DNA of 64,000 nucleotides from the NCBI RefSeq assembly GCF_021596945.1, contig NZ_CP063779.1, positions 3,446,001 through 3,510,000 of the forward strand. The letters are read 5' to 3'. Below are positions 1-64,000 of the stretch, one piece after another. Within the stretch, counting starts at the first letter, position 1. Each line of letters opens with the position of its first letter. A program made the translations under genes and the position numbers. The DNA is from Mongoliitalea daihaiensis (GTDB lineage: Bacteria; Bacteroidota; Bacteroidia; Cytophagales; Cyclobacteriaceae). The notes under the pieces were generated by a model. The model made no database searches. It worked only from the letters and a program-made list of their open reading frames with translations, and was not told the origin of the DNA.

Positions 1-71
1 CAAAAAAACAGTAGGACCATCGCCGCTGCCATGTGAAAAACTATTGGCAAAATGATAAAAGGATTCGTCAT
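1..71 (-). CDS. mrpD: Mrp antiporter subunit D, N-terminal fragment (cut by window edge)
   Basis: Only the first 23 codons are inside the window. They encode a hydrophobic start ([20 protein letters not shown]) that fits the first membrane helix of MrpD/MnhD, a NuoN/ND-like subunit of the multisubunit Na+/H+ antiporter. The ATG overlaps the mrpC stop codon by four bases (ATGA), which shows translational coupling in the order A-B-C-D on the minus strand. The identity rests mainly on operon position; the fragment is too short to name alone. The E, F and G subunits would be expected beyond the left edge. Confidence 0.75.
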
Positions 72-421
72 AGCTCTTCGTCAGTAGAATTAAGTTCATC
101 CAAGTCGTCTGTTTCTAAAACATTGTACACACGCTTGATTAGAATGATTGCAAAAGATTGCAAGCCAAAGCCAATTACAATGGCAGTTAAGATCAATGCC
201 TGAGGAATAGGGTCAGCATAGGCATCCGTAAAGACTTTCATTCCTTCCTCTATGACAGGTGGTTTTCCTTTGACAAGTCTACCAATTAAAAATATCAAAA
301 GATTTGCTCCATTTCCTAGCAATATTAGGCCAATGATCATTTTAAACATACTTCTCCGTAAGAGCATATACAGGCCACAAGCGTGTAACAATCCAATGAT
401 AATAACAAGTAATACCTCCAT
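68..421 (-). CDS. mrpC: Mrp Na+/H+ antiporter subunit C
   Basis: This is a NuoK/MnhC-type small membrane protein of 117 residues with three hydrophobic segments. The motif around [14 protein letters not shown] and the later [15 protein letters not shown] segment are typical of MrpC. It belongs to the hetero-oligomeric Mrp complex that exports Na+ (or K+) in exchange for protons at the inner membrane. I chose the ATG at 421 because it follows the mrpB stop by one base. An in-frame codon at 439 would add six residues inside mrpB. The tail is acidic ([13 protein letters not shown]). The gene is coupled to mrpD downstream by an ATGA overlap. Confidence 0.9.
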
Positions 422-422
422 A

Positions 423-833
423 TTAGACAGTTTCAGCAATTGTAAACATAATCGTCAAGGTAGTTCCTACGACAACGAAATAAACACCAATATCAAAGAA
501 AAGAGCAGAACCTACCATTCCTACAAACTTGAATGGTTCGTCAAACCAAAGCCCAGTCATGGCTGGTAAGGATAGCACCCAAGGAGAAAGACCGGCAATT
601 AGGCAAATCATTAAGCCAAAAGGCATCAAAAAACCTGGATTTACACGGATGATGGTTCGTGTTTCTTTCAATCCATGGGCAAAGGAATGAATTAGAAAAG
701 CCACAGATGCCATCAATCCTCCAACAAACCCTCCTCCGGGTAAATAATGCCCCCGTAGGAGGATAAATATTGAAAATAATAATAAGAGCGGTAACAAGTA
801 ATTAGATGCTGTTTTAAATACGAGTGATTTCAT
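423..833 (-). CDS. mrpB: Mrp Na+/H+ antiporter subunit B
   Basis: This 136-residue membrane protein has four predicted hydrophobic segments and the MnhB-type motif around [19 protein letters not shown] near residues 28-47. MrpB is an essential small subunit of the Mrp antiporter and sits beside MrpA in the membrane. Its ATG overlaps the mrpA stop by four bases and mrpC starts one base after its stop, so all subunits are co-translated from one message. Its length matches free-standing MnhB proteins. Some MrpA proteins carry an additional B-like domain at their C terminus, and the gene order here keeps a separate mrpB as well. Confidence 0.92.
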
Positions 834-3136
834 TGGTCTTTAGCAGGGTTTAAATTCAATTTAATTAAGCTAAATACGCCGATAGCTGCAATAATTAAGA
901 CGGTGGTTTCTACCAAGGTATCCATACCCCTAAAATCGACAAGTATCACATTGACCACGTTTCTTCCTTTAGCCAATATATATGCATTGTTTGCATAATA
1001 TTCAGAAATCTCAGTGGATGAAGGCTCTACAAATACTTCTAGAGTTAAGATCGCAATTAGTAAACCAAACAATATAGATACAACCGCATCACGAACTCGT
1101 ATGCGATTGGAAGAAAATACTTTATTTTTTGGAAGCTTAAAGAGTACCAACATAAATAATAATACAGTCAATGTATCAATAGAAAATTGGGTCATAGCCA
1201 AGTCTGGTGCAGAATAGAAGAGGAAAAATAGACAGTTTGCGAATCCAATTACACCGAGTGCCACAATGGAGGCCGTACGAGAAGTGGAAAGAATCGCAAA
1301 TAGAATGGAAATGATCATCAACGTTACTACAATTACTTCGGAAGGAGTAACTGCTGAAATCTGATTCCAGTCAATGTATATGGATACTCCTTCGTACAGT
1401 CGGTAACCCATGATAATCGTCAAAAAGGCGAGAATGCTTAATACATAATTTCTCAAATACCCGTTTTGTACGAGTCGCGTCCAATATCCTGCAAATACCC
1501 AAAATCCTGTAGCAAAATTTTCAATAAATGTCTGCGGAGAGATTTTTTCAAAAGGAATTGTTTTTTCTAGTTTTTGTAACGTAGGCTTCCAATATACAAA
1601 TAGCAAAGTTCCTGCGATTAATGTCAAAATGCTTAGTAACAAAACCCAATTAAATCCATGCCATAAAGAGAGGTAAATCTCATTTGTATTACCTGAGATG
1701 CTCTCATACACAGGCTGCATAAGGCTTTTTTCAAGTAATGCAGGAAATGCCCCAAATAGTACTGTACCTATGCCTAAAATGACAGGCGGAATCCAAAGAA
1801 AAGCTGAAGGTCCTTTTACGCTGGCTAATTCATTACTCAGGCTTCCTGAAAAAGGTTTGATGCCAGCCCAAAAACCAGCAACCAATAAGAGTATCTTAGC
1901 AAACAAAAGACTGCTTGTCAGAAGCCAAGCAAACTCAGGATTGTGAAAAGTTGATTCATACATGAGCTCCTTACTAAGGAATCCAAGAAACAACGGAAAC
2001 CCTGCACTAGAAAGGGCAGCAATGTAACCCGCTATTGCTACTGGTTTCATTACATGCTGCAGGCCTTGAAGTTTGGTAATATCTCTAGTACCAGTTTGAT
2101 GATCGATAATTCCAGTGATCAAAAATAATGCAGCTTTGTACAGTGCATGCGTCAAAATAAAAACACTCGCTGCTAAAAGAGCCTTTTCTGTTCCTACTCC
2201 TATCAAGAATACCAACATGCCCAATGCTGAGATGGTAGAATAGGCCAAGATACCTTTCAAATCAATGCGAAATAAGGCATGAATAGCCGCATACACCATG
2301 GTAATTCCACCAACAATAAGAAGGGTTTGATTCCATAAAGCGGTTGATCCCAATAAAGGAGTCATTTTTGCAAGTAAGAAAATACCAGCTTTTACCATAG
2401 TAGCTGAGTGCAAGTAGGTACTTACTGGGGTAGGGGCTTTCATTGCTCCCGGCAACCAAAAATGAAAAGGGAACTGAGCCGATTTGGTAAAAGATCCAAT
2501 AAAAATAAAGAGTACAATCCAAGTATAGGCACTTGATTCTAAAATAATGGATTTATTGGCAGCTAAATCACTAAATGAGTAGGTGCCACCGACTGACTGC
2601 AAAAGCAAGATACCTACCAAGAGGACTAAGCCTCCCAATCCTGTGATAGATAAAGCGGTTAGCGCTGATTTTCTGGATTTTGGATCTTCGTTATTGAAGC
2701 CAATTAGAAAAAAGGAGCTGATGCTCGTCAATTCCCAAAAAATAAACATAACCAAAAGATTGTCTGAAAGTACAACTCCAAGCATAGAAGCCATAAACAT
2801 GGAGAGGTATCCATAAAAACGATCAATATATGGATGGCCTTTGAGATAATAAATTGAATAAAAATAAACCAATGAACCAATACCAGTAATCATCAATGCG
2901 AACAACATGGATAGACCATTCAGCTCAAAATCTAAATTTATGCCAAGACTCGGAACCCATTCATAGCTCCAGGTTAACTTAGTTTTTGAGGAAAGGGAAT
3001 TGATATGTGTTAAGAAATAACTAAACAGAAGTACTGGTAAAAAGGAAAAAACCCAAGGAAGATACGTTTTAGCAATCTTTCCAACAAAAGGTGTAAGGGC
3101 AGCAAGTATAAACCCAGATAATACAACTAAAAGCAT
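830..3136 (-). CDS. mrpA: Mrp Na+/H+ antiporter subunit A
   Basis: This 768-residue polytopic membrane protein is the large subunit of the Mrp antiporter and is related to NuoL of complex I. Visible hallmarks are the proton-channel region with the SSFFLIGFNNED stretch near residue 140, the FPFHFWLPGAMKAPTPVS motif near 220-240 with conserved Pro and Lys residues, and the HSATMVKAGIFLL helix after it. The last ~150 residues (FLFYSAPDLAMTQFSIDTLT) form the MrpA C-terminal MbhD/MbhE-like region. It is the first gene of the operon and ends in an ATGA overlap with mrpB. Its length is normal for the family. A TAnnTTTG box lies about 30 bases upstream. Confidence 0.95.
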   Translation of the reverse strand: MLLVVLSGFILAALTPFVGKIAKTYLPWVFSFLPVLLFSYFLTHINSLSSKTKLTWSYEWVPSLGINLDFELNGLSMLFALMITGIGSLVYFYSIYYLKGHPYIDRFYGYLSMFMASMLGVVLSDNLLVMFIFWELTSISSFFLIGFNNEDPKSRKSALTALSITGLGGLVLLVGILLLQSVGGTYSFSDLAANKSIILESSAYTWIVLFIFIGSFTKSAQFPFHFWLPGAMKAPTPVSTYLHSATMVKAGIFLLAKMTPLLGSTALWNQTLLIVGGITMVYAAIHALFRIDLKGILAYSTISALGMLVFLIGVGTEKALLAASVFILTHALYKAALFLITGIIDHQTGTRDITKLQGLQHVMKPVAIAGYIAALSSAGFPLFLGFLSKELMYESTFHNPEFAWLLTSSLLFAKILLLVAGFWAGIKPFSGSLSNELASVKGPSAFLWIPPVILGIGTVLFGAFPALLEKSLMQPVYESISGNTNEIYLSLWHGFNWVLLLSILTLIAGTLLFVYWKPTLQKLEKTIPFEKISPQTFIENFATGFWVFAGYWTRLVQNGYLRNYVLSILAFLTIIMGYRLYEGVSIYIDWNQISAVTPSEVIVVTLMIISILFAILSTSRTASIVALGVIGFANCLFFLFYSAPDLAMTQFSIDTLTVLLFMLVLFKLPKNKVFSSNRIRVRDAVVSILFGLLIAILTLEVFVEPSSTEISEYYANNAYILAKGRNVVNVILVDFRGMDTLVETTVLIIAAIGVFSLIKLNLNPAKDQ

Positions 3137-3166
3137 CTAGATGTAGATTAGTACGTTTGCAAATTA

Positions 3167-3174
3167 CAAAAATA
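3167..3174 (-). promoter_or_regulatory. candidate -7 box of the mrp operon
   Basis: On the minus strand this reads TATTTTTG, an exact match to the Bacteroidota primary-sigma -7 element TAnnTTTG. It lies 30 bases upstream of the mrpA ATG, which would give a leader of roughly 25 bases. I see no clear TTG at the -33 spacing, so the call rests on the -7 box alone. Confidence 0.4.
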
Positions 3175-3323
3175 ATTGAAGTGATTGATATCATTTTTTT
3201 CGCTTTAGAAATCTCATTTATTTTATTATTTTTAATAAATAGGCATTTCAATGATTCAATTGATAAAAAAATGGCTCAATTAATACAAATAATCATTTTA
3301 GTGGCTAGAATAATTAATTTAAC

Positions 3324-3331
3324 TATATTTG
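3324..3331 (+). promoter_or_regulatory. candidate -7 box of ppc
   Basis: TATATTTG matches TAnnTTTG exactly and lies 27 bases upstream of the preferred ppc ATG at 3359. This position supports that ATG over an in-frame TTG at 3329, which would lie inside the promoter element. No convincing -33 TTG is seen. Confidence 0.5.
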
Positions 3332-3358
3332 ATAGTTAAAATACACTCAAACCTAATC

Positions 3359-5914
3359 ATGCTTAAAAATAATTATCAGACCGAAGTCGCAAAAAGGTTT
3401 ACTATTTACAATAGTTTATTTTTAGACCTTCCTTTTCAAGATATCAACAAAACAGGTACGCTGCTTCCTATTTTAGCCAATAAATGCGAGGAGGGATTTA
3501 ATGCATCTAAGACCCCTAAAGAGATTATCCAAGGATTTTTTTCAGAATTAATGCCCAATCAATCTGAAGCGGAGCAACATGCCTTTTTATTTAAAATGGT
3601 TCAATACGTTGAACGTCAAGTTGTTTTGTTTGATTCGATTGAAGATACTGCATTTGACAAAATACATGATTTAAAAGGAAAAGGCAGTATTCAAGCCTTG
3701 GTTACCCGGGTGGGTAACGATCGGAAAAGAGAGGAACTTATTGAAAAGTTAAAAAATTTTTCTGTTCGCCTGACCTTGACTGCCCATCCAACACAATTTT
3801 ATCCTGGCAATGTACTGGGGATTATTACTGATTTGGAGGAGGCTATCAAATCCAATGATTTAGGAAATATTAACCTGTTGTTGCAACAGTTGGGCAAAAC
3901 CCCCTTTATCAATAAAGAAAAACCAACGCCCTTAGATGAGGCTGTAAGTTTAATCTGGTTTTTAACCAATGTTTTCTACGTATCCATACCCGATATATTA
4001 ATTCGATTGCTCCGCATGTTGGATATTCCTTTGCATGAGTGGGAAAACCCAGGATTATTGAAAGTGGGATTTTGGCCCGGGGGAGATCGAGATGGAAATC
4101 CATTTGTTACGCATGATACGACCATTCAGGTGGCCGAAAAACTTCAAAAGTGGATTCTAAGATGCTATTACAGAGATATTAAAAAGATTCGTAAGCGTTT
4201 GACATTCAAGAATGTAGAACCTATCATGGTTAAAGTTGAAAATGGTCTTTTCAATTCATTGTTTGATAATCAAAACTATTACCATACCAAAGATGAACTG
4301 TTAGCTGATTTATTAGAGGTAAGGCAGGCATTGATCACGCAACATGATGGCTTGTTTTTAGAATCTTTAGATGAGTTTATTCTAAAAGTAAGAATCTTTG
4401 GTTTCCATTTTGCTAATATGGATGTGCGTCAGGACAGTAGGAAGCACGATGCTTTGTGGGAGGAGATCATTGAAGAAACAGTAGGCGAGGAGGCCCTATC
4501 CGCATTTCAAGCCAAAACAGCAGATGAGAAAATCGAATACATCTTAAATTTTGAGCCAGCCTTAGAGGGTATTGACTTTAAAGAACCCTTTCATAAAGAA
4601 ATGCTTAAAAGCTTTGATGCGATCAAATCTGTACAAAAATCCAATGGAGAGGATGGTTTGCATCGATATATTATCTCCAATTGTCAGTCGGCCTTTCATG
4701 TTTTGGAAGTCTTCAAATTAGCATTGTTATCGTGGGGAAAAGATGTTGCCCAATTACCGTTGGACATTGTACCGCTTTTTGAAACCATTGATGACTTGGC
4801 CGAAGCCCCGAAAATAATGGAGCAGCTGTACACCAATCCTGTTTACAAAACGCATCTGCAGACTCGTAACAACAAACAAACCATCATGTTAGGCTTTTCA
4901 GATGGAACCAAGGATGGAGGCTATATCCGTGCAAATTGGTCTATTTTAAGAGCGAAAGAAGAGCTAAGCAAACTATCCAAAACGTATGATATCAAGGTGG
5001 TTTTCTTTGATGGTAGGGGTGGACCTCCTGCGCGGGGAGGTGGTAATATGCATAATTTTTATGCTTCGCACGGGTCTCAGATTGAAAACGCTGAAATTCA
5101 AGTGACCATCCAAGGGCAGACCATCTCAGCCAATTATGGAAAACCGGTATCCTGTACCTATAATTTCGAACAATTGTTATGTGCAGGAATTGAAAACGAG
5201 CTCTATCCTTCGGCAGAGAAGAATCTTAATCCATATCAGCGAGCTCTGATTGATCAAATGGCGGCAGTTTCTTATCAATTCTACAAGGATTTCAAAGCAC
5301 ACCCAGCCTTTTTATCCTATTTAGAGCATGTTACCCCCCTCAAATATTTTGGTCAAGTCAACATCGGTTCGCGTCCGCTCAAAAGAGGAAAGGATTCTGG
5401 ATTGAAATTCGAAGATTTAAGGGCCATTCCATTTGTGGGTTCTTGGGCACAGATGAAACAAAATATTCCAGGTTTTTTTGGAGTAGGAGCTGCATTAGGT
5501 GAGTTAAAAAAGGAAGGCAAGTTTGATGCAGCCAAACAGTTGTACAACGATTCCTTATTTTTCCGATCTCTCTTAGGAAATTCTATGCAGTCGCTTGCAA
5601 AGTCTTTCTTCCAAGGTACGGCTTATTTGAAAGATAATCCAACCTATGCGTCTTTATGGAATCTGATGTTTGAAGAATATCAGCGAACGGTAGCGCTATT
5701 ATTGGAAATTTCAGGAATGGATACCCTGCTTCAGGATAACCCTACCTCTAAACAGTCCATTGCCATTCGTGAAAAAATTGTCCTGCCGTTGATTACCATT
5801 CAGCAATATGCCATCCAAAGCATGTTAGAAAGGGGAGAAGATGATCCTGTTTTACAGAGACTTATTCTGCGTACCATGTTTGGAATTATCAATGCTGCGA
5901 GAAATGCTGCTTGA
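3359..5914 (+). CDS. ppc: Phosphoenolpyruvate carboxylase
   Basis: This 851-residue enzyme carboxylates PEP with bicarbonate to oxaloacetate, the anaplerotic entry into the TCA cycle, and acts in the cytoplasm. The catalytic-histidine motif TAHPTQ has its His at residue 143 (E. coli His138). The PEP-binding glycine-rich segments GFSDGTKDGGY and GRGGPPARGGG carry the two conserved arginines at about 553 and 559. The family motif FHGRGG reads FDGRGG here, with Asp551 replacing the histidine, and the C terminus ends RNAA instead of the usual RNTG. As far as I know these are features of a divergent Bacteroidota subgroup and not damage. The start is the ATG after the -7 box. A strong hairpin follows the stop. 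Confidence 0.95.
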   Translation: MLKNNYQTEVAKRFTIYNSLFLDLPFQDINKTGTLLPILANKCEEGFNASKTPKEIIQGFFSELMPNQSEAEQHAFLFKMVQYVERQVVLFDSIEDTAFDKIHDLKGKGSIQALVTRVGNDRKREELIEKLKNFSVRLTLTAHPTQFYPGNVLGIITDLEEAIKSNDLGNINLLLQQLGKTPFINKEKPTPLDEAVSLIWFLTNVFYVSIPDILIRLLRMLDIPLHEWENPGLLKVGFWPGGDRDGNPFVTHDTTIQVAEKLQKWILRCYYRDIKKIRKRLTFKNVEPIMVKVENGLFNSLFDNQNYYHTKDELLADLLEVRQALITQHDGLFLESLDEFILKVRIFGFHFANMDVRQDSRKHDALWEEIIEETVGEEALSAFQAKTADEKIEYILNFEPALEGIDFKEPFHKEMLKSFDAIKSVQKSNGEDGLHRYIISNCQSAFHVLEVFKLALLSWGKDVAQLPLDIVPLFETIDDLAEAPKIMEQLYTNPVYKTHLQTRNNKQTIMLGFSDGTKDGGYIRANWSILRAKEELSKLSKTYDIKVVFFDGRGGPPARGGGNMHNFYASHGSQIENAEIQVTIQGQTISANYGKPVSCTYNFEQLLCAGIENELYPSAEKNLNPYQRALIDQMAAVSYQFYKDFKAHPAFLSYLEHVTPLKYFGQVNIGSRPLKRGKDSGLKFEDLRAIPFVGSWAQMKQNIPGFFGVGAALGELKKEGKFDAAKQLYNDSLFFRSLLGNSMQSLAKSFFQGTAYLKDNPTYASLWNLMFEEYQRTVALLLEISGMDTLLQDNPTSKQSIAIREKIVLPLITIQQYAIQSMLERGEDDPVLQRLILRTMFGIINAARNAA

Positions 5915-5921
5915 TGGAATA

Positions 5922-5968
5922 AGCTGTCTTTAGGAGGATGCCTAGTCTTCACTAAAGACAGCTATTTA
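5922..5968 (+). terminator. Hairpin terminator after ppc
   Basis: A 12-base stem (AGCTGTCTTTAG with CTAAAGACAGCT, 5922-5933 and 5952-5963) encloses an 18-base loop and begins eight bases after the ppc stop. The following T-run is weak. The structure also lies just beyond the 3' end of the convergent CBS gene and could serve both. Confidence 0.65.
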
Positions 5969-5974
5969 AAGTGC

Positions 5975-6361
5975 TCAAAAACAATTTAAAAGAGATTGAT
6001 AGGAAATAACGCCTAAGAGCTGTCCTCCTTCTTCTACAGGAGCAAGACTGATTTTAGCCCGTTTGAATAGTCTTGGAATGTATCTTACATTCATATCTGA
6101 TGGAATTGTGATTACAGGCTTACTCATGATTTCGTAGATATTGGTTTCCTTTGGATCCAAATCATTCATTTTTACCTTGGTAATCAAGTCTTTACAAGTA
6201 ATGATTCCATAAGCATCTTGCTTGTTTCTTTTAGAAATAATAAGCATATCAACAGCATGTTTTTTCAATAACTCTGCTGCTTCGAAGGCAGTAGCAAGAC
6301 CATCAATGAATACGATTTTAGTATCCATGATATCTTTGGCTATCAGATTTGTTTGTTCCAT
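5975..6361 (-). CDS. Two-CBS-domain protein of the PII-like/DUF1538 operon
   Basis: This 128-residue protein is composed of two CBS motifs: residues ~8-65 (AKDIMDTKIVFIDG then DAYGIITCKDLI) and ~75-128 (IYEIMSKPVITIPSD then GQLLGVISYQSLL). CBS pairs bind adenine nucleotides and act as energy sensors on transporters and enzymes. The protein has no attached catalytic domain. It is the last gene of a minus-strand operon after two DUF1538 membrane proteins and a PII-like protein, separated from the latter by two bases. I infer that it is a cytoplasmic nucleotide sensor regulating the DUF1538 membrane components; this is not established. Confidence 0.85.
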   Translation of the reverse strand: MEQTNLIAKDIMDTKIVFIDGLATAFEAAELLKKHAVDMLIISKRNKQDAYGIITCKDLITKVKMNDLDPKETNIYEIMSKPVITIPSDMNVRYIPRLFKRAKISLAPVEEGGQLLGVISYQSLLNCF

Positions 6362-6364
6362 GGC

Positions 6365-6712
6365 TTAAAGGTAATTGTTTTTAACACGTTCTTTAATTTG
6401 CTCCAGCTGACTCTCCAATCCGACCACTTTTTCCACACTCAATGAAAAGGCAATCCCATGACCAGGCTCATTCAGTTTCCCCTCATTTTTGATGGCGGTT
6501 AGGATGCTTTCAGTCGTATGTTCCTCCACCAAAAACATCAAAACCTCAGTTTGATCCATAATGGAAAGACCAAAAAAGGATTTGGACTCCTTCGATCCAC
6601 TTCCCCGGCCCGTCAAAGAAACATCTCCTGTAGCCCCTGCCTTTCTTGCAGCTTCTAGTACTTTTTGAGAGTATTCAGGCTTGATCAAAGCCATAATGAC
6701 TTTAAACTTCAT
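6365..6712 (-). CDS. PII-like signalling protein linked to DUF1538
   Basis: The 115 residues follow the PII ferredoxin-like fold pattern (beta start KFKVIMALIKPEYSQKVLEA). The T-loop region (GRGSGSKESKSFFG) is shortened and lacks the uridylylated Tyr. The nucleotide-binding B-loop TGxxGDGKIF of GlnB/GlnK is replaced by EPGHGIAFSLSVEKVVGL. It is therefore a PII-superfamily member but not a canonical nitrogen regulator, and ligand and partner are unknown. The gene overlaps the upstream DUF1538 gene by 11 bases, which argues for stoichiometric coupling. By analogy with GlnK-AmtB it may gate the DUF1538 proteins (inference). Confidence 0.85.
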   Translation of the reverse strand: MKFKVIMALIKPEYSQKVLEAARKAGATGDVSLTGRGSGSKESKSFFGLSIMDQTEVLMFLVEEHTTESILTAIKNEGKLNEPGHGIAFSLSVEKVVGLESQLEQIKERVKNNYL

Positions 6713-7487
6713 GTCGTTTTTGTTTAAATAGTTGAACTAACTCTAAAATCTGTGCATATACTAAGACCGAAATAATCGGGAATAAACTCGCGAGGGCTAT
6801 CAATCCAAATCCATCTACCGCAGGATCTCGGCCGGGCACTACACTTGCCAGTCCAATACCTAGTGATGCTACGATTGGTACTGTTACTGTAGAGGTCGTA
6901 ACCCCTCCTGAATCATAGGCAAGCGCAATAATTGATTTTGGAGCAAAAATAGTTTGGATCATCACAATAAGATAACCAGCAATGATAAATATATATAAAG
7001 GAATCCCCACTACTATTCGAATGGTACCAACTGTTAAAGCGAAGGCTACTCCCAAAGCAACTACGACCCTCAAGCCCCAAGTACTGATCGTGCCACCTGA
7101 AGCAGCATTAGCTTTGATAGCTACAGCAATAAGAGAGGGTTCTGCTATCGTAGTTGCAAACCCAATACATGCAGCGAATATATAAACCCAATAATAAGCT
7201 GTCCAAGAATCAAGGTCGGCATGAAAAGAAGCAATGAAATCCTTGTCAGAAAGTTGAAAAGCCATCATTTCACCAATTGGGAAGAGTGCTTTTTCTAAGC
7301 CAATTAAAAAAAAAGTTAATCCCAATATGACCATTAATAGACCAGCTACCACTTTTTTTACATCCTGTAAGGGTCTTCGGAGAATCAAATACTGAAAAAT
7401 CCAAAATAAAAGGACCACAGGTGCCACATCAAGTATAGTGGTCCATAATACCAGAAAAAAATTTACAGAAAAGTCGAAAAATACCAT
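6702..7487 (-). CDS. DUF1538 membrane protein, second copy
   Basis: This 261-residue integral membrane protein of the DUF1538 family has about seven hydrophobic segments. The family motifs are visible: FATTIAEPSLIAVAIKA near residue 110 and AYDSGGVTTSTVTVPIVASLG near 195, the latter a helix-breaking Gly/Thr-rich stretch of the kind found in transporter substrate sites. The ATG at 7487 directly follows the stop of the upstream paralogue, and an upstream TTG at 7499 seems less likely. The two copies resemble each other throughout, as expected for a family that also exists as a fused tandem. Transport substrate and direction are not known; I infer a transporter from topology. Confidence 0.85.
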   Translation of the reverse strand: MVFFDFSVNFFLVLWTTILDVAPVVLLFWIFQYLILRRPLQDVKKVVAGLLMVILGLTFFLIGLEKALFPIGEMMAFQLSDKDFIASFHADLDSWTAYYWVYIFAACIGFATTIAEPSLIAVAIKANAASGGTISTWGLRVVVALGVAFALTVGTIRIVVGIPLYIFIIAGYLIVMIQTIFAPKSIIALAYDSGGVTTSTVTVPIVASLGIGLASVVPGRDPAVDGFGLIALASLFPIISVLVYAQILELVQLFKQKRHEV

Positions 7488-7488
7488 T

Positions 7489-8232
7489 TTACAAAACAAT
7501 TAAACCATAAATCATTACAAAAATCATAGGCATCATCACAGCAATAGCGATCAATCCAAATCCATCCGTCAGGGGATTTCTACCTTTTATGCTGGAGGCT
7601 AAGCCCACTCCTAAAGCAGTTACTAAGGGTACCGTAATGGTTGAGGTGGCCACTCCTCCGGTATCATATGCAATTCCAATGATTTCTTTTGGCGCAATAA
7701 AGGTCAAAATAACTACTATTGCATATCCACTGATAATGATGTACTGTAGTGGCCAATTATTAAATATACGTAGAACTCCTATAAGAATTGCAAATCCAAC
7801 TGAAATGGCAACGGATACTCTTAATCCTCTGGCAAATGCATTCAGTGATGAATTTTCGGAACCAATATAGCCTGCCTCCGAAGATACTCTGGCGGCCTCT
7901 TTGGCTACAGCAATTAAGGCAGGTTCGGCTATGGTAGTGGAAAACCCCAAGGTGAAGGCAAATAATAGAATCAAAAAGACGTTTCCTTTATTGGTGAGAG
8001 CAAAAGCCATTGAATTTCCCAAAGGGAATAAAGCCCACTCCAATCCTTCCATAAATAAGATGAGACCAATCCATACTAGTAAACTACCGATTATTAAATC
8101 TTGATAGTTTGGCAGTGGTTTTTGTAGAATAAGGAACTGAAAAACTAAAATGACTACAATAATTGGCAAAAGGTCAACCAAAGCTGAATAAATCTTACTA
8201 GTGATGTAACGAGCTATTTTTGGCCAATTCAA
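7489..8232 (-). CDS. DUF1538 membrane protein, first copy
   Basis: This is the first gene of the four-gene operon and encodes 247 residues with multiple membrane segments. It carries the same two signatures as its neighbour: FSTTIAEPALIAVAKEA near residue 98 and AYDTGGVATSTITVPLVTALG near 190. The extra stretch after the first signature (VSSEAGYIGSENSS) is absent in the second copy. The pair probably forms a heterodimer equivalent to fused DUF1538 proteins (inference). The family is annotated only as a domain of unknown function. No clear promoter was found in the 250 bases upstream. Confidence 0.85.
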   Translation of the reverse strand: MNWPKIARYITSKIYSALVDLLPIIVVILVFQFLILQKPLPNYQDLIIGSLLVWIGLILFMEGLEWALFPLGNSMAFALTNKGNVFLILLFAFTLGFSTTIAEPALIAVAKEAARVSSEAGYIGSENSSLNAFARGLRVSVAISVGFAILIGVLRIFNNWPLQYIIISGYAIVVILTFIAPKEIIGIAYDTGGVATSTITVPLVTALGVGLASSIKGRNPLTDGFGLIAIAVMMPMIFVMIYGLIVL

Positions 8233-8483
8233 AATAAGGGGTTGTTTTAAATGAGATGATTATCAAAAATATAAAATTTGATTTTAACTCATGGTCATTT
8301 CTTCAGCTTTAATTTATCGAAAGTTTTAGTAGTCAGTTATTCAAGTATTGTTTTTAACTAAGGAGAGTATTTTTAGGTAGACAAGTAACTCATTGATTCC
8401 ACCTCCATTGATTGCTGCTTACCTAATAAAATGATACCTTAGAGCAATCAGATAAATTTAAAATTATCCATAAACCTATTGCC

Positions 8484-9167
8484 ATGAGTCCTGTCCCAGG
8501 TTATTTTAAGAAGGTAAAACAATATTGGACTTCCGATAATAGCTTCATTTCACTGATGTTAATGCTGCTATTTATAGTATTTGTTTTGCCCATCATTGTC
8601 TCCCGTGAGAGTGATACAGATATGCTGCAAAATATATTTTTAGTTGTTCTTTTTATTGTAGGTATCTTTTCGGCCAAAAAAAAAGTTCATTTTTGGTTGT
8701 CAATAGTGTTGGTCAGCATTCATGTGTTATTGAGGATCATCAGATTTATGGACAATCCTTTCCAATTTTTGGAGTTGGAGCGAATCGTTATAATTCTAAA
8801 TTTAGGAGTCTTTATTTTAATCAACTTCAAATTACTTTTCAGAGATCAGGAGGCTAATGTCTATAGAATTGTGGGTGCTGTAAATGTGTATTTATCAGTT
8901 GCTCTCATGGCCACTTTTGCCTTCGAATTGGTTCATTTATATTTCGGGACTTCCATAGCAGGAAATTTGGAGTTGAGGGGAAATGACTCAGATTTTGCAG
9001 AGTTTATGTATTTCAGTTTGGTAAGTATCAGTACCGTAGGCTTTGGGGATGTGCATCCAACCAATATTCACGCAAAAATGATTTCTTCTTTTGTATCTGT
9101 TTTTGGAATACTATATCCTGCTATTGTTATAGCAAAGTTGGTCAGCATCAGTACAAAAAGAGATTAA
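8484..9167 (+). CDS. Potassium channel family protein (Ion_trans_2)
   Basis: This 227-residue membrane protein carries a K+-channel selectivity filter, STVGFGDVHPTN, near residues 183-194, preceded by a pore helix and followed by the last transmembrane helix. Several further hydrophobic segments lie in residues 20-155, so it has more helices than a minimal two-TM channel. GFGD instead of GYGD is a common permitted variant. There is no RCK/TrkA-N domain. It probably conducts K+ across the inner membrane; gating is unknown. Its stop codon overlaps the stop of the convergent histidine kinase gene by four bases. Confidence 0.85.
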   Translation: MSPVPGYFKKVKQYWTSDNSFISLMLMLLFIVFVLPIIVSRESDTDMLQNIFLVVLFIVGIFSAKKKVHFWLSIVLVSIHVLLRIIRFMDNPFQFLELERIVIILNLGVFILINFKLLFRDQEANVYRIVGAVNVYLSVALMATFAFELVHLYFGTSIAGNLELRGNDSDFAEFMYFSLVSISTVGFGDVHPTNIHAKMISSFVSVFGILYPAIVIAKLVSISTKRD

Positions 9168-11167
9168 GTATGTAATGGGAGGATAATGGAAACTTTGGTT
9201 CCTTTGTTTTCTTCGGACTCAATCTTAATTTCTCCATTTATATAGGCTAAGAAATCCTTACACAAGATCAAGCCCAATCCAGAACTGACTTCACCTGCAG
9301 TGCCCGGACGACTGTTTTTAGCGTCAATTTTGAAGATATTCTGCAACACTTCCTGATTCATACCAATGCCTTCATCAATTATGATAAGGATCAACTTTTC
9401 ATCCTCTTGAATGGCTTGGATATGTATAGTTCCTCCTGCAACGGAAAATTTTATTGCATTGGATAGGATGTTACGAACAACAGTATCCAATATATCTTTA
9501 TCAGTGGTGATATGAATTGGATTTTCCAGCTCATTGGTTACCAATAGCTGTTTGTTTTTTAGATTTTCCTCAAATAACTGTAGATTTTTTTGAATCTCTC
9601 TAGTCAAGTCCAATGGTTGGGGATTCACATGAACCTTACCACGTTGAGACTTTGCCCACTCAATGAGGTTACTGAGTAAATCTGATGCCCGCCGCGCCGC
9701 ACCCGATACTGTAGCAGTCATAAGGAGAGCACTTTCGGTGTTTCCATTTTTTAAGTCTTCATTGATCAAATCCAGTGAAGCAGATACAGATTTTACAGGC
9801 CCCTTTAAATCATGGGCAAGAATTGCAAAAAACCGGTCCTTTTCTCCATTCGTTTGTTCTAACGCTTTATTTTGCTCAGAGATAATTTTATTTTTCTCAC
9901 TTAAATCCGAAAGTAGCTCAACCTGTTTTTTATTATTTTGAGTGAGAAAATATATAAAAACTGACGTAAATAATACAACTATGGTAATTCCAGATAAAAT
10001 AATGCGCATCTGTACCTTCTTATTCAATAGTTCACGTTTACTTTCCTGAAGATTATATTGAAATTCTAGGGTTTTAAGCTGAGTCAATAAATCTTTTTCT
10101 CCATATTCCTGTATTAAAGGAACCTGCTCCAATAAAAAATTATATGCACTTTGATAATCTCCAATAGATGCATAATTACTATGAATAATATCGTTTGCCA
10201 TAAAGATATATACCGGTACATCCTGTTCTATGGCGATTTCCAATGCTTTTTTTGATAATTCAATTGCTTTCTCAGGTTCTTCTAAATTACCAATGGAGTA
10301 CACACGTGACCAATTCAAATAAACCAAAGGTAAGTCCTCATACAATTCTTCTCGCTCAAGGAGTTGGACAGTTTCCTCAAATAAAGCCACTGCTTTTTCA
10401 AATTGTTTGGTTGACACCAAGTAACTTCCTTCAATGATGTTTGTAGAAATAATCAGATCGTACCGTTTCGCATTGGAAGCATGATATTTACTAGCTTGAA
10501 TAGTATTGACCAAAGAATCATCTTTTACTTTTAAATCAGGTTCGAGAGCTAGTTTTGCACCGTAGGAAATTGATGGATTAGAGGATATAAAACTTCCAAA
10601 AAGACTTCCATCTTTAATATACCACATCTCAAGTAAAGTAGCTGCTATTCTATTGTATATTCTAGCCAACATTACAGGATCTGGATTATTGGAGAAATAG
10701 ATTAAAGATTGGTTGAGATAACTCATGGCAAGTTCATAGTTTTTACTAGCCCGAAAAGTTTCCCCCATGGTTCTCTTAACTTTAGCTACATCCTCAAATG
10801 ATTTTAACTGTTCAAACAACTGAAGCGCTTGGCCAAGATTTTCTATGCCGCTGATGTAATCTCCTTTTTTGTTTAAACTCATGCCATATACTTCATGAGC
10901 TCTTGCTAGCATCCGTTTATCCTTTAATGAATCTGCAAAAAAAATCCCATACAAGGCCATCGAACTGCTTAAAGACGTATTCAGTTCATTAGATGCCTGA
11001 TCAATGATGAGTTCAAATCTACGCTCTAATTTTTTTTCTTTGTAAAATATACGCTTTACTGAATCAGGAAGAACCACCTGTTTGGCTTGAGTTTCAGAAA
11101 AGAGAAAAAATGTAATTACCAAAATAATTGGAAACCCTATTAAAAATTCGAAGGATAAACGCTTCAT
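9164..11167 (-). CDS. TPR-containing sensor histidine kinase
   Basis: This 667-residue protein begins with a signal sequence (residues 1-28). A periplasmic region of TPR-like helical repeats (~60-370), one transmembrane helix (~393-412, IILSGITIVVLFTSVF) and a short coiled coil follow. The kinase core has the H-box FFAILAHDLKGPVKS (His near 453), the N-box ILSNAIKFS, the G1-box DEGIGM and the G2-box GLGLILCKDFL. The protein ends with the ATPase domain and has no receiver or HTH domain. No response regulator gene is adjacent, so it is an orphan kinase. TPR-sensing kinases of this architecture are common in Bacteroidota; the stimulus is unknown. Confidence 0.92.
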   Translation of the reverse strand: MKRLSFEFLIGFPIILVITFFLFSETQAKQVVLPDSVKRIFYKEKKLERRFELIIDQASNELNTSLSSSMALYGIFFADSLKDKRMLARAHEVYGMSLNKKGDYISGIENLGQALQLFEQLKSFEDVAKVKRTMGETFRASKNYELAMSYLNQSLIYFSNNPDPVMLARIYNRIAATLLEMWYIKDGSLFGSFISSNPSISYGAKLALEPDLKVKDDSLVNTIQASKYHASNAKRYDLIISTNIIEGSYLVSTKQFEKAVALFEETVQLLEREELYEDLPLVYLNWSRVYSIGNLEEPEKAIELSKKALEIAIEQDVPVYIFMANDIIHSNYASIGDYQSAYNFLLEQVPLIQEYGEKDLLTQLKTLEFQYNLQESKRELLNKKVQMRIILSGITIVVLFTSVFIYFLTQNNKKQVELLSDLSEKNKIISEQNKALEQTNGEKDRFFAILAHDLKGPVKSVSASLDLINEDLKNGNTESALLMTATVSGAARRASDLLSNLIEWAKSQRGKVHVNPQPLDLTREIQKNLQLFEENLKNKQLLVTNELENPIHITTDKDILDTVVRNILSNAIKFSVAGGTIHIQAIQEDEKLILIIIDEGIGMNQEVLQNIFKIDAKNSRPGTAGEVSSGLGLILCKDFLAYINGEIKIESEENKGTKVSIILPLHT

Positions 11168-11235
11168 GTGGTACTTGATTACTGAAAACCTCCACCGAAG
11201 TTGGCGAAAAATTATGTATTTACAATCAAATATCT

Positions 11236-11266
11236 TAAAAAAAAGCGCTCCAAAAATTGGAGCGCT
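11236..11266 (-). terminator. Intrinsic terminator of the osmC-like gene
   Basis: A perfect 10-base stem (AGCGCTCCAA / TTGGAGCGCT, 11244-11253 and 11257-11266) with an AAA loop is followed on the minus strand by a run of eight T. It starts ten bases after the OsmC stop codon. Confidence 0.9.
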
Positions 11267-11275
11267 GAAACATCT

Positions 11276-11686
11276 TTAGTTCAACTCATAGGATACAGAG
11301 ATTTCCGTATTTAAAGCTTTTGATATGGGGCAATTGACTTCTGCGTCTTTCACTAATTCGGCAAATTGATCCGCTGAAATCCCAGGGACATTCGCTTTTA
11401 AAGCTATTGTTGAGGCTTTTACAGTTCCATCTTCAAAAGTAATGGTGCACTCAGCATGCAACTCTTCTGGTGTAAATCCTTCTCCGGATAGATTGAAACT
11501 CAACTTCATTGCAAAACATCCGGCATGGGCTGCAGCAATTAATTCTTCAGGATTAGTACCAATTCCATCTTCAAATCTTGAACTAAAGGAATATTGAGTT
11601 TTGCTCAAAACTCCTGTTTGAGTGGTTAAATGACCTTTGCCTTCTTTTCCTGTGCCGTTCCACACAGCAGTTGCTTTTCTTTTCAT
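11276..11686 (-). CDS. OsmC family peroxiredoxin
   Basis: This 136-residue protein of the OsmC/Ohr superfamily reduces organic hydroperoxides with two redox cysteines. The first Cys lies in the helix motif GTNPEELIAAAHAGCFAMKL (Cys near residue 57) and the second in AEVNCPISKAL (near 119). Glu/Arg partners in the first third (SSRFEDGIGTNP) fit the OsmC subgroup better than Ohr. It is cytoplasmic and monocistronic, with its own terminator. It would complement the thiol systems (TrxB, BshB1) found further along the window. The exact substrate is not readable from sequence. Confidence 0.9.
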   Translation of the reverse strand: MKRKATAVWNGTGKEGKGHLTTQTGVLSKTQYSFSSRFEDGIGTNPEELIAAAHAGCFAMKLSFNLSGEGFTPEELHAECTITFEDGTVKASTIALKANVPGISADQFAELVKDAEVNCPISKALNTEISVSYELN

Positions 11687-11752
11687 TTGGTTTTAGTTGT
11701 TAGTTTATGGAAAATAATTTTAGAATAGAACAATAGATGATTATCTTGAAAC

Positions 11753-12217
11753 ATGGACTCCAAAGATTATCGACTTACTTCTTTGAACCTTCAAGACAGA
11801 GAAAAAGTTCTTTCCCTTCTTGGAGAAGTATTCGAAAAAGAGCAAGCTATTCCTTCCGCATATCTGCCTGTTCCTTATCCTGTTCAGAAAGGGTATGGAT
11901 TATGGCTTGGCTTACAACTTATAGGAGTGGTGATTATTTGGTATGATGGTCTTACATGGCACTGGGGCAGATTTGCGGTCCATCCGCAGCTCAGGGGTTT
12001 GGGTTGGGGTAAAAAGTTGGCTTATTTTTCTTTGGAAAGTTTTTTCCAGGAAGTTTCCGAAGAATTGATGATTGAAGCAAGGGATGTTACGGTCAATTTA
12101 TTAGTGGGTTTGGGAGCAAGGATTGTCGGAGAACCCTATGATATTTTTGGAAAAGTAACTCCCATGAAATTAAGTCCTAATGACTTTAAAAAAATAACCC
12201 CCATCAGCGGTTGCTAA
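11753..12217 (+). CDS. GNAT family acetyltransferase
   Basis: The 154-residue protein shows the acetyl-CoA binding motif A of the GNAT fold, RFAVHPQLRGLGWGKKLAYF near residues 74-93 (R/Q-x-x-G-x-G/A type). A predicted beta-bulge strand precedes it (GLTWHWGRFAV), and short beta segments follow. The N-terminal region is short compared with typical GNAT enzymes, and the acceptor substrate cannot be predicted. It stands alone between the divergent osmC gene and the convergent S9 peptidase. Confidence 0.75.
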   Translation: MDSKDYRLTSLNLQDREKVLSLLGEVFEKEQAIPSAYLPVPYPVQKGYGLWLGLQLIGVVIIWYDGLTWHWGRFAVHPQLRGLGWGKKLAYFSLESFFQEVSEELMIEARDVTVNLLVGLGARIVGEPYDIFGKVTPMKLSPNDFKKITPISGC

Positions 12218-12245
12218 CGAGGGCTCTTTTTGGTACTAAAACAGT

Positions 12246-14729
12246 TTATTTGGTTTGGGCTTTCTCCCGTTGAACTTCCAACATATCAACCGGTGGGGGA
12301 GTATTGTCACCCAATAAGTGCTGGACAAAATAATCTCCCATTCTCCAGAAGAAATATTCCGTCATATTGCCAAAGCCATGGCGTTGACCCGGAAGAATGA
12401 TAAAATCAAAGCGCTTATTTGCTTTGATTAGGGCATCTGCCATACGGATGGTATTCGCAGGATGCACGTTGTTGTCTACATCCCCCGTAACAAGTAACAG
12501 ATGTCCTTTCAGGTTTTTCGCTAAATCAGGATTTTTTTCTATTTGATATACAAAGGTAGTATCCCCTTTAGGAGTAACTAGCTCTTTTACCCCATGATGT
12601 TTTTCGGACCACCAACGATTGTAAATGTTGTTTTCGTGATTTCCTGCAGAGGAAACAGCTACTTTGAAGAAATCAGGGTATACCAGCATAGCAGCCGTAG
12701 ACATAAACCCACCGCCAGAGTGACCATGAATTCCTACTCTTGATTTATCAATGAATGCATGCCTATCGGCCAGTTGCTCTACTGTAGCTTTCTTATCTGC
12801 TAATCCATAATCTCGAAGATTACCATAGCCATAATTATGATACCACTTCGATCTTGCAGGATGACCGCCTCGGTTGCCTACTGTGACTACCACAAATCCA
12901 AACTGGGCTAATCGGTCAATTCTGTCCATCCCTCTACCAAAAGACTTGTTAACAGCCTCTGTTTGAGGACCTGGATAAACATATTCTATAATCGGATATT
13001 TCTTAGTTGAATCAAAGTCAAATGGCTTATACATAACACCAAATAAGTCGGTAATTCCATCATCCGCTTTTACTTTGAAAGGTTCTGGGAACTTATATCC
13101 TGCAGCGAATAAATTACTGAGGTCAGCTTCTTCCAAATCCATGATTTTTCTTCCATTGGAGTCATGCAAGGTAGAGGCTGGAATAGTATTGACACGGGAA
13201 TAATTGTTGACAAAAAACGTTGCTTTGTCATTCATGGAAACGGAATGATTAAAATCACCCGCGTTTAAGAGTGTAATTGGTCCCCCATTCAAACTTACCT
13301 TATACAAGTGCTCATAATAAGGATCTTCACCTACTTCTTTTCCATTGGCTGTGAAATAAAGTACTCTGTTTCGCTCATCTATTCGGACGATAGACTCGCT
13401 GTGAAAAGGTCCAGAAGTCAACTGACGCTTCAAAGTACCATCCATGTCGTAGAGGTAAAAATGAGCCCATCCATCTCGCTCAGACCAATGAATCAATTCA
13501 TTTCCATTATTGATGATTTCAGGTTTATTGATATCAATGTAGGTATTACTCCTTTCCTCAACAATTACTTCTTTTGTACCCTTTTGGATATTCCATCTTG
13601 CAATATCAATTCTTTTTAAATCTCTGGAAGTAATGGAGAAATAAAAGAAATTTGTATCTCCCAACCATTTCACAGGCTTAAAGTCATCATCTCGAGCTGA
13701 TGCAGGCAAACTTTCTGACCAAAGACCAATGGTTTGATCTTTAAATGTGGCCACATCCAGTTTGCTCATTTCTTTGGTATCAAAAGAGTAGTGATACAGT
13801 TCAGCAGTTGGCTGTTCTTTTTCTCCTGGCATGGCATACTTATAGGTCTCCAATGTAGGTCTTGGATTTCGGGTATTGTGAAGTACCCAAAGGTCTTTTA
13901 CATGCCTCGCATCGCTTCTTGTTAGGATAAATTGCTTAGAATCAGCAGCCCATAATACTCCCGCTCTTTTTCTGTTATCCTTATTTTTTTCCTCTTCCAC
14001 ATTATCTTCACCACGGCCCCAGCCACCGTAGCTGTAGTCTTTTTCACCATCAGTAGTTAACTGATATTCTACAATGGTGCTATCTTTCTCATCTTTGACT
14101 GCTTTCAGGAAGTTTTCTTTGTCCATCCAGTACAGGTTTTCGTGTTTGGAGAAAACGATCTTGGACGAATCTGGAGCAATATTAGCCCAAGCCAATCTTT
14201 TTGCCTCTTCTTCTGGATCTGCAATTTCAGTAAGTACTTGATTGGTAATATTATATCTAAAAACAAAAGTTTTCTTCTCAATTGAATCTTTAGCATTTCT
14301 ATTTTTAGCTTTGATTTCTTCCCAATCTTTTTTTACAACATCTTGGGTGCTTTTGATTTTGAACTCAATGGTGTTTTCATCCTCTAAAAATTTCAAGTTA
14401 GTAATCCCCAAATTTTGTCCATCAAATGGATCTTTTACTACTTTCGTAATTTCTGCAGCAAGTTTGTTATTGTCAAATAAAGGGGTTTTGGTACGGGTAG
14501 CTGGATTGACGATGTACCAGTTTTTACCAGATGATGTTTCATATACGTACCAAAAGCGATCCGATTTTTTCAGCCAATGGGCGTCGACATCAGTGGTGAA
14601 AATCATTTTCCTCAATTTTTCTGGAGAAAATTTCGAAGCCAATTCATAATTGCCCTTGGTATGCATTTCTTGGGCTTGAATCAATCCAGCCCAGCAAATC
14701 AGGTACATGATAACGTAAACTTTTTTCAT
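12246..14729 (-). CDS. Secreted dipeptidyl-peptidase IV-like S9 peptidase
   Basis: This serine exopeptidase of 827 residues starts with a signal peptide (MKKVYVIMYLICWAGLIQAQ), so I chose the ATG at 14729 over one nine codons upstream. Residues ~90-560 form the DPP IV N-terminal beta-propeller, and ~600-815 form the alpha/beta-hydrolase domain (S9). The nucleophile motif is GHSGGG with Ser671; the acidic residue fits GDVDNNVHPANT and the His fits PGQRHGFG. It releases dipeptides, often Xaa-Pro, outside the inner membrane. Divergently placed is a second secreted peptidase (S10), which suggests peptide scavenging. Confidence 0.92.
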   Translation of the reverse strand: MKKVYVIMYLICWAGLIQAQEMHTKGNYELASKFSPEKLRKMIFTTDVDAHWLKKSDRFWYVYETSSGKNWYIVNPATRTKTPLFDNNKLAAEITKVVKDPFDGQNLGITNLKFLEDENTIEFKIKSTQDVVKKDWEEIKAKNRNAKDSIEKKTFVFRYNITNQVLTEIADPEEEAKRLAWANIAPDSSKIVFSKHENLYWMDKENFLKAVKDEKDSTIVEYQLTTDGEKDYSYGGWGRGEDNVEEEKNKDNRKRAGVLWAADSKQFILTRSDARHVKDLWVLHNTRNPRPTLETYKYAMPGEKEQPTAELYHYSFDTKEMSKLDVATFKDQTIGLWSESLPASARDDDFKPVKWLGDTNFFYFSITSRDLKRIDIARWNIQKGTKEVIVEERSNTYIDINKPEIINNGNELIHWSERDGWAHFYLYDMDGTLKRQLTSGPFHSESIVRIDERNRVLYFTANGKEVGEDPYYEHLYKVSLNGGPITLLNAGDFNHSVSMNDKATFFVNNYSRVNTIPASTLHDSNGRKIMDLEEADLSNLFAAGYKFPEPFKVKADDGITDLFGVMYKPFDFDSTKKYPIIEYVYPGPQTEAVNKSFGRGMDRIDRLAQFGFVVVTVGNRGGHPARSKWYHNYGYGNLRDYGLADKKATVEQLADRHAFIDKSRVGIHGHSGGGFMSTAAMLVYPDFFKVAVSSAGNHENNIYNRWWSEKHHGVKELVTPKGDTTFVYQIEKNPDLAKNLKGHLLLVTGDVDNNVHPANTIRMADALIKANKRFDFIILPGQRHGFGNMTEYFFWRMGDYFVQHLLGDNTPPPVDMLEVQREKAQTK

Positions 14730-15048
14730 AGATCTATAACTAATTGTTAGGTTCAACCGACACTAAGTAGAATCTCGCAAGTAGTTTCACTTGTTAAAGT
14801 ATTACTTTGTCTTCGGCTAAATATTGTTTTTATCAGTTGAAAACTAATAGAATTCTTTTTGGCGACCTAGGCGAATTCATGCAATGTGGAAGCTTTCTCC
14901 ATTAATGGTCATTCTACGTTATGAAAGTTTATCTGAACCACTATATTGGACTTATTTCCACTCATCCAAGCTAACAATGCTTCACATAAATAATCGGAGG
15001 AGCTATTGGATTTTCTTGTATTTTAGGAATTATAAATATTCGATCACT
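14730..15048 (+). other. Divergent intergenic region between S9 and S10 peptidase genes
   Basis: This 319-base region holds the promoters of two divergent secreted-peptidase genes. An open frame runs through it into the S10 gene from 14884, but its translation is not signal-peptide-like and has no visible homology, so I treat it as non-coding. No exact TAnnTTTG element or repeat was recognised. Confidence 0.4.
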
Positions 15049-16533
15049 ATGAAAAAATCATTACTGACATTTGCTATGGTGTTGCTCACTTTTACTTGGA
15101 CCCTGGCTCAAGAAAAAAGAGAGGTTAAAGTGGAGTCCGCTTCCGTGACAACAGGAGAAGTGACTGTGAAAGGGAAAAGAGTTCCTTACAAAGCTACCGC
15201 AGGCACCATGCCTGTATGGGGCGAAGATGGGGAACCCATCGCTACACTATTTTACACCTATTATGAAAGAACAGACATTACTGACAAAAACAAACGACCA
15301 TTGGTATTTTCCTTCAATGGAGGTCCAGGTTCTGGTTCACTATGGATGCACTTGGCCTATACGGGTCCATATGTGTTAAATATCGATGATGAGGGATATC
15401 CATTGCAGCCGTATGGGGTGAAGCAAAATAACCATACGATCTTGGATGTGGCAGACATTGTTTACATTGATCCGGTAAATACTGGCTACTCAAGAATCGT
15501 TAATAAAGATACACCTAGAAGTGCGTTTTTTGGAATCAACTCGGATGTAAAGTATCTATCAGATTGGGTAAAAACATTTGTAACAAGACAAAATAGATGG
15601 GCCTCTCCCAAGTATTTGATAGGGGAGAGCTACGGTACTACCCGTGTTTCAGGCATGGCTCATGAGTTACAAAACGCACACTGGATGTACCTGAATGGAG
15701 TGATTCTAGTTTCTCCAACAGGCTTAGGATTGGATCGTTCCGGCCCTGTAGCCAAAGCAAACTATTTGCCTTATTATGCTGCCACCGCTTGGTATCATAA
15801 AGTTTTGCCAGCTGATTTACAAGCCAAAGATTTGGATGAGATTCTTCCCGAAGTAGAGCAATATACCTTAGATGTTGTTTTACCAGCTATTGCTAAAGGA
15901 GGTTCTTTGAATCCAGAAACTCGCAAACAAATTGCTAAAAAGATGGCCTACTATTCGGGTATCAGTGAGGAAGTGTTTTTGCAGCATGCCTTGGCAGTAC
16001 CGACTAGTTTTTATTGGAAGGAATTGATGCGTGACAAAGGGCTCACAGTAGGTCGTCTGGATAGTCGTTACAGAGGAATTGATCAAACGGATGCTGGAGA
16101 TCGTTATGATTATGATCCTGCATTGACAGCCTGGAACCATGCCTTTTCGCCAGCAATGAATTATTATGCCAAAAATGTACTGAAATACAATACCGATTTG
16201 ACCTATTATTTGTTTGGTCCTGTACAGCCATGGGATCGTAGCAATGACAATACAGGGAATCAGCTGGCACAGGCCATGCTTCAAAATCCTTATTTACATG
16301 TCATGACTCAATCCGGTTATTTTGATGGAGGTACCGATTATTTCAATGCGAAATACAATATGTGGCAAATGGATCCTGCAGGGAAAATCCAAGATCGTAT
16401 GTCTTTCAAAGGCTACAGAAGTGGTCATATGATGTATCTGAGAGCAGAGGATCTTGCCAATTCTAATGAAGATGTTCGCCAATTTATCATCGATACGATG
16501 GTAGCACCTGATAAACCAGCTAAATATTGGTAA
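15049..16533 (+). CDS. Secreted S10 family serine carboxypeptidase
   Basis: The 494-residue protein begins with a signal peptide ending at LAQ near residue 22, so the ATG at 15049 is taken as the start and upstream in-frame codons are ignored. S10 hallmarks are present: FSFNGGPGSGSLWMHL (oxyanion region), DPVNTGYS, and the triad Ser194 (GESYGTTR), Asp426 (YFDGGTDY) and His460 (SGHMMYL). It removes C-terminal residues from peptides, probably in the periplasm or outside the cell. A perfect terminator follows within 10 bases. Together with the divergent S9 enzyme it would digest oligopeptides from both ends. Confidence 0.93.
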   Translation: MKKSLLTFAMVLLTFTWTLAQEKREVKVESASVTTGEVTVKGKRVPYKATAGTMPVWGEDGEPIATLFYTYYERTDITDKNKRPLVFSFNGGPGSGSLWMHLAYTGPYVLNIDDEGYPLQPYGVKQNNHTILDVADIVYIDPVNTGYSRIVNKDTPRSAFFGINSDVKYLSDWVKTFVTRQNRWASPKYLIGESYGTTRVSGMAHELQNAHWMYLNGVILVSPTGLGLDRSGPVAKANYLPYYAATAWYHKVLPADLQAKDLDEILPEVEQYTLDVVLPAIAKGGSLNPETRKQIAKKMAYYSGISEEVFLQHALAVPTSFYWKELMRDKGLTVGRLDSRYRGIDQTDAGDRYDYDPALTAWNHAFSPAMNYYAKNVLKYNTDLTYYLFGPVQPWDRSNDNTGNQLAQAMLQNPYLHVMTQSGYFDGGTDYFNAKYNMWQMDPAGKIQDRMSFKGYRSGHMMYLRAEDLANSNEDVRQFIIDTMVAPDKPAKYW

Positions 16534-16540
16534 TAAAAAA

Positions 16541-16571
16541 AATCCCTGCTCCACTCGAGCAGGGATTTTTG
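16541..16571 (+). terminator. Intrinsic terminator after the S10 peptidase gene
   Basis: The stem ATCCCTGCT / AGCAGGGAT with a seven-base loop is flanked by A-run and T-run, so it can work in both directions. It starts about nine bases after the stop. Confidence 0.92.
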
Positions 16572-16633
16572 TTAATTAAGAACCAATCAATCAACTATTC
16601 AACGATAGGGTAGGATAGTTATTTCAGGGAGTT

Positions 16634-17260
16634 TTAATTTTTAAAAAAATCTTCAATTCCATAGTCTTTGGTGATTAATTGTGTTTTGATGCCTAGTTTT
16701 TCAGCTCCATTTAGATTTGACTCCAAGTCATCGAAAAATAAAACGCGTGCTGGTTTTACCTTAATTTTCTCGAGTACCGTTTCATAGATTGCCACATCCG
16801 GTTTTGCCAAACCTAATTGATGACTTAAAAACACATGATCGCATAAATTATAAATAGATGTTTCGTTTGTTTGTTCTTTTATCATTTGTTCGAAAGCATC
16901 GATATGCAAGCTATTGGTATTACTCAAAATAGCTGTTCCAAACCTTCCTCGAAGTTCTCTAAGGATATTGATTCTCGATTGTGGTATAGTCCTTAGTAGG
17001 GAATTCCACACATGATCAATTTGTTGATTTGACAAAGGAAGGTCAAAATGCTTTCTAATCTCATTTCTGAATTCATCGGTACTAATCAATCCTTTTTCGT
17101 AATCTTTGTGAAACTTCGATGGAAAAAATAAAGAAGTAAGCTCAAATTTTTGGGTTGGGATATTTTTTTTCAACTCATTGATACTGAAATCATAGTCAAT
17201 ATCAATGATCACATTTCCCAAATCAAAGATCAAAAAATCAATATTTTCTAAATTTTTCAT
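16634..17260 (-). CDS. HAD-superfamily phosphatase (subfamily IA)
   Basis: This 208-residue protein shows all HAD motifs: motif I FDLGNVIIDID near residues 12-22 (nucleophile Asp13), motif II LSNTNSLH, a Lys in GLAKPDVAIYE and motif IV VLFFDDLESNLNGA. The second Asp of the usual DxD in motif I is replaced (DLGN), a pattern known from YihX-like alpha-D-glucose-1-phosphatase relatives. The cap is the small alpha-helical C1 type between motifs I and II. The substrate is unknown; a sugar phosphate is a reasonable guess. It is monocistronic. Confidence 0.88.
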   Translation of the reverse strand: MKNLENIDFLIFDLGNVIIDIDYDFSINELKKNIPTQKFELTSLFFPSKFHKDYEKGLISTDEFRNEIRKHFDLPLSNQQIDHVWNSLLRTIPQSRINILRELRGRFGTAILSNTNSLHIDAFEQMIKEQTNETSIYNLCDHVFLSHQLGLAKPDVAIYETVLEKIKVKPARVLFFDDLESNLNGAEKLGIKTQLITKDYGIEDFFKN

Positions 17261-17456
17261 GATTTTCTATTTTGTAATATTGATTTCAAATATGTAACAT
17301 TGCAGTCTCAAACGCAAGTAGAGCAATCGAATTGAATGATTATCTCAATCTTCAGATTGTATAGAAATAAAAATTGATTTGCAGTGTAGAGATAAAACTG
17401 CTTTTGCCCACAATATTTTGGCTGAAGTAATCACTGGAATTGATAATAAAGCATTT

Positions 17457-17530
17457 GGGCCTATAGCTCAGTTGGTTAGAGCTTCTGACTCATAATCAGG
17501 AGGTCGCTGGTTCGAGCCCAGCTGGGCCCA
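17457..17530 (+). tRNA. tRNA with CAT anticodon, probably tRNA-Ile2 (lysidine type) or tRNA-Met
   Basis: A full 74-base cloverleaf is present: acceptor GGGCCTA/TGGGCCC with A73, D-arm AGCTCAGTTGGTTAGAGCT, anticodon loop CTCATAA (anticodon CAT) and T-arm GCTGG-TTCGAGC-CCAGC. CCA is not encoded. A CAT anticodon can be Met, initiator Met or Ile2. It lacks the three G-C pairs of an initiator. Because the opposing tRNA at 17769 looks like the elongator Met, I favour Ile2, in which TilS modifies C34 to lysidine. This is an inference. Confidence 0.9.
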
Positions 17531-17540
17531 CGTTGTAATC

Positions 17541-17578
17541 AAGCACTTACGGGATTTTTCTCGGGGTGCTTTTTTTTG
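17541..17578 (+). terminator. Terminator after the CAT-anticodon tRNA
   Basis: The stem AAGCAC / GTGCTT encloses an 18-base loop and is followed by eight T, ten bases after the tRNA end. Confidence 0.7.
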
Positions 17579-17742
17579 TTCAAAATTTCAGAAAATAAGG
17601 TCAATAGTACATAAAAGACCACTTTAGCAATTTTTTCACTTTATAGATTTCTCAAATCCTTCCATGTACTTTAGAAAATCGTACAGACTATCTATTCTTC
17701 AAACATGACAGGACGTATCAAAACAGGAATTCATCCAAATAA

Positions 17743-17767
17743 AAAAAGCTCCTGTGAAGGAGCTTTT
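17743..17767 (-). terminator. Terminator of the minus-strand tRNA-Met
   Basis: AAAAGCTCCT-(TCAC)-AGGAGCTTTT on the minus strand forms a perfect stem with T-run directly downstream of the tRNA-Met 3' end. Confidence 0.85.
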
Positions 17768-17768
17768 G

Positions 17769-17842
17769 TAGCGAGGACGAGAGTTGAACTCGTGACCTCA
17801 GGGTTATGAATCCTGCGCTCTAACCAACTGAGCTACCTCGCC
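17769..17842 (-). tRNA. tRNA-Met (CAT), elongator type
   Basis: This is a 74-base cloverleaf on the minus strand: acceptor GGCGAGG/CCTCGCT with A73, D-arm AGCTCAGTTGGTTAGAGC, anticodon stem-loop CAGGA-TTCATAA-CCCTG (anticodon CAT; one A:C mismatch closes the stem) and T-arm CGAG-TTCAACT-CTCG. The sequence resembles elongator tRNA-Met of Bacteroidota as I know it. CCA is not encoded. It faces the other CAT tRNA 238 bases away on the opposite strand, and each has its own terminator. Confidence 0.9.
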
Positions 17843-18042
17843 ATGAATTATTTTAAACTTCAATTCAATTCTTTAAATTGGAAATCAAAAATAAATTCTT
17901 ATTTTGAGTTCCGGAAGAGTTTAATGATTGGATCATTAGCGCCTTCCTCCGAATTGGAATGCAAATATGAGTGGTTAGCTTTTTATTTGCAAACAAAGTC
18001 AATCAAAAATTATCCTTTTTTTGGTTTTAAATTTTAGAAATT

Positions 18043-18438
18043 ATGGTGAAAAATAAGTTTGTTGCTGATTATCAAATTAATACTTCGCGAAAATTATTAT
18101 TCCCTTATCTCAGTACAGCGAGTGGACTTTCGGAATGGTTTGCTGATGATGTTACAATCAATGGGGATAAAACCTTTTTGTTTGAATATGATGGAGAGAA
18201 ACATTATGCAAGAGTGACAGCTCTTCGAAAAGATATGCATGTGAAATTTGAATATTTTGATCCGGAAAATTCAGAAGAACAGGATAAATCGTTTATTGAG
18301 TTTAAGCTAGAAGAAAATGAGTTGACCCAAACCCTATTTTTAAAAGTAATCGATTATAGTGATTCTTACGACGACGAAGAATTGGAGTCTATTTGGGAAG
18401 GTTTGATCATCAATCTTAAAGAGATAATCGGAGGTTAA
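18043..18438 (+). CDS. START-like domain protein
   Basis: This 131-residue acidic protein has a helix-grip pattern of the SRPBCC/START-like superfamily. It starts with a beta-strand (KNKFVADYQINTSRKLLF) and the GLSEWFADDVTING segment seen in AHSA1/START-like proteins, followed by antiparallel strands (FLFEYDGEKHYARVTALR) and a C-terminal helix (LESIWEGLIINLKEIIG). Such proteins bind hydrophobic ligands or partner proteins in the cytoplasm; no function is assigned. It precedes the LptF/G-type permease gene by about 60 bases and may be co-transcribed with it. The family is widespread in Bacteroidota. Confidence 0.8.
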   Translation: MVKNKFVADYQINTSRKLLFPYLSTASGLSEWFADDVTINGDKTFLFEYDGEKHYARVTALRKDMHVKFEYFDPENSEEQDKSFIEFKLEENELTQTLFLKVIDYSDSYDDEELESIWEGLIINLKEIIGG

Positions 18439-18501
18439 TAAATTTTTGGTTAAAATTGTGCACTCTTACCTTTTTATCCGTTAAAGGTATAGTTGTACTA
18501 C

Positions 18502-20307
18502 ATGAAAAAACTTGATAAATTAATTCTAGGCTCTTTCATTGGACCCTTCTTTTTGACATTTATAGTGGTAGATTTTATTCTACTGACTGTGAACATGCTC
18601 AAGTATTTTGACGAAATATTTGGAAAGGGGCTTAGTTTTTGGATTTATATGGAGCTGATTTCTTATTTTGTAATCAGTATATCACCCATGGCTTTACCTT
18701 TGGCAGTATTGCTCTCTGCATTGATGACTTTTGGGAATTTAGGTGAGCATTTTGAATTGACCGCTATTAAGAGTAGTGGGATTTCTTTGTTGAGAGCTTT
18801 GCGTCCAATTGGGATTTTTGTGGTTTTTCTTACCATTGGAGCCTTTTTATCCAATAATTATTTGGTGCCAAAAGTCAACCTGAAGACCTTCAGTCTTTTA
18901 TACGATATCCGCATGAAGTCACCTGCTTTGGATATAAAAGAAGGTGTTTTTTACGCTGGTATTCCGAATTATAGTATCAAAGTCAATAAAAAGCTAGATG
19001 ACATTCGTTTACAAGATATTATTATTTACAATCATGCAGAAGGGCAGGGGAATACCAATGTTATTTTGGCTGACTCTGGAAGAATGGAGCCGTTTTTCAA
19101 CGATTCTTATCTTAGCCTCACCTTGTATAATGGTGTAAATTACAAAGAGTCGCGTGATCAGCGAGCTAAAACCGAAAAACCCGCAAACTTTAGTAGAACC
19201 TATTTCTCTGAAAATCAAATTATTTTTAACCTTGAATCCTTTCAGATGAATCGAACTCCTGAGGATTTATGGTCTACTAATCGTTCAATCAAAAATATCA
19301 GTGGTTTAAAAGAAGGTTTGGATTCTATTTACAGTGAGATGAACCAAATTGTCTTCTATAATTTTGCAAATACAGAGTCCAATTATACCTTTTTTACAAG
19401 AAACAGAAAGTTAACGCCTCCAGCTGATGTAGCTGAAAGAAAAAGGGTGGACGACTCTCTTCGCTTAGAACGTGGAAAAATCAAACAAGCCCGACAAGAT
19501 TCCTCCCGTAATATCATCGATGCTTCTTCCTATAATGCTACTTCGGATTCTTTGAACATAGAACTATTTGCATACAATTCACAGGAAGAGGAGATGGAAG
19601 ATAAACCTTCGATCGATAGTGTTATTAGTCAATCGGTAGGTGGGGCAGAAATGGTGGATTCAGAAAATACCCAAGGAAAAGACAGAAAAGGCCTATCCAT
19701 AGATGGCTTTGATTTCACTCCTTTATCACGGTCAGACTCTATTCGATTATTCAAAAAAAACAGATCAGAAGATACGGTGAGAGTGACACGCTTGACGACT
19801 GAGCAATTGTTACGAATGGATTCAATAATTGAAGTTAACAATTACGAGCAGCGAGCGGCTACTGTAGCCATCAACAACGCGCGTACATTGAAAAATAATT
19901 TCTCTAATAAAGTTTCCCAACTAGATAATCTAGAGCGGGAATACAGAAGGTATCAGATAGCATGGTATCAGAAGTATACTACAGCTTTTGCTTGTATTGT
20001 AATGTTTTTGATAGGTGCTCCTTTAGGTGCAATCATAAAAAAAGGAGGTCTTGGAATGCCTGTTTTGATGTCCATTATATTTTTTATTGTGTATTACATG
20101 CTGACTATAACAGGAGAAAAGTGGGCGAAAGAAGGAATTACTGATGCAGTTCTGGGGACTTGGTTTTCGAACCTAGTACTCTTACCTTTTGGTTTTTTCT
20201 TCTTGAAGCAAGCACGAAAAGATGCCCGGATATTTGAGGCAGATGTGTACTTAGAATTATGGAACAAAATCAGGGCATTTTTCAAGAGAAAGTTCTCCAA
20301 AACCTAG
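18502..20307 (+). CDS. LptF/LptG family LPS export permease
   Basis: The 601-residue protein has the YjgP/YjgQ layout: three transmembrane helices in the first ~110 residues (LGSFIGPFFLTFIVVDFILL at the start), a periplasmic region and three C-terminal helices (~490-580). LptF and LptG form the membrane dimer of the LptB2FG ABC exporter that moves LPS to the periplasmic bridge. The periplasmic region is about 370 residues, much longer than in E. coli (~360-residue whole proteins). It contains a charged, low-complexity part (residues ~310-450) that looks disordered. The ATG at 18502 is used; an upstream TTG adds three residues. Confidence 0.9.
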   Translation: MKKLDKLILGSFIGPFFLTFIVVDFILLTVNMLKYFDEIFGKGLSFWIYMELISYFVISISPMALPLAVLLSALMTFGNLGEHFELTAIKSSGISLLRALRPIGIFVVFLTIGAFLSNNYLVPKVNLKTFSLLYDIRMKSPALDIKEGVFYAGIPNYSIKVNKKLDDIRLQDIIIYNHAEGQGNTNVILADSGRMEPFFNDSYLSLTLYNGVNYKESRDQRAKTEKPANFSRTYFSENQIIFNLESFQMNRTPEDLWSTNRSIKNISGLKEGLDSIYSEMNQIVFYNFANTESNYTFFTRNRKLTPPADVAERKRVDDSLRLERGKIKQARQDSSRNIIDASSYNATSDSLNIELFAYNSQEEEMEDKPSIDSVISQSVGGAEMVDSENTQGKDRKGLSIDGFDFTPLSRSDSIRLFKKNRSEDTVRVTRLTTEQLLRMDSIIEVNNYEQRAATVAINNARTLKNNFSNKVSQLDNLEREYRRYQIAWYQKYTTAFACIVMFLIGAPLGAIIKKGGLGMPVLMSIIFFIVYYMLTITGEKWAKEGITDAVLGTWFSNLVLLPFGFFFLKQARKDARIFEADVYLELWNKIRAFFKRKFSKT

Positions 20308-20337
20308 GCGATTCTTTTTAAATCCAAATTATTGACG

Positions 20338-20345
20338 TACCTTTG
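20338..20345 (+). promoter_or_regulatory. candidate -7 box of rpsO
   Basis: TACCTTTG matches TAnnTTTG exactly and lies 30 bases before the rpsO ATG. No good -33 TTG is present at the normal spacing. Confidence 0.5.
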
Positions 20346-20374
20346 CAACTGTTTAAATTTAATTTTAACTAGAC

Positions 20375-20650
20375 ATGTATTTAACTACAGAGAAAAAAGT
20401 AGAGCTATTCAAGAATCATGGCAGGTTAAAATCTGAAACTGATACAGGTTCTCCTGAGTCTCAGATTGCATTGTTCACTTACAGAATCAATCACCTGACC
20501 GATCACTTAAGAACGCACAAAAAGGACCACGGTTCGCGTTTAAGTTTGTTGAAATTAGTAGGTAAAAGAAGAAGCCTTCTTAACTACTTAATCAAAAATG
20601 ACATCGAAAGATATAGAGCTGTCATTGCAGACTTAGGATTACGTAAATAA
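20375..20650 (+). CDS. rpsO: 30S ribosomal protein S15
   Basis: The 91 residues match S15 throughout. The motif [21 protein letters not shown] and the signature around [20 protein letters not shown] (here DHGSRLSLL) contact 16S rRNA helices 20-22 and nucleate the platform with S6/S18. The length is normal. A strong terminator lies 13 bases after the stop, followed by pnp, the classic rpsO-pnp order seen in many bacteria. In E. coli S15 represses its own translation; nothing here shows whether that occurs. Confidence 0.98.
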
Positions 20651-20662
20651 TTGAAATCTTTT

Positions 20663-20695
20663 GTAAGGTTCTCTTTTGGAGAACCTTACTTTTTT
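20663..20695 (+). terminator. Intrinsic terminator between rpsO and pnp
   Basis: GTAAGGTTCTC-TTTTG-GAGAACCTTAC is a perfect 11-base stem followed by six T. A TACATTTA sequence at 20735-20742 could be the -7 box for pnp (one mismatch). Confidence 0.95.
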
Positions 20696-20758
20696 GCTTC
20701 TCCCCCGATATTAAACCTTACTTTTAAAACTTAGTACATTTATTCTTAACAAACACGT

Positions 20759-22900
20759 ATGTTACCAAATCTTATTACCAAATCTATTGTTCTTGAAGAC
20801 GGTAGAGAAATTATCATTGAAACTGGAGCGTTGGCTAAGCAGGCTGATGGTTCTGTTGTCGTTAGAATGGGGAATGCCATGTTATTGGCAACTGTAGTCT
20901 CTAAAAAAGAGGCCATAGACGGAGTTGACTTTTTACCATTATCTGTAGATTACCAAGAGAAATTCGCGGCTTCAGGAAAAATTCCTGGAGGCTTTTTAAA
21001 AAGAGAGGGGAGATTATCTGATTATGAGATTTTAATCAGTAGAATCGTTGATAGAGCGATCAGACCGATATTCCCAGATGATTATCATGCTGATACTCAA
21101 ATTGCTATTACATTGATGTCTGCGGACAGTGATGTATTGCCTGATTGCCTAGCTGGTTTAGCTGCATCTGCAGCTTTAGCAGTGTCTGATATCCCGTTTA
21201 ACGGACCGATATCTGAAGTACGTGTAGCTAAAATTAATGGAAAGTTAGTAATCAATCCAACACCTGCACAGACTGAAGTGGCTTCGCTTGAGTTTATCGT
21301 GGCGGGATCGATGGAATATATTTTGATGGTAGAAGGTGAAGCTGACGAAATTTCTGAAGAAGAAATGGTAGAAGCTCTGCAGTTTGCGCATGATGAGATA
21401 AAAAAGCATTGTCAAGTACAACTTGAACTAACGAAAGCTGTTGGAAAGGAAATGAAGCGTGCATATAGTCACGAGAAGTCTGATGAGGCTTTATATGAAA
21501 AAATGCATGCAGAATTATATAACAAATGCTATGAGGTAGTACAGCGTCAAATTGCTAACAAGTCAGAGCGTTCAGAATTAATCAAAGCAATTAAAGAAGG
21601 ATTTATTGAAAGTTTAGGGGAAGAGCATCCGTATGAAGCGAGCTTAATTGGTCCTTATTTCTCAAAAATCCATAAAGAAGCAGCAAGAAATCTGACGTTG
21701 ACTGAGAAGAAGCGATTGGACGGTAGAGCTTTGGATGAAATCAGACCTATTTGGTCAGTGGTGGATTATTTGCCATCAGCCCATGGTTCGGCTGTTTTTA
21801 CACGAGGAGAGACGCAATCCATCACGACATGTACCTTGGGTACCAAAATGGATGAGCAAATGGTAGATGGAGCGATGATCTCCGGATACAATAAATTTTT
21901 CTTGCATTACAATTTCCCTGGTTTTTCTACGGGTGAAGTAAAACCTAACAGAGGACCAGGTAGAAGAGAAGTAGGACACGGAAATCTTGCTCAGCGTGCT
22001 TTGAAGAAAGTAATGCCTAAGGATGATGAAAATCCATATACAATTCGTATCGTCTCTGATATCTTAGAATCAAACGGATCTTCTTCAATGGCAACAGTTT
22101 GTGCGGGTTCTTTAGCTTTAATGGATGCAGGTGTACCTATCAAGGCACCCGTAACTGGTATAGCTATGGGTATGATCTCCGATGCAAAAACAGGACAGTA
22201 TTCTATTTTATCCGATATCTTAGGCGATGAAGATCATTTGGGTGATATGGATTTTAAAGTAACGGGTACTGCAAAAGGTATCACGGCCTGTCAAATGGAT
22301 CTTAAGGTAGAAGGTTTGGACTATAGTGTGTTGAAAGAAGCATTGCTTCAAGCAAAAGAAGGCAGACTTCACATTCTCAATGAAATAACCAAAACTTTGG
22401 ATACACCTAGAGCTGACTTGAAACCTCATGCTCCAAGATCGTTCATGATGTCTATTCCAAAAGAATTGATTGGTGCGGTTATTGGTCCAGGTGGTAAAGT
22501 GATTCAGGAAATCCAAAAGGATACGGGCGCAACGATCGTAATTGAAGAAAAAGATAATCAAGGCAAGATCAGTGTTTTTGCAACGAATCAAACTTCTATG
22601 GATGGGGCTATTGGTCGCATTAAAGCAATTGTAGCACAGCCTGAAATTGGAGAAACTTACACTGGTAAAGTAAAGAATATACAGCCATTTGGTGCTTTCG
22701 TTGAATTTATGCCAGGAAAAGACGGTTTACTTCATATCTCTGAGATCAAGTGGGAGCGTCTAGAAACCATGGATGGTGTATTGGAGCCTGGTGAGGAAAT
22801 CATGGTGAAACTGATAGATGTCGATAAAAAGACTGGTAAATTCAAGCTTTCACGAAAGGTGCTTCTTCCTAAGCCTGAAAAATCTGATAAAAAAGATTAA
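20759..22900 (+). CDS. pnp: Polyribonucleotide nucleotidyltransferase (PNPase)
   Basis: This 713-residue enzyme degrades RNA 3'-5' using phosphate. Two RNase PH domains occupy residues ~1-230 and ~310-545, joined by an alpha-helical linker. Catalytic-core motifs such as [17 protein letters not shown] (FFRR-loop-like region), [12 protein letters not shown] and [19 protein letters not shown] are present. A KH domain follows (~555-620, with [11 protein letters not shown]), then an S1 domain (~630-700, [19 protein letters not shown]). Length and order match the family. It is downstream of rpsO and upstream of rpoD. Confidence 0.98.
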
Positions 22901-22984
22901 TGTTTTTAAAGTATTTAGTACTTTGAACTTTCATGCAGTACAATTCTGTTATTAGAAATCTTAACTGATAAATAAAATTCTCGA

Positions 22985-23848
22985 ATGAGGCAGCTAAAAA
23001 TTAGCAAACAGATTACTAACCGAGAGAGTCAATCCCTCGATAAGTATCTTCAGGAAATAGGTAAAGTTGACCTTTTAACAGCTGATGAAGAGGTGGTATT
23101 AGCCAAGAGAATCCGCGAAGGAGATCAATTGGCTTTAGAGAAGCTGACAAAAGCAAACCTTAGATTTGTGGTGTCTGTTGCAAAACAGTACCAAAATCAA
23201 GGGTTATCATTAGGTGACTTGATCAACGAAGGTAACCTTGGTTTGATCAAAGCAGCGCAGAGATTTGATGAAACCAGAGGTTTTAAATTTATTTCTTATG
23301 CAGTATGGTGGATTCGTCAATCTATTCTTCAAGCATTGGCTGAACAATCCCGAATTGTTAGACTACCGCTCAACAGAGTAGGTTCATTGAATAAAATCAG
23401 CAAAACTTTCTCTGAATTAGAGCAAAAGTTTGAACGGGAGCCTTCTCCTGAAGAATTGGCCGAAGTTTTGGAAGTTACAGCTAGCGAAGTTGTGGATACT
23501 ATGAAGATTTCAGGTAGACACGTTTCAATGGATGCACCATTTGTTCAAGGAGAAGAAAACAGCTTGTTGGATGTTCTTGAAAACGATGGTGACGAAAAGC
23601 CAGACGATGGATTGTTAAATGAATCTTTAAGAAAAGAAGTACAACGCGCGCTTTCCACACTTACGTCGAGAGAAGCAGATGTAATCACATTGTACTTTGG
23701 ATTGAATGGTGAACATGCGCTTACCTTAGAGGAAATCGGTGAAAAATTTAACTTAACAAGAGAGCGAGTTAGACAGATTAAAGAGAAGGCTATCAGGAGA
23801 TTAAGACATACTTCTAGGAGTAAGACTTTAAAGCCTTATCTTGGTTAA
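22985..23848 (+). CDS. rpoD: Primary RNA polymerase sigma factor RpoD
   Basis: The 287 residues hold sigma-70 regions 1.2 to 4.2 without region 1.1, the standard form of the Bacteroidota housekeeping sigma. Region 1.2 begins near [18 protein letters not shown] and region 2.1-2.4 includes [19 protein letters not shown]. Region 3 covers residues ~130-190, and region 4.2 has the [22 protein letters not shown]. This protein recognises TTG/TAnnTTTG promoters, which fits the -7 boxes found elsewhere in the window. It lies 85 bases downstream of pnp and has its own terminator. Confidence 0.98.
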
Positions 23849-23874
23849 AATTGTCACTGTATCATACATTACTG

Positions 23875-23901
23875 AAAAAGGGGATTTTTTCCCCTTTTTT
23901 T
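23875..23901 (+). terminator. Intrinsic terminator after rpoD
   Basis: AAAAAGGGGA-(TTTT)-TCCCCTTTTT forms a symmetric A/T-flanked stem, 26 bases after the rpoD stop. Confidence 0.9.
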
Positions 23902-24033
23902 GTGTCATAATTTAGTTTATTTCGAGATTCCTCACTAATAATCAGCTTACGCAGTTTTAGGGAAATTTAACAGAAATAGACTTTGTTGTGACAAGAATAT
24001 TAACAAAATTTGCCAACTTTAATTAAATCACTC

Positions 24034-24975
24034 ATGACAACTACTGTAGAAAAATTGAAGGTATTGATTATTGGATCAGGACCAGCAGGATATACAGCGG
24101 CAATCTATGCTTCACGCGCAGGATTAAACCCAGTTCTTTACACAGGAGCCCAGCCAGGTGGCCAATTGACGATTACGACGGACGTAGAAAATTATCCGGG
24201 TTATCCAGGAGGAGTGCAAGGTCCTGAAATGATGGAAGATTTCCGCAAACAAGCAGAGAGATTTGGTACACAGGTTCGCTATGGTATGGTAACCAAAGTA
24301 GATTTTAGTGCGAGACCACATAAGGTTATTGTGGATGATCAGGTGGAAATTCACGCAGAAACGATAATTATATCTACAGGTGCATCTGCCAAATGGTTGG
24401 GGATAGAAAGTGAAGAACGTCTCAACGGCAAAGGTGTTTCTGCTTGCGCGGTATGTGATGGATTCTTTTTTAGGGGTCAGGACGTAGCAATTGTAGGTGC
24501 TGGTGATACTGCATGTGAGGAGGCTTCTTATCTTGCTAATATTTGTAGCAAAGTTTATATGCTCATTAGGAGAGATGAAATGAGAGCTTCTCAAATTATG
24601 CAAAAGCGTGTTTTAAACAATCCTAAAATTGAAGTCCTCTGGAATACAGAGACGGAAGAAATCCTAGGGGATGAGGAAGTTACTGGTGTACGTGTTTACA
24701 ATAACCAAACCAAGGAATCTAAAGAATTAGCAATTTCGGGATTCTTTGTAGCAATTGGTCATGAACCCAATACGGGAATTTTTAAAGAATTTATTGATAT
24801 GGATGAGAGCGGATATATCAAGACCCTGCCAGGGAGTACCAAAACCAATATCGAAGGCGTCTTCGCTTGCGGTGATGCCCAAGACCATATCTATCGTCAA
24901 GCTGTCACAGCTGCTGGTACAGGATGTATGGCTGCTTTAGATGCTGAAAGGTTTTTGGCTGCACAAGAATCTTGA
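24034..24975 (+). CDS. trxB: Thioredoxin-disulfide reductase
   Basis: This 313-residue flavoprotein transfers electrons from NADPH through FAD to thioredoxin. The FAD-binding motif IIGSGPAGYTAAIYASRAG is near residue 12, the redox pair is in SACAVCDGFF (Cys138 and Cys141), and the NADPH motif is VGAGDTACEEASYLA. The C-terminal GVFACGDAQDHIYRQAVTAAG closes the FAD site. The ATG at 24034 is preferred to a TTG eight codons upstream. The next gene starts 12 bases after the stop, so trxB, the M23 peptidase and bshB1 probably form one transcript. Confidence 0.97.
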   Translation: MTTTVEKLKVLIIGSGPAGYTAAIYASRAGLNPVLYTGAQPGGQLTITTDVENYPGYPGGVQGPEMMEDFRKQAERFGTQVRYGMVTKVDFSARPHKVIVDDQVEIHAETIIISTGASAKWLGIESEERLNGKGVSACAVCDGFFFRGQDVAIVGAGDTACEEASYLANICSKVYMLIRRDEMRASQIMQKRVLNNPKIEVLWNTETEEILGDEEVTGVRVYNNQTKESKELAISGFFVAIGHEPNTGIFKEFIDMDESGYIKTLPGSTKTNIEGVFACGDAQDHIYRQAVTAAGTGCMAALDAERFLAAQES

Positions 24976-24987
24976 TAACCCATTCTA

Positions 24988-26031
24988 ATGAGATTAAAAA
25001 GCATTGTAAGAGTATTGATTTTCATGTTGAGCATAGGTTCTTTTAGTTCCTATGCTCAAACTTTTCCAAAAATTATTAAAAAATCAAAGCAAGATCAATC
25101 CATTACACCACCCTCAAATCCGCTTCAACGAGACATAAGATTATTCGATTCTCAAAAGTATTTGTACGACATTACGCGGCAAACAGACTCTCTACTTTAC
25201 AAGGATTATGTAGATCTTCGCAAAAGGCTGAGTATTGTAGAGGAAGACACGCTTTCACTTATTTGGGCACCAACAAACCAATTGGCTCAGGTTTCTGAAA
25301 AAATATTGATTGATAGTATTTGGGTTACTGCTTTCGAATACTATGCATCTTGGGATAGTCAAAAGATCAATATTTATAATTTTAATCCCAAAGATTTCAA
25401 AGATACGGTATACGTTAAGCTGTATGATACTTTTTTTGGGACGGATTATAAAATGCCTTTAGATGAAACTCGAATTACGTCCGAATTTGGATTTCGTAGG
25501 TATCGTTGGCATCATGGAACGGATTTAAAATTGACTGTAGGCACACCAATCTATGCCACTTTTGATGGGATTGTTAGGATTCGATCCTATGATAGGACAG
25601 GCTATGGATATTATGTGGTAGTGAGACATAAAAATGGCTTGGAAACATTGTATGGGCACATGTCAAAAATATTGGTTGATGTGGGTCAGGAAGTGATCGC
25701 AGGGGATGTCCTTGGGTTAGGTGGGAATACTGGTAGAAGTACAGGACCTCATCTGCATTTTGAGGTCAGGTACCAAGGTTTATCCATTAATCCAACTCAA
25801 ATATTCGATTTCAATCTTGGTAGGTTAAGGAGTGATGTATATATGATTACGGCTTCCAGTTTTGATCATGTGGTGCAGACCCAGCAATCAGTGGTTCACA
25901 GAGTAAGAAGTGGAGAGACTTTGTCAAGTATCGCTAGAAGATACGGTGTCAGGGTGAGTACCATTACGCGTTTAAATAACATTTCTGTTAATTCTACTTT
26001 GAGAGTAGGGCAGCAATTAAGAATCAGGTAA
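24988..26031 (+). CDS. M23 metallopeptidase with C-terminal LysM domain
   Basis: This 347-residue exported protein carries a signal peptide ending near SYAQ (residue 24), an N-terminal region of unknown fold, and an M23/LytM endopeptidase domain at ~155-275. The zinc ligands are His in WHHGTDLKL, the Asp five residues on, and the HLH of TGPHLHFEVRYQG. A LysM domain closes the protein (~302-347, HRVRSGETLSSIARRYGVRV). It should cleave peptidoglycan cross-bridges or activate amidases in the periplasm. It lies between trxB and bshB1 with gaps of 12 and 5 bases. Confidence 0.93.
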   Translation: MRLKSIVRVLIFMLSIGSFSSYAQTFPKIIKKSKQDQSITPPSNPLQRDIRLFDSQKYLYDITRQTDSLLYKDYVDLRKRLSIVEEDTLSLIWAPTNQLAQVSEKILIDSIWVTAFEYYASWDSQKINIYNFNPKDFKDTVYVKLYDTFFGTDYKMPLDETRITSEFGFRRYRWHHGTDLKLTVGTPIYATFDGIVRIRSYDRTGYGYYVVVRHKNGLETLYGHMSKILVDVGQEVIAGDVLGLGGNTGRSTGPHLHFEVRYQGLSINPTQIFDFNLGRLRSDVYMITASSFDHVVQTQQSVVHRVRSGETLSSIARRYGVRVSTITRLNNISVNSTLRVGQQLRIR

Positions 26032-26036
26032 CCATT

Positions 26037-26756
26037 ATGAATAAATTAGATATATTGGTCATAGCAGCGCATCCTGATGATGCTGAGTTAGCATGCTCAG
26101 GCACCATTGCTGCACATGTAGCTCAAGGGTACAAAGTAGGAATTGTTGATCTTACCATGGGTGAAATGGGTACAAGGGGTAATCCTGAACTTCGACTACA
26201 AGAATCCGCCAAAGCTGCTCAGATATTAGGATTATCAGCTAGAGAAAATCTGCGCTTCAAGGATGTGTTTTTCAAGGATGATGAAGCTCATCAATTGAAG
26301 ATTGTAGAAATGATCCGAAAATATCAACCCGAGATTGTGCTGGCAAATGCTGTTTCGGATAGGCATCCTGATCATGGTAAAGGAGCATCAGTAGCTAGTA
26401 AAGCTTGTTTTATGAGTGGCTTGCGTAAAATTGAAACCTTTTTAGAAGGTCAACCTCAACAGCCTTGGAGACCTGCATTTGTCTACCATTATATTCAAAA
26501 TAATTTTATCAAACCGGATTTTGTAGTAGATATTACACCGTATTGGGAAATAAAACTTGCCAGCATTCAGGCATTTGCTTCTCAATTTTATGATCCCAAT
26601 AGCCAAGAGCCTGAAAGTTTTATTTCATCCAAAAGTTTTCTTCCTTTCATTGAGTCAAGGGCGATTGAGTTTGGTCATAGCATTATGTCCAAGTATGGGG
26701 AGGGATTCACCGTGGAGCGAATGCTTGGTGTAGAAAACTTATTTAACTTAAAGTAA
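26037..26756 (+). CDS. bshB1: Bacillithiol biosynthesis deacetylase BshB1
   Basis: The 239 residues show the LmbE/PIG-L zinc deacetylase signature AAHPDDAELACSGTIA near residue 11 and the second metal motif DRHPDHGKGA near 108. GEMGTRGNPELRLQE is characteristic of BshB1. The enzyme deacetylates N-acetylglucosaminyl-malate to glucosaminyl-malate, the second step of bacillithiol synthesis, in the cytoplasm. Bacillithiol is the low-molecular-weight thiol of many Bacteroidota, so placement in one operon with trxB is sensible. bshA and bshC are not in this window. A terminator follows two bases after the stop. Confidence 0.93.
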   Translation: MNKLDILVIAAHPDDAELACSGTIAAHVAQGYKVGIVDLTMGEMGTRGNPELRLQESAKAAQILGLSARENLRFKDVFFKDDEAHQLKIVEMIRKYQPEIVLANAVSDRHPDHGKGASVASKACFMSGLRKIETFLEGQPQQPWRPAFVYHYIQNNFIKPDFVVDITPYWEIKLASIQAFASQFYDPNSQEPESFISSKSFLPFIESRAIEFGHSIMSKYGEGFTVERMLGVENLFNLK

Positions 26757-26757
26757 C

Positions 26758-26785
26758 ATTGCCCCATTTAAGGGGCAATTCTTTT
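26758..26785 (+). terminator. Terminator of bshB1 inside the 3' end of pdxH
   Basis: ATTGCCCC-(ATTTAA)-GGGGCAAT is followed by TCTTTT. The right arm and tail lie inside the last codons of the convergent pdxH gene. Confidence 0.8.
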
Positions 26786-27403
26786 GATCGACCATTTTTC
26801 GGTACCTTGTAATGTATACAAAATACGATCGTGTAGTCTACTAGGTCTTCCTTGCCAAAATTCAATTTCAATAGGGGTAATCCTAAAACCTCCCCAATGA
26901 GGTGGTCTTTTGATAGTTTCGGGGCTTAATTCTTTGGAATACATTTGTTCGCGATCTGCTAAATATTTGCGATCGGGGATTTCTTGGCTTTGAGGAGAAA
27001 CCCATGCACCTATTTGACTTGAAAAAGGTCTTGAGAAAAAATATTCATCCGATTCTTCTGGAGAAACTTTGGCTGCCTTTCCTACAACACGTACTTGCCG
27101 CTCCAATTCCGGCCAAAAAAAGGTCAACGCTACTTTAGGGTCATGAATCAATTCTTGACCTTTAGCACTTTGGTAATTGGTATAAAAGACAAAGCCGTGA
27201 TCTACTCCTTTCAATAATACAATTCTGCTGTTTGGAAAGCCATCTTTTCCAAGAGTACTTAGGTTCATGGCATTGGCTTCCATTACTTTAGCTTGGATTG
27301 CTTCTTCAAACCATTGATTGAATTGCTGTATTGGGTTTTCAGCAACATCTGTACTGTCTAGTGATTTGAGAGAATAGTCTATTCGGATATCTGCTAATTT
27401 CAT
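26768..27403 (-). CDS. pdxH: Pyridoxamine 5'-phosphate oxidase
   Basis: This 211-residue FMN enzyme oxidises pyridoxamine/pyridoxine 5'-phosphate to pyridoxal 5'-phosphate. FMN-binding stretches include NSRIVLLKGVDHGFVFYTNY and SAKGQELIHDPKVALTFFWP. The C-terminal PNPOx signature is intact (RPPHWGGFRITPIEIEFWQG followed by RPSRLHDR). The length equals E. coli PdxH. It is monocistronic on the minus strand, and its last codons overlap the plus-strand bshB1 terminator. Confidence 0.97.
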   Translation of the reverse strand: MKLADIRIDYSLKSLDSTDVAENPIQQFNQWFEEAIQAKVMEANAMNLSTLGKDGFPNSRIVLLKGVDHGFVFYTNYQSAKGQELIHDPKVALTFFWPELERQVRVVGKAAKVSPEESDEYFFSRPFSSQIGAWVSPQSQEIPDRKYLADREQMYSKELSPETIKRPPHWGGFRITPIEIEFWQGRPSRLHDRILYTLQGTEKWSIKRIAP

Positions 27404-27470
27404 ATGGATTACACTTGATTGCTTAAAATTAATTGAGTTATTGCATTTAAAAAATTTAGAATTATATTAA

Positions 27471-28061
27471 ATGCCAAATAACAACATTTTTATGAAAGCA
27501 AAGTTTACACATAAGCCTAAAGCCGGCCAACTTTTGATTTCAGAGCCATTTTTACAAGATGAGAATTTTGTTCGCTCTGTGGTACTTCTGTGCAATCATG
27601 ATGAGCATGGGTCATTTGGATTGGTTTTAAACAAACTTTCTATTCTTAAGTTAGATGAATTGTTAGACGGAGACCTTTTAAATCCACTTGATGTTTATGT
27701 GGGAGGGCCTGTTGAACAAAATACCTTACATTTTATCTATAGAGGGGGTCAGTTGCTAGAGGATAGTATTTCACTTATGGATGAGTTATGGTGGAGTGGG
27801 GATTTTGAAAAACTCTTAACTGAAATTCGAAATGGTAATTTAAAAGAAGATGATGTTCGTTTCTTCATTGGATATTCAGGTTGGGCCGAAGGTCAGCTGC
27901 AGGAAGAGTTAGATCAACAAACTTGGATACTTTGTGATAAAATCGATACAGAAAATATTTTTGATGCTTCTCCGGAAGAGTTATGGAAACTTATATTGAA
28001 AAATATGGGAGGAGAGTATCAACAAATGGCAAATTATCCAATTGACCCAAGATTAAATTAG
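27471..28061 (+). CDS. YqgE/AlgH family protein
   Basis: The 196-residue protein has the family signature near its start: KPKAGQLLISEPFLQDENF, then VVLLCNHDEHGSFGLVLNK. The central VYVGGPVEQNTLHFIYRG and late RFFIGYSGWAEGQLQEELDQ are also typical. YqgE/AlgH (UPF0301/DUF179) proteins are widespread and of uncertain function. An alternative ATG at 27492 gives a protein starting MKAKFTHKPK and may be the true start. The next gene begins about 50 bases downstream with its own -7 box. Confidence 0.92.
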   Translation: MPNNNIFMKAKFTHKPKAGQLLISEPFLQDENFVRSVVLLCNHDEHGSFGLVLNKLSILKLDELLDGDLLNPLDVYVGGPVEQNTLHFIYRGGQLLEDSISLMDELWWSGDFEKLLTEIRNGNLKEDDVRFFIGYSGWAEGQLQEELDQQTWILCDKIDTENIFDASPEELWKLILKNMGGEYQQMANYPIDPRLN

Positions 28062-28071
28062 ACAATTTTAT

Positions 28072-28079
28072 TACATTTG
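28072..28079 (+). promoter_or_regulatory. candidate -7 box of the DUF349 gene
   Basis: TACATTTG matches TAnnTTTG exactly, 33 bases before the ATG at 28113. A TTG at 28042-28044 is somewhat too far (27 bases) to be an ideal -33 element. Confidence 0.5.
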
Positions 28080-28112
28080 TTTGATAAGCGCTTTATAAAG
28101 TAAGTTTCAATT

Positions 28113-30119
28113 ATGGACAAAGAGAAAGAAATGCCTGAAGAAGGTAAGGTGACTCCAGCTGCTTCAACAGTTGAGGGTAATGAAGAAATTAAAAATACAA
28201 CAGAGGAAGCAACCGCAGAATCGATCAATGAAGAAGTCGATAATTCTCAAGAGCAGGTAAATTCGGATAGTGCAGAAAGCCCTGTTGAAGAAACAGCGGA
28301 AGTAGAAGCTACTCCTGAGTCTGTGGCTACAGAAGAAGTCGTAGCAGAATCCAAAACAGAATCTTCAGCATCGGAAGAAGATGCAGGAGAAGAACAAACG
28401 GAGGATGAAGAAGAGGATATCGATTACTCTCATTTTTCGAAGAAAGAGTTGATTTCGGCATTAAAATCATTTGTGGATGCTGATAATATTTTATCACTCG
28501 ATAAAAAAGTAGCTACGATCAAATCTTGTTTTGATGAGCTATTTTCGCATGAAAAGCAGGAAGCTATGGATTCCTTTGTTGCTGGAGGGGGCGAAGCAGA
28601 TGATTTTTCATACAAATCTCAGGAAGATGATAAGCTATTTTTTGCTACTTATAACCTATATAGAGAAAGACGTACTCAGTTTATCAAGGCGCTTGAAAAA
28701 CAGAAGGAAAAAAATCTTGATTTAAAAAATAACATTTTAGATAAATTAAGAGAGTTGGTGGATAGTGAGGAGACTACACACAGTATCAACGCAATCAAGC
28801 AAATCCAAGATGATTGGAAAAAAATAGGGCCGGTACCATCTAATATCAATAAAAATCTTTGGGCTTCATTTAATGCGCTAATGGATAGATTCTATGACAA
28901 TAGAAGTATCTATTTTGAGCTGAAAGAGCTAGATCGCAAGAAAAATTTAGAGCAAAAATTAGAAATCTGTGAAAAAGCGGAAGCACTTGTAAAATTAGAG
29001 GATCTCAAAGATGCCATTAAAGCGCTTAATGACTTGCATGAAGAGTTCAAGCATATAGGTCCAGTACCTAGAGAAGAGCAAGAACCACTTTGGCAACGAT
29101 TCAAGGCTGCTTCTGACGCTGTTTACGACAGAAGAAAAGAGTTTTACGAAGATCAGAAAGGCAAACTCAAAGAGAATCTTCAAATCAAGGAAGCATTGAT
29201 TCAAAAAATTGCCTCTTACAAAGACTTTACTGCAAGTAAAATCAAAGAATGGAATGTAAAGACGAAAGAGGTACTCAGTATTCAAAAAGAATGGGAGGCA
29301 GCAGGACCTGTTCCAAGAGAACTGGGTAAGGAAGTAAACAAGCAATTTTGGGGTTATTTTAAAGACTTTTTTCATCAAAAAAACCTTTTTTTCAAGGAGT
29401 TAGATGAAATTAGACTTGCTAATAAGAAAAAAGCTGAGGAACTGATTGAAAAAGCTGAGGCATTGGTTGATGATACCAAATGGCAGGAAACTACCAACAA
29501 AATGATTTCCCTACAGCAGGAATGGAAAAAGATAGGTCCTACACCAGAGAAAGTAAGGGATGAACTTTATAAGCGCTTTAAAAAGGCATGCGATTCATTC
29601 TTTGAGAACAAACGAAATGCAAATCAGCAAGCAACCCAGGAATACGATGATAATTTAAAACTGAAAGAACAGGTGATTGCCAATATTTTGGCTGCTGCGA
29701 AAGAAAGCCCATCAGAGGAAACCTTGGAGGCACTGATTAATCAATACAATACCATTGGCTTTGTTCCTCGTAAAAACATCAAGGAAATCTTAGCGAAGTT
29801 TAATCAGGCTGTAGATACATACGTAGAAGCACTTGGTTCTACTGGTGAGAGTAGGGAGGACTTTGTGTTCCGATTAAATCTTAACAAGCTTCAAGCAGAT
29901 CCAAATGGTAATCGTGCTCTGAATAAAAAAGAATTTGGAATCCGAAAGCAGATTACAGATCTTGAAAATAACATTGGCTTGTGGAAAAATAATTTGGAAT
30001 TCTTTGCAGCTTCCAAAACCGCTGACAAGTTAAAAGTTCAATTTGAGGACAAAATCAATAAGGCAGAGGCCGAAATTGAGAAGCTCAAGAAAAAACTTTC
30101 AATCATTCGAGAATTTTAA
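28113..30119 (+). CDS. DUF349 repeat protein
   Basis: This 668-residue protein has an acidic, Glu/Ser/Thr-rich disordered N-terminus (residues 1-105) followed by five DUF349 repeats. Each has a helical segment, a Trp and the IGPVP-type turn: DDWKKIGPVP near 236, EEFKHIGPVP near 312, KEWEAAGPVP near 392, QEWKKIGPTP near 472 and YNTIGFVP near 550. The last ~100 residues form a coiled coil (KAEAEIEKLKKKLS). DUF349 proteins are mostly helical; their biochemical role in Bacteroidota is unknown. It is monocistronic with a promoter-like box and a strong terminator. Confidence 0.92.
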   Translation: MDKEKEMPEEGKVTPAASTVEGNEEIKNTTEEATAESINEEVDNSQEQVNSDSAESPVEETAEVEATPESVATEEVVAESKTESSASEEDAGEEQTEDEEEDIDYSHFSKKELISALKSFVDADNILSLDKKVATIKSCFDELFSHEKQEAMDSFVAGGGEADDFSYKSQEDDKLFFATYNLYRERRTQFIKALEKQKEKNLDLKNNILDKLRELVDSEETTHSINAIKQIQDDWKKIGPVPSNINKNLWASFNALMDRFYDNRSIYFELKELDRKKNLEQKLEICEKAEALVKLEDLKDAIKALNDLHEEFKHIGPVPREEQEPLWQRFKAASDAVYDRRKEFYEDQKGKLKENLQIKEALIQKIASYKDFTASKIKEWNVKTKEVLSIQKEWEAAGPVPRELGKEVNKQFWGYFKDFFHQKNLFFKELDEIRLANKKKAEELIEKAEALVDDTKWQETTNKMISLQQEWKKIGPTPEKVRDELYKRFKKACDSFFENKRNANQQATQEYDDNLKLKEQVIANILAAAKESPSEETLEALINQYNTIGFVPRKNIKEILAKFNQAVDTYVEALGSTGESREDFVFRLNLNKLQADPNGNRALNKKEFGIRKQITDLENNIGLWKNNLEFFAASKTADKLKVQFEDKINKAEAEIEKLKKKLSIIREF

Positions 30120-30127
30120 TTCACTCA

Positions 30128-30164
30128 TAAATAAGGAGATAATTAAATCTCCTTATTTTTTTTT
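30128..30164 (+). terminator. Intrinsic terminator after the DUF349 gene
   Basis: AAATAAGGAGAT-(AATTAA)-ATCTCCTTATTT is a perfect 12-base stem followed by more T. Confidence 0.93.
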
Positions 30165-30172
30165 AAAAAAGG

Positions 30173-30204
30173 TTTTGCACGTTTGGTTCAGCCATCTATA
30201 TTTG
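30173..30204 (+). promoter_or_regulatory. Promoter of tRNA-Thr
   Basis: TTTTG (30173-30177) and TATATTTG (30197-30204) are separated by 19 bases. This is the clearest -33/-7 pair of the Bacteroidota primary sigma in the window. The predicted start lies about 30 bases before the tRNA. Confidence 0.75.
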
Positions 30205-30242
30205 CATCACCAATTCAGACAAAGGGTCTGAAAATAAAAAAA

Positions 30243-30315
<73 letters not shown>

Positions 30316-30318
30316 CTC

Positions 30319-30346
30319 AAAAGGACAACGATAGTTGTCCTTTTTT
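30319..30346 (+). terminator. Terminator of tRNA-Thr
   Basis: AAAAGGACAAC-(GATA)-GTTGTCCTTTT followed by T's starts four bases after the tRNA. Confidence 0.95.
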
Positions 30347-30359
30347 ATTTGTACCTGTC

Positions 30360-30470
30360 ATGAAATATTTTGTTTACATTCTTCATTCTCCAACCCTAGA
30401 CAAATTTTATATTGGTTACATAGAGGATGTGTCATCTAGGCTTGTGCAACACAATAGGATGGCTGGCTGA
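30360..30470 (+). pseudogene. Truncated GIY-YIG nuclease reading frame
   Basis: A 36-codon frame begins MKYFVYILHSPTLDKFYIGY, the N-terminal beta-hairpin of the GIY-YIG nuclease family (VYIL and FYIGY being the two signature strands), and continues EDVSSRLVQHN. Family members of this UPF0213/small-nuclease type are about 80-100 residues. The frame is cut after QHN: its last codons (ATGGCTGGCTGA) already belong to the first unit of the downstream repeat array. The catalytic Arg helix is partly kept, but the C-terminal half with the Glu and Asn residues is missing, so I call it a remnant. Loss may have come with repeat insertion or expansion. Confidence 0.75.
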
Positions 30471-32070
30471 AGCCAAGGGAGGCTCGCAGAAAGCGCTGAA
30501 TCCACGGAAAGGAAATAGAAAACATTTTTTATGTTGCTCCATTGTTCCGAGACCTTAACTCCGATAGGAGTTAACTACCGAAGGTTATTAGCCCCGAGTT
30601 GCCACTCTGGGTCTGGAATGGATTACATTTTGGGAAAACCCCAACTCCGGATGGAGTTGAATTCATGTGACAGGATGAATTTTTGACACAGATTTTAGAA
30701 TAGAATTTCACGGATCTGCACAGATGGTTGGCTGACGCCAATTGGGGCTCGCAGAAAGCGCAGAAGTCGCAGAAAGGAAAATGAAAAAGGTTATTTGCTA
30801 GATTGGCTGTTTTGGGAGACCAACTTCGATAGGAGTTCAATCCAGTACGATGTCGGCGCTCGCAGAAAGCGCTGAATCCACGGAAAGGAAATAGAAAACA
30901 TTTTTTATTTTGCTCCATTGTTCCGAGACCTTAACTCCGATAGGAGTTAACTACCGAAGGTTATTAGCCCCGAGTTGCCACTCTGGGTCTAGAATGGATT
31001 ACATTTTGGGAAAACCCCAACTCCGGTAGGAGTTGAATTCATACGGCATGATGAATTTTTGACACAGATTTTAGAATAGAATTTCACAGATCTGCACAAA
31101 TGGTTGGCTGACGCCAATTGGGGCTCGCAGAAAGCGCAGAAGTCGCAGAAAGGAAAATGAAAACATTTTTTATGTTGCTCCATTGTTCCGAGACCTTAAC
31201 TCCGATAGGAGTTAACTACCGAAGGTTATTAGCCCCGAGTTGCCACTCGGGGTCTGGAATGGATTACATTTTGGGAAAACCCCAACTCCGGTAGGAGTTG
31301 AATTCATATGGCATGATGAATTTTTGACACAGATTTTAGAATAGAATTTCACGGATCTGCACAGATGGTTGGCTGACGCCAATTGGGGCTCGCAGAAAGC
31401 GCTGAAGTCGCTGAAGTCGCAGAAAGGAAAATGAAAAAGGTTATTTGCCAGATTGGCTGTTATGGGAGACCAACTTCGATAGGAGTTCAATCCAGTACGA
31501 TGTTGGCGCTCGCAGAAAGCGCTGAATCCACGGAAAGGAAATAGAAAACATTTTTTATTTTGCTCCATTGTTCCGAGACCTTAACTCCGATAGGAGTTAA
31601 CTACCGAAGGTTATTAGCCCCGAGTTGCCACTCTGGGTCTAGAATGGATTACATTTTGGGAAAACCCCAACTCCGGTAGGAGTTGAATTCATACGGCATG
31701 ATGAATTTTTGACACAGATTTTAGAATAGAATTTCACAGATCTGCACAAATGGTTGGCTGACGCCAATTGGGGCTCGCAGAAAGCGCTGAAGTCGCTGAA
31801 GTCGCAGAAAGGAAAATGAAAAAGGTTATTTGCTAGATTGGCTGTTTTGGGAGACCAACTTCGATAGGAGTTCAATCCAGTACGATGTCGGCGCTCGCAG
31901 AAAGCGCTGAATCCACGGAAAGGAAATAGAAAACATTTTTTATTTTGCTCCATTGTTCCGAGATCTTAACTCCGATAGGAGTTAACTACCGAAGGTTATT
32001 AGCCACGAGTTACCACTCGGGGTCAAGGATGGATTAGATTTTGGTGAAATCTCAACTCCGGTAGGAGTTG
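30459..32070 (+). repeat. Modular tandem array of palindromic intergenic repeats
   Basis: About 1.6 kb consists of near-identical modules. The marker CCGAAGGTTATTAG occurs at 30578, 30954, 31219, 31604 and 31989 (spacing 376, 265, 385, 385). Units start near ATGGTTGGCTGACGCC at 30459 (diverged), 30724, 31100, 31365 and 31750. The 265-base form lacks a ~111-base module that begins AAGGTTATTTGC. The 385-base form has one extra GCTGAAGTC 9-mer. Each unit contains hairpins of the form AACTCC-GRTA-GGAGTT (for example TTAACTCCGATAGGAGTTAA at 30554-30573). Minus-strand open frames inside (MEQNKKCF...) are by-products of the repeat. No transposase or CRISPR-like spacer structure is present. Confidence 0.93.
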
Positions 32071-32160
32071 AATAGATTCGTGCTCGTTGATGATATTTCC
32101 AGGATTTTTTCTTTTTTGCAATCTTTTTGTAAACTGCACAGGTTTTACAATTCGACGATC

Positions 32161-32847
32161 ATGACTAGTTCCCAATCATTTTTCGAGTACCTGAGCCATT
32201 ATGTGACGCCTCATAAGCGCCAACTGATTGAAGCGGTATTAGCGCAGCGTACGCGCTACTTTACAGTGGTATTGGAGGATATCTATAAACCACATAATGC
32301 TTCAGCGGTATTGCGGACAGCGGACTGTTTTGGGATACAGGATATCCATATCATTGAAAAGGAGCATTCTTATGAAGTCAACCCGTATGTAGTCCGCGGG
32401 GCTGCACAATGGGTGGATATTCATAAGCATACGAATGAACAGTCACAAGCCGTTACCAATTGCTTTGATCAACTCCGTTCGGATGGTTACCAAATCATTG
32501 CAACTAGCCCAGATGCAGGCAGTGTTTCCATTCATGAGTTGGACGTTTCTCAAAAAATAGCTTTGGTGTTTGGCAACGAATACGCCGGAGTGTCAGACGA
32601 AGTAAAAGCTAAAGCAGACAAATTAGTACATATTCCCATGATGGGTTTTACTGAGAGTTTCAATATCTCAGTAGCCGCTTCCATTTTTCTTTTCGACTTG
32701 ATCCGAAAAGTCCAGTCTCAAACTAATATCCAAAACTTTCACCTAAGTGAAGAAGAAAAACAGTTGCTTCGTGAAAAATGGTATCGAGGAATTGTGAAAA
32801 ATTCAGCTATTCACGAAAAGGTATTCTTGAATTCGAATGATATGTAA
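32161..32847 (+). CDS. trmH: TrmH-type tRNA/rRNA 2'-O-methyltransferase
   Basis: This 228-residue SPOUT methyltransferase has motif 1 NASAVLRTADCFGIQ (catalytic Arg near 46), motif 2 ALVFGNEYAGVSDEV and motif 3 IPMMGFTESFNISVAASIFL, which forms the SAM-binding trefoil knot. Length and the C-terminal extension with basic residues (LLREKWYRG) fit TrmH, which methylates the 2'-OH of G18 in tRNA. An rRNA-specific relative cannot be excluded. The ATG at 32161 is used; upstream in-frame codons extend into the repeat array and are not credible. Confidence 0.9.
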   Translation: MTSSQSFFEYLSHYVTPHKRQLIEAVLAQRTRYFTVVLEDIYKPHNASAVLRTADCFGIQDIHIIEKEHSYEVNPYVVRGAAQWVDIHKHTNEQSQAVTNCFDQLRSDGYQIIATSPDAGSVSIHELDVSQKIALVFGNEYAGVSDEVKAKADKLVHIPMMGFTESFNISVAASIFLFDLIRKVQSQTNIQNFHLSEEEKQLLREKWYRGIVKNSAIHEKVFLNSNDM

Positions 32848-32849
32848 AG

Positions 32850-32950
32850 GATGAAGGAGAAGGGAAGAAGGTTGAATTTTGATCTGAACTCAATGCTTGA
32901 ATCATCATTCAAAATTCTACATTACCTCTTTTCTCCTTCATCTAGTTTTT
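32850..32950 (+). terminator. Long two-stage inverted repeat after trmH
   Basis: GATGAAGGAGAA (32850-32861) pairs with TTCTCCTTCATC (32931-32942), and the inner GAATTTTGA (32874-32882) pairs with TCAAAATTC (32909-32917). A TAG and seven T follow. It begins two bases after the trmH stop. It probably terminates transcription, but the size is larger than a usual terminator and it could derive from a small palindromic element. Confidence 0.6.
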
Positions 32951-32991
32951 TTGAGTTTAATCTCTAGTATCTCGCTTCTAGCGTCTAATGA

Positions 32992-34875
32992 CTACCTCTT
33001 CACAATCGGCAATTGAATACTGCTCGGATATCTGCTGGAATGGTGGATTTTGTTTGTGGCCACGATACCTTCAGATTCATCGTAATTATTGCCTCCTGTA
33101 TTCATGTTGCGATCAAATCGTGGGAAATTGGAAGAGGAAACTTCGATACGGATGCGGTGACCCTTTTCAAAATAGTTGGAGGTTGACATAGGAGTCATAT
33201 TGACTTCATACACCTTACCTGATTCCATAAATACCTCTTTTTCATAACCTTCACGGTAACGAACCCGTTGGATGGTTTCATCTAAATTGTAGGCTCTACC
33301 ATCAGGATAAACATCAATGATTTTGATGGTCAAGTCAGTATCCTTTACATCTGTGGATAGGTATAACTTGGCTTCAATAAAACCACTGACCTCTATGCCC
33401 TCAGCCAATGGTTCGGAGGTATAGACCAAAATGTCTTCTCTCAATTCCATTTCCTGCTGATCAAAGGAACCGCCTTGTACAGCATTTCCTGTACAGCACA
33501 CATTACCTCCGTAAGAAGTGACTGGGTCCATAGGATCGTATTGGAAGGTGTCAGGATTGTCTCTGCCAGGTCTCTTGGTCGAGAGAACACCATCGCCTAG
33601 TCTACTATTTGCTTTTCCCTTGCTATCTAGGAAATACGTAGTCATCTGAGCTTCTTTAGGAGGCCAGGTATCTGATGTCTGCCATTCGTTTTTACCCATG
33701 GTAAAGTAGGTTACTTTTGGCATGGATTCTAAAATGCCATTGTCTTCACCTTTCAACCAATAGTCAAACCAAGCATAGGTAATTTCTGGGTCAGGCAATC
33801 TTGCATCTCCCATGCTTCGCTCACCTACAACCGTATTTTCTGTGGCTCTTAAAAAAGCACAGTGTAGGGTAGGGCCAATGATTAAGAATTGATTGTTTTT
33901 TCCTACCTCGGTCTTGGCATTTTTCTGTATATGGTTATACATTGCCAAATTAGGTGAAGAAGCGACATCGTACCAGGACACAAACCAAAATGCGGGTTTT
34001 TCAAAATCCATATCATCATGGAACAAGCCACCTTCAAACCATTTAGGATCATTAGGTTTACGGGTGATCATCTCTTCATAAATTCCCTTAGGGCCATTGA
34101 CATTTTTGATAATATCTTGTACCGGCAAATGACTAAGCCCCTGACTCCAATCTACTCTTGGATAGCGAGGGCCCATATCGTAAAATCGCTGTATTCTTTG
34201 TAAATCTTCTTGAGAAATTCCTTCTGGAAGTTTAGGCGCCATAGGATCATGTTGTACACCATAAAGCCATGCAGTAAATAACATCTGTCCAGCACCGCCT
34301 CTGTACCAGTTTCCCTGCTCATAATAATTACCAATTCTACCCACACCGGCACCATAGCCTTGGGCTACTAAAGCTGTATTGGCAGGATGGTCCAAACTGG
34401 CCACAGCCATTTGCCATTCTGCAGTGGACGAACATCCAATAGCGCCGATTTTGCCATTGCTCCAAGATTGATTGGACATCCACTCATACGCATCGTAACC
34501 ATCTGTAAGTGGCGCTCCCAAGATTTCCCATTCTCCCTCTGAAAAAAAACGGCCTCGCTCATTTTGTACAACATAAGCATAGCCTCTTTTTACATATTCT
34601 AAGGCTGTTTGCATGGTTCGAGTAACTAATTCTCCATCTCTATAGGAATTGAATTGATAAGGTGTTCTGGAAAATACGATAGGAACTGGTTGATCTGTTT
34701 TGGGACGATAAATATCCGTGGCTAAGCGAACTCCATCCCGCATGGGCATCATCACTTTTTGGTCGATGATGGCGACCTCCTCTAGCTGTGCTAGAATACT
34801 CTTTTCTTGGGCAAATAGATCGGCTGAAAATAACAGCAGAACCAGTAACCCCAAATACAGGTTAAATTTTTTCAT
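32992..34875 (-). CDS. Secreted CocE/NonD-type (S15-like) hydrolase
   Basis: This 627-residue protein has a signal peptide ([20 protein letters not shown], cleavage near FAQ). Residues ~35-330 form an alpha/beta-hydrolase domain with the [14 protein letters not shown] start typical of the X-Pro dipeptidyl-peptidase/CocE family and a nucleophile elbow [12 protein letters not shown]. Residues ~380-625 form the jelly-roll C-terminal domain (PF08530-like, [18 protein letters not shown]). Members hydrolyse acyl-amides, esters or acyl-peptides; the true substrate is unknown. It is probably periplasmic and monocistronic. Confidence 0.9.
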
Positions 34876-34994
34876 AGTTGCTTGATTGTTTCTATTAATT
34901 TACCAAAAAATAAAAATCAGGCACTTAAAAATTATGCAAAAGGATAAAATGATGGTTTAAAGGAAATTCGTAAAAAAAAAGAATGATGGCTGAA

Positions 34995-35594
34995 TTAGTT
35001 TTTCTTAAAGACATTCTTGATGCGGTCTCCTAGAGGTTCGCGCGCAGCTTTTCGCTTGACTCTTTTCTTTTGTCTCCACTTCTTGTCCTGTTCCTTTCCA
35101 GTCACGAGTACCCATCTTGCAGAAACGCCTACTTGACCACGGACAAATTCTTCTCTGCCGGCCATGTTGAAGTTGGGTTTGTAGTCTAAAGAAATGACAG
35201 TACTTAAAACAGTTGCTTCTACACCTACTACTAAATCAATCCCCGAAGTAGGGTTACCGTAGGTGTGGATGATCTCTTTGGAAGCACGATTTTTGACGAA
35301 ACTCTCTTCGTGTCCAAATGAAAAACCTCCGCCATAATAGTAATTAAATCGTTTTGAGATGAGTGGCTTATGGTTTTTGATGAGGAGATGTGAGGTGGTA
35401 TTACGGGAAAAGTCAGATTGTAAAATGCCTTCCAAGGTGGTATGCCTCAAGATTCGCTGATTGGCTGAAATACCAACTGTTCTACTAAAATCATTACTGC
35501 CTAATCGCAGCCCAACAGCTGTCCCATAGCGCTGTGCATAAGAATTGCTAATTAAACCAGAACAAATAAATAAGAGCAGGAGAAAACGCTTCAA
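34995..35594 (-). CDS. Putative outer-membrane beta-barrel protein with basic tail
   Basis: This is an unrecognised 199-residue exported protein with a signal peptide ending near SYAQ (residue 20). Residues 20-165 alternate hydrophobic and polar residues in short strands rich in Gly/Tyr (FNYYYGGGFSFGHEE, GTAVGLRLGSN), as in small outer-membrane barrels. The last ~30 residues (KKWRQKKRVKRKAAREPLGD and after) are strongly basic and are not expected to insert. The barrel therefore probably ends near residue 167, with the tail in the periplasm. No function can be assigned. Confidence 0.65.
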   Translation of the reverse strand: MKRFLLLLFICSGLISNSYAQRYGTAVGLRLGSNDFSRTVGISANQRILRHTTLEGILQSDFSRNTTSHLLIKNHKPLISKRFNYYYGGGFSFGHEESFVKNRASKEIIHTYGNPTSGIDLVVGVEATVLSTVISLDYKPNFNMAGREEFVRGQVGVSARWVLVTGKEQDKKWRQKKRVKRKAAREPLGDRIKNVFKKN

Positions 35595-35642
35595 GGGATT
35601 TACTATTTTATTTGTTATTTACCAATAACTGTTCCAATTTGA

Positions 35643-36371
35643 TCACCAATCATCATGGGAGGGACGAAATTCATCTGATTGTGATAAAAAATCATTTATA
35701 TCTTGAGTATTAACGAATTGATTTTCTTTAATTAAAATTTGATTGAAGGTTAATTGATGGTGTGCTTTTAGAAGATTCTCAAAGGTGGGTTGTTGGATAT
35801 GAAAGGGAATTTTACTGATTTGCTTCTGTATTTTCGCTGTTTTCAAAAAACTATTATCCTCAAAGAGATAAGGGATTAAGGTTGTCGCACAACTCAGGAA
35901 TACATGATCCACTCGCATGCGAGCTTCATAATCTTGCAAGCGTTCAGCTATTTGTTTAAAAAATTCCTTGGTTTCACCCAATCGGACACGTGAACCAGCG
36001 CGAGACTTACCTTTGGTTTTTAAATACTTGATTTGACTTTTTCCTTGTTTTTTTCTTACCATGTAGGCGCGAAAAACTTTATGATCCACCAATTCTTGAT
36101 TTTCATAACATACCAAACCGGCCAATCCTGCACGAACCGCAACTATGACATGATTAAAAAACTCCCTTGCCTGAAAAATTCCTTCAGGAGTGAATTCCTG
36201 ATAAATGCTGTACCGAACAACTGCAATCGTTTCCTGCTCTGAACTGTAAATGTGTAATTTATAGTGCGCTGGTACATGCTCAACAGAGAGTTTTTTCTGA
36301 TTGAATAGTTCCATCACATGATTGAGTTGATGATTTTCCAGTTTTAATTGCTCCATTGCTCTTTCTTCCAC
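35643..36371 (-). CDS. Vms1/VLRF1-like release factor (bacteroidetes bVLRF1 type)
   Basis: The 242-residue protein contains the sequence FRAYMVRKKQGKSQIKYL (residues 100-117) followed by KGKSRAGSRVRLGETKEFF (120-138). This matches the eRF1-like core of the Vms1/ANKZF1 family, where yeast reads xVRxKQGGSQ and then KGxxxSAGSxxRR. The candidate catalytic Gln is Q113, the equivalent of the GGQ glutamine. Vms1 hydrolyses peptidyl-tRNA on stalled 60S subunits. In this protein the ankyrin, zinc-finger and VIM parts of the eukaryotic form are absent. The C-terminal region (150-242) is unknown. A start at M6 is possible. It is divergent from a HEAT-like gene. Confidence 0.75.
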   Translation of the reverse strand: MEERAMEQLKLENHQLNHVMELFNQKKLSVEHVPAHYKLHIYSSEQETIAVVRYSIYQEFTPEGIFQAREFFNHVIVAVRAGLAGLVCYENQELVDHKVFRAYMVRKKQGKSQIKYLKTKGKSRAGSRVRLGETKEFFKQIAERLQDYEARMRVDHVFLSCATTLIPYLFEDNSFLKTAKIQKQISKIPFHIQQPTFENLLKAHHQLTFNQILIKENQFVNTQDINDFLSQSDEFRPSHDDW

Positions 36372-36384
36372 CCAATAATGGTCT

Positions 36385-36392
36385 TATTTTTG
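36385..36392 (+). promoter_or_regulatory. candidate -7 box of the HEAT-like gene
   Basis: TATTTTTG matches TAnnTTTG exactly, 25 bases before the chosen ATG at 36417, and supports that start. Confidence 0.5.
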
Positions 36393-36416
36393 TTCCAAAT
36401 TTATAAAACCTCCTCT

Positions 36417-36944
36417 ATGAAACAGGAAATAGATCAATTATTAGAGAAAATGTGTGATAAGAATGAATCAGAGGCATATCTCTATTCAGATAAACTCGCC
36501 AAAATAGGAGGGGATGATCTCATGAATCGTCTTTTACCACTGATGCAAAGTGATGATACGGATACTAGTTTTCTCGCAGCCAGAACTCTATCTGCAATGG
36601 AAAACAATGGAGAAGCGCTAAAATTTGTCTTTGATTTGATACATCAGCCTGCAAATAAATTTAAAAATGGTTATCTTGTTCAATTGTTAGAGGGATTCGA
36701 CTTAACAGACAGTTTTGTGGATTTATATAGGATATTTCTGTTTGGTAACTTCAAATCGTCCTCTTTAGCAAAAGAATATTTGGATACTGTGGAGTTTGAT
36801 ATAACCCCCAGGGTACTTAAAAAAGCTGAAAAGCATTGGAATCATTTTTTAAATAATGTTGATCAAAATTCTGGTGAATTTCTCGCAGTAAAAGTTGAAG
36901 CAGAGCAAATGTTGATTGAGATTAAAGAAATTCTGGAATCATAA
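36417..36944 (+). CDS. Small HEAT-repeat-like protein
   Basis: This 175-residue all-helical acidic protein begins MKQEIDQLLEKMCDKNESEA. Residues ~15-75 show a HEAT/armadillo-like pair of helices (LMNRLLPLMQ then TSFLAARTLSAMENNGEAL). The rest is helical with no recognised motif. The start was chosen at 36417 because an exact -7 box precedes it. The next gene follows after about 35 bases, so the two are probably co-transcribed. I do not recognise a function; an adaptor role fits the fold. Confidence 0.65.
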   Translation: MKQEIDQLLEKMCDKNESEAYLYSDKLAKIGGDDLMNRLLPLMQSDDTDTSFLAARTLSAMENNGEALKFVFDLIHQPANKFKNGYLVQLLEGFDLTDSFVDLYRIFLFGNFKSSSLAKEYLDTVEFDITPRVLKKAEKHWNHFLNNVDQNSGEFLAVKVEAEQMLIEIKEILES

Positions 36945-36981
36945 AGCACAACAAAAAACCCTACTAATGGGTTATTTAAGT

Positions 36982-37608
36982 ATGGAAAAAATACAAATCA
37001 TGCAGTTACATCGAAATTTTTTAGAAGATTTCGGATTTACCATAGACAATTCAATTTTACATTATGTAAAAGAAAATGTCTACGGGAAACAAATTGTATT
37101 TTTCCATTTAACACAACAAAAGGATGTGACTGTTTTAGAGTATAACCTAGGAATCCGTATAGATAAAGTTGAATACATTGTTCATAAATTTTTACCTTCC
37201 TTAGGTGATTATAAAGAAAAAAGTGTTACGCTGGTTGAAACAATGGACGCAATAGAGGAATCATTTCCCAGAAGATTTGTGATTCATGATGAAAAAGAAA
37301 TTCCAACGTATATAGAGACCGTTGAAAAATTCCTAATTAAGGAAGGCTTTCACTGGCTGGATTCACTGCTAGAAGGGAATGCTTTAGAAGAGTACTTCAA
37401 TGCAAATTTGGATAGACCCATAGTCACCCAAAATTTCACCTATCGCTCTGCTAGAGGTATCGTTTTAGCTAAGCTATTCAATCCGGAACGTTACCATCAA
37501 ATAAAAGACGATTACCTTCGTGCGCTTGATGAAATTCAAGTTACTCCATTTACCTTAGCTTGTTTCTTGAATCTGATCGCTTACCTCGATGAAGAGCACC
37601 AAGAGTAG
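36982..37608 (+). CDS. Conserved-looking protein of unknown function
   Basis: The 208-residue protein starts MEKIQIMQLHRNFLEDFGFT; an ATG five codons upstream (36967) is an alternative. It is soluble and acidic, with alternating strands and helices (IVFFHLTQQKDVTVLEYNLG, then VEYIVHKFLPSLG). Aromatic and acidic residues are scattered, and I see no catalytic motif. It shares an operon with the HEAT-like gene and faces the hrpB gene tail to tail, with 34 bases between stops. Function unknown. Confidence 0.6.
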   Translation: MEKIQIMQLHRNFLEDFGFTIDNSILHYVKENVYGKQIVFFHLTQQKDVTVLEYNLGIRIDKVEYIVHKFLPSLGDYKEKSVTLVETMDAIEESFPRRFVIHDEKEIPTYIETVEKFLIKEGFHWLDSLLEGNALEEYFNANLDRPIVTQNFTYRSARGIVLAKLFNPERYHQIKDDYLRALDEIQVTPFTLACFLNLIAYLDEEHQE

Positions 37609-37642
37609 ACTTAATTGAGTCTATTTTTTAGTTTAAGCTTGA

Positions 37643-40132
37643 CTACATATTTGGTTTTCTTTTTACACCTTTAATTGCTTCTGCTTCTAATGGATTATCA
37701 GGCCATGAATGTTTGGGATATCTGCGTTTCAACTCTTTTTTTACTTCAAAATAAGTGTCATTCCAAAAACTCTTTAGATCACTGGTAATTTGGACTAGCT
37801 TGAATCCTGGGGAAAGTAAGTGTATGGTGAGAGGGACTTGACTATTGCAAACTTTAGGGCTCTCCATCATACCAAATAATTCCTGTAACCGAACCTCTAA
37901 CAACGGGTTTGATCCATCTGATTTGTATTGGATGCTGATTTTGCTACCGCTTGGTACTTGAAGCTGGGATGGGGCCAAAGCCTCGATCGTTTGCTGTTGT
38001 TCAAAACTCAGGGTATGCCATAAAATAGATGTTATATCAAGTTTGTAAATATCCTCTGTGCGCTTGATAGTATTCAAGTAAGGCTCCAGCCAGCTTAAAT
38101 CCTGTTCAAACAAATATTTCAAGGAATAGGTGGGCAATCCCAAATCGGGGCTCCAGATGCGAAGGGATTCAATGCGATTGATTAGATTCTCAGCCTCTTT
38201 ATTCAGGTTAAATAAATGTACCCCCTGTTGATATATGAAGTTTTTGATCGCATGCAATGCTTCCTCAGCCTTGAGATCAGTTAGGGGAACACTTCTCAAA
38301 ACGATGCTTCCAATACCCAACTGATTTTCAGCTATCAAGACTCCTTTTTCTTTATCAAACTTGATCACCCTCCGGTTTTTAATTAAAGGTTTCAAATCTG
38401 TAGGAAGCAATGGGGATGCAAGAAAAATCTTACCCATTCCATCTCGTTCATCAATATGGGATATGGCTAACCAGGCTTCATGCGCAAGGTCATCCTGATG
38501 ATGGATTTGCGCAAGTTTACCATTAGCTAATTGGAATTGGGCATTGTTTCCAGGCCTTGCAGATGCGATTCGTTCAGGAAATGCATTGGCTAGTAAAAAG
38601 CCTGTTTGATAAGGATCAATTATACTATTATCTGCTTCACTATGGAAGAGTTTTCGATAGTGATTGGCTACTTTTTCAAGTTTTGCCAACCCCTTTTGAT
38701 GTAGTTTTTCTTTGCGAGCCCTTCTCAAGGCTTCCAAACGAATATTGATATCTACATTTTTCTCTTGAGGAAGTGGATCCCGCTCCTCCAAGACAGCAGC
38801 CAAATCACATGCCAAACCCAAAAGATTCATTCCCTCTGCCGTGACCAGCATATGTGCTATTCTGGGATGCGCAGGGATTTTTAATAATAACTTTCCATGA
38901 GAGGTAAGGCTTCTGTTTTCTAAGGCATTGATTTGGTAAAGTGTCTCTAAAGCCTGATTGACAGCTCCTTTAGGTGGCTGACTCAACCAAGATAAAGAAA
39001 AAATATCCTGCACACCCCAACCCAGTAGTTCCAAAACAAGATTGCATAAATCAGCTTCTTCAATTTCCGGTCTTCTAAAATCTTCTAAAAATTGATGATT
39101 CGCTTTAGACCAAAGTCGATAACAGACGCCAGGACCTAATCGTCCAGCTCGCCCCTTTCGCTGAGTAGCTGAATCCTTGCTCAACTGCACCGTTTCCAAA
39201 CGACTCAATCCCGATCGGGGGTTGAATACAGATTTTTTAGTGAAGCCAGAATCAACCACTACACGAATGCCTTCTATCGTCAAACTTGTTTCGGCGATAG
39301 AGGTGGCGAGTACCACTTTTCTTTTCCCAGCAGGATGGGGGCGAATGGCTTGATGCTGAGCTGATGGAGATAATTTACCATACAATCCATGAATCGAAAA
39401 CTCCGGAATACGTCTTTTTAAAAGCTCGATTGCTTTTTTGATTTCTCCTTCCCCTGGCAAAAATGCCAAAATATCTCCTGTCTGTTCTCTAGCTGCCCGA
39501 ACTACTGTTTCAGCTACAGTTTCTACTATGGTAAACACATCTGTATTGCCCGTGTAAATTTCTTCTACAGGATATTGTTTTCCTTCCGATATCACGGTTT
39601 CACAATCCAATAACTTCTCTAATTGTGGCATATCCAACGTAGCAGACATGACCAATATCTTTAAATCTGGTCGAAGAATCTGTTGGCTTTCTCTACACAA
39701 GGCCATCGCTAGGTCAGCGTGGATATTTCGCTCGTGAAATTCATCAAAAATAACCAACCCAACACCTTCTAAAGCATTATCATGTTGCAACATGCGCGTT
39801 AAAATGCCTTCAGTTAGCACTTCAATTTCAGTGCTGGAACTTACCTTGCTATCAAATCTGATTCTGTAGCCAACTCGCTGTCCTACTTCTTCACCAAGTA
39901 ATGAGGCCATCCGCTCCGCAATGGTTTTAGCAGCTAGTCTTCTTGGTTCTAACATCAAGATTTTTGAACCTGACAGCAGTTTGGATTTTAAAATAGCCAA
40001 AGGTAGGAGCGTACTTTTTCCTGCACCAGGAGGTGCATGGACTATAAGGGTATTGGATCTCGAAAGTTTTTCCAATACTTCAGGAATTACCTGCTGAATT
40101 GGAAGTTCAGGGAATGATAAGGAAGTAGACAA
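37643..40132 (-). CDS. hrpB: ATP-dependent helicase HrpB
   Basis: This 829-residue DEAH-family RNA helicase carries motif I APPGAGKSTLLPLA (residue ~34), Ia LEPRRLAAKTIAERM, motif II as DEFHER (near 130), motif III MSATLD, motif V ATSIAETSLTIEG and motif VI QRKGRAGRLGPGVCYRLW. The ratchet and HA2 regions follow, and then the HrpB C-terminal domain (KRRYPKHSWPDNP near the end), which separates HrpB from HrpA. Its cellular role is poorly known even in E. coli. It is monocistronic. Confidence 0.95.
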   Translation of the reverse strand: MSTSLSFPELPIQQVIPEVLEKLSRSNTLIVHAPPGAGKSTLLPLAILKSKLLSGSKILMLEPRRLAAKTIAERMASLLGEEVGQRVGYRIRFDSKVSSSTEIEVLTEGILTRMLQHDNALEGVGLVIFDEFHERNIHADLAMALCRESQQILRPDLKILVMSATLDMPQLEKLLDCETVISEGKQYPVEEIYTGNTDVFTIVETVAETVVRAAREQTGDILAFLPGEGEIKKAIELLKRRIPEFSIHGLYGKLSPSAQHQAIRPHPAGKRKVVLATSIAETSLTIEGIRVVVDSGFTKKSVFNPRSGLSRLETVQLSKDSATQRKGRAGRLGPGVCYRLWSKANHQFLEDFRRPEIEEADLCNLVLELLGWGVQDIFSLSWLSQPPKGAVNQALETLYQINALENRSLTSHGKLLLKIPAHPRIAHMLVTAEGMNLLGLACDLAAVLEERDPLPQEKNVDINIRLEALRRARKEKLHQKGLAKLEKVANHYRKLFHSEADNSIIDPYQTGFLLANAFPERIASARPGNNAQFQLANGKLAQIHHQDDLAHEAWLAISHIDERDGMGKIFLASPLLPTDLKPLIKNRRVIKFDKEKGVLIAENQLGIGSIVLRSVPLTDLKAEEALHAIKNFIYQQGVHLFNLNKEAENLINRIESLRIWSPDLGLPTYSLKYLFEQDLSWLEPYLNTIKRTEDIYKLDITSILWHTLSFEQQQTIEALAPSQLQVPSGSKISIQYKSDGSNPLLEVRLQELFGMMESPKVCNSQVPLTIHLLSPGFKLVQITSDLKSFWNDTYFEVKKELKRRYPKHSWPDNPLEAEAIKGVKRKPNM

Positions 40133-40159
40133 GGATCTGAAATTTATACAAAAATAAAA

Positions 40160-40243
40160 AAACTATTGACGTGACTTTAATTTGATTGAAATTGAACAGA
40201 AGTCAAATTCAATAAATATCTAAAGTAAGACCGTCAATAGTTT
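40160..40243 (-). repeat. Perfect 12-base inverted repeat upstream of hrpB
   Basis: AAACTATTGACG (40160-40171) is inverted as CGTCAATAGTTT (40232-40243) around a 60-base interior. Read on the minus strand the second arm runs into TTTTTATTTTTG, like a terminator for the Gfo/Idh gene whose stop is about 180 bases upstream. The 289-base gap also holds a small hairpin CTGCTTT-C-AAAGCAG (40276-40290). No gene was seen in it. Confidence 0.55.
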
Positions 40244-40421
40244 GTGAATCAATCGGACAATTTTTTTATGTATACCTGCTTTCAAAGCAGTTACCACTTA
40301 CAATACTACATGAAGCTAATTTCAATCGGCTTTGGGTGGATGAATGTCGATCGTAGACGATTAACCACTTGATATTAGTTGAAAGATTCACATGCTGGTT
40401 TGGCGGATGAGCATATTATTT

Positions 40422-41570
40422 TTAATCCACCTTTATCCAAGCTTGTTTACGATGACTTTCTATGATTTTCTCACAAATTAGCAGCTCCCGGTGCCCATCT
40501 GCAAAGGTTGGGAAGCTAGGATTATCCGGCTGCTTTCCGCTACGAATCGCTGCATAAACTTCCTTAAACATTTGTTTGGAAGTATCCGGGAATCCTTCAT
40601 TGTGTCCTCCAGGAAAAGATATCAAGCCAGCAGCTTCTTTGGTAAAGAGGGAAGGGTCTTTCATCAAGTGATGGTTGGCGGTTTCCCGTTTTCCAATCCA
40701 AAGTTCATTAGGTTTTTCTGAACACCATTCAAAATTTGCTTTGGAACCTGCTATTTCGATATTTAAGCGATTTTTTCGTCCAGCATTTACTTGGGAAACG
40801 GTTACAGAACCTTTGTTCCCATTATCAAATCGCAACAAGACGCTGGCATGATCTTCCGTTGTGATAGGAACTTCCTCATAATCTTCTTGGGAAAGCATTT
40901 TTCCAGAATAGGTTTCAATGGCTTTTAAAGGTTTTAAGCGCGTCTGATGAACTGTTGAAAAATCCGCCATTACTTCGGTAATTTTCAATCCAGTAACATA
41001 CTCAGTCAAATCCAAAAGGTGGGAACCAATATCGGCAATTGCACGAGAATCTCCGGACTTGTCAGGCTCCAGTCTCCAATTGTAATCTGTTTGAAGGAAT
41101 AACCAATCCTGTAGATATGAACCCATGATGGAGTAAATGTCACCGAGCTCTCCATTTTCTCTCATAGTCTTCATTTGTCTGACCATTGGATAGTACCGAA
41201 GGTTAAAGTGTACAGCATTTACTAATCCCTTTTCTTTAGCCAAAGCTACCAATTCAGCAGCTTCATCTATAGTGGTAGCAAGTGGTTTTTCACAGACGAC
41301 GTGTTTTCCAGCTTCTAAAACGGCTTTTGATTGCGGGAAATGTAAAAAATTAGGTGTGCAAATATGTACCACATCAATCTCTTGGTCTTGCAACATTTCA
41401 TCAAAGGTGTAGGCCTGAGGAATCCCCAATTGTTCTGCCTTTTCACGAGCCAACTCAATAGATGCTTCGCATAATGCTTTGACTTCTATATTGGGTAATC
41501 TTCGTAAGGCTTCAAGATGCGCGGGACCTATGAATCCTGTACCCACAATAGCAGCTTTTATTTTTTTCAT
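40422..41570 (-). CDS. Gfo/Idh/MocA family oxidoreductase
   Basis: This 382-residue NAD(P)-dependent sugar/inositol dehydrogenase relative has the Rossmann motif AAIVGTGFIGPAHLEAL at residues 6-22. The conserved HICTPNFLHFPQSKAVLEAG follows, then the family signature CEKPLATT with the conserved Lys near 95. The C-terminal alpha/beta domain (FDNGNKGSVTVSQVNAGRK) binds the substrate. The length is typical. No sugar-transport or sugar-cleavage gene is adjacent, so the substrate cannot be guessed. No signal peptide is present, so it is cytoplasmic. Confidence 0.92.
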   Translation of the reverse strand: MKKIKAAIVGTGFIGPAHLEALRRLPNIEVKALCEASIELAREKAEQLGIPQAYTFDEMLQDQEIDVVHICTPNFLHFPQSKAVLEAGKHVVCEKPLATTIDEAAELVALAKEKGLVNAVHFNLRYYPMVRQMKTMRENGELGDIYSIMGSYLQDWLFLQTDYNWRLEPDKSGDSRAIADIGSHLLDLTEYVTGLKITEVMADFSTVHQTRLKPLKAIETYSGKMLSQEDYEEVPITTEDHASVLLRFDNGNKGSVTVSQVNAGRKNRLNIEIAGSKANFEWCSEKPNELWIGKRETANHHLMKDPSLFTKEAAGLISFPGGHNEGFPDTSKQMFKEVYAAIRSGKQPDNPSFPTFADGHRELLICEKIIESHRKQAWIKVD

Positions 41571-41781
41571 GAAGGTTATATGGTTTGATTTAAAAGTTAA
41601 ATATAGGCCATTTGGGAATGAATAAAAAACTACTTTATCTACACTTTATTGAACCGTATTCAGGAACCTTTCATCAGATTGAGACTGTCATTCATCAAAA
41701 TTTGAAATATTCGATCATAATTCTGGGAAGAAACTGTCTTAAAATTGTTACATTCATGAGATTAAATAACGAATATGACAT

Positions 41782-42240
41782 ATGGCTAACTTCAATCTGA
41801 AAATTAACGGGCAATCCCATCAAGTAGATGTTGATGAGGATACTCCTTTGTTGTGGGTGTTGAGGGATCACTTGGGTTTGGTAGGAACTAAGTACTCCTG
41901 TGGAATCGCTCAGTGCGGTGCTTGCACGGTGCATCTCAATGGAGAGGCAACATTTTCTTGTACTTTACCTGTATCGAGTGTTGGAACAGATGAAGTGACC
42001 ACGATTGAAGGGCTTTCGAAAGATGGCACACATCCTGTACAAAAAGCATGGGATGAGGTAGATGTTGCACAATGTGGGTATTGTCAGGCAGGTCAGCTTA
42101 TGACGGCTGCTGCTTTTTTGAAAAAGAACCCTAAGCCGAGTATAGAAGAAATAGAAAATGCCATGAACAGGAATTTGTGCAGATGTGGAACCTATCATAA
42201 AATAAGAGAAGCTGTTGCATTAGCAGCGAAAACCAAATAA
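41782..42240 (+). CDS. (2Fe-2S) subunit of an isoquinoline 1-oxidoreductase-type enzyme
   Basis: The 152-residue protein carries two [2Fe-2S] clusters of the xanthine oxidase family: a plant-ferredoxin motif CGIAQCGACTVHLNG (~46-60) with a fourth Cys near 68, and the helical cluster CGYCQAGQ plus NLCRCGTYHKI (~98-140). It passes electrons from the molybdenum site to a membrane or soluble acceptor. It starts two bases before the large subunit, and the pair lacks the FAD subunit, as in isoquinoline oxidoreductase IorAB. The substrate may be an aldehyde or N-heterocycle. Confidence 0.93.
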   Translation: MANFNLKINGQSHQVDVDEDTPLLWVLRDHLGLVGTKYSCGIAQCGACTVHLNGEATFSCTLPVSSVGTDEVTTIEGLSKDGTHPVQKAWDEVDVAQCGYCQAGQLMTAAAFLKKNPKPSIEEIENAMNRNLCRCGTYHKIREAVALAAKTK

Positions 42241-42242
42241 TT

Positions 42243-44402
42243 ATGGCAACAATCAGAACAAATAGAAGAGATTTCCTCAAAATTGCTGCAACAGCAACAG
42301 GAGGATTATTGATAGGATTTGGATGGTCAAGCTGTGACACACCGAAGGTACAGGTCTTAAGTACGGAAGAAGTGCTGGCTAAAGTCCATAATTTTAATAG
42401 TTTCCTTTCTATTTCTCCGGACGGGGATATTGTGATTTATTCACCAAACCCCGAACTGGGACAAAATATCAAAACTTCCTTTCCGATGATCGTGGCAGAG
42501 GAGTTGGATGCTGATTGGGGAAAAGTGAGAGTGCTTCAGGCACCTTTGGATAACAAACGATTTGAACGACAGTTAACAGGTGGGTCAGGTGCGATGCCCC
42601 ACTCGTGGGAGCGCTTGCGTAAGGCTGGAGCATCTGCAAAGTTTGTGCTGTTGGCAGCCGCCGCTGCAAAATTAGAAGTTCCTCAAGAGGAACTCTATGC
42701 TGAAGCTAGCATGATTTACCACACCAACAGTAAGAAGAAAATCAGTTTTGGTGAAGTTGTAATGGATGCTGCAAATTTGGAAATTCCAGAAGAAGTCCCA
42801 TTGAAGGATCCAAAGGACTTTAAATTGATCGGAACACCGGTTAAAAATGTGGAAAACCAAGCCATGTTTACCGGCAAACCTTTATTTGGATTGGATTTTT
42901 ATCGAGAGGGTATGGTAAATGCCATGATTCAACGTGCTCCCTTTGGCATGAAAATCAAATCTGTAGATGATTCGGCAGCTCGATCAGTTAAAGGAGTTAC
43001 GGATGTGGTTGTTTTCAAAAATAATGTAGCAGTCGTGGGCACATCCACTTGGCCATTGATGAAAGCCAAACGCATGCTAAAGGTAGAATACGAACCGGAT
43101 GGGGCAGTGGAAAGTACATTTGATCATGATAGATTATTTGCCGAAATGCTGAATTCCAAAACAGCTCAAGTGATGCGTTCGGATGGGGATGTGGATGCAG
43201 CCTTTGCAAATGCAGCTCAAGTGATAACGGCAGAATATCAATGTCCATTTTTACCCCATGCTCCGATGGAGCCGCAGAATTTCTTTGCTCATGTGAAGGA
43301 AGATTCTGCTGAATTGATCGGACCTACCCAGACACCAGACCGGGCTCGCATGGAGACTGCACGATTGTTGGATATTCCTGTTGAAAATATAACGGTAGAT
43401 ATCACCCGCTTAGGAGGTGGGTTTGGTAGAAGATTGATGGCTGATTTTGTGGTGGAAGCAGCTGAGTTATCCAAAATAATAGAGAAACCTGTAAAAGTCA
43501 CATGGAGTAGAGAAGACGATAACACAGGAGGCGGTTATAGACCTGCCGTCCGATACAAATTCTCCGCAGCTTTGGATGAAGACGGGAATATGATTGGGTA
43601 CAAATTAAGAGGTGCAGGGATGAATGCGGGAAATACCACCCGGGAAAATAACTTCCCCTCAGGAGCAGTACCCAACGTACTTATAGAAAATATCAATCAC
43701 CGCTCAACAGTGACTACCAATGCATGGAGAGCACCAATCACCAATTTCTTAGCTTATGCAGAGCAATCGTTTTTAGATGAAGTTGCGTTGGCTGCTAAAA
43801 AAGACCCGGTAGCTTTTCGTCTTGAGTTATTGAAGAAAGCTAAAAATGAACCTGTGGGTCAGTTGGGTTACGATGTAGACCGCATGATTGGTGTAGTAGA
43901 AGGGGCAGCTGAGCGCTCTAACTGGGGTAAAAACTCAGGGGTGAAACAAGGATTCAGTGTTTACTTCTCACATCGTTCGTATGTTGCTCAAGTGGCAGAC
44001 ATAGAAATGGAAAACGATCAACCCGTACTCAAGCGAATCACAGCAGTTACTGATTGTGGCGTTGTAGTTCACCCGACCGGTGCCAATCATCAAGTGAGAG
44101 GTGGTATTGTAGATGGTATGGGACATGCCATGTTTGGTAACCTGACCTTCGAAAATGGCTTGCCTAAACAGCGTAATTTTGATAGTTATCGTTTAATCCG
44201 AATGAAGGAAGTTCCAGAAGTCAATGTGCATTATCTGGATACAGGATTTGAACCTACTGGATTGGGAGAACCTGCTTTGCCTCCAACAGGCGGGGCTATT
44301 GCCAATGCCATCTACGCTGCCACAGGACAACGATTACGTGCACAACCGTTCATTGAACAAAAAGAATACTCTTCTTTGAATTTACAAATCAAACGAGCCT
44401 AA
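42243..44402 (+). CDS. Molybdopterin-binding large subunit, IorB/aldehyde dehydrogenase type
   Basis: This 719-residue molybdenum hydroxylase large subunit has a Tat-type N terminus (RTNRRDFLKIAATATGGLL) with a possible lipobox-like Cys later (GWSSCD), so the complex probably acts in the periplasm; the small subunit would be carried along. Family motifs include GGGFGRRLMADFVVEAA near residue 395, the MPT-contacting WRAP (NAWRAPITNFLAYAEQSF) and the final GLGEPALPPTGGAIANAI with the active-site Glu. It forms a two-gene operon with the [2Fe-2S] subunit. No molybdenum cofactor genes lie nearby. Confidence 0.92.
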   Translation: MATIRTNRRDFLKIAATATGGLLIGFGWSSCDTPKVQVLSTEEVLAKVHNFNSFLSISPDGDIVIYSPNPELGQNIKTSFPMIVAEELDADWGKVRVLQAPLDNKRFERQLTGGSGAMPHSWERLRKAGASAKFVLLAAAAAKLEVPQEELYAEASMIYHTNSKKKISFGEVVMDAANLEIPEEVPLKDPKDFKLIGTPVKNVENQAMFTGKPLFGLDFYREGMVNAMIQRAPFGMKIKSVDDSAARSVKGVTDVVVFKNNVAVVGTSTWPLMKAKRMLKVEYEPDGAVESTFDHDRLFAEMLNSKTAQVMRSDGDVDAAFANAAQVITAEYQCPFLPHAPMEPQNFFAHVKEDSAELIGPTQTPDRARMETARLLDIPVENITVDITRLGGGFGRRLMADFVVEAAELSKIIEKPVKVTWSREDDNTGGGYRPAVRYKFSAALDEDGNMIGYKLRGAGMNAGNTTRENNFPSGAVPNVLIENINHRSTVTTNAWRAPITNFLAYAEQSFLDEVALAAKKDPVAFRLELLKKAKNEPVGQLGYDVDRMIGVVEGAAERSNWGKNSGVKQGFSVYFSHRSYVAQVADIEMENDQPVLKRITAVTDCGVVVHPTGANHQVRGGIVDGMGHAMFGNLTFENGLPKQRNFDSYRLIRMKEVPEVNVHYLDTGFEPTGLGEPALPPTGGAIANAIYAATGQRLRAQPFIEQKEYSSLNLQIKRA

Positions 44403-44427
44403 CTTATATAATGAAGCTTAAACCAAT

Positions 44428-44457
44428 CAGCCGCCCCTTTTAGGAGCGGCTGTTTTA
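44428..44457 (+). terminator. Terminator between the IorB-type gene and the DtxR gene
   Basis: CAGCCGC and GCGGCTG flank a 12-base loop and are followed by TTTTATT. It ends directly at the stop of the convergent DtxR gene. Confidence 0.8.
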
Positions 44458-45117
44458 TTAGGTCATGATCATGATGTTGATGGCCATATCTTTGGACATA
44501 AAAATTGTTTTTTTACTATCTACCAAGATTTCAACAGATCCATCAAATTCCACTTTTTCCAAAATTTTAACTCGGGCTCCAATATATACTCCAATCTTAT
44601 CTAAGTAGCGAAGGAAGGCAGGGCTATTATCTTTTACAGCAACTACTTGACCTGTTGCATCTACATCCATTTCTGAAATGGCTAAGCGTGGTCGTACCCT
44701 TACATCTCCAAATTCATCTGGAATAGGGTCTCCATGTGGATCAAATTTTGGATATCCCAAATACTCATCTAGTCTTCGAATCATCAACTGCGATTGGATA
44801 TGCTCTAACTGATCTGCAACGGCCGATACCTCATCCCAAGAAAATTTTAATTTTTCTACCAAAAATACTTCCCAAAGTCGCTGTTTTCTAATGGTCATTA
44901 ATGCTATTTTTTTTCCCGCATCTGTAAGATTGACCCCATAATATTTTCTGTATTCAATCATCTCTTTTTCACTCAACTTCCTAAGCATATCGGAGACGGA
45001 GGCAGCTTTGGTTTTTGTGGCTGCTGCTATATCGTTGGTAGCAACACTTTTCTGTCCTCCCTCAGATACTTCATAAATCGCTTTCAGGTACTTTTCTTCC
45101 GAATAGGTAAGGTTCAT
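44458..45117 (-). CDS. DtxR/MntR family metal-dependent regulator
   Basis: The 219-residue protein has an N-terminal winged helix (YSEEKYLKAIYEVSEGG, then ATKTKAASVSDMLRKLSE), a dimerisation/metal domain (VAVADQLEHIQSQLMIRRLDE-like helix, with Glu/His/Cys-poor ligands such as YPKFDPHGDPIP), and a FeoA/SH3-like C-terminal domain (150-219). Members repress iron or manganese uptake when loaded with metal. No target gene lies nearby. An exact TATCTTTG box sits 15 bases upstream (45132-45139, minus strand), which would give a very short leader. Confidence 0.92.
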   Translation of the reverse strand: MNLTYSEEKYLKAIYEVSEGGQKSVATNDIAAATKTKAASVSDMLRKLSEKEMIEYRKYYGVNLTDAGKKIALMTIRKQRLWEVFLVEKLKFSWDEVSAVADQLEHIQSQLMIRRLDEYLGYPKFDPHGDPIPDEFGDVRVRPRLAISEMDVDATGQVVAVKDNSPAFLRYLDKIGVYIGARVKILEKVEFDGSVEILVDSKKTIFMSKDMAINIMIMT

Positions 45118-45545
45118 CGTATAATTTTTAACAAAGATACTGTTTTAGTCCAATCTAAAAAATAGAGTAGGGGAGTCTAAAACACTTGTGGATAACCTGA
45201 AATAAGCTGTGTTTTACGATTTAGTCATCCCTAAATCTTATATTTTTATTGCCTAAAAAAATATATAAACCATTGAAAATAAGTATTTTAAAAACAAATA
45301 TTTTTGACTTGGAGTAGAAAATAGGGTAGATTTATGAAGTTTCCATTCTTGAAAATACAGTTTCCAAAATGCAAAAAAAGTGGATAATTTTCCACGTGTG
45401 TGTGGAAAAGGTGGATAAGTCTTCAAAAGTGAAAGAAGGCTTGATTCAATCAATTTGTACAGGAAAATCTAATGCCACTAAAGATTTTGTTCAGCACTTT
45501 TGGAAATGGAATTCCACCCTATTATTTTAGGAGAAAAAACAAAGT
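45118..45545. other. AT-rich intergenic region with clustered DnaA-box-like sites (candidate replication origin or DnaA-regulated site)
   Basis: The 428-base gap has no gene. It contains TGTGGATAA at 45187-45195 (reverse complement of the DnaA box TTATCCACA) and, within 40 bases, AGTGGATAA (45379-45387), TTTTCCACG (45388-45396), TGTGGAAAA (45401-45409, fits TTWTNCACA) and GGTGGATAA (45410-45418). The middle pair forms a hairpin (TTTTCCAC/GTGGAAAA) flanked by two direct GTGGATAA copies. Between them, 45230-45310 is almost pure A/T. This pattern is consistent with oriC. The neighbouring genes are not typical origin markers, and no dnaA gene is visible, so the call is tentative. Confidence 0.45.
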
Positions 45546-46025
45546 ATGCGCAAATTACTCCTCCTAAGTATCTGCCTGATAGCTTTTATTTTCCAAGCTC
45601 AAGCACAAATCCCTTCTGATAGAATCAGTTTTGGTCAAGGTAATTTCTTCCTCAATGGTGGATTTATCACGTTCAAGCAAGCCAGAGAAATCATGAGTGT
45701 AGATCCTGAGGCCAGTCTTTTGATGAAACGTGCTCGTACAAATAAAACTTGGTCATCTGTTTTGTCTTACCCGGGCTATTTTTTGCTTGGTTGGGGTATT
45801 GGAGGACTATTAGGAAGCGTTCCATTCAGTGAAACAGCACCTTTTCTGGGTATAGGGGCAGGCTTAGTAGCTGGTAGTTTACTCTTGGACGCCGGATTTA
45901 TTAAAAATTCAGATTTAGCTGTCAATGTTTATAATTCATCCATTCCTATGGGTTCCAAACCATTGGACTTTCAATTACTAGCTGGAATGACTTCCACAGG
46001 GGTGGGACTAAAAATAACCTTCTAA
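45546..46025 (+). CDS. Secreted or membrane protein of unknown function
   Basis: This unrecognised 159-residue protein has a signal peptide (MRKLLLLSICLIAFIFQAQA). Two Gly-rich hydrophobic segments follow near residues 75-90 (YFLLGWGIGGLLGSVP) and 95-120 (FLGIGAGLVAGSLLLDAGF), and the C terminus ends in aromatic/hydrophobic strands (LLAGMTSTGVGLKITF) as in outer-membrane proteins. It resembles the many small exported Bacteroidota hypothetical proteins. Its promoter must lie in the AT-rich region upstream. A terminator overlaps the end of the convergent glycosyltransferase gene. Confidence 0.65.
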   Translation: MRKLLLLSICLIAFIFQAQAQIPSDRISFGQGNFFLNGGFITFKQAREIMSVDPEASLLMKRARTNKTWSSVLSYPGYFLLGWGIGGLLGSVPFSETAPFLGIGAGLVAGSLLLDAGFIKNSDLAVNVYNSSIPMGSKPLDFQLLAGMTSTGVGLKITF

Positions 46026-46028
46026 AGG

Positions 46029-47165
46029 TTAACTAAGTTTTTGAATTAAATTCAAAAACTGTTTTTCTTGGTTTTTCCAAAGTATTTCTGGAATCCTTTC
46101 TATGGTATAAAACTCCGTAGAAAGGATTTTTTCTATGATGCCTGAATAGTTTGTTTGCTGTTGAAAATCAATTCCAAAACCTGCTAGGTGTGGTTGGATC
46201 ATTTTTTCCCATGCAGGATTTTGTTGGTACAGCATGGGCTTTTTTAGTGCTAGGCATTCAAATAGCTTGCTGGGAATCTTCGGAGCTATACTAGGTATTT
46301 GATGATAGGGTAACAAGACAATGTCAGCTTGAGCATATGCTTCAAGTATTTGTTTGTAAGGAATAGGATTTTGACTGACAGTCAAGACAATACGAGTATC
46401 ATCATAGAATAAATCTATTAACTTTTGTTCAAATTTTTCCATTGGACAATGTCCTAAAATTATCAATTGGACATTCGAATAATGCTTGGCAAGCGATTGA
46501 AACCAATAGATTCCTTCTATGACACCATATACAGGTGTTAATGTCCCTGTTATTAAAAAACGGATAGGCTTTTCTGCTGAAATGCGGATATTTTTTTGCA
46601 GTTTTTCATTTCCTGAAAAAGTATTCTCTATTACGTCAAAGGGTTGAAATGAAGGAAGTTCTGTCTTATAACAATTTTCAGCTAAGATAAAATGATCAAT
46701 CCATCGTTTAAAGATGCCTTCTACGAATTGAATAATGCTTCGTTGGAGGTTTTTCCTGAAACTACTGAGAAAGGGTTGATTCCATTGCACATTCATAGAA
46801 TAATTTTCCTGAACATCGTATATAAGGCTCCATTTCCAGATTAGTTTTCCTATACAAGCTGCAGGTAAAAGTTCCCATGTTGTAATAATTAGAACGCGCG
46901 GCGGTTGTTTGGATAAGATCGATAACATTTTCCATCCAGCTATGAATCTATTCCACTTGCTATTTTTTGAATTTAGTAAAGGGCTGAACTTAATTGATGA
47001 GTCCGAAGTTTCATTTTTTGAAGAAAAACCTATGATGTTAATGCTGTATTTACTTTTTTCACGCAGTGAAAGTGCCATCTTGTAATATGCGCGAGCATCT
47101 TTAACGGGTTTTAGGACGGAAGCGATGGCAATGTGAATCAAGAAAATTAAATTTAGATTATCCAC
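46029..47165 (-). CDS. Glycosyltransferase family 4-like protein
   Basis: This 378-residue GT-B glycosyltransferase has an N-terminal Rossmann half (IHIAIASVLKPVKDARAYYK, then RVLIITTWELLPAACIGKL). The C-terminal donor half has FLITGTLTPVYGVIEGIYWF near residue 205 and the nucleotide-sugar region ADIVLLPYHQIPSIAPKIPS followed by KLFECLALKKPML, where E/ExxxxxxK-type contacts occur. It acts in the cytoplasm on an unknown acceptor. The first codon is GTG at 47165 or a downstream TTG; the GTG overlaps a TATTTTTG sequence and a DnaA-like 9-mer. It stands alone without other polysaccharide genes. Confidence 0.8.
   Translation of the reverse strand: MDNLNLIFLIHIAIASVLKPVKDARAYYKMALSLREKSKYSINIIGFSSKNETSDSSIKFSPLLNSKNSKWNRFIAGWKMLSILSKQPPRVLIITTWELLPAACIGKLIWKWSLIYDVQENYSMNVQWNQPFLSSFRKNLQRSIIQFVEGIFKRWIDHFILAENCYKTELPSFQPFDVIENTFSGNEKLQKNIRISAEKPIRFLITGTLTPVYGVIEGIYWFQSLAKHYSNVQLIILGHCPMEKFEQKLIDLFYDDTRIVLTVSQNPIPYKQILEAYAQADIVLLPYHQIPSIAPKIPSKLFECLALKKPMLYQQNPAWEKMIQPHLAGFGIDFQQQTNYSGIIEKILSTEFYTIERIPEILWKNQEKQFLNLIQKLS
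46036..46066 (+). terminator. Terminator inside the 3' end of the glycosyltransferase gene
   Basis: AGTTTTTGAATT-A-AATTCAAAAACT is a nearly gapless palindrome followed by GTTTTTC. It ends the plus-strand gene at 45546 and lies in the last codons of the minus-strand gene. Confidence 0.7.
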
Positions 47166-47171
47166 AAAAAT

Positions 47172-47987
47172 ATGGAATTACAAAATATAATTGAGAATGC
47201 CTGGGAAAACAGGGAGTTATTAAAGGAAAAAGATGTTGAAATAGCCATCAAAACGGTCATCAATGAGTTGGATGCAGGTAAATTACGCTGTGCAGAACCC
47301 TTGGAAGATGGAAGCTGGAAAGTGAATGATTGGGTAAAAAAAGCAGTTATACTATATTTTCCGCTTCAAAAAATGCGCACCATCGAAGTTGGTCCCTTTG
47401 AATTTCATGATAAAATGGCATTGAAATCCAACTATGCCAAACAGGGTGTTCGTGTAGTCCCTCATGCAATCGCTCGCTATGGTGCTTATTTGGCATCAGG
47501 TGTTGTGATGATGCCTTCCTATGTAAATATCGGTGCCTTTGTAGACAGTGGCACGATGGTTGATACATGGGCTACCGTAGGTTCTTGTGCCCAAATTGGC
47601 AAAAATGTTCATTTGAGTGGGGGAGTAGGAATAGGTGGAGTTTTGGAACCTGTTCAAGCGGCTCCCGTTATTGTTGAAGATGGCGCATTTATAGGGTCAA
47701 GAGCCATTATCGTTGAAGGGGTAAGAATTGGAAAAGAAGCTGTAATCGGAGCAGGCGTGACCTTGACCGCAAGTTCAAAAATAATCGACGTTACAGGAGC
47801 GGAGCCAGTAGAATACAAAGGATATGTTCCGGATCGTTCTGTAGTGATTCCGGGTTCTCTGACCAAAAAATTCAACGCAGGAGAGTTTCAAGTTCCCTGT
47901 GCGTTGATCATCGGTCAAAGAAAGGCATCAACTGATTTAAAAACCTCTTTAAACGATGCATTGAGGGAAAATAATGTAGCCGTTTAA
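47172..47987 (+). CDS. dapD: 2,3,4,5-tetrahydropyridine-2,6-dicarboxylate N-succinyltransferase
   Basis: The 271-residue enzyme belongs to the left-handed beta-helix acyltransferases. The hexapeptide repeats run from about residue 105 to 215 (VMMPSYVNIGAFVDSGTMVD, NVHLSGGVGIGGVLEP, VIVEDGAFIGSRAIIVEGVR), preceded by the DapD N-terminal helical domain. It succinylates tetrahydrodipicolinate in lysine and meso-diaminopimelate synthesis. The length fits DapD. It is followed by a TPR lipoprotein gene after 13 bases. Confidence 0.96.
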   Translation: MELQNIIENAWENRELLKEKDVEIAIKTVINELDAGKLRCAEPLEDGSWKVNDWVKKAVILYFPLQKMRTIEVGPFEFHDKMALKSNYAKQGVRVVPHAIARYGAYLASGVVMMPSYVNIGAFVDSGTMVDTWATVGSCAQIGKNVHLSGGVGIGGVLEPVQAAPVIVEDGAFIGSRAIIVEGVRIGKEAVIGAGVTLTASSKIIDVTGAEPVEYKGYVPDRSVVIPGSLTKKFNAGEFQVPCALIIGQRKASTDLKTSLNDALRENNVAV

Positions 47988-48000
47988 TAAAATATTAGGA

Positions 48001-48609
48001 ATGAAGAATAGTTTGAATTTACGATGGTTGGTACTGTCCCTACTCGTTATGTTGGCGGCATGTTCGGGTGATACCCAATCTCAAAAAGGAGATGTGTTGT
48101 TTAAAAGAGGAGATTATGAGGCTGCTATTGTCGCTTACAGTTCTTTCTTAGAAACCAAGCCAAAAAATGTAAAGGCACTTTACAATAGGGGAAGAGCCCA
48201 TGAAGAACTAGGAAATTTTCAGGAAGCTGAAAAAGATTTCTTAGATGCTTTAAACTTGGATAAAAGAAACACGCAAGTAATGTTAAGTTTATCCAACCTT
48301 TACCAAAAGCAGAAAAATCATACCAACGCTCTTTTATATGCAGATTATGCAGTAGAAACAGCTGGAGCACCTGCGATGGCTTATTTTATGAAGGGACGAG
48401 CCCTTCACCAATTGGGAAATACTGAAGAAGCTTTGAAAGATTATTCAACTGCTATAAAAATGGACAAAGACTTCGCTGAAGCTTATTTTTACAGAGGAAT
48501 GCTCAAGCTAGCAACAGATAAGAAAAAAGCAGGATGCGAGGATTTGACTTTAGCATCGAAACTTAATTTTCCTGAGGCTGCTACAGCTATCGATAAATTC
48601 TGTAAGTAA
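48001..48609 (+). CDS. TPR-repeat lipoprotein
   Basis: This 202-residue lipoprotein has a signal peptide with lipobox LAAC (Cys near residue 22), so it is probably anchored in the inner or outer membrane. Three to four TPR units follow: GDVLFKRGDYEAAIVAYSSF (~31-50), ALYNRGRAHEELGNFQEAEK (~59-78) and AYFMKGRALHQLGNTEEALK (~127-146). The last unit ends in a short Cys-containing tail. It likely binds peptides or scaffolds an envelope complex. A strong terminator lies inside the end of the convergent FMO gene. Confidence 0.88.
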   Translation: MKNSLNLRWLVLSLLVMLAACSGDTQSQKGDVLFKRGDYEAAIVAYSSFLETKPKNVKALYNRGRAHEELGNFQEAEKDFLDALNLDKRNTQVMLSLSNLYQKQKNHTNALLYADYAVETAGAPAMAYFMKGRALHQLGNTEEALKDYSTAIKMDKDFAEAYFYRGMLKLATDKKKAGCEDLTLASKLNFPEAATAIDKFCK

Positions 48610-48618
48610 GCATACCAA

Positions 48619-49959
48619 TTATTTATCTAAGCCCCTTGAAATACTGATTTCAAGGGGCTTCTTTTGTACATAATCCTTCGGTAAATGTGCTAAAAGCTCT
48701 TTTTTAAATCTGTGATAATCTACTGTAATGGTGTGTCTTGGGGTGTTTATTTGCTTGTAATGTGGATTTTCTATTTCTTTTTGACAAAGTTCCGGGGTGT
48801 TTTTAGGTCGTTCCCATTTCCCTGCAATTTCTCTAGCCATTATTTTCGCCTGTAATTCCGCACCTGGCCAAATACAACCTAGGGGCTGAAACATGCCAAC
48901 AAAATATAGATTTTCTATGCTGGGATGTAGCATTTTCAGATACAAAGGAACTGGTCCTGAACTGTAGTCAATTAAATTTCGTTCAAAAAATGGATGTGAT
49001 AAATAGTAGCCTGTACAGGCAATGATGGTATCGTATTCCTCCTTACTGCCATCTTCAAACACAACAGACTTTCCCTCCAATCGCTGTATATCAAGCTTGG
49101 GATGCACTTTACCATGACGGATTTTGTAAAGCAACTCATCATTGATGGTGGGATGTGTTTCACCGAATTTGGTTTCCACTGGCCTTAGACCATATAATTT
49201 GTTGTCACCAACCAGAACTTTTAGTAATACATCAAAGAAAAAAGTTCGAAGCTTGGTAGGTATCCAACTACTATTTTTGCCAATAATGTCTGATGGTTTT
49301 CCAAAGAAGAATTTTGGAATAATCCGATAGCCTCTTCTCCAACTAATGGCAGTGTAAGCACTTACACGGCTTGTCTCAACGGCTACGTCACAGGCTGAAT
49401 TTCCTCCTCCAATTACTAAAACCCGTTTATCAGAAAAAGGAGCCGCTTTTTTGAATGAATGAGAATGTATAAATTCTCCTGTAAATTCGCCCGGATAGGA
49501 AGGCCAGCGTGGATTCCAGTGATGTCCATTACATACCACAAGGTGTGAAAATACCTCCTCATGATTGACACCTTCTTTTTCACTACAGATCAGCCATTCT
49601 CCATTTTCTAGTCGCTTACAGCTGATAACCATGGTTTCAAATTGAATGTAAGGATATAAATCAAACTGCCTGGCATAGGCTTGAAAATATCGTCTCAATT
49701 CATCATGCGAAGGGTAATCCGATATGTTTGGATCAAAATCATCAAAGGTAAAATCCTCAAATTGGGAAAGGGTTTTTGAACTGATGATATGGGTTGTTTC
49801 AAAAACAGAGGAGTGGCTTTCATTTTCACTGAATATCCAGTTTCCTCCAACTTCTGAATTTCGGTCAAAAGCAATAGCTTCAATGCCTTGATCCAACAGG
49901 TTTTTCAAAGCACTGATGCCAGAAGGGCCTGCACCAATAACAGCAACACGTTTATGCAT
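48619..49959 (-). CDS. Flavin-containing monooxygenase
   Basis: The 446-residue protein follows the FMO family. It has an FAD motif VAVIGAGPSGISALKNL (5-21), the FMO signature FxGxxxHSxxF/Y as FTGEFIHSHSFKKA (near 160), an NADPH motif VLVIGGGNSACDVAVE (near 177) and the later ATG-like motif DTIIACTGYYLSHPF. It would oxygenate a soft nucleophile (N or S). Its start overlaps the sirtuin stop by eight bases, so the two are co-transcribed. The substrate is unknown. Confidence 0.92.
   Translation of the reverse strand: MHKRVAVIGAGPSGISALKNLLDQGIEAIAFDRNSEVGGNWIFSENESHSSVFETTHIISSKTLSQFEDFTFDDFDPNISDYPSHDELRRYFQAYARQFDLYPYIQFETMVISCKRLENGEWLICSEKEGVNHEEVFSHLVVCNGHHWNPRWPSYPGEFTGEFIHSHSFKKAAPFSDKRVLVIGGGNSACDVAVETSRVSAYTAISWRRGYRIIPKFFFGKPSDIIGKNSSWIPTKLRTFFFDVLLKVLVGDNKLYGLRPVETKFGETHPTINDELLYKIRHGKVHPKLDIQRLEGKSVVFEDGSKEEYDTIIACTGYYLSHPFFERNLIDYSSGPVPLYLKMLHPSIENLYFVGMFQPLGCIWPGAELQAKIMAREIAGKWERPKNTPELCQKEIENPHYKQINTPRHTITVDYHRFKKELLAHLPKDYVQKKPLEISISRGLDK
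48629..48666 (+). terminator. Terminator of the TPR lipoprotein gene inside the FMO 3' end
   Basis: AAGCCCCTTGAAA-(TACTGA)-TTTCAAGGGGCTT is followed by CTTTTG. It is encoded in the last codons of the FMO gene. Confidence 0.85.
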
Positions 49960-50650
49960 ACAATCGAGTAATTTCTTCTGACATTAATAGCGTACCTAGA
50001 GTTGCTTTTTCAGGAATCTTTCGAAGGTTGAGATAACTCCTGGTAGTAGGGAGATGTGGATCTATCAAATATTTAGGAATAGTGGTTTTCGTATACTCTA
50101 TCAATCCAGCTGCCGGATAAACAGCCAACGATGTACCAATTACAGCAAATATATCTGCTTCTTCGGTTAATTCAGCAGCAGGCTCTATCATCGGAACCAT
50201 TTCGCCAAACCATACGATGAAAGGTCTTAGCTGACTTCCTTTTTCACAGGTGTCTCCTTTTTTAATTTCCCATCCATCCATCTCATAAATTAAAGAAGGA
50301 TCAAGAGTGCTTTGAGATTTAAAGAGTTCTCCGTGAAGATGCAGAACCTTTGTAGAACCTGCTTTTTCATGAAGGTTGTCCACATTTTGAGTGATGATAT
50401 GTACATCGAAGAATTTTTCTAACCTAGCGAGTTCTTTATGGGCACTATTGGGCTCACAGGTGGCAGCTTGTTTTCTTCGCTGATTGTAAAAGTCAAGAAC
50501 CAAGTCTTGGTTTTTCCGCCAACCTTCAGGAGAGGCCACTTCCATGATATCATGACCTTCCCAGAGACCTCCAGCATCACGAAAGGTACTAATACCACTC
50601 TCCACTGATATCCCAGCCCCTGTTAAAACCACCAGTTTCTTTTTCTTCAT
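49952..50650 (-). CDS. NAD-dependent protein deacylase (sirtuin)
   Basis: This 232-residue sirtuin has the motif LTGAGISVESGISTFRDAGG near residue 8, QNVDNLHEKAG near 98 and the catalytic His in VLHLHGELF near 115. The segment FYNQRRK has the Tyr/Arg pair that class III (CobB/SIRT5-type) enzymes use to accept succinyl or malonyl lysine. In the place of the zinc-binding cysteines only one Cys (GDTCEKG) is present, so zinc is probably not bound in the usual way. It is the first gene of the sirtuin-FMO operon. Confidence 0.9.
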   Translation of the reverse strand: MKKKKLVVLTGAGISVESGISTFRDAGGLWEGHDIMEVASPEGWRKNQDLVLDFYNQRRKQAATCEPNSAHKELARLEKFFDVHIITQNVDNLHEKAGSTKVLHLHGELFKSQSTLDPSLIYEMDGWEIKKGDTCEKGSQLRPFIVWFGEMVPMIEPAAELTEEADIFAVIGTSLAVYPAAGLIEYTKTTIPKYLIDPHLPTTRSYLNLRKIPEKATLGTLLMSEEITRLYA

Positions 50651-50997
50651 GTAAGTAGTTTGTTTTTCGATTCGGATGGAAACCTGTCATGTTTTTACCC
50701 TCCTTCAATAGTATTTCAATTTATTTCAACCTTATCTCCACTTTATTTCAATCCCCGTCAGATTAAGATATCAGGGCTGCCGCCCCTCTGCCTGGACTTA
50801 CTTTATTCAGTACTACGAAGAGCTCAGGGCTAATGCTCCTTTAGTTTTGTATACAAATCCCAATATCTTTAATTTCCAATATCAATCCATATCAAGATTT
50901 ATTTCTTCCTTATTTCAACTTTATTTCAAAATCTACTCATATCAAATATCAATTAATATCTACTAATATCTAAAATCAATTAAAACTTCAATTTAGC
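50651..50997. other. Intergenic region with low-complexity TATTTCAA/ATATC runs
   Basis: This 347-base gap contains many copies of TATTTCAA-, TTATTTC- and ATATCAAT/AATATC-like short runs. A G/C-rich part at ~50770-50850 resembles a degenerate palindromic element (GGGCTGCCGCCC). I see no gene, and only general AT-rich low complexity. Its origin is unclear. Confidence 0.5.
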
Positions 50998-52518
50998 CTA
51001 AGCTATTCCTTGATGTTCAGGTCTTAATAAATCATTAACAGTCTTTACTGGATTGAAGGTAATCAATGGAACTTCTACAAATAGCGTATTCCAACCTGCC
51101 ATAGCTCCATTCCATAATCCTGGTAATTCAAGGGCTTTTAGGTCTCTTCCGCTTTTGGACTTCTCGGTAATAAAACCGGTACGCATATCTCTGAATTGTA
51201 ACAAATCAAACTTTTGTCCTTGATAGTTTTTAGTAGCACAGACCAAGTCCACAGGATTAAAATGGGTAGAAGCTTGAAAAATTGCTTTCTGATCGGCATT
51301 TTCAAGATCGATCTGTGCTGTCTCTGCAATCTGAAGGGAAAGGGAACCATCATCCTCGGTCACCCAAAATGGTCCTCCACCTGGTTCTCCAGTATTTTTT
51401 ACCATCCCACACACACGAATTGGTCTATTTAATTTTTTATGAATGTACAAAGCTTGAGCTTCAAGAGGCAGGCCACCGTAAAATATAGGGAGTTTACCCA
51501 TCAAATCATCTTGGAAAATAGTTTCTGCAAACCTAAGTGATTCATAAGAGACATCTGCATCGATTCCTCTCAACGCTTCAAAAACTTTAGCTTGTACTTC
51601 AAGCAAAATACCTCCTATAGCTACTTTATAATCTGCCGTAGTAGATTTTAAGCGATCGGGCACTACATTGTCTACATTTTTGATAAAAATCACATCCGCA
51701 TCTATTTCATTCAGATTTTCTAATAAGGCTCCATGGCCTGCTGGTCTGAACAAAATGCTACCATCCTCTTCTATAAATGGCTCATTTTCCATAGTTACTG
51801 CGATGGTATCGGTAGACTTTTTCTGTTGAGAGTAACTTACATGAAATTCTACCTCATATTGGTCTTCCAATGCTCCTTTAATAGAAGCGACTTCAGATTT
51901 GAATTTTTCTTCGTGTTCTGGAGAAACTGTAAAATGAATTCTTACCGAATTTCCCGCACCTTTGGCATACATCACACCTTCCACAAAATGTTCATAGGTA
52001 GGGGTACAGTCTCTATTTTCGTAATGATGAAATTTTAAAAGCCCTTTTGGAAGTTGTCCGTAACCTAATCCATCTTCATTTAACAAAGCACCTACAATTC
52101 CCTGGTATTCTTTGTTTGCTAAGGCTTGCTCAAGGGAGCTACCGGCTTTTTTAAGAACAGCATCCAATTCCGCTCGAAATGCAAATCCATCAATTTGCTC
52201 AATGAATTTTTGGACAAAAGTACTTTTACTGATATCTCCATCTCCATCTAAAAATGAAAAAAGATCTTTAAACATTCTGGAAGCAGCCCCACTTGCTGGG
52301 ACAAATTTTACGACCACCTTAGATTGAATATGGGAGACATAGCTTTGCTGTAGCTCACTTAACTTTTCTTCAGATACTTGAAGAATGCCATTGCCTACGG
52401 TGGCAGCTGCTGCGATGGGTAAAAAAGGGAAACCTTCTCTGAAGTTTGTCAATTGCTCTTCCACTTTGGCAAGGTCCATGCCTTGGTCTAAAATTTGCTT
52501 TTTAAGCGTTGCGTCCAT
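50998..52518 (-). CDS. DUF4301 family protein
   Basis: This 506-residue cytoplasmic protein belongs to the DUF4301 family, known mainly from Bacteroidota. Typical stretches are KFVPASGAASRMFKDLFSFL near residue 74, LPKGLLKFHHYENRDCTPTY near 156, and SILFRPAGHGALLENLNEID near 256. ASGAASRMFK recalls the nucleotide-binding loop of nucleotidyltransferases, and RPAGHGALLENL fits it too. I therefore infer a sugar-nucleotide-transferase-like fold, which is not demonstrated. It is monocistronic as far as seen. Confidence 0.85.
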   Translation of the reverse strand: MDATLKKQILDQGMDLAKVEEQLTNFREGFPFLPIAAAATVGNGILQVSEEKLSELQQSYVSHIQSKVVVKFVPASGAASRMFKDLFSFLDGDGDISKSTFVQKFIEQIDGFAFRAELDAVLKKAGSSLEQALANKEYQGIVGALLNEDGLGYGQLPKGLLKFHHYENRDCTPTYEHFVEGVMYAKGAGNSVRIHFTVSPEHEEKFKSEVASIKGALEDQYEVEFHVSYSQQKKSTDTIAVTMENEPFIEEDGSILFRPAGHGALLENLNEIDADVIFIKNVDNVVPDRLKSTTADYKVAIGGILLEVQAKVFEALRGIDADVSYESLRFAETIFQDDLMGKLPIFYGGLPLEAQALYIHKKLNRPIRVCGMVKNTGEPGGGPFWVTEDDGSLSLQIAETAQIDLENADQKAIFQASTHFNPVDLVCATKNYQGQKFDLLQFRDMRTGFITEKSKSGRDLKALELPGLWNGAMAGWNTLFVEVPLITFNPVKTVNDLLRPEHQGIA

Positions 52519-52644
52519 GGTAATAGGTTATTTTAAAGTTATGGCTCAATATAGGAAATCCAACTTTTCAAATAAAGTGCTTTATCAAAAAAGCTAATCA
52601 TTTTCGGAGATTTCTTAGTGAAATAGACGTTTTTCTTGTAGGTC

Positions 52645-53520
52645 TTAAAAATCAATCAACTCAAATTGAATAAGTGAGCCCACTCTTTTTTGACTCAGCT
52701 GATTGATGGATTCTTCGGTAAGTTGTAAGATCCGTGGATATCCACCAGTAACCTGTGCTTCTCGCATCAAAGCGATCATACTTCCCGAAGGTGTTAGCTG
52801 AATTGTCCCCGGAAAAACAGGAGCTGTCAATAATTGAGGTAAACTATGTGAAGGAAGCCCAAGGAGTTCGTAGCCCATGCGGTCTTGTCTTGAACTGAGT
52901 TTAAACGTATTCTTTTGAATACTTTCTTGGATGGAGGTGGGCAAGAGTTGCCAATCTGATCCACGGTAGGCTTGAATCACCTGCAAATCCGGGAGAACAG
53001 GGGGATGTTTTAGGGTAGCGGTAGGTCTGAAAATTTCTGAAAGTGAAGATGGCGTCTGGAAAGGTAATAAATCACCTTTAGAAAGTTGAATGATAGGACT
53101 GATGCCTTTGGACCAACTGCGGCTATGAAGATAGTTGGGCGTTTGAAAACCGTCCTTTACAGCTAAATATATCCAATTTCCTTCTTTGTGTTGTCTTACT
53201 CGAAATTCAGCTCCTGCATTGATCGCATACGGTTTGTAAGGTAGTATGGATTTTTCGTCAATACTCAAACTAGCAAGAGAGCCCGTGACTACAATTAATG
53301 TGGGTGCATGAAATTTGAGTGTGATGGGAGCTGGACCTATTTCCAAGCAAGCCGCATCGGGTTGATTTCCAAGTAAGCGATTAGCTAGCTCGTAGGAAAA
53401 GCTGTCCATGGCACCTGAGTAAGGAACTCCCCAAAAAGCAAAACCTTTTCGACCCATATCCTGAATGCTGCAAAGCAAGCCTGCCTGTAATACTTCAACC
53501 TTTCCCAAAAGTTTATTCAT
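52645..53520 (-). CDS. pxpC: 5-oxoprolinase subunit C (biotin-dependent carboxyltransferase-like)
   Basis: The 291-residue protein belongs to the AHS2/KipA family. LQAGLLCSIQDMGRKGFAFW at the start, GVPYSGAMDSFSYELANRLL and the late QVTGGYPRILQLTEESINQL are typical. PxpABC cleaves 5-oxoproline with ATP to glutamate. The ATG at 53520 overlaps pxpB by eight bases, as expected; an upstream start inside pxpB is rejected. It is the last gene in the pxpABC operon. Confidence 0.9.
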   Translation of the reverse strand: MNKLLGKVEVLQAGLLCSIQDMGRKGFAFWGVPYSGAMDSFSYELANRLLGNQPDAACLEIGPAPITLKFHAPTLIVVTGSLASLSIDEKSILPYKPYAINAGAEFRVRQHKEGNWIYLAVKDGFQTPNYLHSRSWSKGISPIIQLSKGDLLPFQTPSSLSEIFRPTATLKHPPVLPDLQVIQAYRGSDWQLLPTSIQESIQKNTFKLSSRQDRMGYELLGLPSHSLPQLLTAPVFPGTIQLTPSGSMIALMREAQVTGGYPRILQLTEESINQLSQKRVGSLIQFELIDF

Positions 53521-54217
53521 GTCTCCATTCATACATTTCAGATTTAATAAGCTGGGATAAGTTATCAAATTCATCCTTTTCAATAGGGTAAAAGCTGATG
53601 CGATCACCTATCTTAGGTTGTACAGGAGGAGTTTTTTCTACTTCAAATAAGTTTAAAGGCGTCTTCCCAATGATGTGCCATCCCCCCGGTGAAGGAAGGG
53701 TATAGATGCCTGTTTGAGATCCACCAATTCCCACAGAGCCCGCTTCTACACGTCGATCAGGTATGCTTTTACGGTTGCTCACTAATCGATTATCTAATCC
53801 ACCTAAATACATAAATCCAGGTAAAAAACCATAAAAATGTAACAAATAGAATGGTTTTGAATGAAGTTCAATGACATCTTTCGGAGTCATATCTTTACTT
53901 GTAGCAAAGGATTGAAGGTCTTTGCCAAGTTCATAACAGACGGGTATTCTCCAATGTTGTGAGGGATATTCGTTTGCTACAATTGGACATGCTTCAATCC
54001 TTTTTTCCCAGCCGTACCGTTCTTGAGCTGATTGTAGCTCTTCAAAAAGAATGGTTAGTGTATGAAATCCGATTCGTAATTCCTGAATACCAGCGAAGCG
54101 CAGGAGTTGTGTATACAAGGACTCTTGCATTTTCAGGATTTCACTATGGACTTTTGCTTCCCATCGGAGTTCCAATAAAGCTGGATGAATCCAAATTTTT
54201 TCAAGAATGGGGGACAT
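53513..54217 (-). CDS. pxpB: 5-oxoprolinase subunit B
   Basis: The 234-residue protein is of the AHS1/KipI family. Motifs include IPVCYELGKDLQSFATSKDM and the FYGFLPGFMYLGGLDNRLVS stretch, followed by the GSVGIGGSQTGIYTLPSPGG turn. With PxpC it forms the ATP-dependent part of the enzyme. The ATG at 54217 overlaps pxpA by 17 bases; an ATG 11 codons further upstream lies deeper inside pxpA and is less likely. Confidence 0.9.
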   Translation of the reverse strand: MSPILEKIWIHPALLELRWEAKVHSEILKMQESLYTQLLRFAGIQELRIGFHTLTILFEELQSAQERYGWEKRIEACPIVANEYPSQHWRIPVCYELGKDLQSFATSKDMTPKDVIELHSKPFYLLHFYGFLPGFMYLGGLDNRLVSNRKSIPDRRVEAGSVGIGGSQTGIYTLPSPGGWHIIGKTPLNLFEVEKTPPVQPKIGDRISFYPIEKDEFDNLSQLIKSEMYEWRHE

Positions 54218-54908
54218 AGTGTTGGATTGCTTGAAGGATTGCCAAGGCACTTAAATTATCTCCATGAATACATAGCGTATCTGCTTGGAGAGGTAGGATA
54301 CTACCATCTATGGTGCGTACCTTCCCTTGGAATAGAATTTGGACATGCTCGCTTGCCTCTACCACATTTGTGATCAGTGCTTGGGGATGTGTACGTGATA
54401 CAAGACTGTAATCATTTTCATAGGTCCGATCTCCAAACACTTCCAACATGATGGGTAGTCCTTCTGCTGCTGCCAAAGTAGCCAAGACACTTTTAGGGGG
54501 AGCATATAAAATGACTTCAGGGTGGTTATGTTGGAGTATATCGATCAGCATCCCAGCCACCGCTTCATCTTTGGCTGCAATATTATACAATGCCCCATGT
54601 GCTTTGATGTGGTGAACAGGGGCTTTGCACGCTTTTGCCACATCAAAAAATAAGGTCAATTGCTCTAAAATACTAGATTTCAATGCTTCTAGAGTGATAT
54701 CCATTACTTTCCTACCAAAGTTGACACGATCTGGATAAGATGGGTGCGCTCCAATGTTCACCCCGTGTGCGGCTGCAAGCAAAATGGTTTGCCGGATGCT
54801 ATTTATATCACCAGCATGCCCTCCACAGGCTATATTGCAAGAATGTATAAAAGGCATCAGATCAGGATCGTTGGGAAGTCCTTCACCCAAATCACAATTG
54901 ATATCCAT
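54201..54908 (-). CDS. pxpA: 5-oxoprolinase subunit A (LamB/YcsF family)
   Basis: The 235-residue protein starts with MDINCDLGEGLPNDPDLMPF, the LamB/YcsF signature, then SCNIACGGHAGDI and GVNIGAHPSYPDRVNFGRK, and has KAHGALYN near the middle (catalytic/metal residues of the family). It is a TIM-barrel hydrolase subunit that opens the pyroglutamate ring. It is the first gene in the pxpABC operon. 5-oxoproline arises spontaneously from N-terminal Gln/Glu, so the enzyme also removes a damage product. Confidence 0.93.
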   Translation of the reverse strand: MDINCDLGEGLPNDPDLMPFIHSCNIACGGHAGDINSIRQTILLAAAHGVNIGAHPSYPDRVNFGRKVMDITLEALKSSILEQLTLFFDVAKACKAPVHHIKAHGALYNIAAKDEAVAGMLIDILQHNHPEVILYAPPKSVLATLAAAEGLPIMLEVFGDRTYENDYSLVSRTHPQALITNVVEASEHVQILFQGKVRTIDGSILPLQADTLCIHGDNLSALAILQAIQHYVPHS

Positions 54909-55006
54909 AATTTAAGTATATCTTTGAGTGATGAAATTAGCCATTTTGACTGAATTTCTACACTTATGAAGTATATTTTCAACACATAAAAATAGGATTG
55001 TAGACC

Positions 55007-55522
55007 ATGTTTGAATTTAACCCAGAGAAGCACTATCCCAAAGAGACAGAAAGTAGGGTAGTAATTCGGTTCCAGGATTGTGACCCTTTACAGCATTTGA
55101 ATAATGCTAAATATTTTGACTATTTCTTTAATGCCAGAGAAGACCAAGTTCCCAAGTTATATGGTTTGGAAATGATTGATTTGATCACCAAATATAAAGC
55201 AGCTTGGGTGGTCTATAATCATAATATTTCTTATGTACGACCTGCCAAAGTAGGAGAATGGGTTCGCGTTATGAGCAGATTATTGTGGTACAATCACAAT
55301 ACTGTGGTGGTGGAATACTACATGACGGATGATACCAAGAAAGAATTGAAAACAGTTTTATGGACTACGATGCGCTATGTAACAATCAAAGAGGGGCTAT
55401 CCACAGACCATGCAGGGGCAGTCTTAGATTTTTTGAAAGCTACTTCAGAAGACTTAGATATTAGCAATATGAGTATAAGTGAGCGGGTCAAAGGACTTAA
55501 ACAAAAGCTTTTAAATAGTTAG
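55007..55522 (+). CDS. Acyl-CoA thioesterase (4HBT hotdog fold)
   Basis: This 171-residue hotdog-fold protein has the 4HBT motif RFQDCDPLQHLNNAKYFDYF (residues ~22-41), with the active-site Asp in DCDP and the HLNNAKY helix. Two beta segments follow (SYVRPAKVGEWVRVMSRLLW). It would hydrolyse short or branched acyl-CoA in the cytoplasm. A strong terminator follows after about 20 bases. Substrate unknown. Confidence 0.87.
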   Translation: MFEFNPEKHYPKETESRVVIRFQDCDPLQHLNNAKYFDYFFNAREDQVPKLYGLEMIDLITKYKAAWVVYNHNISYVRPAKVGEWVRVMSRLLWYNHNTVVVEYYMTDDTKKELKTVLWTTMRYVTIKEGLSTDHAGAVLDFLKATSEDLDISNMSISERVKGLKQKLLNS

Positions 55523-55543
55523 AAAAGCCTATTTTCGAACAAG

Positions 55544-55571
55544 ACCTGTACGCAACCGTACAGGTTTTTTT
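55544..55571 (+). terminator. Terminator after the thioesterase gene
   Basis: ACCTGTACG-(CAAC)-CGTACAGGT is followed by seven T. A fragment resembling its right arm with T-run (CACAGGTTTTTTTT) recurs near 55705, so the tail may have been duplicated and decayed. Confidence 0.92.
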
Positions 55572-55883
55572 GGCTTGGCATCCAAAAAAATCCAGATAAA
55601 AATTTTTTGAAATTAAATTTTTATGAATTCATTTTCTTGATGCAACCTTTGAAGGAACTCGTGTTATTCCATCAAGCTAATTTCTGTAACAAAACCGAAC
55701 AAGCCGCACAGGTTTTTTTTCAATAGCTGACACTTTTAAAGTAATTACCATAAGTGACAGTTACAAATGAACATCGTTTGGGTAAAGATTTTTTAATGGG
55801 ACCGTAGTCTGCTCGGGTGGGTGTATTTTTTTTGGTACAGATCTCGCCTTATGGTGTTCATACCAACTTAAACAAAACTACTC
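55572..55883. other. Intergenic region upstream of the small secreted protein gene
   Basis: This 312-base gap contains the decayed CAGGTTTTTTTT copy near 55705 and a T-rich stretch (55827-55835) but no gene. The promoter for the gene at 55884 should be here. I could not place an exact TAnnTTTG. Confidence 0.4.
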
Positions 55884-56468
55884 ATGAAAACTATTTTAAC
55901 ATTCGCATTAGCAGCAGTACTAGGTACCAATAGCTTTGCAAACGGATCAGAAGAAAGCACTTCCAACTTGGCAGTTGTACAGGCCAAAGAGAAAAAGGTA
56001 CAGGTCACTTTACGAGAAGGGGCAGGTAAAGTAAAAGTTCACATATTGGATGCCGACGGCAAGCGTCTATATCAGCGTCTCGTTCGTGTGCAGGAGGATG
56101 TTTTGGTTCCCTTTGACTTGACTGCTTTGCCATGTGGGGAGTATCAGGTTGCTGTGATCAGTAAAGAAAATCCAAGCAATCAAAGTGTGCACAAGGTCCA
56201 AATTACTGAAAATCCTGTTGTAGAATATCCATTAATGGCTTACGCTAAGCCGATAGACGAAGCCTCATTTAAGTTGACGGTGATAGGATTGGAAAAGCCT
56301 GGAACGGATATACAGATTTTAGATGAGTATGGCAAAAAAGTTCATCAAGAGTCAGTGACCGCAGTAGGTGGATTTTCGAGAGTGTATCAGTTGAAACAAT
56401 TATCTCTAGAGAATCTACGTGTAAAAGTTCGTGATGCTGATGGAAGGGTGAAAAATCTATATTTCTAA
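55884..56468 (+). CDS. Small secreted protein with two beta-sandwich-like domains
   Basis: This unrecognised 194-residue protein has a signal peptide ending near SFAN (residue 20). Two similar all-beta segments follow: ~38-105 (KVKVHILDADGKRLYQRLV then GEYQVAVISK) and ~125-194 (TDIQILDEYGKKVHQESV then LRVKVRDADGRVKNLYF). Both show the xILDxxGKxxxQ pattern known from Ig-like/T9SS-associated beta-domains, suggesting an internal duplication. Its likely location is periplasm or cell surface. It directly precedes the repeat lipoprotein gene but has its own terminator. Confidence 0.7.
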   Translation: MKTILTFALAAVLGTNSFANGSEESTSNLAVVQAKEKKVQVTLREGAGKVKVHILDADGKRLYQRLVRVQEDVLVPFDLTALPCGEYQVAVISKENPSNQSVHKVQITENPVVEYPLMAYAKPIDEASFKLTVIGLEKPGTDIQILDEYGKKVHQESVTAVGGFSRVYQLKQLSLENLRVKVRDADGRVKNLYF

Positions 56469-56489
56469 AACCAACTCTGTTTAACGACC

Positions 56490-56523
56490 ATCCCTAGGTA
56501 CGAAAGTATCTGGGGATATTTTT
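56490..56523 (+). terminator. Terminator after the small secreted protein gene
   Basis: ATCCCTAGGTAC-(GAAA)-GTATCTGGGGAT is an imperfect stem followed by seven T. Confidence 0.85.
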
Positions 56524-56624
56524 TTATGAAGTCAAACAGCTGTTTCATGAAGAATTCCACACTATTCATGAATTATTTCGATGCAGCCAAAGATTATTTT
56601 GTTTATTCGAAATAAAAAACCGTT

Positions 56625-58103
56625 ATGAAAAAATTTACCTTTATCTTTTTTATTCTCATAGTTACGTTTGCTTGTCAGATAGATACTTTGGAGGACAGCA
56701 CAGCATTATATCCAGAGGAGGAACAGATTTTCGAAGCTGTTTTTCTTAAAAATGAACAAAATTTTCGAGTTAGCAACAGTGAAGGTGTAAAGCTTCAAGT
56801 TATTCGTAAAGGTAACCCTACTCGTAGTCAAATTGGGTTTCGATTTTTGGTTGACAAAGATGTTTATCCAAGTGTTTCTAGCGTGGAGATCATTTCTCTA
56901 GAGTCAAATGCTGATAATAGCAACCAAAATAGCATCAACCCCTTAATCGCTACTTCCAATCCAAGTAAAGGGAAAGTAGCAAATATCTCAAGTCAATTTC
57001 TTCCGAGTGAGGCATTGACTGATTTGCTTTTGGGTTTTTCATTGGTGGATGCCAAAGGAAATTATCTGGATGAAGCTTTTTTTGAAATGACGATTACTTT
57101 CAATAATAGAAATGGGTTAAATGTTTCTTTTCAAAAATCGGCAGCTACTGAATTTGATGTTATTTTATCTTCTGCAGGAGCTGAAAAGTTGAAAGTGGTT
57201 CAAGTACTTCAATCAGAACTTATGATTTCAGACAAAGAGGCGATTTCTTTGATTGAAAAAATGCCTGTAATTGTTCTAGCGAGAGCAAGTAAAGAAGAAG
57301 CCAATCAACTCAAAGCCGCACTCGAAGCAGTAGGAGCTACGGTAGATTTAAAAAGAGCGCCTGAAGGGGGAAATGATAATGGAGATGAGGGAGAAGAAGC
57401 TACTGAATTTGATGTTATTTTATCTTCTGCCGGAGCTGAAAAATTGAAAGTGGTTCAAGTACTTCAATCAGAACTTATGATTTCAGACAAAGAGGCAATT
57501 TCATTGATTGAAAAAATGCCTGTAGTTATTCTAGCGAGAGCAAGTAAAGAAGAAGCCAATCAACTCAAAGCCGCACTCGAAGCAGTAGGAGCTACGGTAG
57601 ATTTAAAAAGAGCGCCTGAAGGGGGAAATGATGATGGAGATGAGGCTACTGAATTTGATGTTATTTTATCTTCCGCCGGAGCTGAAAAGTTGAAAGTGGT
57701 TCAAGTACTTCAATCAGAACTTATGATTTCAGACAAAGAGGCGATTTCTTTGATTGAAAAAATGCCTGTAGTTGTTCTAGCGAGAGCAAGTAAAGAAGAA
57801 GCCAATCAACTCAAAGCCGCACTCGAAGCAGTAGGGGCTACAGTAGATTTAAAAAGAGCGCCTGAAGGGGGAAATGATGATGGAGATGAGGCTACTGAAT
57901 TTGATGTTATTTTATCTTCCGCCGGAGCTGAAAAGTTGAAAGTGGTTCAAGTACTTCAATCAGAACTTATGATTTCAGACAAAGAGGCGATTTCTTTGAT
58001 TGAAAAAATGCCTGTAGTTGTTCTAGCGAGAGCAAGTAAAGAAGAAGCCAATCAACTCAAAGCCGCACTCGAAGCAGTAGGAGCTACGGTGGATTTAAAA
58101 TAA
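56625..58103 (+). CDS. Lipoprotein with four tandem L7/L12 C-terminal-like domains
   Basis: The 492-residue protein has a lipoprotein signal peptide (MKKFTFIFFILIVTFAC, lipobox TFAC, Cys17). A beta-rich region of unknown fold follows (~35-165), then four copies of a ~70-residue domain at 174-243, 259-328, 341-410 and 423-492, joined by acidic/Gly linkers of 15, 12 and 12 residues (RAPEGGNDDGDE). Each domain begins TEFDVILSSAGAEKLKVV and ends LKAALEAVGATVDLK. It aligns without gaps to residues 52-120 of E. coli L7/L12 with about 30 of 69 identities (comparison from memory). The elongation-factor contacts K70, R73 and K84 are Q, Q and I. The copies differ by only a few residues. A ribosomal role is unlikely; function unknown. 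Confidence 0.88.
   Translation: MKKFTFIFFILIVTFACQIDTLEDSTALYPEEEQIFEAVFLKNEQNFRVSNSEGVKLQVIRKGNPTRSQIGFRFLVDKDVYPSVSSVEIISLESNADNSNQNSINPLIATSNPSKGKVANISSQFLPSEALTDLLLGFSLVDAKGNYLDEAFFEMTITFNNRNGLNVSFQKSAATEFDVILSSAGAEKLKVVQVLQSELMISDKEAISLIEKMPVIVLARASKEEANQLKAALEAVGATVDLKRAPEGGNDNGDEGEEATEFDVILSSAGAEKLKVVQVLQSELMISDKEAISLIEKMPVVILARASKEEANQLKAALEAVGATVDLKRAPEGGNDDGDEATEFDVILSSAGAEKLKVVQVLQSELMISDKEAISLIEKMPVVVLARASKEEANQLKAALEAVGATVDLKRAPEGGNDDGDEATEFDVILSSAGAEKLKVVQVLQSELMISDKEAISLIEKMPVVVLARASKEEANQLKAALEAVGATVDLK
57144..58100 (+). repeat. Four near-identical tandem copies of the L7/L12-like domain
   Basis: Copies begin at 57144, 57399, 57645 and 57891 (spacing 255, 246, 246). The DNA copies are almost identical, including the linkers, with mostly synonymous differences (for example GCAGGAGCT versus GCCGGAGCT). 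The first linker is nine bases longer. This shows recent duplication or gene conversion by unequal crossover, so copy number may vary between strains. Confidence 0.95.
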
Positions 58104-58143
58104 GGAATAGAAAATAATCAAATAAGATATTCTTTGATCTACA

Positions 58144-58176
58144 ACCGTCTTTCAATTAAGGAAGGCGGTTTTTTCT
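58144..58176 (+). terminator. Terminator after the repeat lipoprotein gene
   Basis: ACCGTCTTTC-(AATTAA)-GGAAGGCGGT is an imperfect stem followed by six T. Confidence 0.75.
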
Positions 58177-58475
58177 TTGTAAATTAGAGAATTAAGTTTT
58201 TTTGATTTCGTAATATGATTATCTGCTTTTATTCCAGTAGCTAAACAAATGGATAGACTCATTATATTTTCAAGCATCTGTTGACAATGGACAGTTGACT
58301 GTGGTCCATTATCAGCAATAGTTCGGATATTATGTTGACTCTGGCTTAATTGCGGATAATCACATTTCGTAACGCTAAATTTTAATTTGATACCTAAGCT
58401 TTGTAAAATTATTTTTTTACATCATCGGTTATTCCTCCTTTGAATATTTTATACAATTTTAAGCTTAGATTTAAC
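58177..58475. other. Intergenic region before the M28 peptidase gene
   Basis: This gap of about 300 bases has no gene. It contains an inverted repeat AATGGAC...GTCCATT at 58284-58311 (with an inner ACAGTTGACTGT palindrome) that resembles decayed intergenic palindromes. A similar CAGTTAACAGT run occurs at 63314-63324. No promoter was placed with confidence. Confidence 0.4.
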
Positions 58476-60020
58476 ATGAACAGTTTTATGAACTACAAGA
58501 CCAACATTTCAAGCCTGATTTTGGTATGGCTTTTGGCCGTAGGGCAGGTGTTTGCCCAAGAGTCAGTCAATTTGGAAATGATGCATCGCATCAAAAACGA
58601 AGGAATGCGAAATTCCCAGATTCAGGACTTATCATTTCATCTGACGGACTATCTAGGTCCTCGATTGTCCGGTTCAACTAATCTCCGCAATTCTAGAAAC
58701 TGGACTGCTGAAAAATTCAAAGAGTGGGGGTTGAGTAATGTACGCATTGATTCCTATGGAGATTTTGGTAGAGGTTGGGATGTTAAAAAAGCTTACATCG
58801 CTATGAAAGAACCTTATTATGCGCAGATCATTGGCTATCCTAAAGCATGGACGGATGGTACCAATGGCTTTATTTCAGATGAGGTTATTCTATTGGAGAT
58901 CAATTCAGATGCTGACTTTGATAAATACAGAGGAAAGTTAAAAGGTAAAGTTATCATGACTCCTGCAAACTTGACTGTTAACCCCGCTTTTGAGGCTGAA
59001 GCCAAAAGATGGACTGATGAGGAACTCGAAAGTAGGAAAACGATTCCTGTAGGCAACATGCCTTCTCGTTATACACCAGAAATGATGGCACAGATGAGAG
59101 CAGCTAGAGAGTTGGATATGAAATTAACGGCATTCTTGCTGGAAGAGCAAGTAGGGCTTCGTCTAACAGGAACCCGTGGAAGCTTTGGTACTGTATTTCA
59201 TACCCGTTCGGGCTCTTTCAGTAAGGACATCAAGCCTACTGTTCCAGAAATGGAAATTGCAGCAGAACATTATGGAAGAATGTATCGCTTAATCAAAAAT
59301 GGTAAAAAAGTTAGCATTGAGGCTGAAATAGAAGTAGGCTGGCTGGATGACGATTATGCTGGATACAATGTATTGGCTGAAATCCCAGGAACAGACAAAA
59401 CCTTGAAACCTGAGATTGTGATGTTAGGAGCGCATTTGGATAGCTGGCATGCAGGGACCGGCGCTAATGACAATGCCGCTGGTGTGGTAGTCATGATGGA
59501 AGCCATCCGTATTTTAAAAACATTAGACTATCAGCCTAAGCGTACTATTCGTATTGCCCTGTGGGGAGAAGAGGAGCAAGGGCTCTATGGTTCCAGAGGT
59601 TATGTGCAGAAATATGTAGCCGACAGGTCTACCAAAGAGAAAAAAGCAGAGTGGGATAAGATTTCAGCATATTATAATTTTGATAATGGTTCTGGAAAAA
59701 TCAGAGGAATTTATTTAGAAGGAAACGATATGCTCGTTCCGATTTTTGAAAAATGGTTTGAGCCATTTCATGAAATGGGAGCCAATACGATCACCAGAAG
59801 AAATACAGGATCTACAGATCACGTCGCATTTGATGCAGTAGGCGTACCTGGATTCCAGTTTATCCAAGACCCCATTGACTATGGAAAAGGATATCATACC
59901 AATATGGATCTTTATGAGCGCATGCAATTTAGCGATATGACCCAAGCTGCTATCATCATTGCAGCCATGGTATACAATACTGCTGAAAGACAAGAAAAAT
60001 TACCAAGAAAACCTTGGTAA
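58476..60020 (+). CDS. Secreted M28 family metallopeptidase
   Basis: This 514-residue zinc exopeptidase has a signal peptide (ISSLILVWLLAVGQVFAQ) and may start at 58476 or at 58488. The M28 metal sites are visible: HLDSWHAGTGANDNAAG (His and Asp ligands, ~319-335), WGEEEQGLYGSRGYV (Glu base) and GSTDHVAFDAVGVPGF (His ligand near the C terminus). A PA-like insert lies between residues ~120 and 250. It is probably an aminopeptidase or carboxypeptidase acting in the periplasm or outside. It is monocistronic. Confidence 0.92.
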   Translation: MNSFMNYKTNISSLILVWLLAVGQVFAQESVNLEMMHRIKNEGMRNSQIQDLSFHLTDYLGPRLSGSTNLRNSRNWTAEKFKEWGLSNVRIDSYGDFGRGWDVKKAYIAMKEPYYAQIIGYPKAWTDGTNGFISDEVILLEINSDADFDKYRGKLKGKVIMTPANLTVNPAFEAEAKRWTDEELESRKTIPVGNMPSRYTPEMMAQMRAARELDMKLTAFLLEEQVGLRLTGTRGSFGTVFHTRSGSFSKDIKPTVPEMEIAAEHYGRMYRLIKNGKKVSIEAEIEVGWLDDDYAGYNVLAEIPGTDKTLKPEIVMLGAHLDSWHAGTGANDNAAGVVVMMEAIRILKTLDYQPKRTIRIALWGEEEQGLYGSRGYVQKYVADRSTKEKKAEWDKISAYYNFDNGSGKIRGIYLEGNDMLVPIFEKWFEPFHEMGANTITRRNTGSTDHVAFDAVGVPGFQFIQDPIDYGKGYHTNMDLYERMQFSDMTQAAIIIAAMVYNTAERQEKLPRKPW

Positions 60021-60199
60021 TTACAAGCGAGACTTTGCTAAAAGCCATGGACCAAAAGTTCATGGCTTTTTTTATAGCAATTAAACCGATTGCCAAATTT
60101 TGATTGGTTTTGAAGGTTTGATTTTTTAACTTTCGGCTGATTTTATCGTTTATAAGTCGATAATAAGTTTAAAATTTCGAAAAATAAACCCAACTAGAT

Positions 60200-61357
60200 A
60201 TGTACAATGTCCCTAGAATGATTTTTTCAGAGGAGCACGATCTTTTTCGTCAATCTGTGAGAGATTTTATTGCCAAAGAAATTAGTCCTAATAATGCGGA
60301 CTGGGAGAAGAATAAGATGGTTTCCCGTGAATCTTGGAAAAAACTCGGTGAAAATGGGTTTTTATGCATGCAAGCTCCAGAAGAATTTGGAGGCTTAGGC
60401 CTAACCGATTTTAGATACAACGCGATTTTTACAGAAGAATTAGGACTTTCCGGTTGTTCAGGCCCAGCTATTGGGTATCCATTGCACTCCGATATCGTAT
60501 TTCCTTACATCATGCATTATGGTACCGAAGCGGCTAAGACCAAATACATTCCAGGTATGATATCGGGTGATTTGATCGCGGCGGTGGCAATGACCGAACC
60601 GGGCGCAGGTTCTGACTTACAAGCCATTCGTTCTACGGCAGAAGACAAAGGGGATCATTACTTAATCAATGGATCCAAAACCTTCATTACCAACGGCTAT
60701 CTCTGTGATGTAGTAGTGGTGGCAGCCAAAACAGATCCAAGTTTAGGGGCAAAAGGAATCAGTTTGTTTGTGGTTGATAAAGACATGACAGGTTTTTCAA
60801 AGGGTGTTCCTTTCGAGAAAGTTGGTTTGCACGCACAGGATACCTGCGAATTATTTTTTGAGGATGTCAAGGTTCCCAAAGAAAATTTACTGGGAAAAGT
60901 AGGAGAGGGTTTCAAATACTTGATGACAGAGCTTGCCCAAGAGCGATTGGTGGTAGGATTAGCTGCCATTGCATTGGCTGAATCTGCATTTTTGAGTACC
61001 GTAGATTACGTGAAAAGTAGACCCGCATTTGGGAAGATGGTCTCTGACTTCCAAAATACCCGTTTTAAAATCGCTGAAATGGCAGCTAAATTAGAGCAAG
61101 GGAGAATTTATGCGGATCAATTAGTTAGTTTACACAATGCTGGCAAATTAGATTCTGCCATGGCCTCTGCTGCAAAATATTTGCTTACAGAATTGCAATG
61201 TTCGGTTTCGGATGAGTGTGTTCAACTGCATGGAGGCTACGGATACATGTGGGAATACTCCGTGGCTCGTGCGTTTGCAGATGCACGTGTACAGCGAATC
61301 TACGCCGGCACCAACGAAATTATGAAAGAGTTAATCGCTCGTAAAATTTTAAAGTAA
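60200..61357 (+). CDS. Acyl-CoA dehydrogenase
   Basis: The 385-residue FAD enzyme has the acyl-CoA dehydrogenase N-terminal helical domain (IFSEEHDLFRQSVRDFIAKE), the middle beta domain with signature AVAMTEPGAGSDLQAI near residue 132, and the C-terminal helical domain ending in the second signature QLHGGYGYMWEYSVARAFAD followed by YAGTNEIMKELIARK. The catalytic Glu would be in YAGTNEIM. It oxidises acyl-CoA to trans-2-enoyl-CoA in the cytoplasm. An ATG six codons later is possible. An acyl-CoA ligase follows, which supports a fatty-acid role. Confidence 0.95.
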   Translation: MYNVPRMIFSEEHDLFRQSVRDFIAKEISPNNADWEKNKMVSRESWKKLGENGFLCMQAPEEFGGLGLTDFRYNAIFTEELGLSGCSGPAIGYPLHSDIVFPYIMHYGTEAAKTKYIPGMISGDLIAAVAMTEPGAGSDLQAIRSTAEDKGDHYLINGSKTFITNGYLCDVVVVAAKTDPSLGAKGISLFVVDKDMTGFSKGVPFEKVGLHAQDTCELFFEDVKVPKENLLGKVGEGFKYLMTELAQERLVVGLAAIALAESAFLSTVDYVKSRPAFGKMVSDFQNTRFKIAEMAAKLEQGRIYADQLVSLHNAGKLDSAMASAAKYLLTELQCSVSDECVQLHGGYGYMWEYSVARAFADARVQRIYAGTNEIMKELIARKILK

Positions 61358-61368
61358 TTTTTGAAGTT

Positions 61369-61406
61369 AGACCTGTTAGGATTTTTAAACCTAACAGGTC
61401 TTATTT
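61369..61406 (+). terminator. Terminator after the acyl-CoA dehydrogenase gene
   Basis: AGACCTGTTAGG-(ATTTTTAAA)-CCTAACAGGTCT is a perfect 12-base stem followed by TATTT. The remaining gap to 61630 has no gene. Confidence 0.88.
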
Positions 61407-61630
61407 CTACAACTTTGTGAATTTGTAGCTAAAATTACCATTGAACTAACTTACAATTAAAATATAGTAGTTGTAATTGGTCTATTCCTGCTAATCCTTC
61501 TTCTGTGGCTGCCGCGCTTTTTTCTAGCCCATTTTTTTGTACCGTCTTTAGAATTTTGTTTTTTTATCAAAACTTTTATGCCTTATATTTAATCCCTCTT
61601 ATGTTGTAAACCCATAACCAAAATTAATCT

Positions 61631-63307
61631 ATGCATAATTTCCCATGGTTTAAATTTTACCCATCAGCAGTAGATTCCGAAGTAAATGTCACCCAATACA
61701 GTTCGGTTGTCAACTTGTTTGAAGAAAGTGTTAAGAAATATAAAAATTCTATCGCGTATGAGTGTATGGGTAAAACCATCACCTTTAGTGAGTTGGATGA
61801 TTTATCCAAAAAGTTTGCTTCCTATCTTCAAAATGATTTAAATATGAAGAAAGGTGACCGCGTAGCCATACAAATGCCTAACTGTTTGCAGTATCCGGTA
61901 GCGTTATTCGGCACCCTTCGGGCAGGGATGATTGTAGTCAATACCAATCCATTATACACTCCTCCAGAAATGAAACATCAATTTCAGGATGCCGGTGTTG
62001 AAGCAATCATCATAGTGGCAAATTTTGCGTCCAACCTTGAAAAAATCAGACAAGAACTGAATGCCAAACATGTAATTGTCACCGAATTGGGAGACTTATT
62101 GGGAGGACTCAAAGGAACAATCGTCAATTTTGTAGTCAAGCATATTAAAAAGATGGTGCCTGCCTTCAACCTTCCTAGATCCATCCAATGGAAGAGGATG
62201 ATGGATAAGGCTGACAGTTCTAAATTTAGACGTCAGGAACTAGCACTAACCGACACTGCTTTCTTGCAATACACTGGTGGGACCACAGGTGTATCCAAAG
62301 GTGCGGAATTAACTCATGGGAATATCGTTGCCAATATGCAGCAGATTTCTGCATGGATGAAACCAAAGTTGGTGGAAAAAGAAGAGATTGTTATCACAGC
62401 TTTACCTTTATACCACATCTTTGCATTGACCGTCAATTGCTTAGCCATGCTAAAAATAGGTGCTCATAACGTATTGATTACCAATCCAAGAGACATGCCT
62501 GGCTTTATCAAAGAATTAAGTAAAAAGAAGTTTACTGTCATCACAGGTGTCAATACTTTATTCAATGGTTTATTGAATCAAGACGCATTCACCAAATTGG
62601 ACTTTTCATCTTTGAAAATCGCTGTTGGTGGAGGTATGGCTGTTCAACAAGCCACTGCTGAAAAGTGGGAGAAAGTTACTGGTACTCCTTTGGCTGAAGG
62701 CTACGGACTTACAGAAACTTCACCTGTAGCCACCTGTAATCCGATCGATGGAACAGAACGCATTGGTACTATTGGGATTCCTCTACCAAATACCGATATC
62801 AAGGTCATCGATGACAATGGTATAGATTTACCGGTAGGAGAACGTGGGGAACTGTGTATCAAAGGTCCTCAGGTGATGAAAGGCTACTGGAATCGATCAG
62901 AAGAAACAGCCAAGGTCATGGATGGAGAATGGTTTAAAACTGGAGATGTTGCTGTCATAGATAAAGATGGATTTGTGAAAATCGTTGATCGAAAGAAGGA
63001 AATGATTTTGGTTTCTGGTTTCAATGTGTATCCAAATGAGGTTGAAAATGCCATTGCTCTGCATCCAAAAGTTTTGGAAACCGGTGTAATTGGCATGCCT
63101 GATGATAAGTCTACTGAAAAAGTGGTAGCATATGTAGTGGCTAAGGATGCTTCTCTGACTTCTGAGGAATTAATTGCTCATTGCAGGGAAAATTTGACCA
63201 ATTACAAAGTCCCAAGGGAGGTTTATTTTGCCGAGGAACTTCCAAAAACCAATGTAGGCAAAATCCTTCGACGTAAGATCAAGGAAATGCACGAGAAAAA
63301 GGGCTAA
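61631..63307 (+). CDS. Long-chain fatty-acid-CoA ligase (AMP-binding)
   Basis: The 558-residue enzyme adenylates fatty acids and transfers them to CoA. The AMP motif is YTGGTTGVSKGAELTHGN near residue 215, with later motifs EGYGLTETSP near 355 and WFKTGDVAVIDKDGFVKIVD near 435, the FACS region VDRKKEMILVSGFNVYPNEV, and the C-terminal Lys in PKTNVGKILRRKIKEM. The protein resembles FadD in layout. It lies about 270 bases after the ACAD gene, with a terminator between them, so the two are separate transcripts of related function. Confidence 0.95.
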   Translation: MHNFPWFKFYPSAVDSEVNVTQYSSVVNLFEESVKKYKNSIAYECMGKTITFSELDDLSKKFASYLQNDLNMKKGDRVAIQMPNCLQYPVALFGTLRAGMIVVNTNPLYTPPEMKHQFQDAGVEAIIIVANFASNLEKIRQELNAKHVIVTELGDLLGGLKGTIVNFVVKHIKKMVPAFNLPRSIQWKRMMDKADSSKFRRQELALTDTAFLQYTGGTTGVSKGAELTHGNIVANMQQISAWMKPKLVEKEEIVITALPLYHIFALTVNCLAMLKIGAHNVLITNPRDMPGFIKELSKKKFTVITGVNTLFNGLLNQDAFTKLDFSSLKIAVGGGMAVQQATAEKWEKVTGTPLAEGYGLTETSPVATCNPIDGTERIGTIGIPLPNTDIKVIDDNGIDLPVGERGELCIKGPQVMKGYWNRSEETAKVMDGEWFKTGDVAVIDKDGFVKIVDRKKEMILVSGFNVYPNEVENAIALHPKVLETGVIGMPDDKSTEKVVAYVVAKDASLTSEELIAHCRENLTNYKVPREVYFAEELPKTNVGKILRRKIKEMHEKKG

Positions 63308-63384
63308 CAGGTTAAACAGTTAACAGTGAAAAGTGAATAACAGTTATCAGTGAGGAAGTGTCAAGTTAATAATTATGGTTGAGT

Positions 63385-63424
63385 AGACCCGGCAGGTTTT
63401 GATAAACTGCCGGGTCTCTTTCTT
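63385..63424 (+). terminator. Terminator after the acyl-CoA ligase gene
   Basis: AGACCCGGCAG-(GTTTTGATAAA)-CTGCCGGGTCT is a perfect 11-base stem followed by CTTTCTTTT. The gap 63308-63619 also holds short CAGTTAACAGTGAAAAGTG-like runs (63314-63352) and no gene. Confidence 0.88.
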
Positions 63425-63619
63425 TTAAGTGGGGGTAAATTGTAATAAAATTGACCGAACGAGTAGAGTATCTTCAATTTTTAAGAGAGATCAAGGATTT
63501 GTTACCTTAAGTGATCTTTGGGATTTTAAAGAACTCGGTCATTCTTTTTTTGTCAAAAAAAACTTGCACAAAACTCCTCTTTTTCCTAATTTTTAATTCT
63601 TATAAACCCAAAATTCCAA

Positions 63620-64000
63620 ATGACATTTGATTATATCATCGTAGGTGCAGGTTCCGCTGGCTGTGTCTTGGCAAACAGGCTATCTGAGAATCCTAGAAAC
63701 CAAGTATTGCTTATTGAAGCGGGTGGGCCAGATACTCCAAAAGACATTCATATACCAGGTGCTTATAGTCAACTAAATCGAACTACTGTAGATTGGTCAT
63801 TTTGGACTGAACCCCAAGAATTTGTGGGGGGACGTCAAATTTATATTCCCAGAGGTAAAGTACTAGGAGGGAGCAGTAGTACCAATGCAATGGCCTATGT
63901 AAGAGGTAATCCAAAGGATTATGATGAATGGGAAGCTTTGGGAAATCAAGGTTGGAGCTACAAGGAAGTATTGCCTTATTTCATCAAGTCTGAATACAAT
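63620..64000 (+). CDS. GMC family oxidoreductase, N-terminal fragment (cut by window edge)
   Basis: The first 127 codons encode a GMC flavoenzyme. The FAD motif [19 protein letters not shown] is at residues 6-24, followed by LLIEAGGPD, the second signature [20 protein letters not shown] near 90-109 and [19 protein letters not shown] near 113-131. It resembles choline dehydrogenase/alcohol dehydrogenase-type enzymes, but the substrate domain lies outside the window. The ATG at 63620 is the only sensible start. Confidence 0.92.

Follow-up and report, generated by a model that had tools for sequence, protein, structure and literature searches.

The ribosomal protein bL12 is highly conserved; its N-terminal dimerisation domain binds L10, and the alpha1-alpha2 segment of its C-terminal domain (CTD) is the factor-contact face, with K70 and K84 as contact residues. 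ClpS is a peptide-binding adaptor with an N-degron pocket. The L12 CTD binds translation factors (PMC4592705). Kaur et al. 2020 (PMC7159879) described L12/ClpS domains as insertions in Bacteroidetes conflict proteins of the vWA/beta-propeller type, and periscope proteins carry a stalk of repeats between an anchor and an adhesive tip (Whelan et al. 2021, PMC8201768).

The locus described here lies in a 64,000-nucleotide stretch of the Mongoliitalea daihaiensis genome, the whole of which is called the window. The source organism is a soda-lake bacterium. Reading of the frames of the window identified an open frame at 56625-58103 on the plus strand, encoding a protein of 492 aa that begins with MKKFTFIFFILIVTFAC followed by Q; this N-terminus contains a lipobox with Cys17 that is retained in the ortholog of Mongoliitalea lutea. 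Both the lipobox signal peptide and the four domains of about 70 residues claimed in an earlier, sequence-only reading of this DNA were recovered, the former being visible in the sequence and kept in the ortholog and the latter corresponding to 69-aa repeats, all matched by PF00542. Export and lipid anchoring through the lipoprotein pathway are strongly predicted, and the four L12-like repeats form the free C-terminal end of the lipoprotein. The features of the gene are as follows.

56625..58103, plus strand: lipoprotein gene, 492 aa, four L12 C-terminal-like domains (open frame; M. lutea ortholog, with strong support for purifying selection)
56625..56675, plus strand: predicted lipoprotein signal peptide (aa 1-16) and Cys17, lipobox FAC followed by Q (sequence; MxKFTxIFFIL..FACQID common to both species)
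56676..57140, plus strand: mature N-terminal domain, aa 18-172, predicted all-beta sandwich (model, pLDDT about 35-80; weak Ig/CBM-like sandwich matches, Z 7-8)
57147..57353, plus strand: L12 C-terminal-like domain 1, aa 175-243 (PF00542; model against 1ctf, Z 13.5, rmsd 0.9, 68 aligned)
57354..57401, plus strand: acidic linker 1, aa 244-259, RAPEGGNDNGDEGEEA (sequence)
57402..57608, plus strand: L12 C-terminal-like domain 2, aa 260-328 (PF00542, best stretch 262-328)
57609..57647, plus strand: acidic linker 2, aa 329-341, RAPEGGNDDGDEA (sequence)
57648..57854, plus strand: L12 C-terminal-like domain 3, aa 342-410 (PF00542)
57855..57893, plus strand: acidic linker 3, aa 411-423, RAPEGGNDDGDEA, the same sequence as linker 2 (sequence)
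57894..58100, plus strand: L12 C-terminal-like domain 4, aa 424-492, the C-terminus of the protein (PF00542)

The Pfam profile PF00542 (Ribosomal_L12) matched the whole protein at 6.9e-56 in four stretches, and the search with a single repeat, which the sequence-only reading had proposed, gave a match over the full profile (3.3e-15, 56.6 bits against a curated cut-off of 25.9 bits, profile positions 1-67 of 67). A repeat was matched to 1ctf by phmmer at 2.5e-10. Gap-free alignment gave 30/69 identities to E. coli L12, in agreement with the roughly 30 stated earlier over the same 69 residues, and 29-30/69 identities to the bL12 of the same genome. This likeness in sequence is far above chance level, and each repeat is a true homologue of the ribosomal L12 CTD.

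An AlphaFold2 model of the mature N-terminal domain plus repeat 1, built from 16 aligned sequences, had a mean pLDDT of 72. Repeat 1 was modelled with pLDDT mostly about 80-93 in the order E-H-H-E-H-E (beta-alpha-alpha-beta-alpha-beta), and its superposition on 1CTF, also proposed earlier, returned the L12 topology (Z 13.5, rmsd 0.9, 68 residues aligned). Against ClpS the modelled repeat gave Z about 10 and rmsd about 2 at ~20% identity, in a comparison of fold only. The N-terminal domain was modelled as an all-beta sandwich at moderate to low confidence, and its weak Ig/CBM-like matches (Z 7-8) come from a comparison made with the model that includes repeat 1; residues 18-172 matched no family in Pfam or NCBIfam and, by sequence, no solved structure convincingly. 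A full-length model made with three sequences (pLDDT 46) was unusable.

The lipoprotein is not the ribosomal protein bL12. A normal rplL follows rplA- and rplJ-like frames at ~2.13 Mb of the 4.8-Mb, one-contig genome, whereas the lipoprotein gene sits outside the ribosomal operon, and the matches of this genome to PF00542 above the cut-off are rplL and the four lipoprotein repeats, with nothing else. The L12 N-terminal dimerisation domain was not found, aa 1-173 having no Pfam match. Summed over the repeats, the NCBIfam bL12 equivalog TIGR00855 scored 186.6 against a cut-off of 84.4, so automatic annotation may misname the lipoprotein as ribosomal.

Positions invariant in bL12 were defined from 25 Bacteroidota bL12s, with alpha1-alpha2 taken as E. 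coli 63-88. The lipoproteins retain 4/14 of these positions in alpha1-alpha2 and 10/12 in beta1 and alpha3-beta3; the 10 altered in alpha1-alpha2 include K70, G79, L80 and K84, and the bL12 motif TGLGLKEAK with K70 is not retained. Alignment confirmed the replacement of K70, R73 and K84 by Q, Q and I that had been read from the sequence, position 84 being T in M. lutea. Between the lipoproteins of the two species, 8/26 residues differ in alpha1-alpha2 and 1/23 in alpha3-beta3 (Fisher p = 0.026). Our interpretation is that the domain gave up the surface that contacts translation factors but preserved the L12 fold, and that its opposite side came under a new constraint, alpha3-beta3 being the most conserved part of the domain. 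Since the translation contacts are lost in the repeats, an old ribosomal part seems to be reused outside the cell interior.

A scan of the genome collection with the N-terminal domain returned one locus, that of M. lutea, whose product keeps the lipobox and the N-terminal domain and has one intact repeat and a second interrupted by a stop. Identity between the two proteins is 57% over aa 1-172 and 77% in repeat 1. The interruption is an in-frame TAA at the 24th codon of repeat 2 (L008:2344-2346), where repeat 1 has GGA, and past it the repeat is open to the same C-terminal end. Because the assembly is a draft, the TAA is possibly a sequencing or assembly error; taken as read, the stop indicates that the full array is not required in M. 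lutea. The comparison of copy number is between one genome per species, four repeats against one intact and one interrupted. No further clear relative was present in about 390 genomes of the family; outside the genus the N-terminal domain gave weak matches only (~20 bits), which where readable were signal-peptide-like stretches in unrelated proteins, and viral, phage and plasmid collections gave rplL-like matches or nothing. Among the genomes searched, Mongoliitalea alone yielded the lipoprotein gene. For the pair of species, dN/dS (NG86) was about 0.13 in repeat 1 and 0.19 in the N-terminal domain with dS near saturation; both parts are therefore constrained, and these ratios strongly support purifying selection on the gene.

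PF00542 was also searched against 391 genomes of the family, 194 of the order and 296 of the phylum, in samples that overlap, and additional matches occurred in a minority of them. The proteins fetched for these matches were mainly of about 850-900 aa and resembled the vWA/beta-propeller type. Among the others, small proteins have half-domains made of the GLGLKEAK hairpin, and in a few Tc-like proteins, either very large or truncated, the L12-like domains number one to three. The small proteins (L065-L070, L096, L154-L158) carry the hairpin GLGLKEAKDxVD alone, often repeated and in some cases with membrane segments. The Bacteroidota Tc-like proteins (L104, L149, L148/L160; G733, G034, G096), so labelled by reading of the sequence and not by search, are about 3150 aa long, with a 539-aa frame in G096, and their L12-like domains are mostly N-terminal. 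A lipobox was seen in none of the frames with extra L12 domains that were read, several loci being cut at the 5' end; the lipoprotein architecture is therefore taken as unique to Mongoliitalea in these samples, and the search of Bacteroidota genomes for further lipobox-plus-L12 proteins that had been proposed earlier yielded the M. lutea ortholog only. The earlier statement that no described system of this type was known can be kept for lipoproteins, of which no described example was found. It has to be given up for L12 domains outside the ribosome, which have been described (PMC7159879), and tandem L12-like domains are also present in the large Tc-like proteins.

The repeat array has a DNA period of 246 bp, with 3.9 copies and 96% matches (Tandem Repeats Finder). 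Pairwise, the 210-bp domain units share 203-207/210 bases and differ by 0-2 amino acids, domains 3 and 4 being identical in amino-acid sequence. The repeats are thus near identical within the window, and between species dS is >1; in the two M. lutea copies, dS is 0.09 in the 3' halves, which are homogenised, against 1.09 in the 5' halves. Because the copies of the window are near identical and the 3' halves of M. lutea homogenised, the array is taken to be shaped by recombination, and the substitution pattern strongly supports an array that is young and altered by this process. In a tree of 67 columns, which gives little resolution and has long branches, all six lipoprotein repeats formed one clade (100/100), apart from the vWA-type and Tc-like L12 domains. 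The repeats were probably recruited once, from a bL12. Derivation from vWA-type or Tc-like L12 domains was considered and is disfavoured by the tree, though the branches are long. Sequence, predicted structure, synteny and the ortholog all support the earlier proposal that an L12 CTD was recruited into a lipoprotein of predicted export and then tandemly duplicated, and they support the loss of its factor-binding face. The earlier interpretation thus holds in part; the functions it gave as examples, adhesion or multivalent binding, are candidates.

Two stem-loops flank the gene.

56490..56517, plus strand: intrinsic-terminator-like stem-loop 3' of the upstream Ig-like gene (consensus scan, 12-pair stem and T run)
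58143..58170, plus strand: intrinsic-terminator-like stem-loop 3' of the lipoprotein gene (consensus scan)

The first separates the Ig-like gene from the lipoprotein gene, and the presence of such stem-loops on both flanks suggests a single-gene transcript. No RNA family was found around the lipoprotein gene, and no evident partner gene adjoins it. The block thioesterase, Ig-like protein, M28 peptidase, acyl-CoA dehydrogenase and acyl-CoA synthetase occurs in the same order in four other genera, in which about 145-340 bp separate the Ig-like gene from the M28 peptidase gene and no lipoprotein gene is present; in the window the lipoprotein gene fills this gap. The M. lutea copy lies earlier by one gene, ahead of the Ig-like gene. 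On the simplest reading, a conserved block gained the lipoprotein gene in Mongoliitalea, and the position of the gene shifted afterwards. The order of the lipoprotein and Ig-like genes is reversed between the species (window 55884-58103; M. lutea L106:9438-12197), and the M28 peptidase is absent from the corresponding place in M. lutea. A fifth genus (G026, L111:5968-8237) has two unrelated genes in the gap, judged by reading to encode an ADP-ribosylglycohydrolase-like lipoprotein and a phosphotransferase-like protein, and the gap may be prone to insertions. At 52645-54908 of the window, three minus-strand genes resemble, by sequence judgement, a 5-oxoprolinase set (PxpC, PxpB, PxpA).

The surface export signal of Bacteroidetes lipoproteins was defined in Capnocytophaga as K-(D/E)2 or Q-A-(D/E)2 near positions +2 to +6 (PMC5080379). 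Here the residues from +2 are QIDTLED, with Q at +2 and acids at +4, +7 and +8; they resemble such a signal, a point in favour of export to the surface, and match neither minimal form, which may not be that of this host. Net charge over +2 to +8 is -3, tied for second most acidic among 28 lipoprotein candidates taken by a simple pattern from about 464 kb. As the minimal signal is unmatched, the protein may face the periplasm.

The best reading of these data is an exported, lipid-anchored string of L12 beads that serves multivalent binding or variable-length display, a reasoned guess that falls a little short of an even chance. The protein would be exported through the lipoprotein pathway, with the beta-sandwich domain adjoining the membrane and the four folded L12 CTDs, on their flexible acidic linkers, as the mobile outer end. 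Each bead would weakly bind one common ligand through some surface away from the factor face; the string would thereby gain avidity and a reach that can be adjusted, much like surface proteins built from repeats, and copy number would tune binding strength or reach. This is supported by the conservation of lipobox and signal peptide though the N-terminal region is only 57% identical, and by the region-specific constraint that separates alpha1-alpha2 from alpha3-beta3. It is weakened by the unmatched export signal, the place of the repeats at the free end, the stop in M. lutea and the lack of an evident partner gene. The narrower proposal, a surface-displayed multivalent module of variable copy number in which alpha3-beta3 has taken over from alpha1-alpha2 as the binding face, and thus a new extracytoplasmic use of L12, is doubtful.

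Several of the same observations would fit an inert or decaying orphan, in which an L12 fragment was accidentally fused to a lipoprotein gene and the array grew by recombination or slippage with no selected function: restriction to one genus, the stop in repeat 2 of M. lutea, the absence of an evident operon partner and a location relative to the neighbouring Ig-like gene that is not the same in both species. We regard this as unlikely, since dN/dS is well below 1 in both the N-terminal domain and the repeat, frame, lipobox and first repeat have been retained despite dS >1, and alpha3-beta3 is under region-specific constraint. Less probable again is a periplasmic decoy or adaptor, a sponge rather than a surface binder, whose domains would trap proteins or toxins with an affinity for the L12/ClpS fold. 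The incomplete surface export signal, the fold shared with the adaptor ClpS (Z about 10) and the L12-like domains known in Bacteroidetes conflict proteins and seen in large Tc-like proteins would agree with it, but the factor face, to which many stalk-directed ligands would be expected to bind, is lost, identity to ClpS in the fold comparison is ~20% only, and no conflict genes were recognised nearby, so that it is improbable. That the signal peptide is unused and the protein acts on translation in the cytosol, for instance in the role of a spare or regulatory stalk protein, is suggested by the ribosomal domain family and the summed TIGR00855 score but is very improbable given a lipobox conserved in two species, no match for the L12 N-terminal domain, lost factor-face residues and a normal rplL in the ribosomal operon.

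The lipoprotein is unusual, with a familiar domain in a new setting. Multiplied, stripped of its factor contacts and, as predicted, exported, this domain is a clean and young case of a ribosomal domain gaining a new job. As a natural experiment, the repeats help to tell the parts of L12 needed for folding from those needed for translation, and they are a warning that automatic annotation can call an exported lipoprotein a ribosomal protein.

Compared with bL12 (PF00542; 1CTF), the lipoprotein repeats share fold, length, 30/69 gap-free identities and the beta1 and alpha3-beta3 motifs, and both systems present several CTD copies on flexible linkers; unlike bL12, the lipoprotein has a signal peptide and a beta domain where a dimerisation domain would be expected, carries four CTD copies in one chain and is changed at 10/14 invariant alpha1-alpha2 positions. 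ClpS has the same overall fold and differs in sequence. The vWA/beta-propeller L12 proteins (PMC7159879) likewise have an L12 CTD outside the ribosome in the same phylum, but are of about 850-900 aa and vWA/beta-propeller-based as described in that paper, and at the loci of this type read here L12 is present once per locus, and no lipobox occurs wherever the start can be seen; the 25 Pfam families listed for the full-length lipoprotein include no vWA or beta-propeller domain, and aa 1-173 match none either. Periscope proteins resemble the lipoprotein in their tandem folded domains of very high DNA identity (246-bp units here), their recombination-prone copy number and their anchoring, with exposure presumed in the case of the lipoprotein. 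They differ in that the lipoprotein is anchored by an N-terminal lipid with its repeats at the free end and not in a stalk, and their copy number varies between strains, whereas that of the lipoprotein differs between two species, with one genome each. By this analogy, the periscope class would be the nearest working analogue of the bead string.
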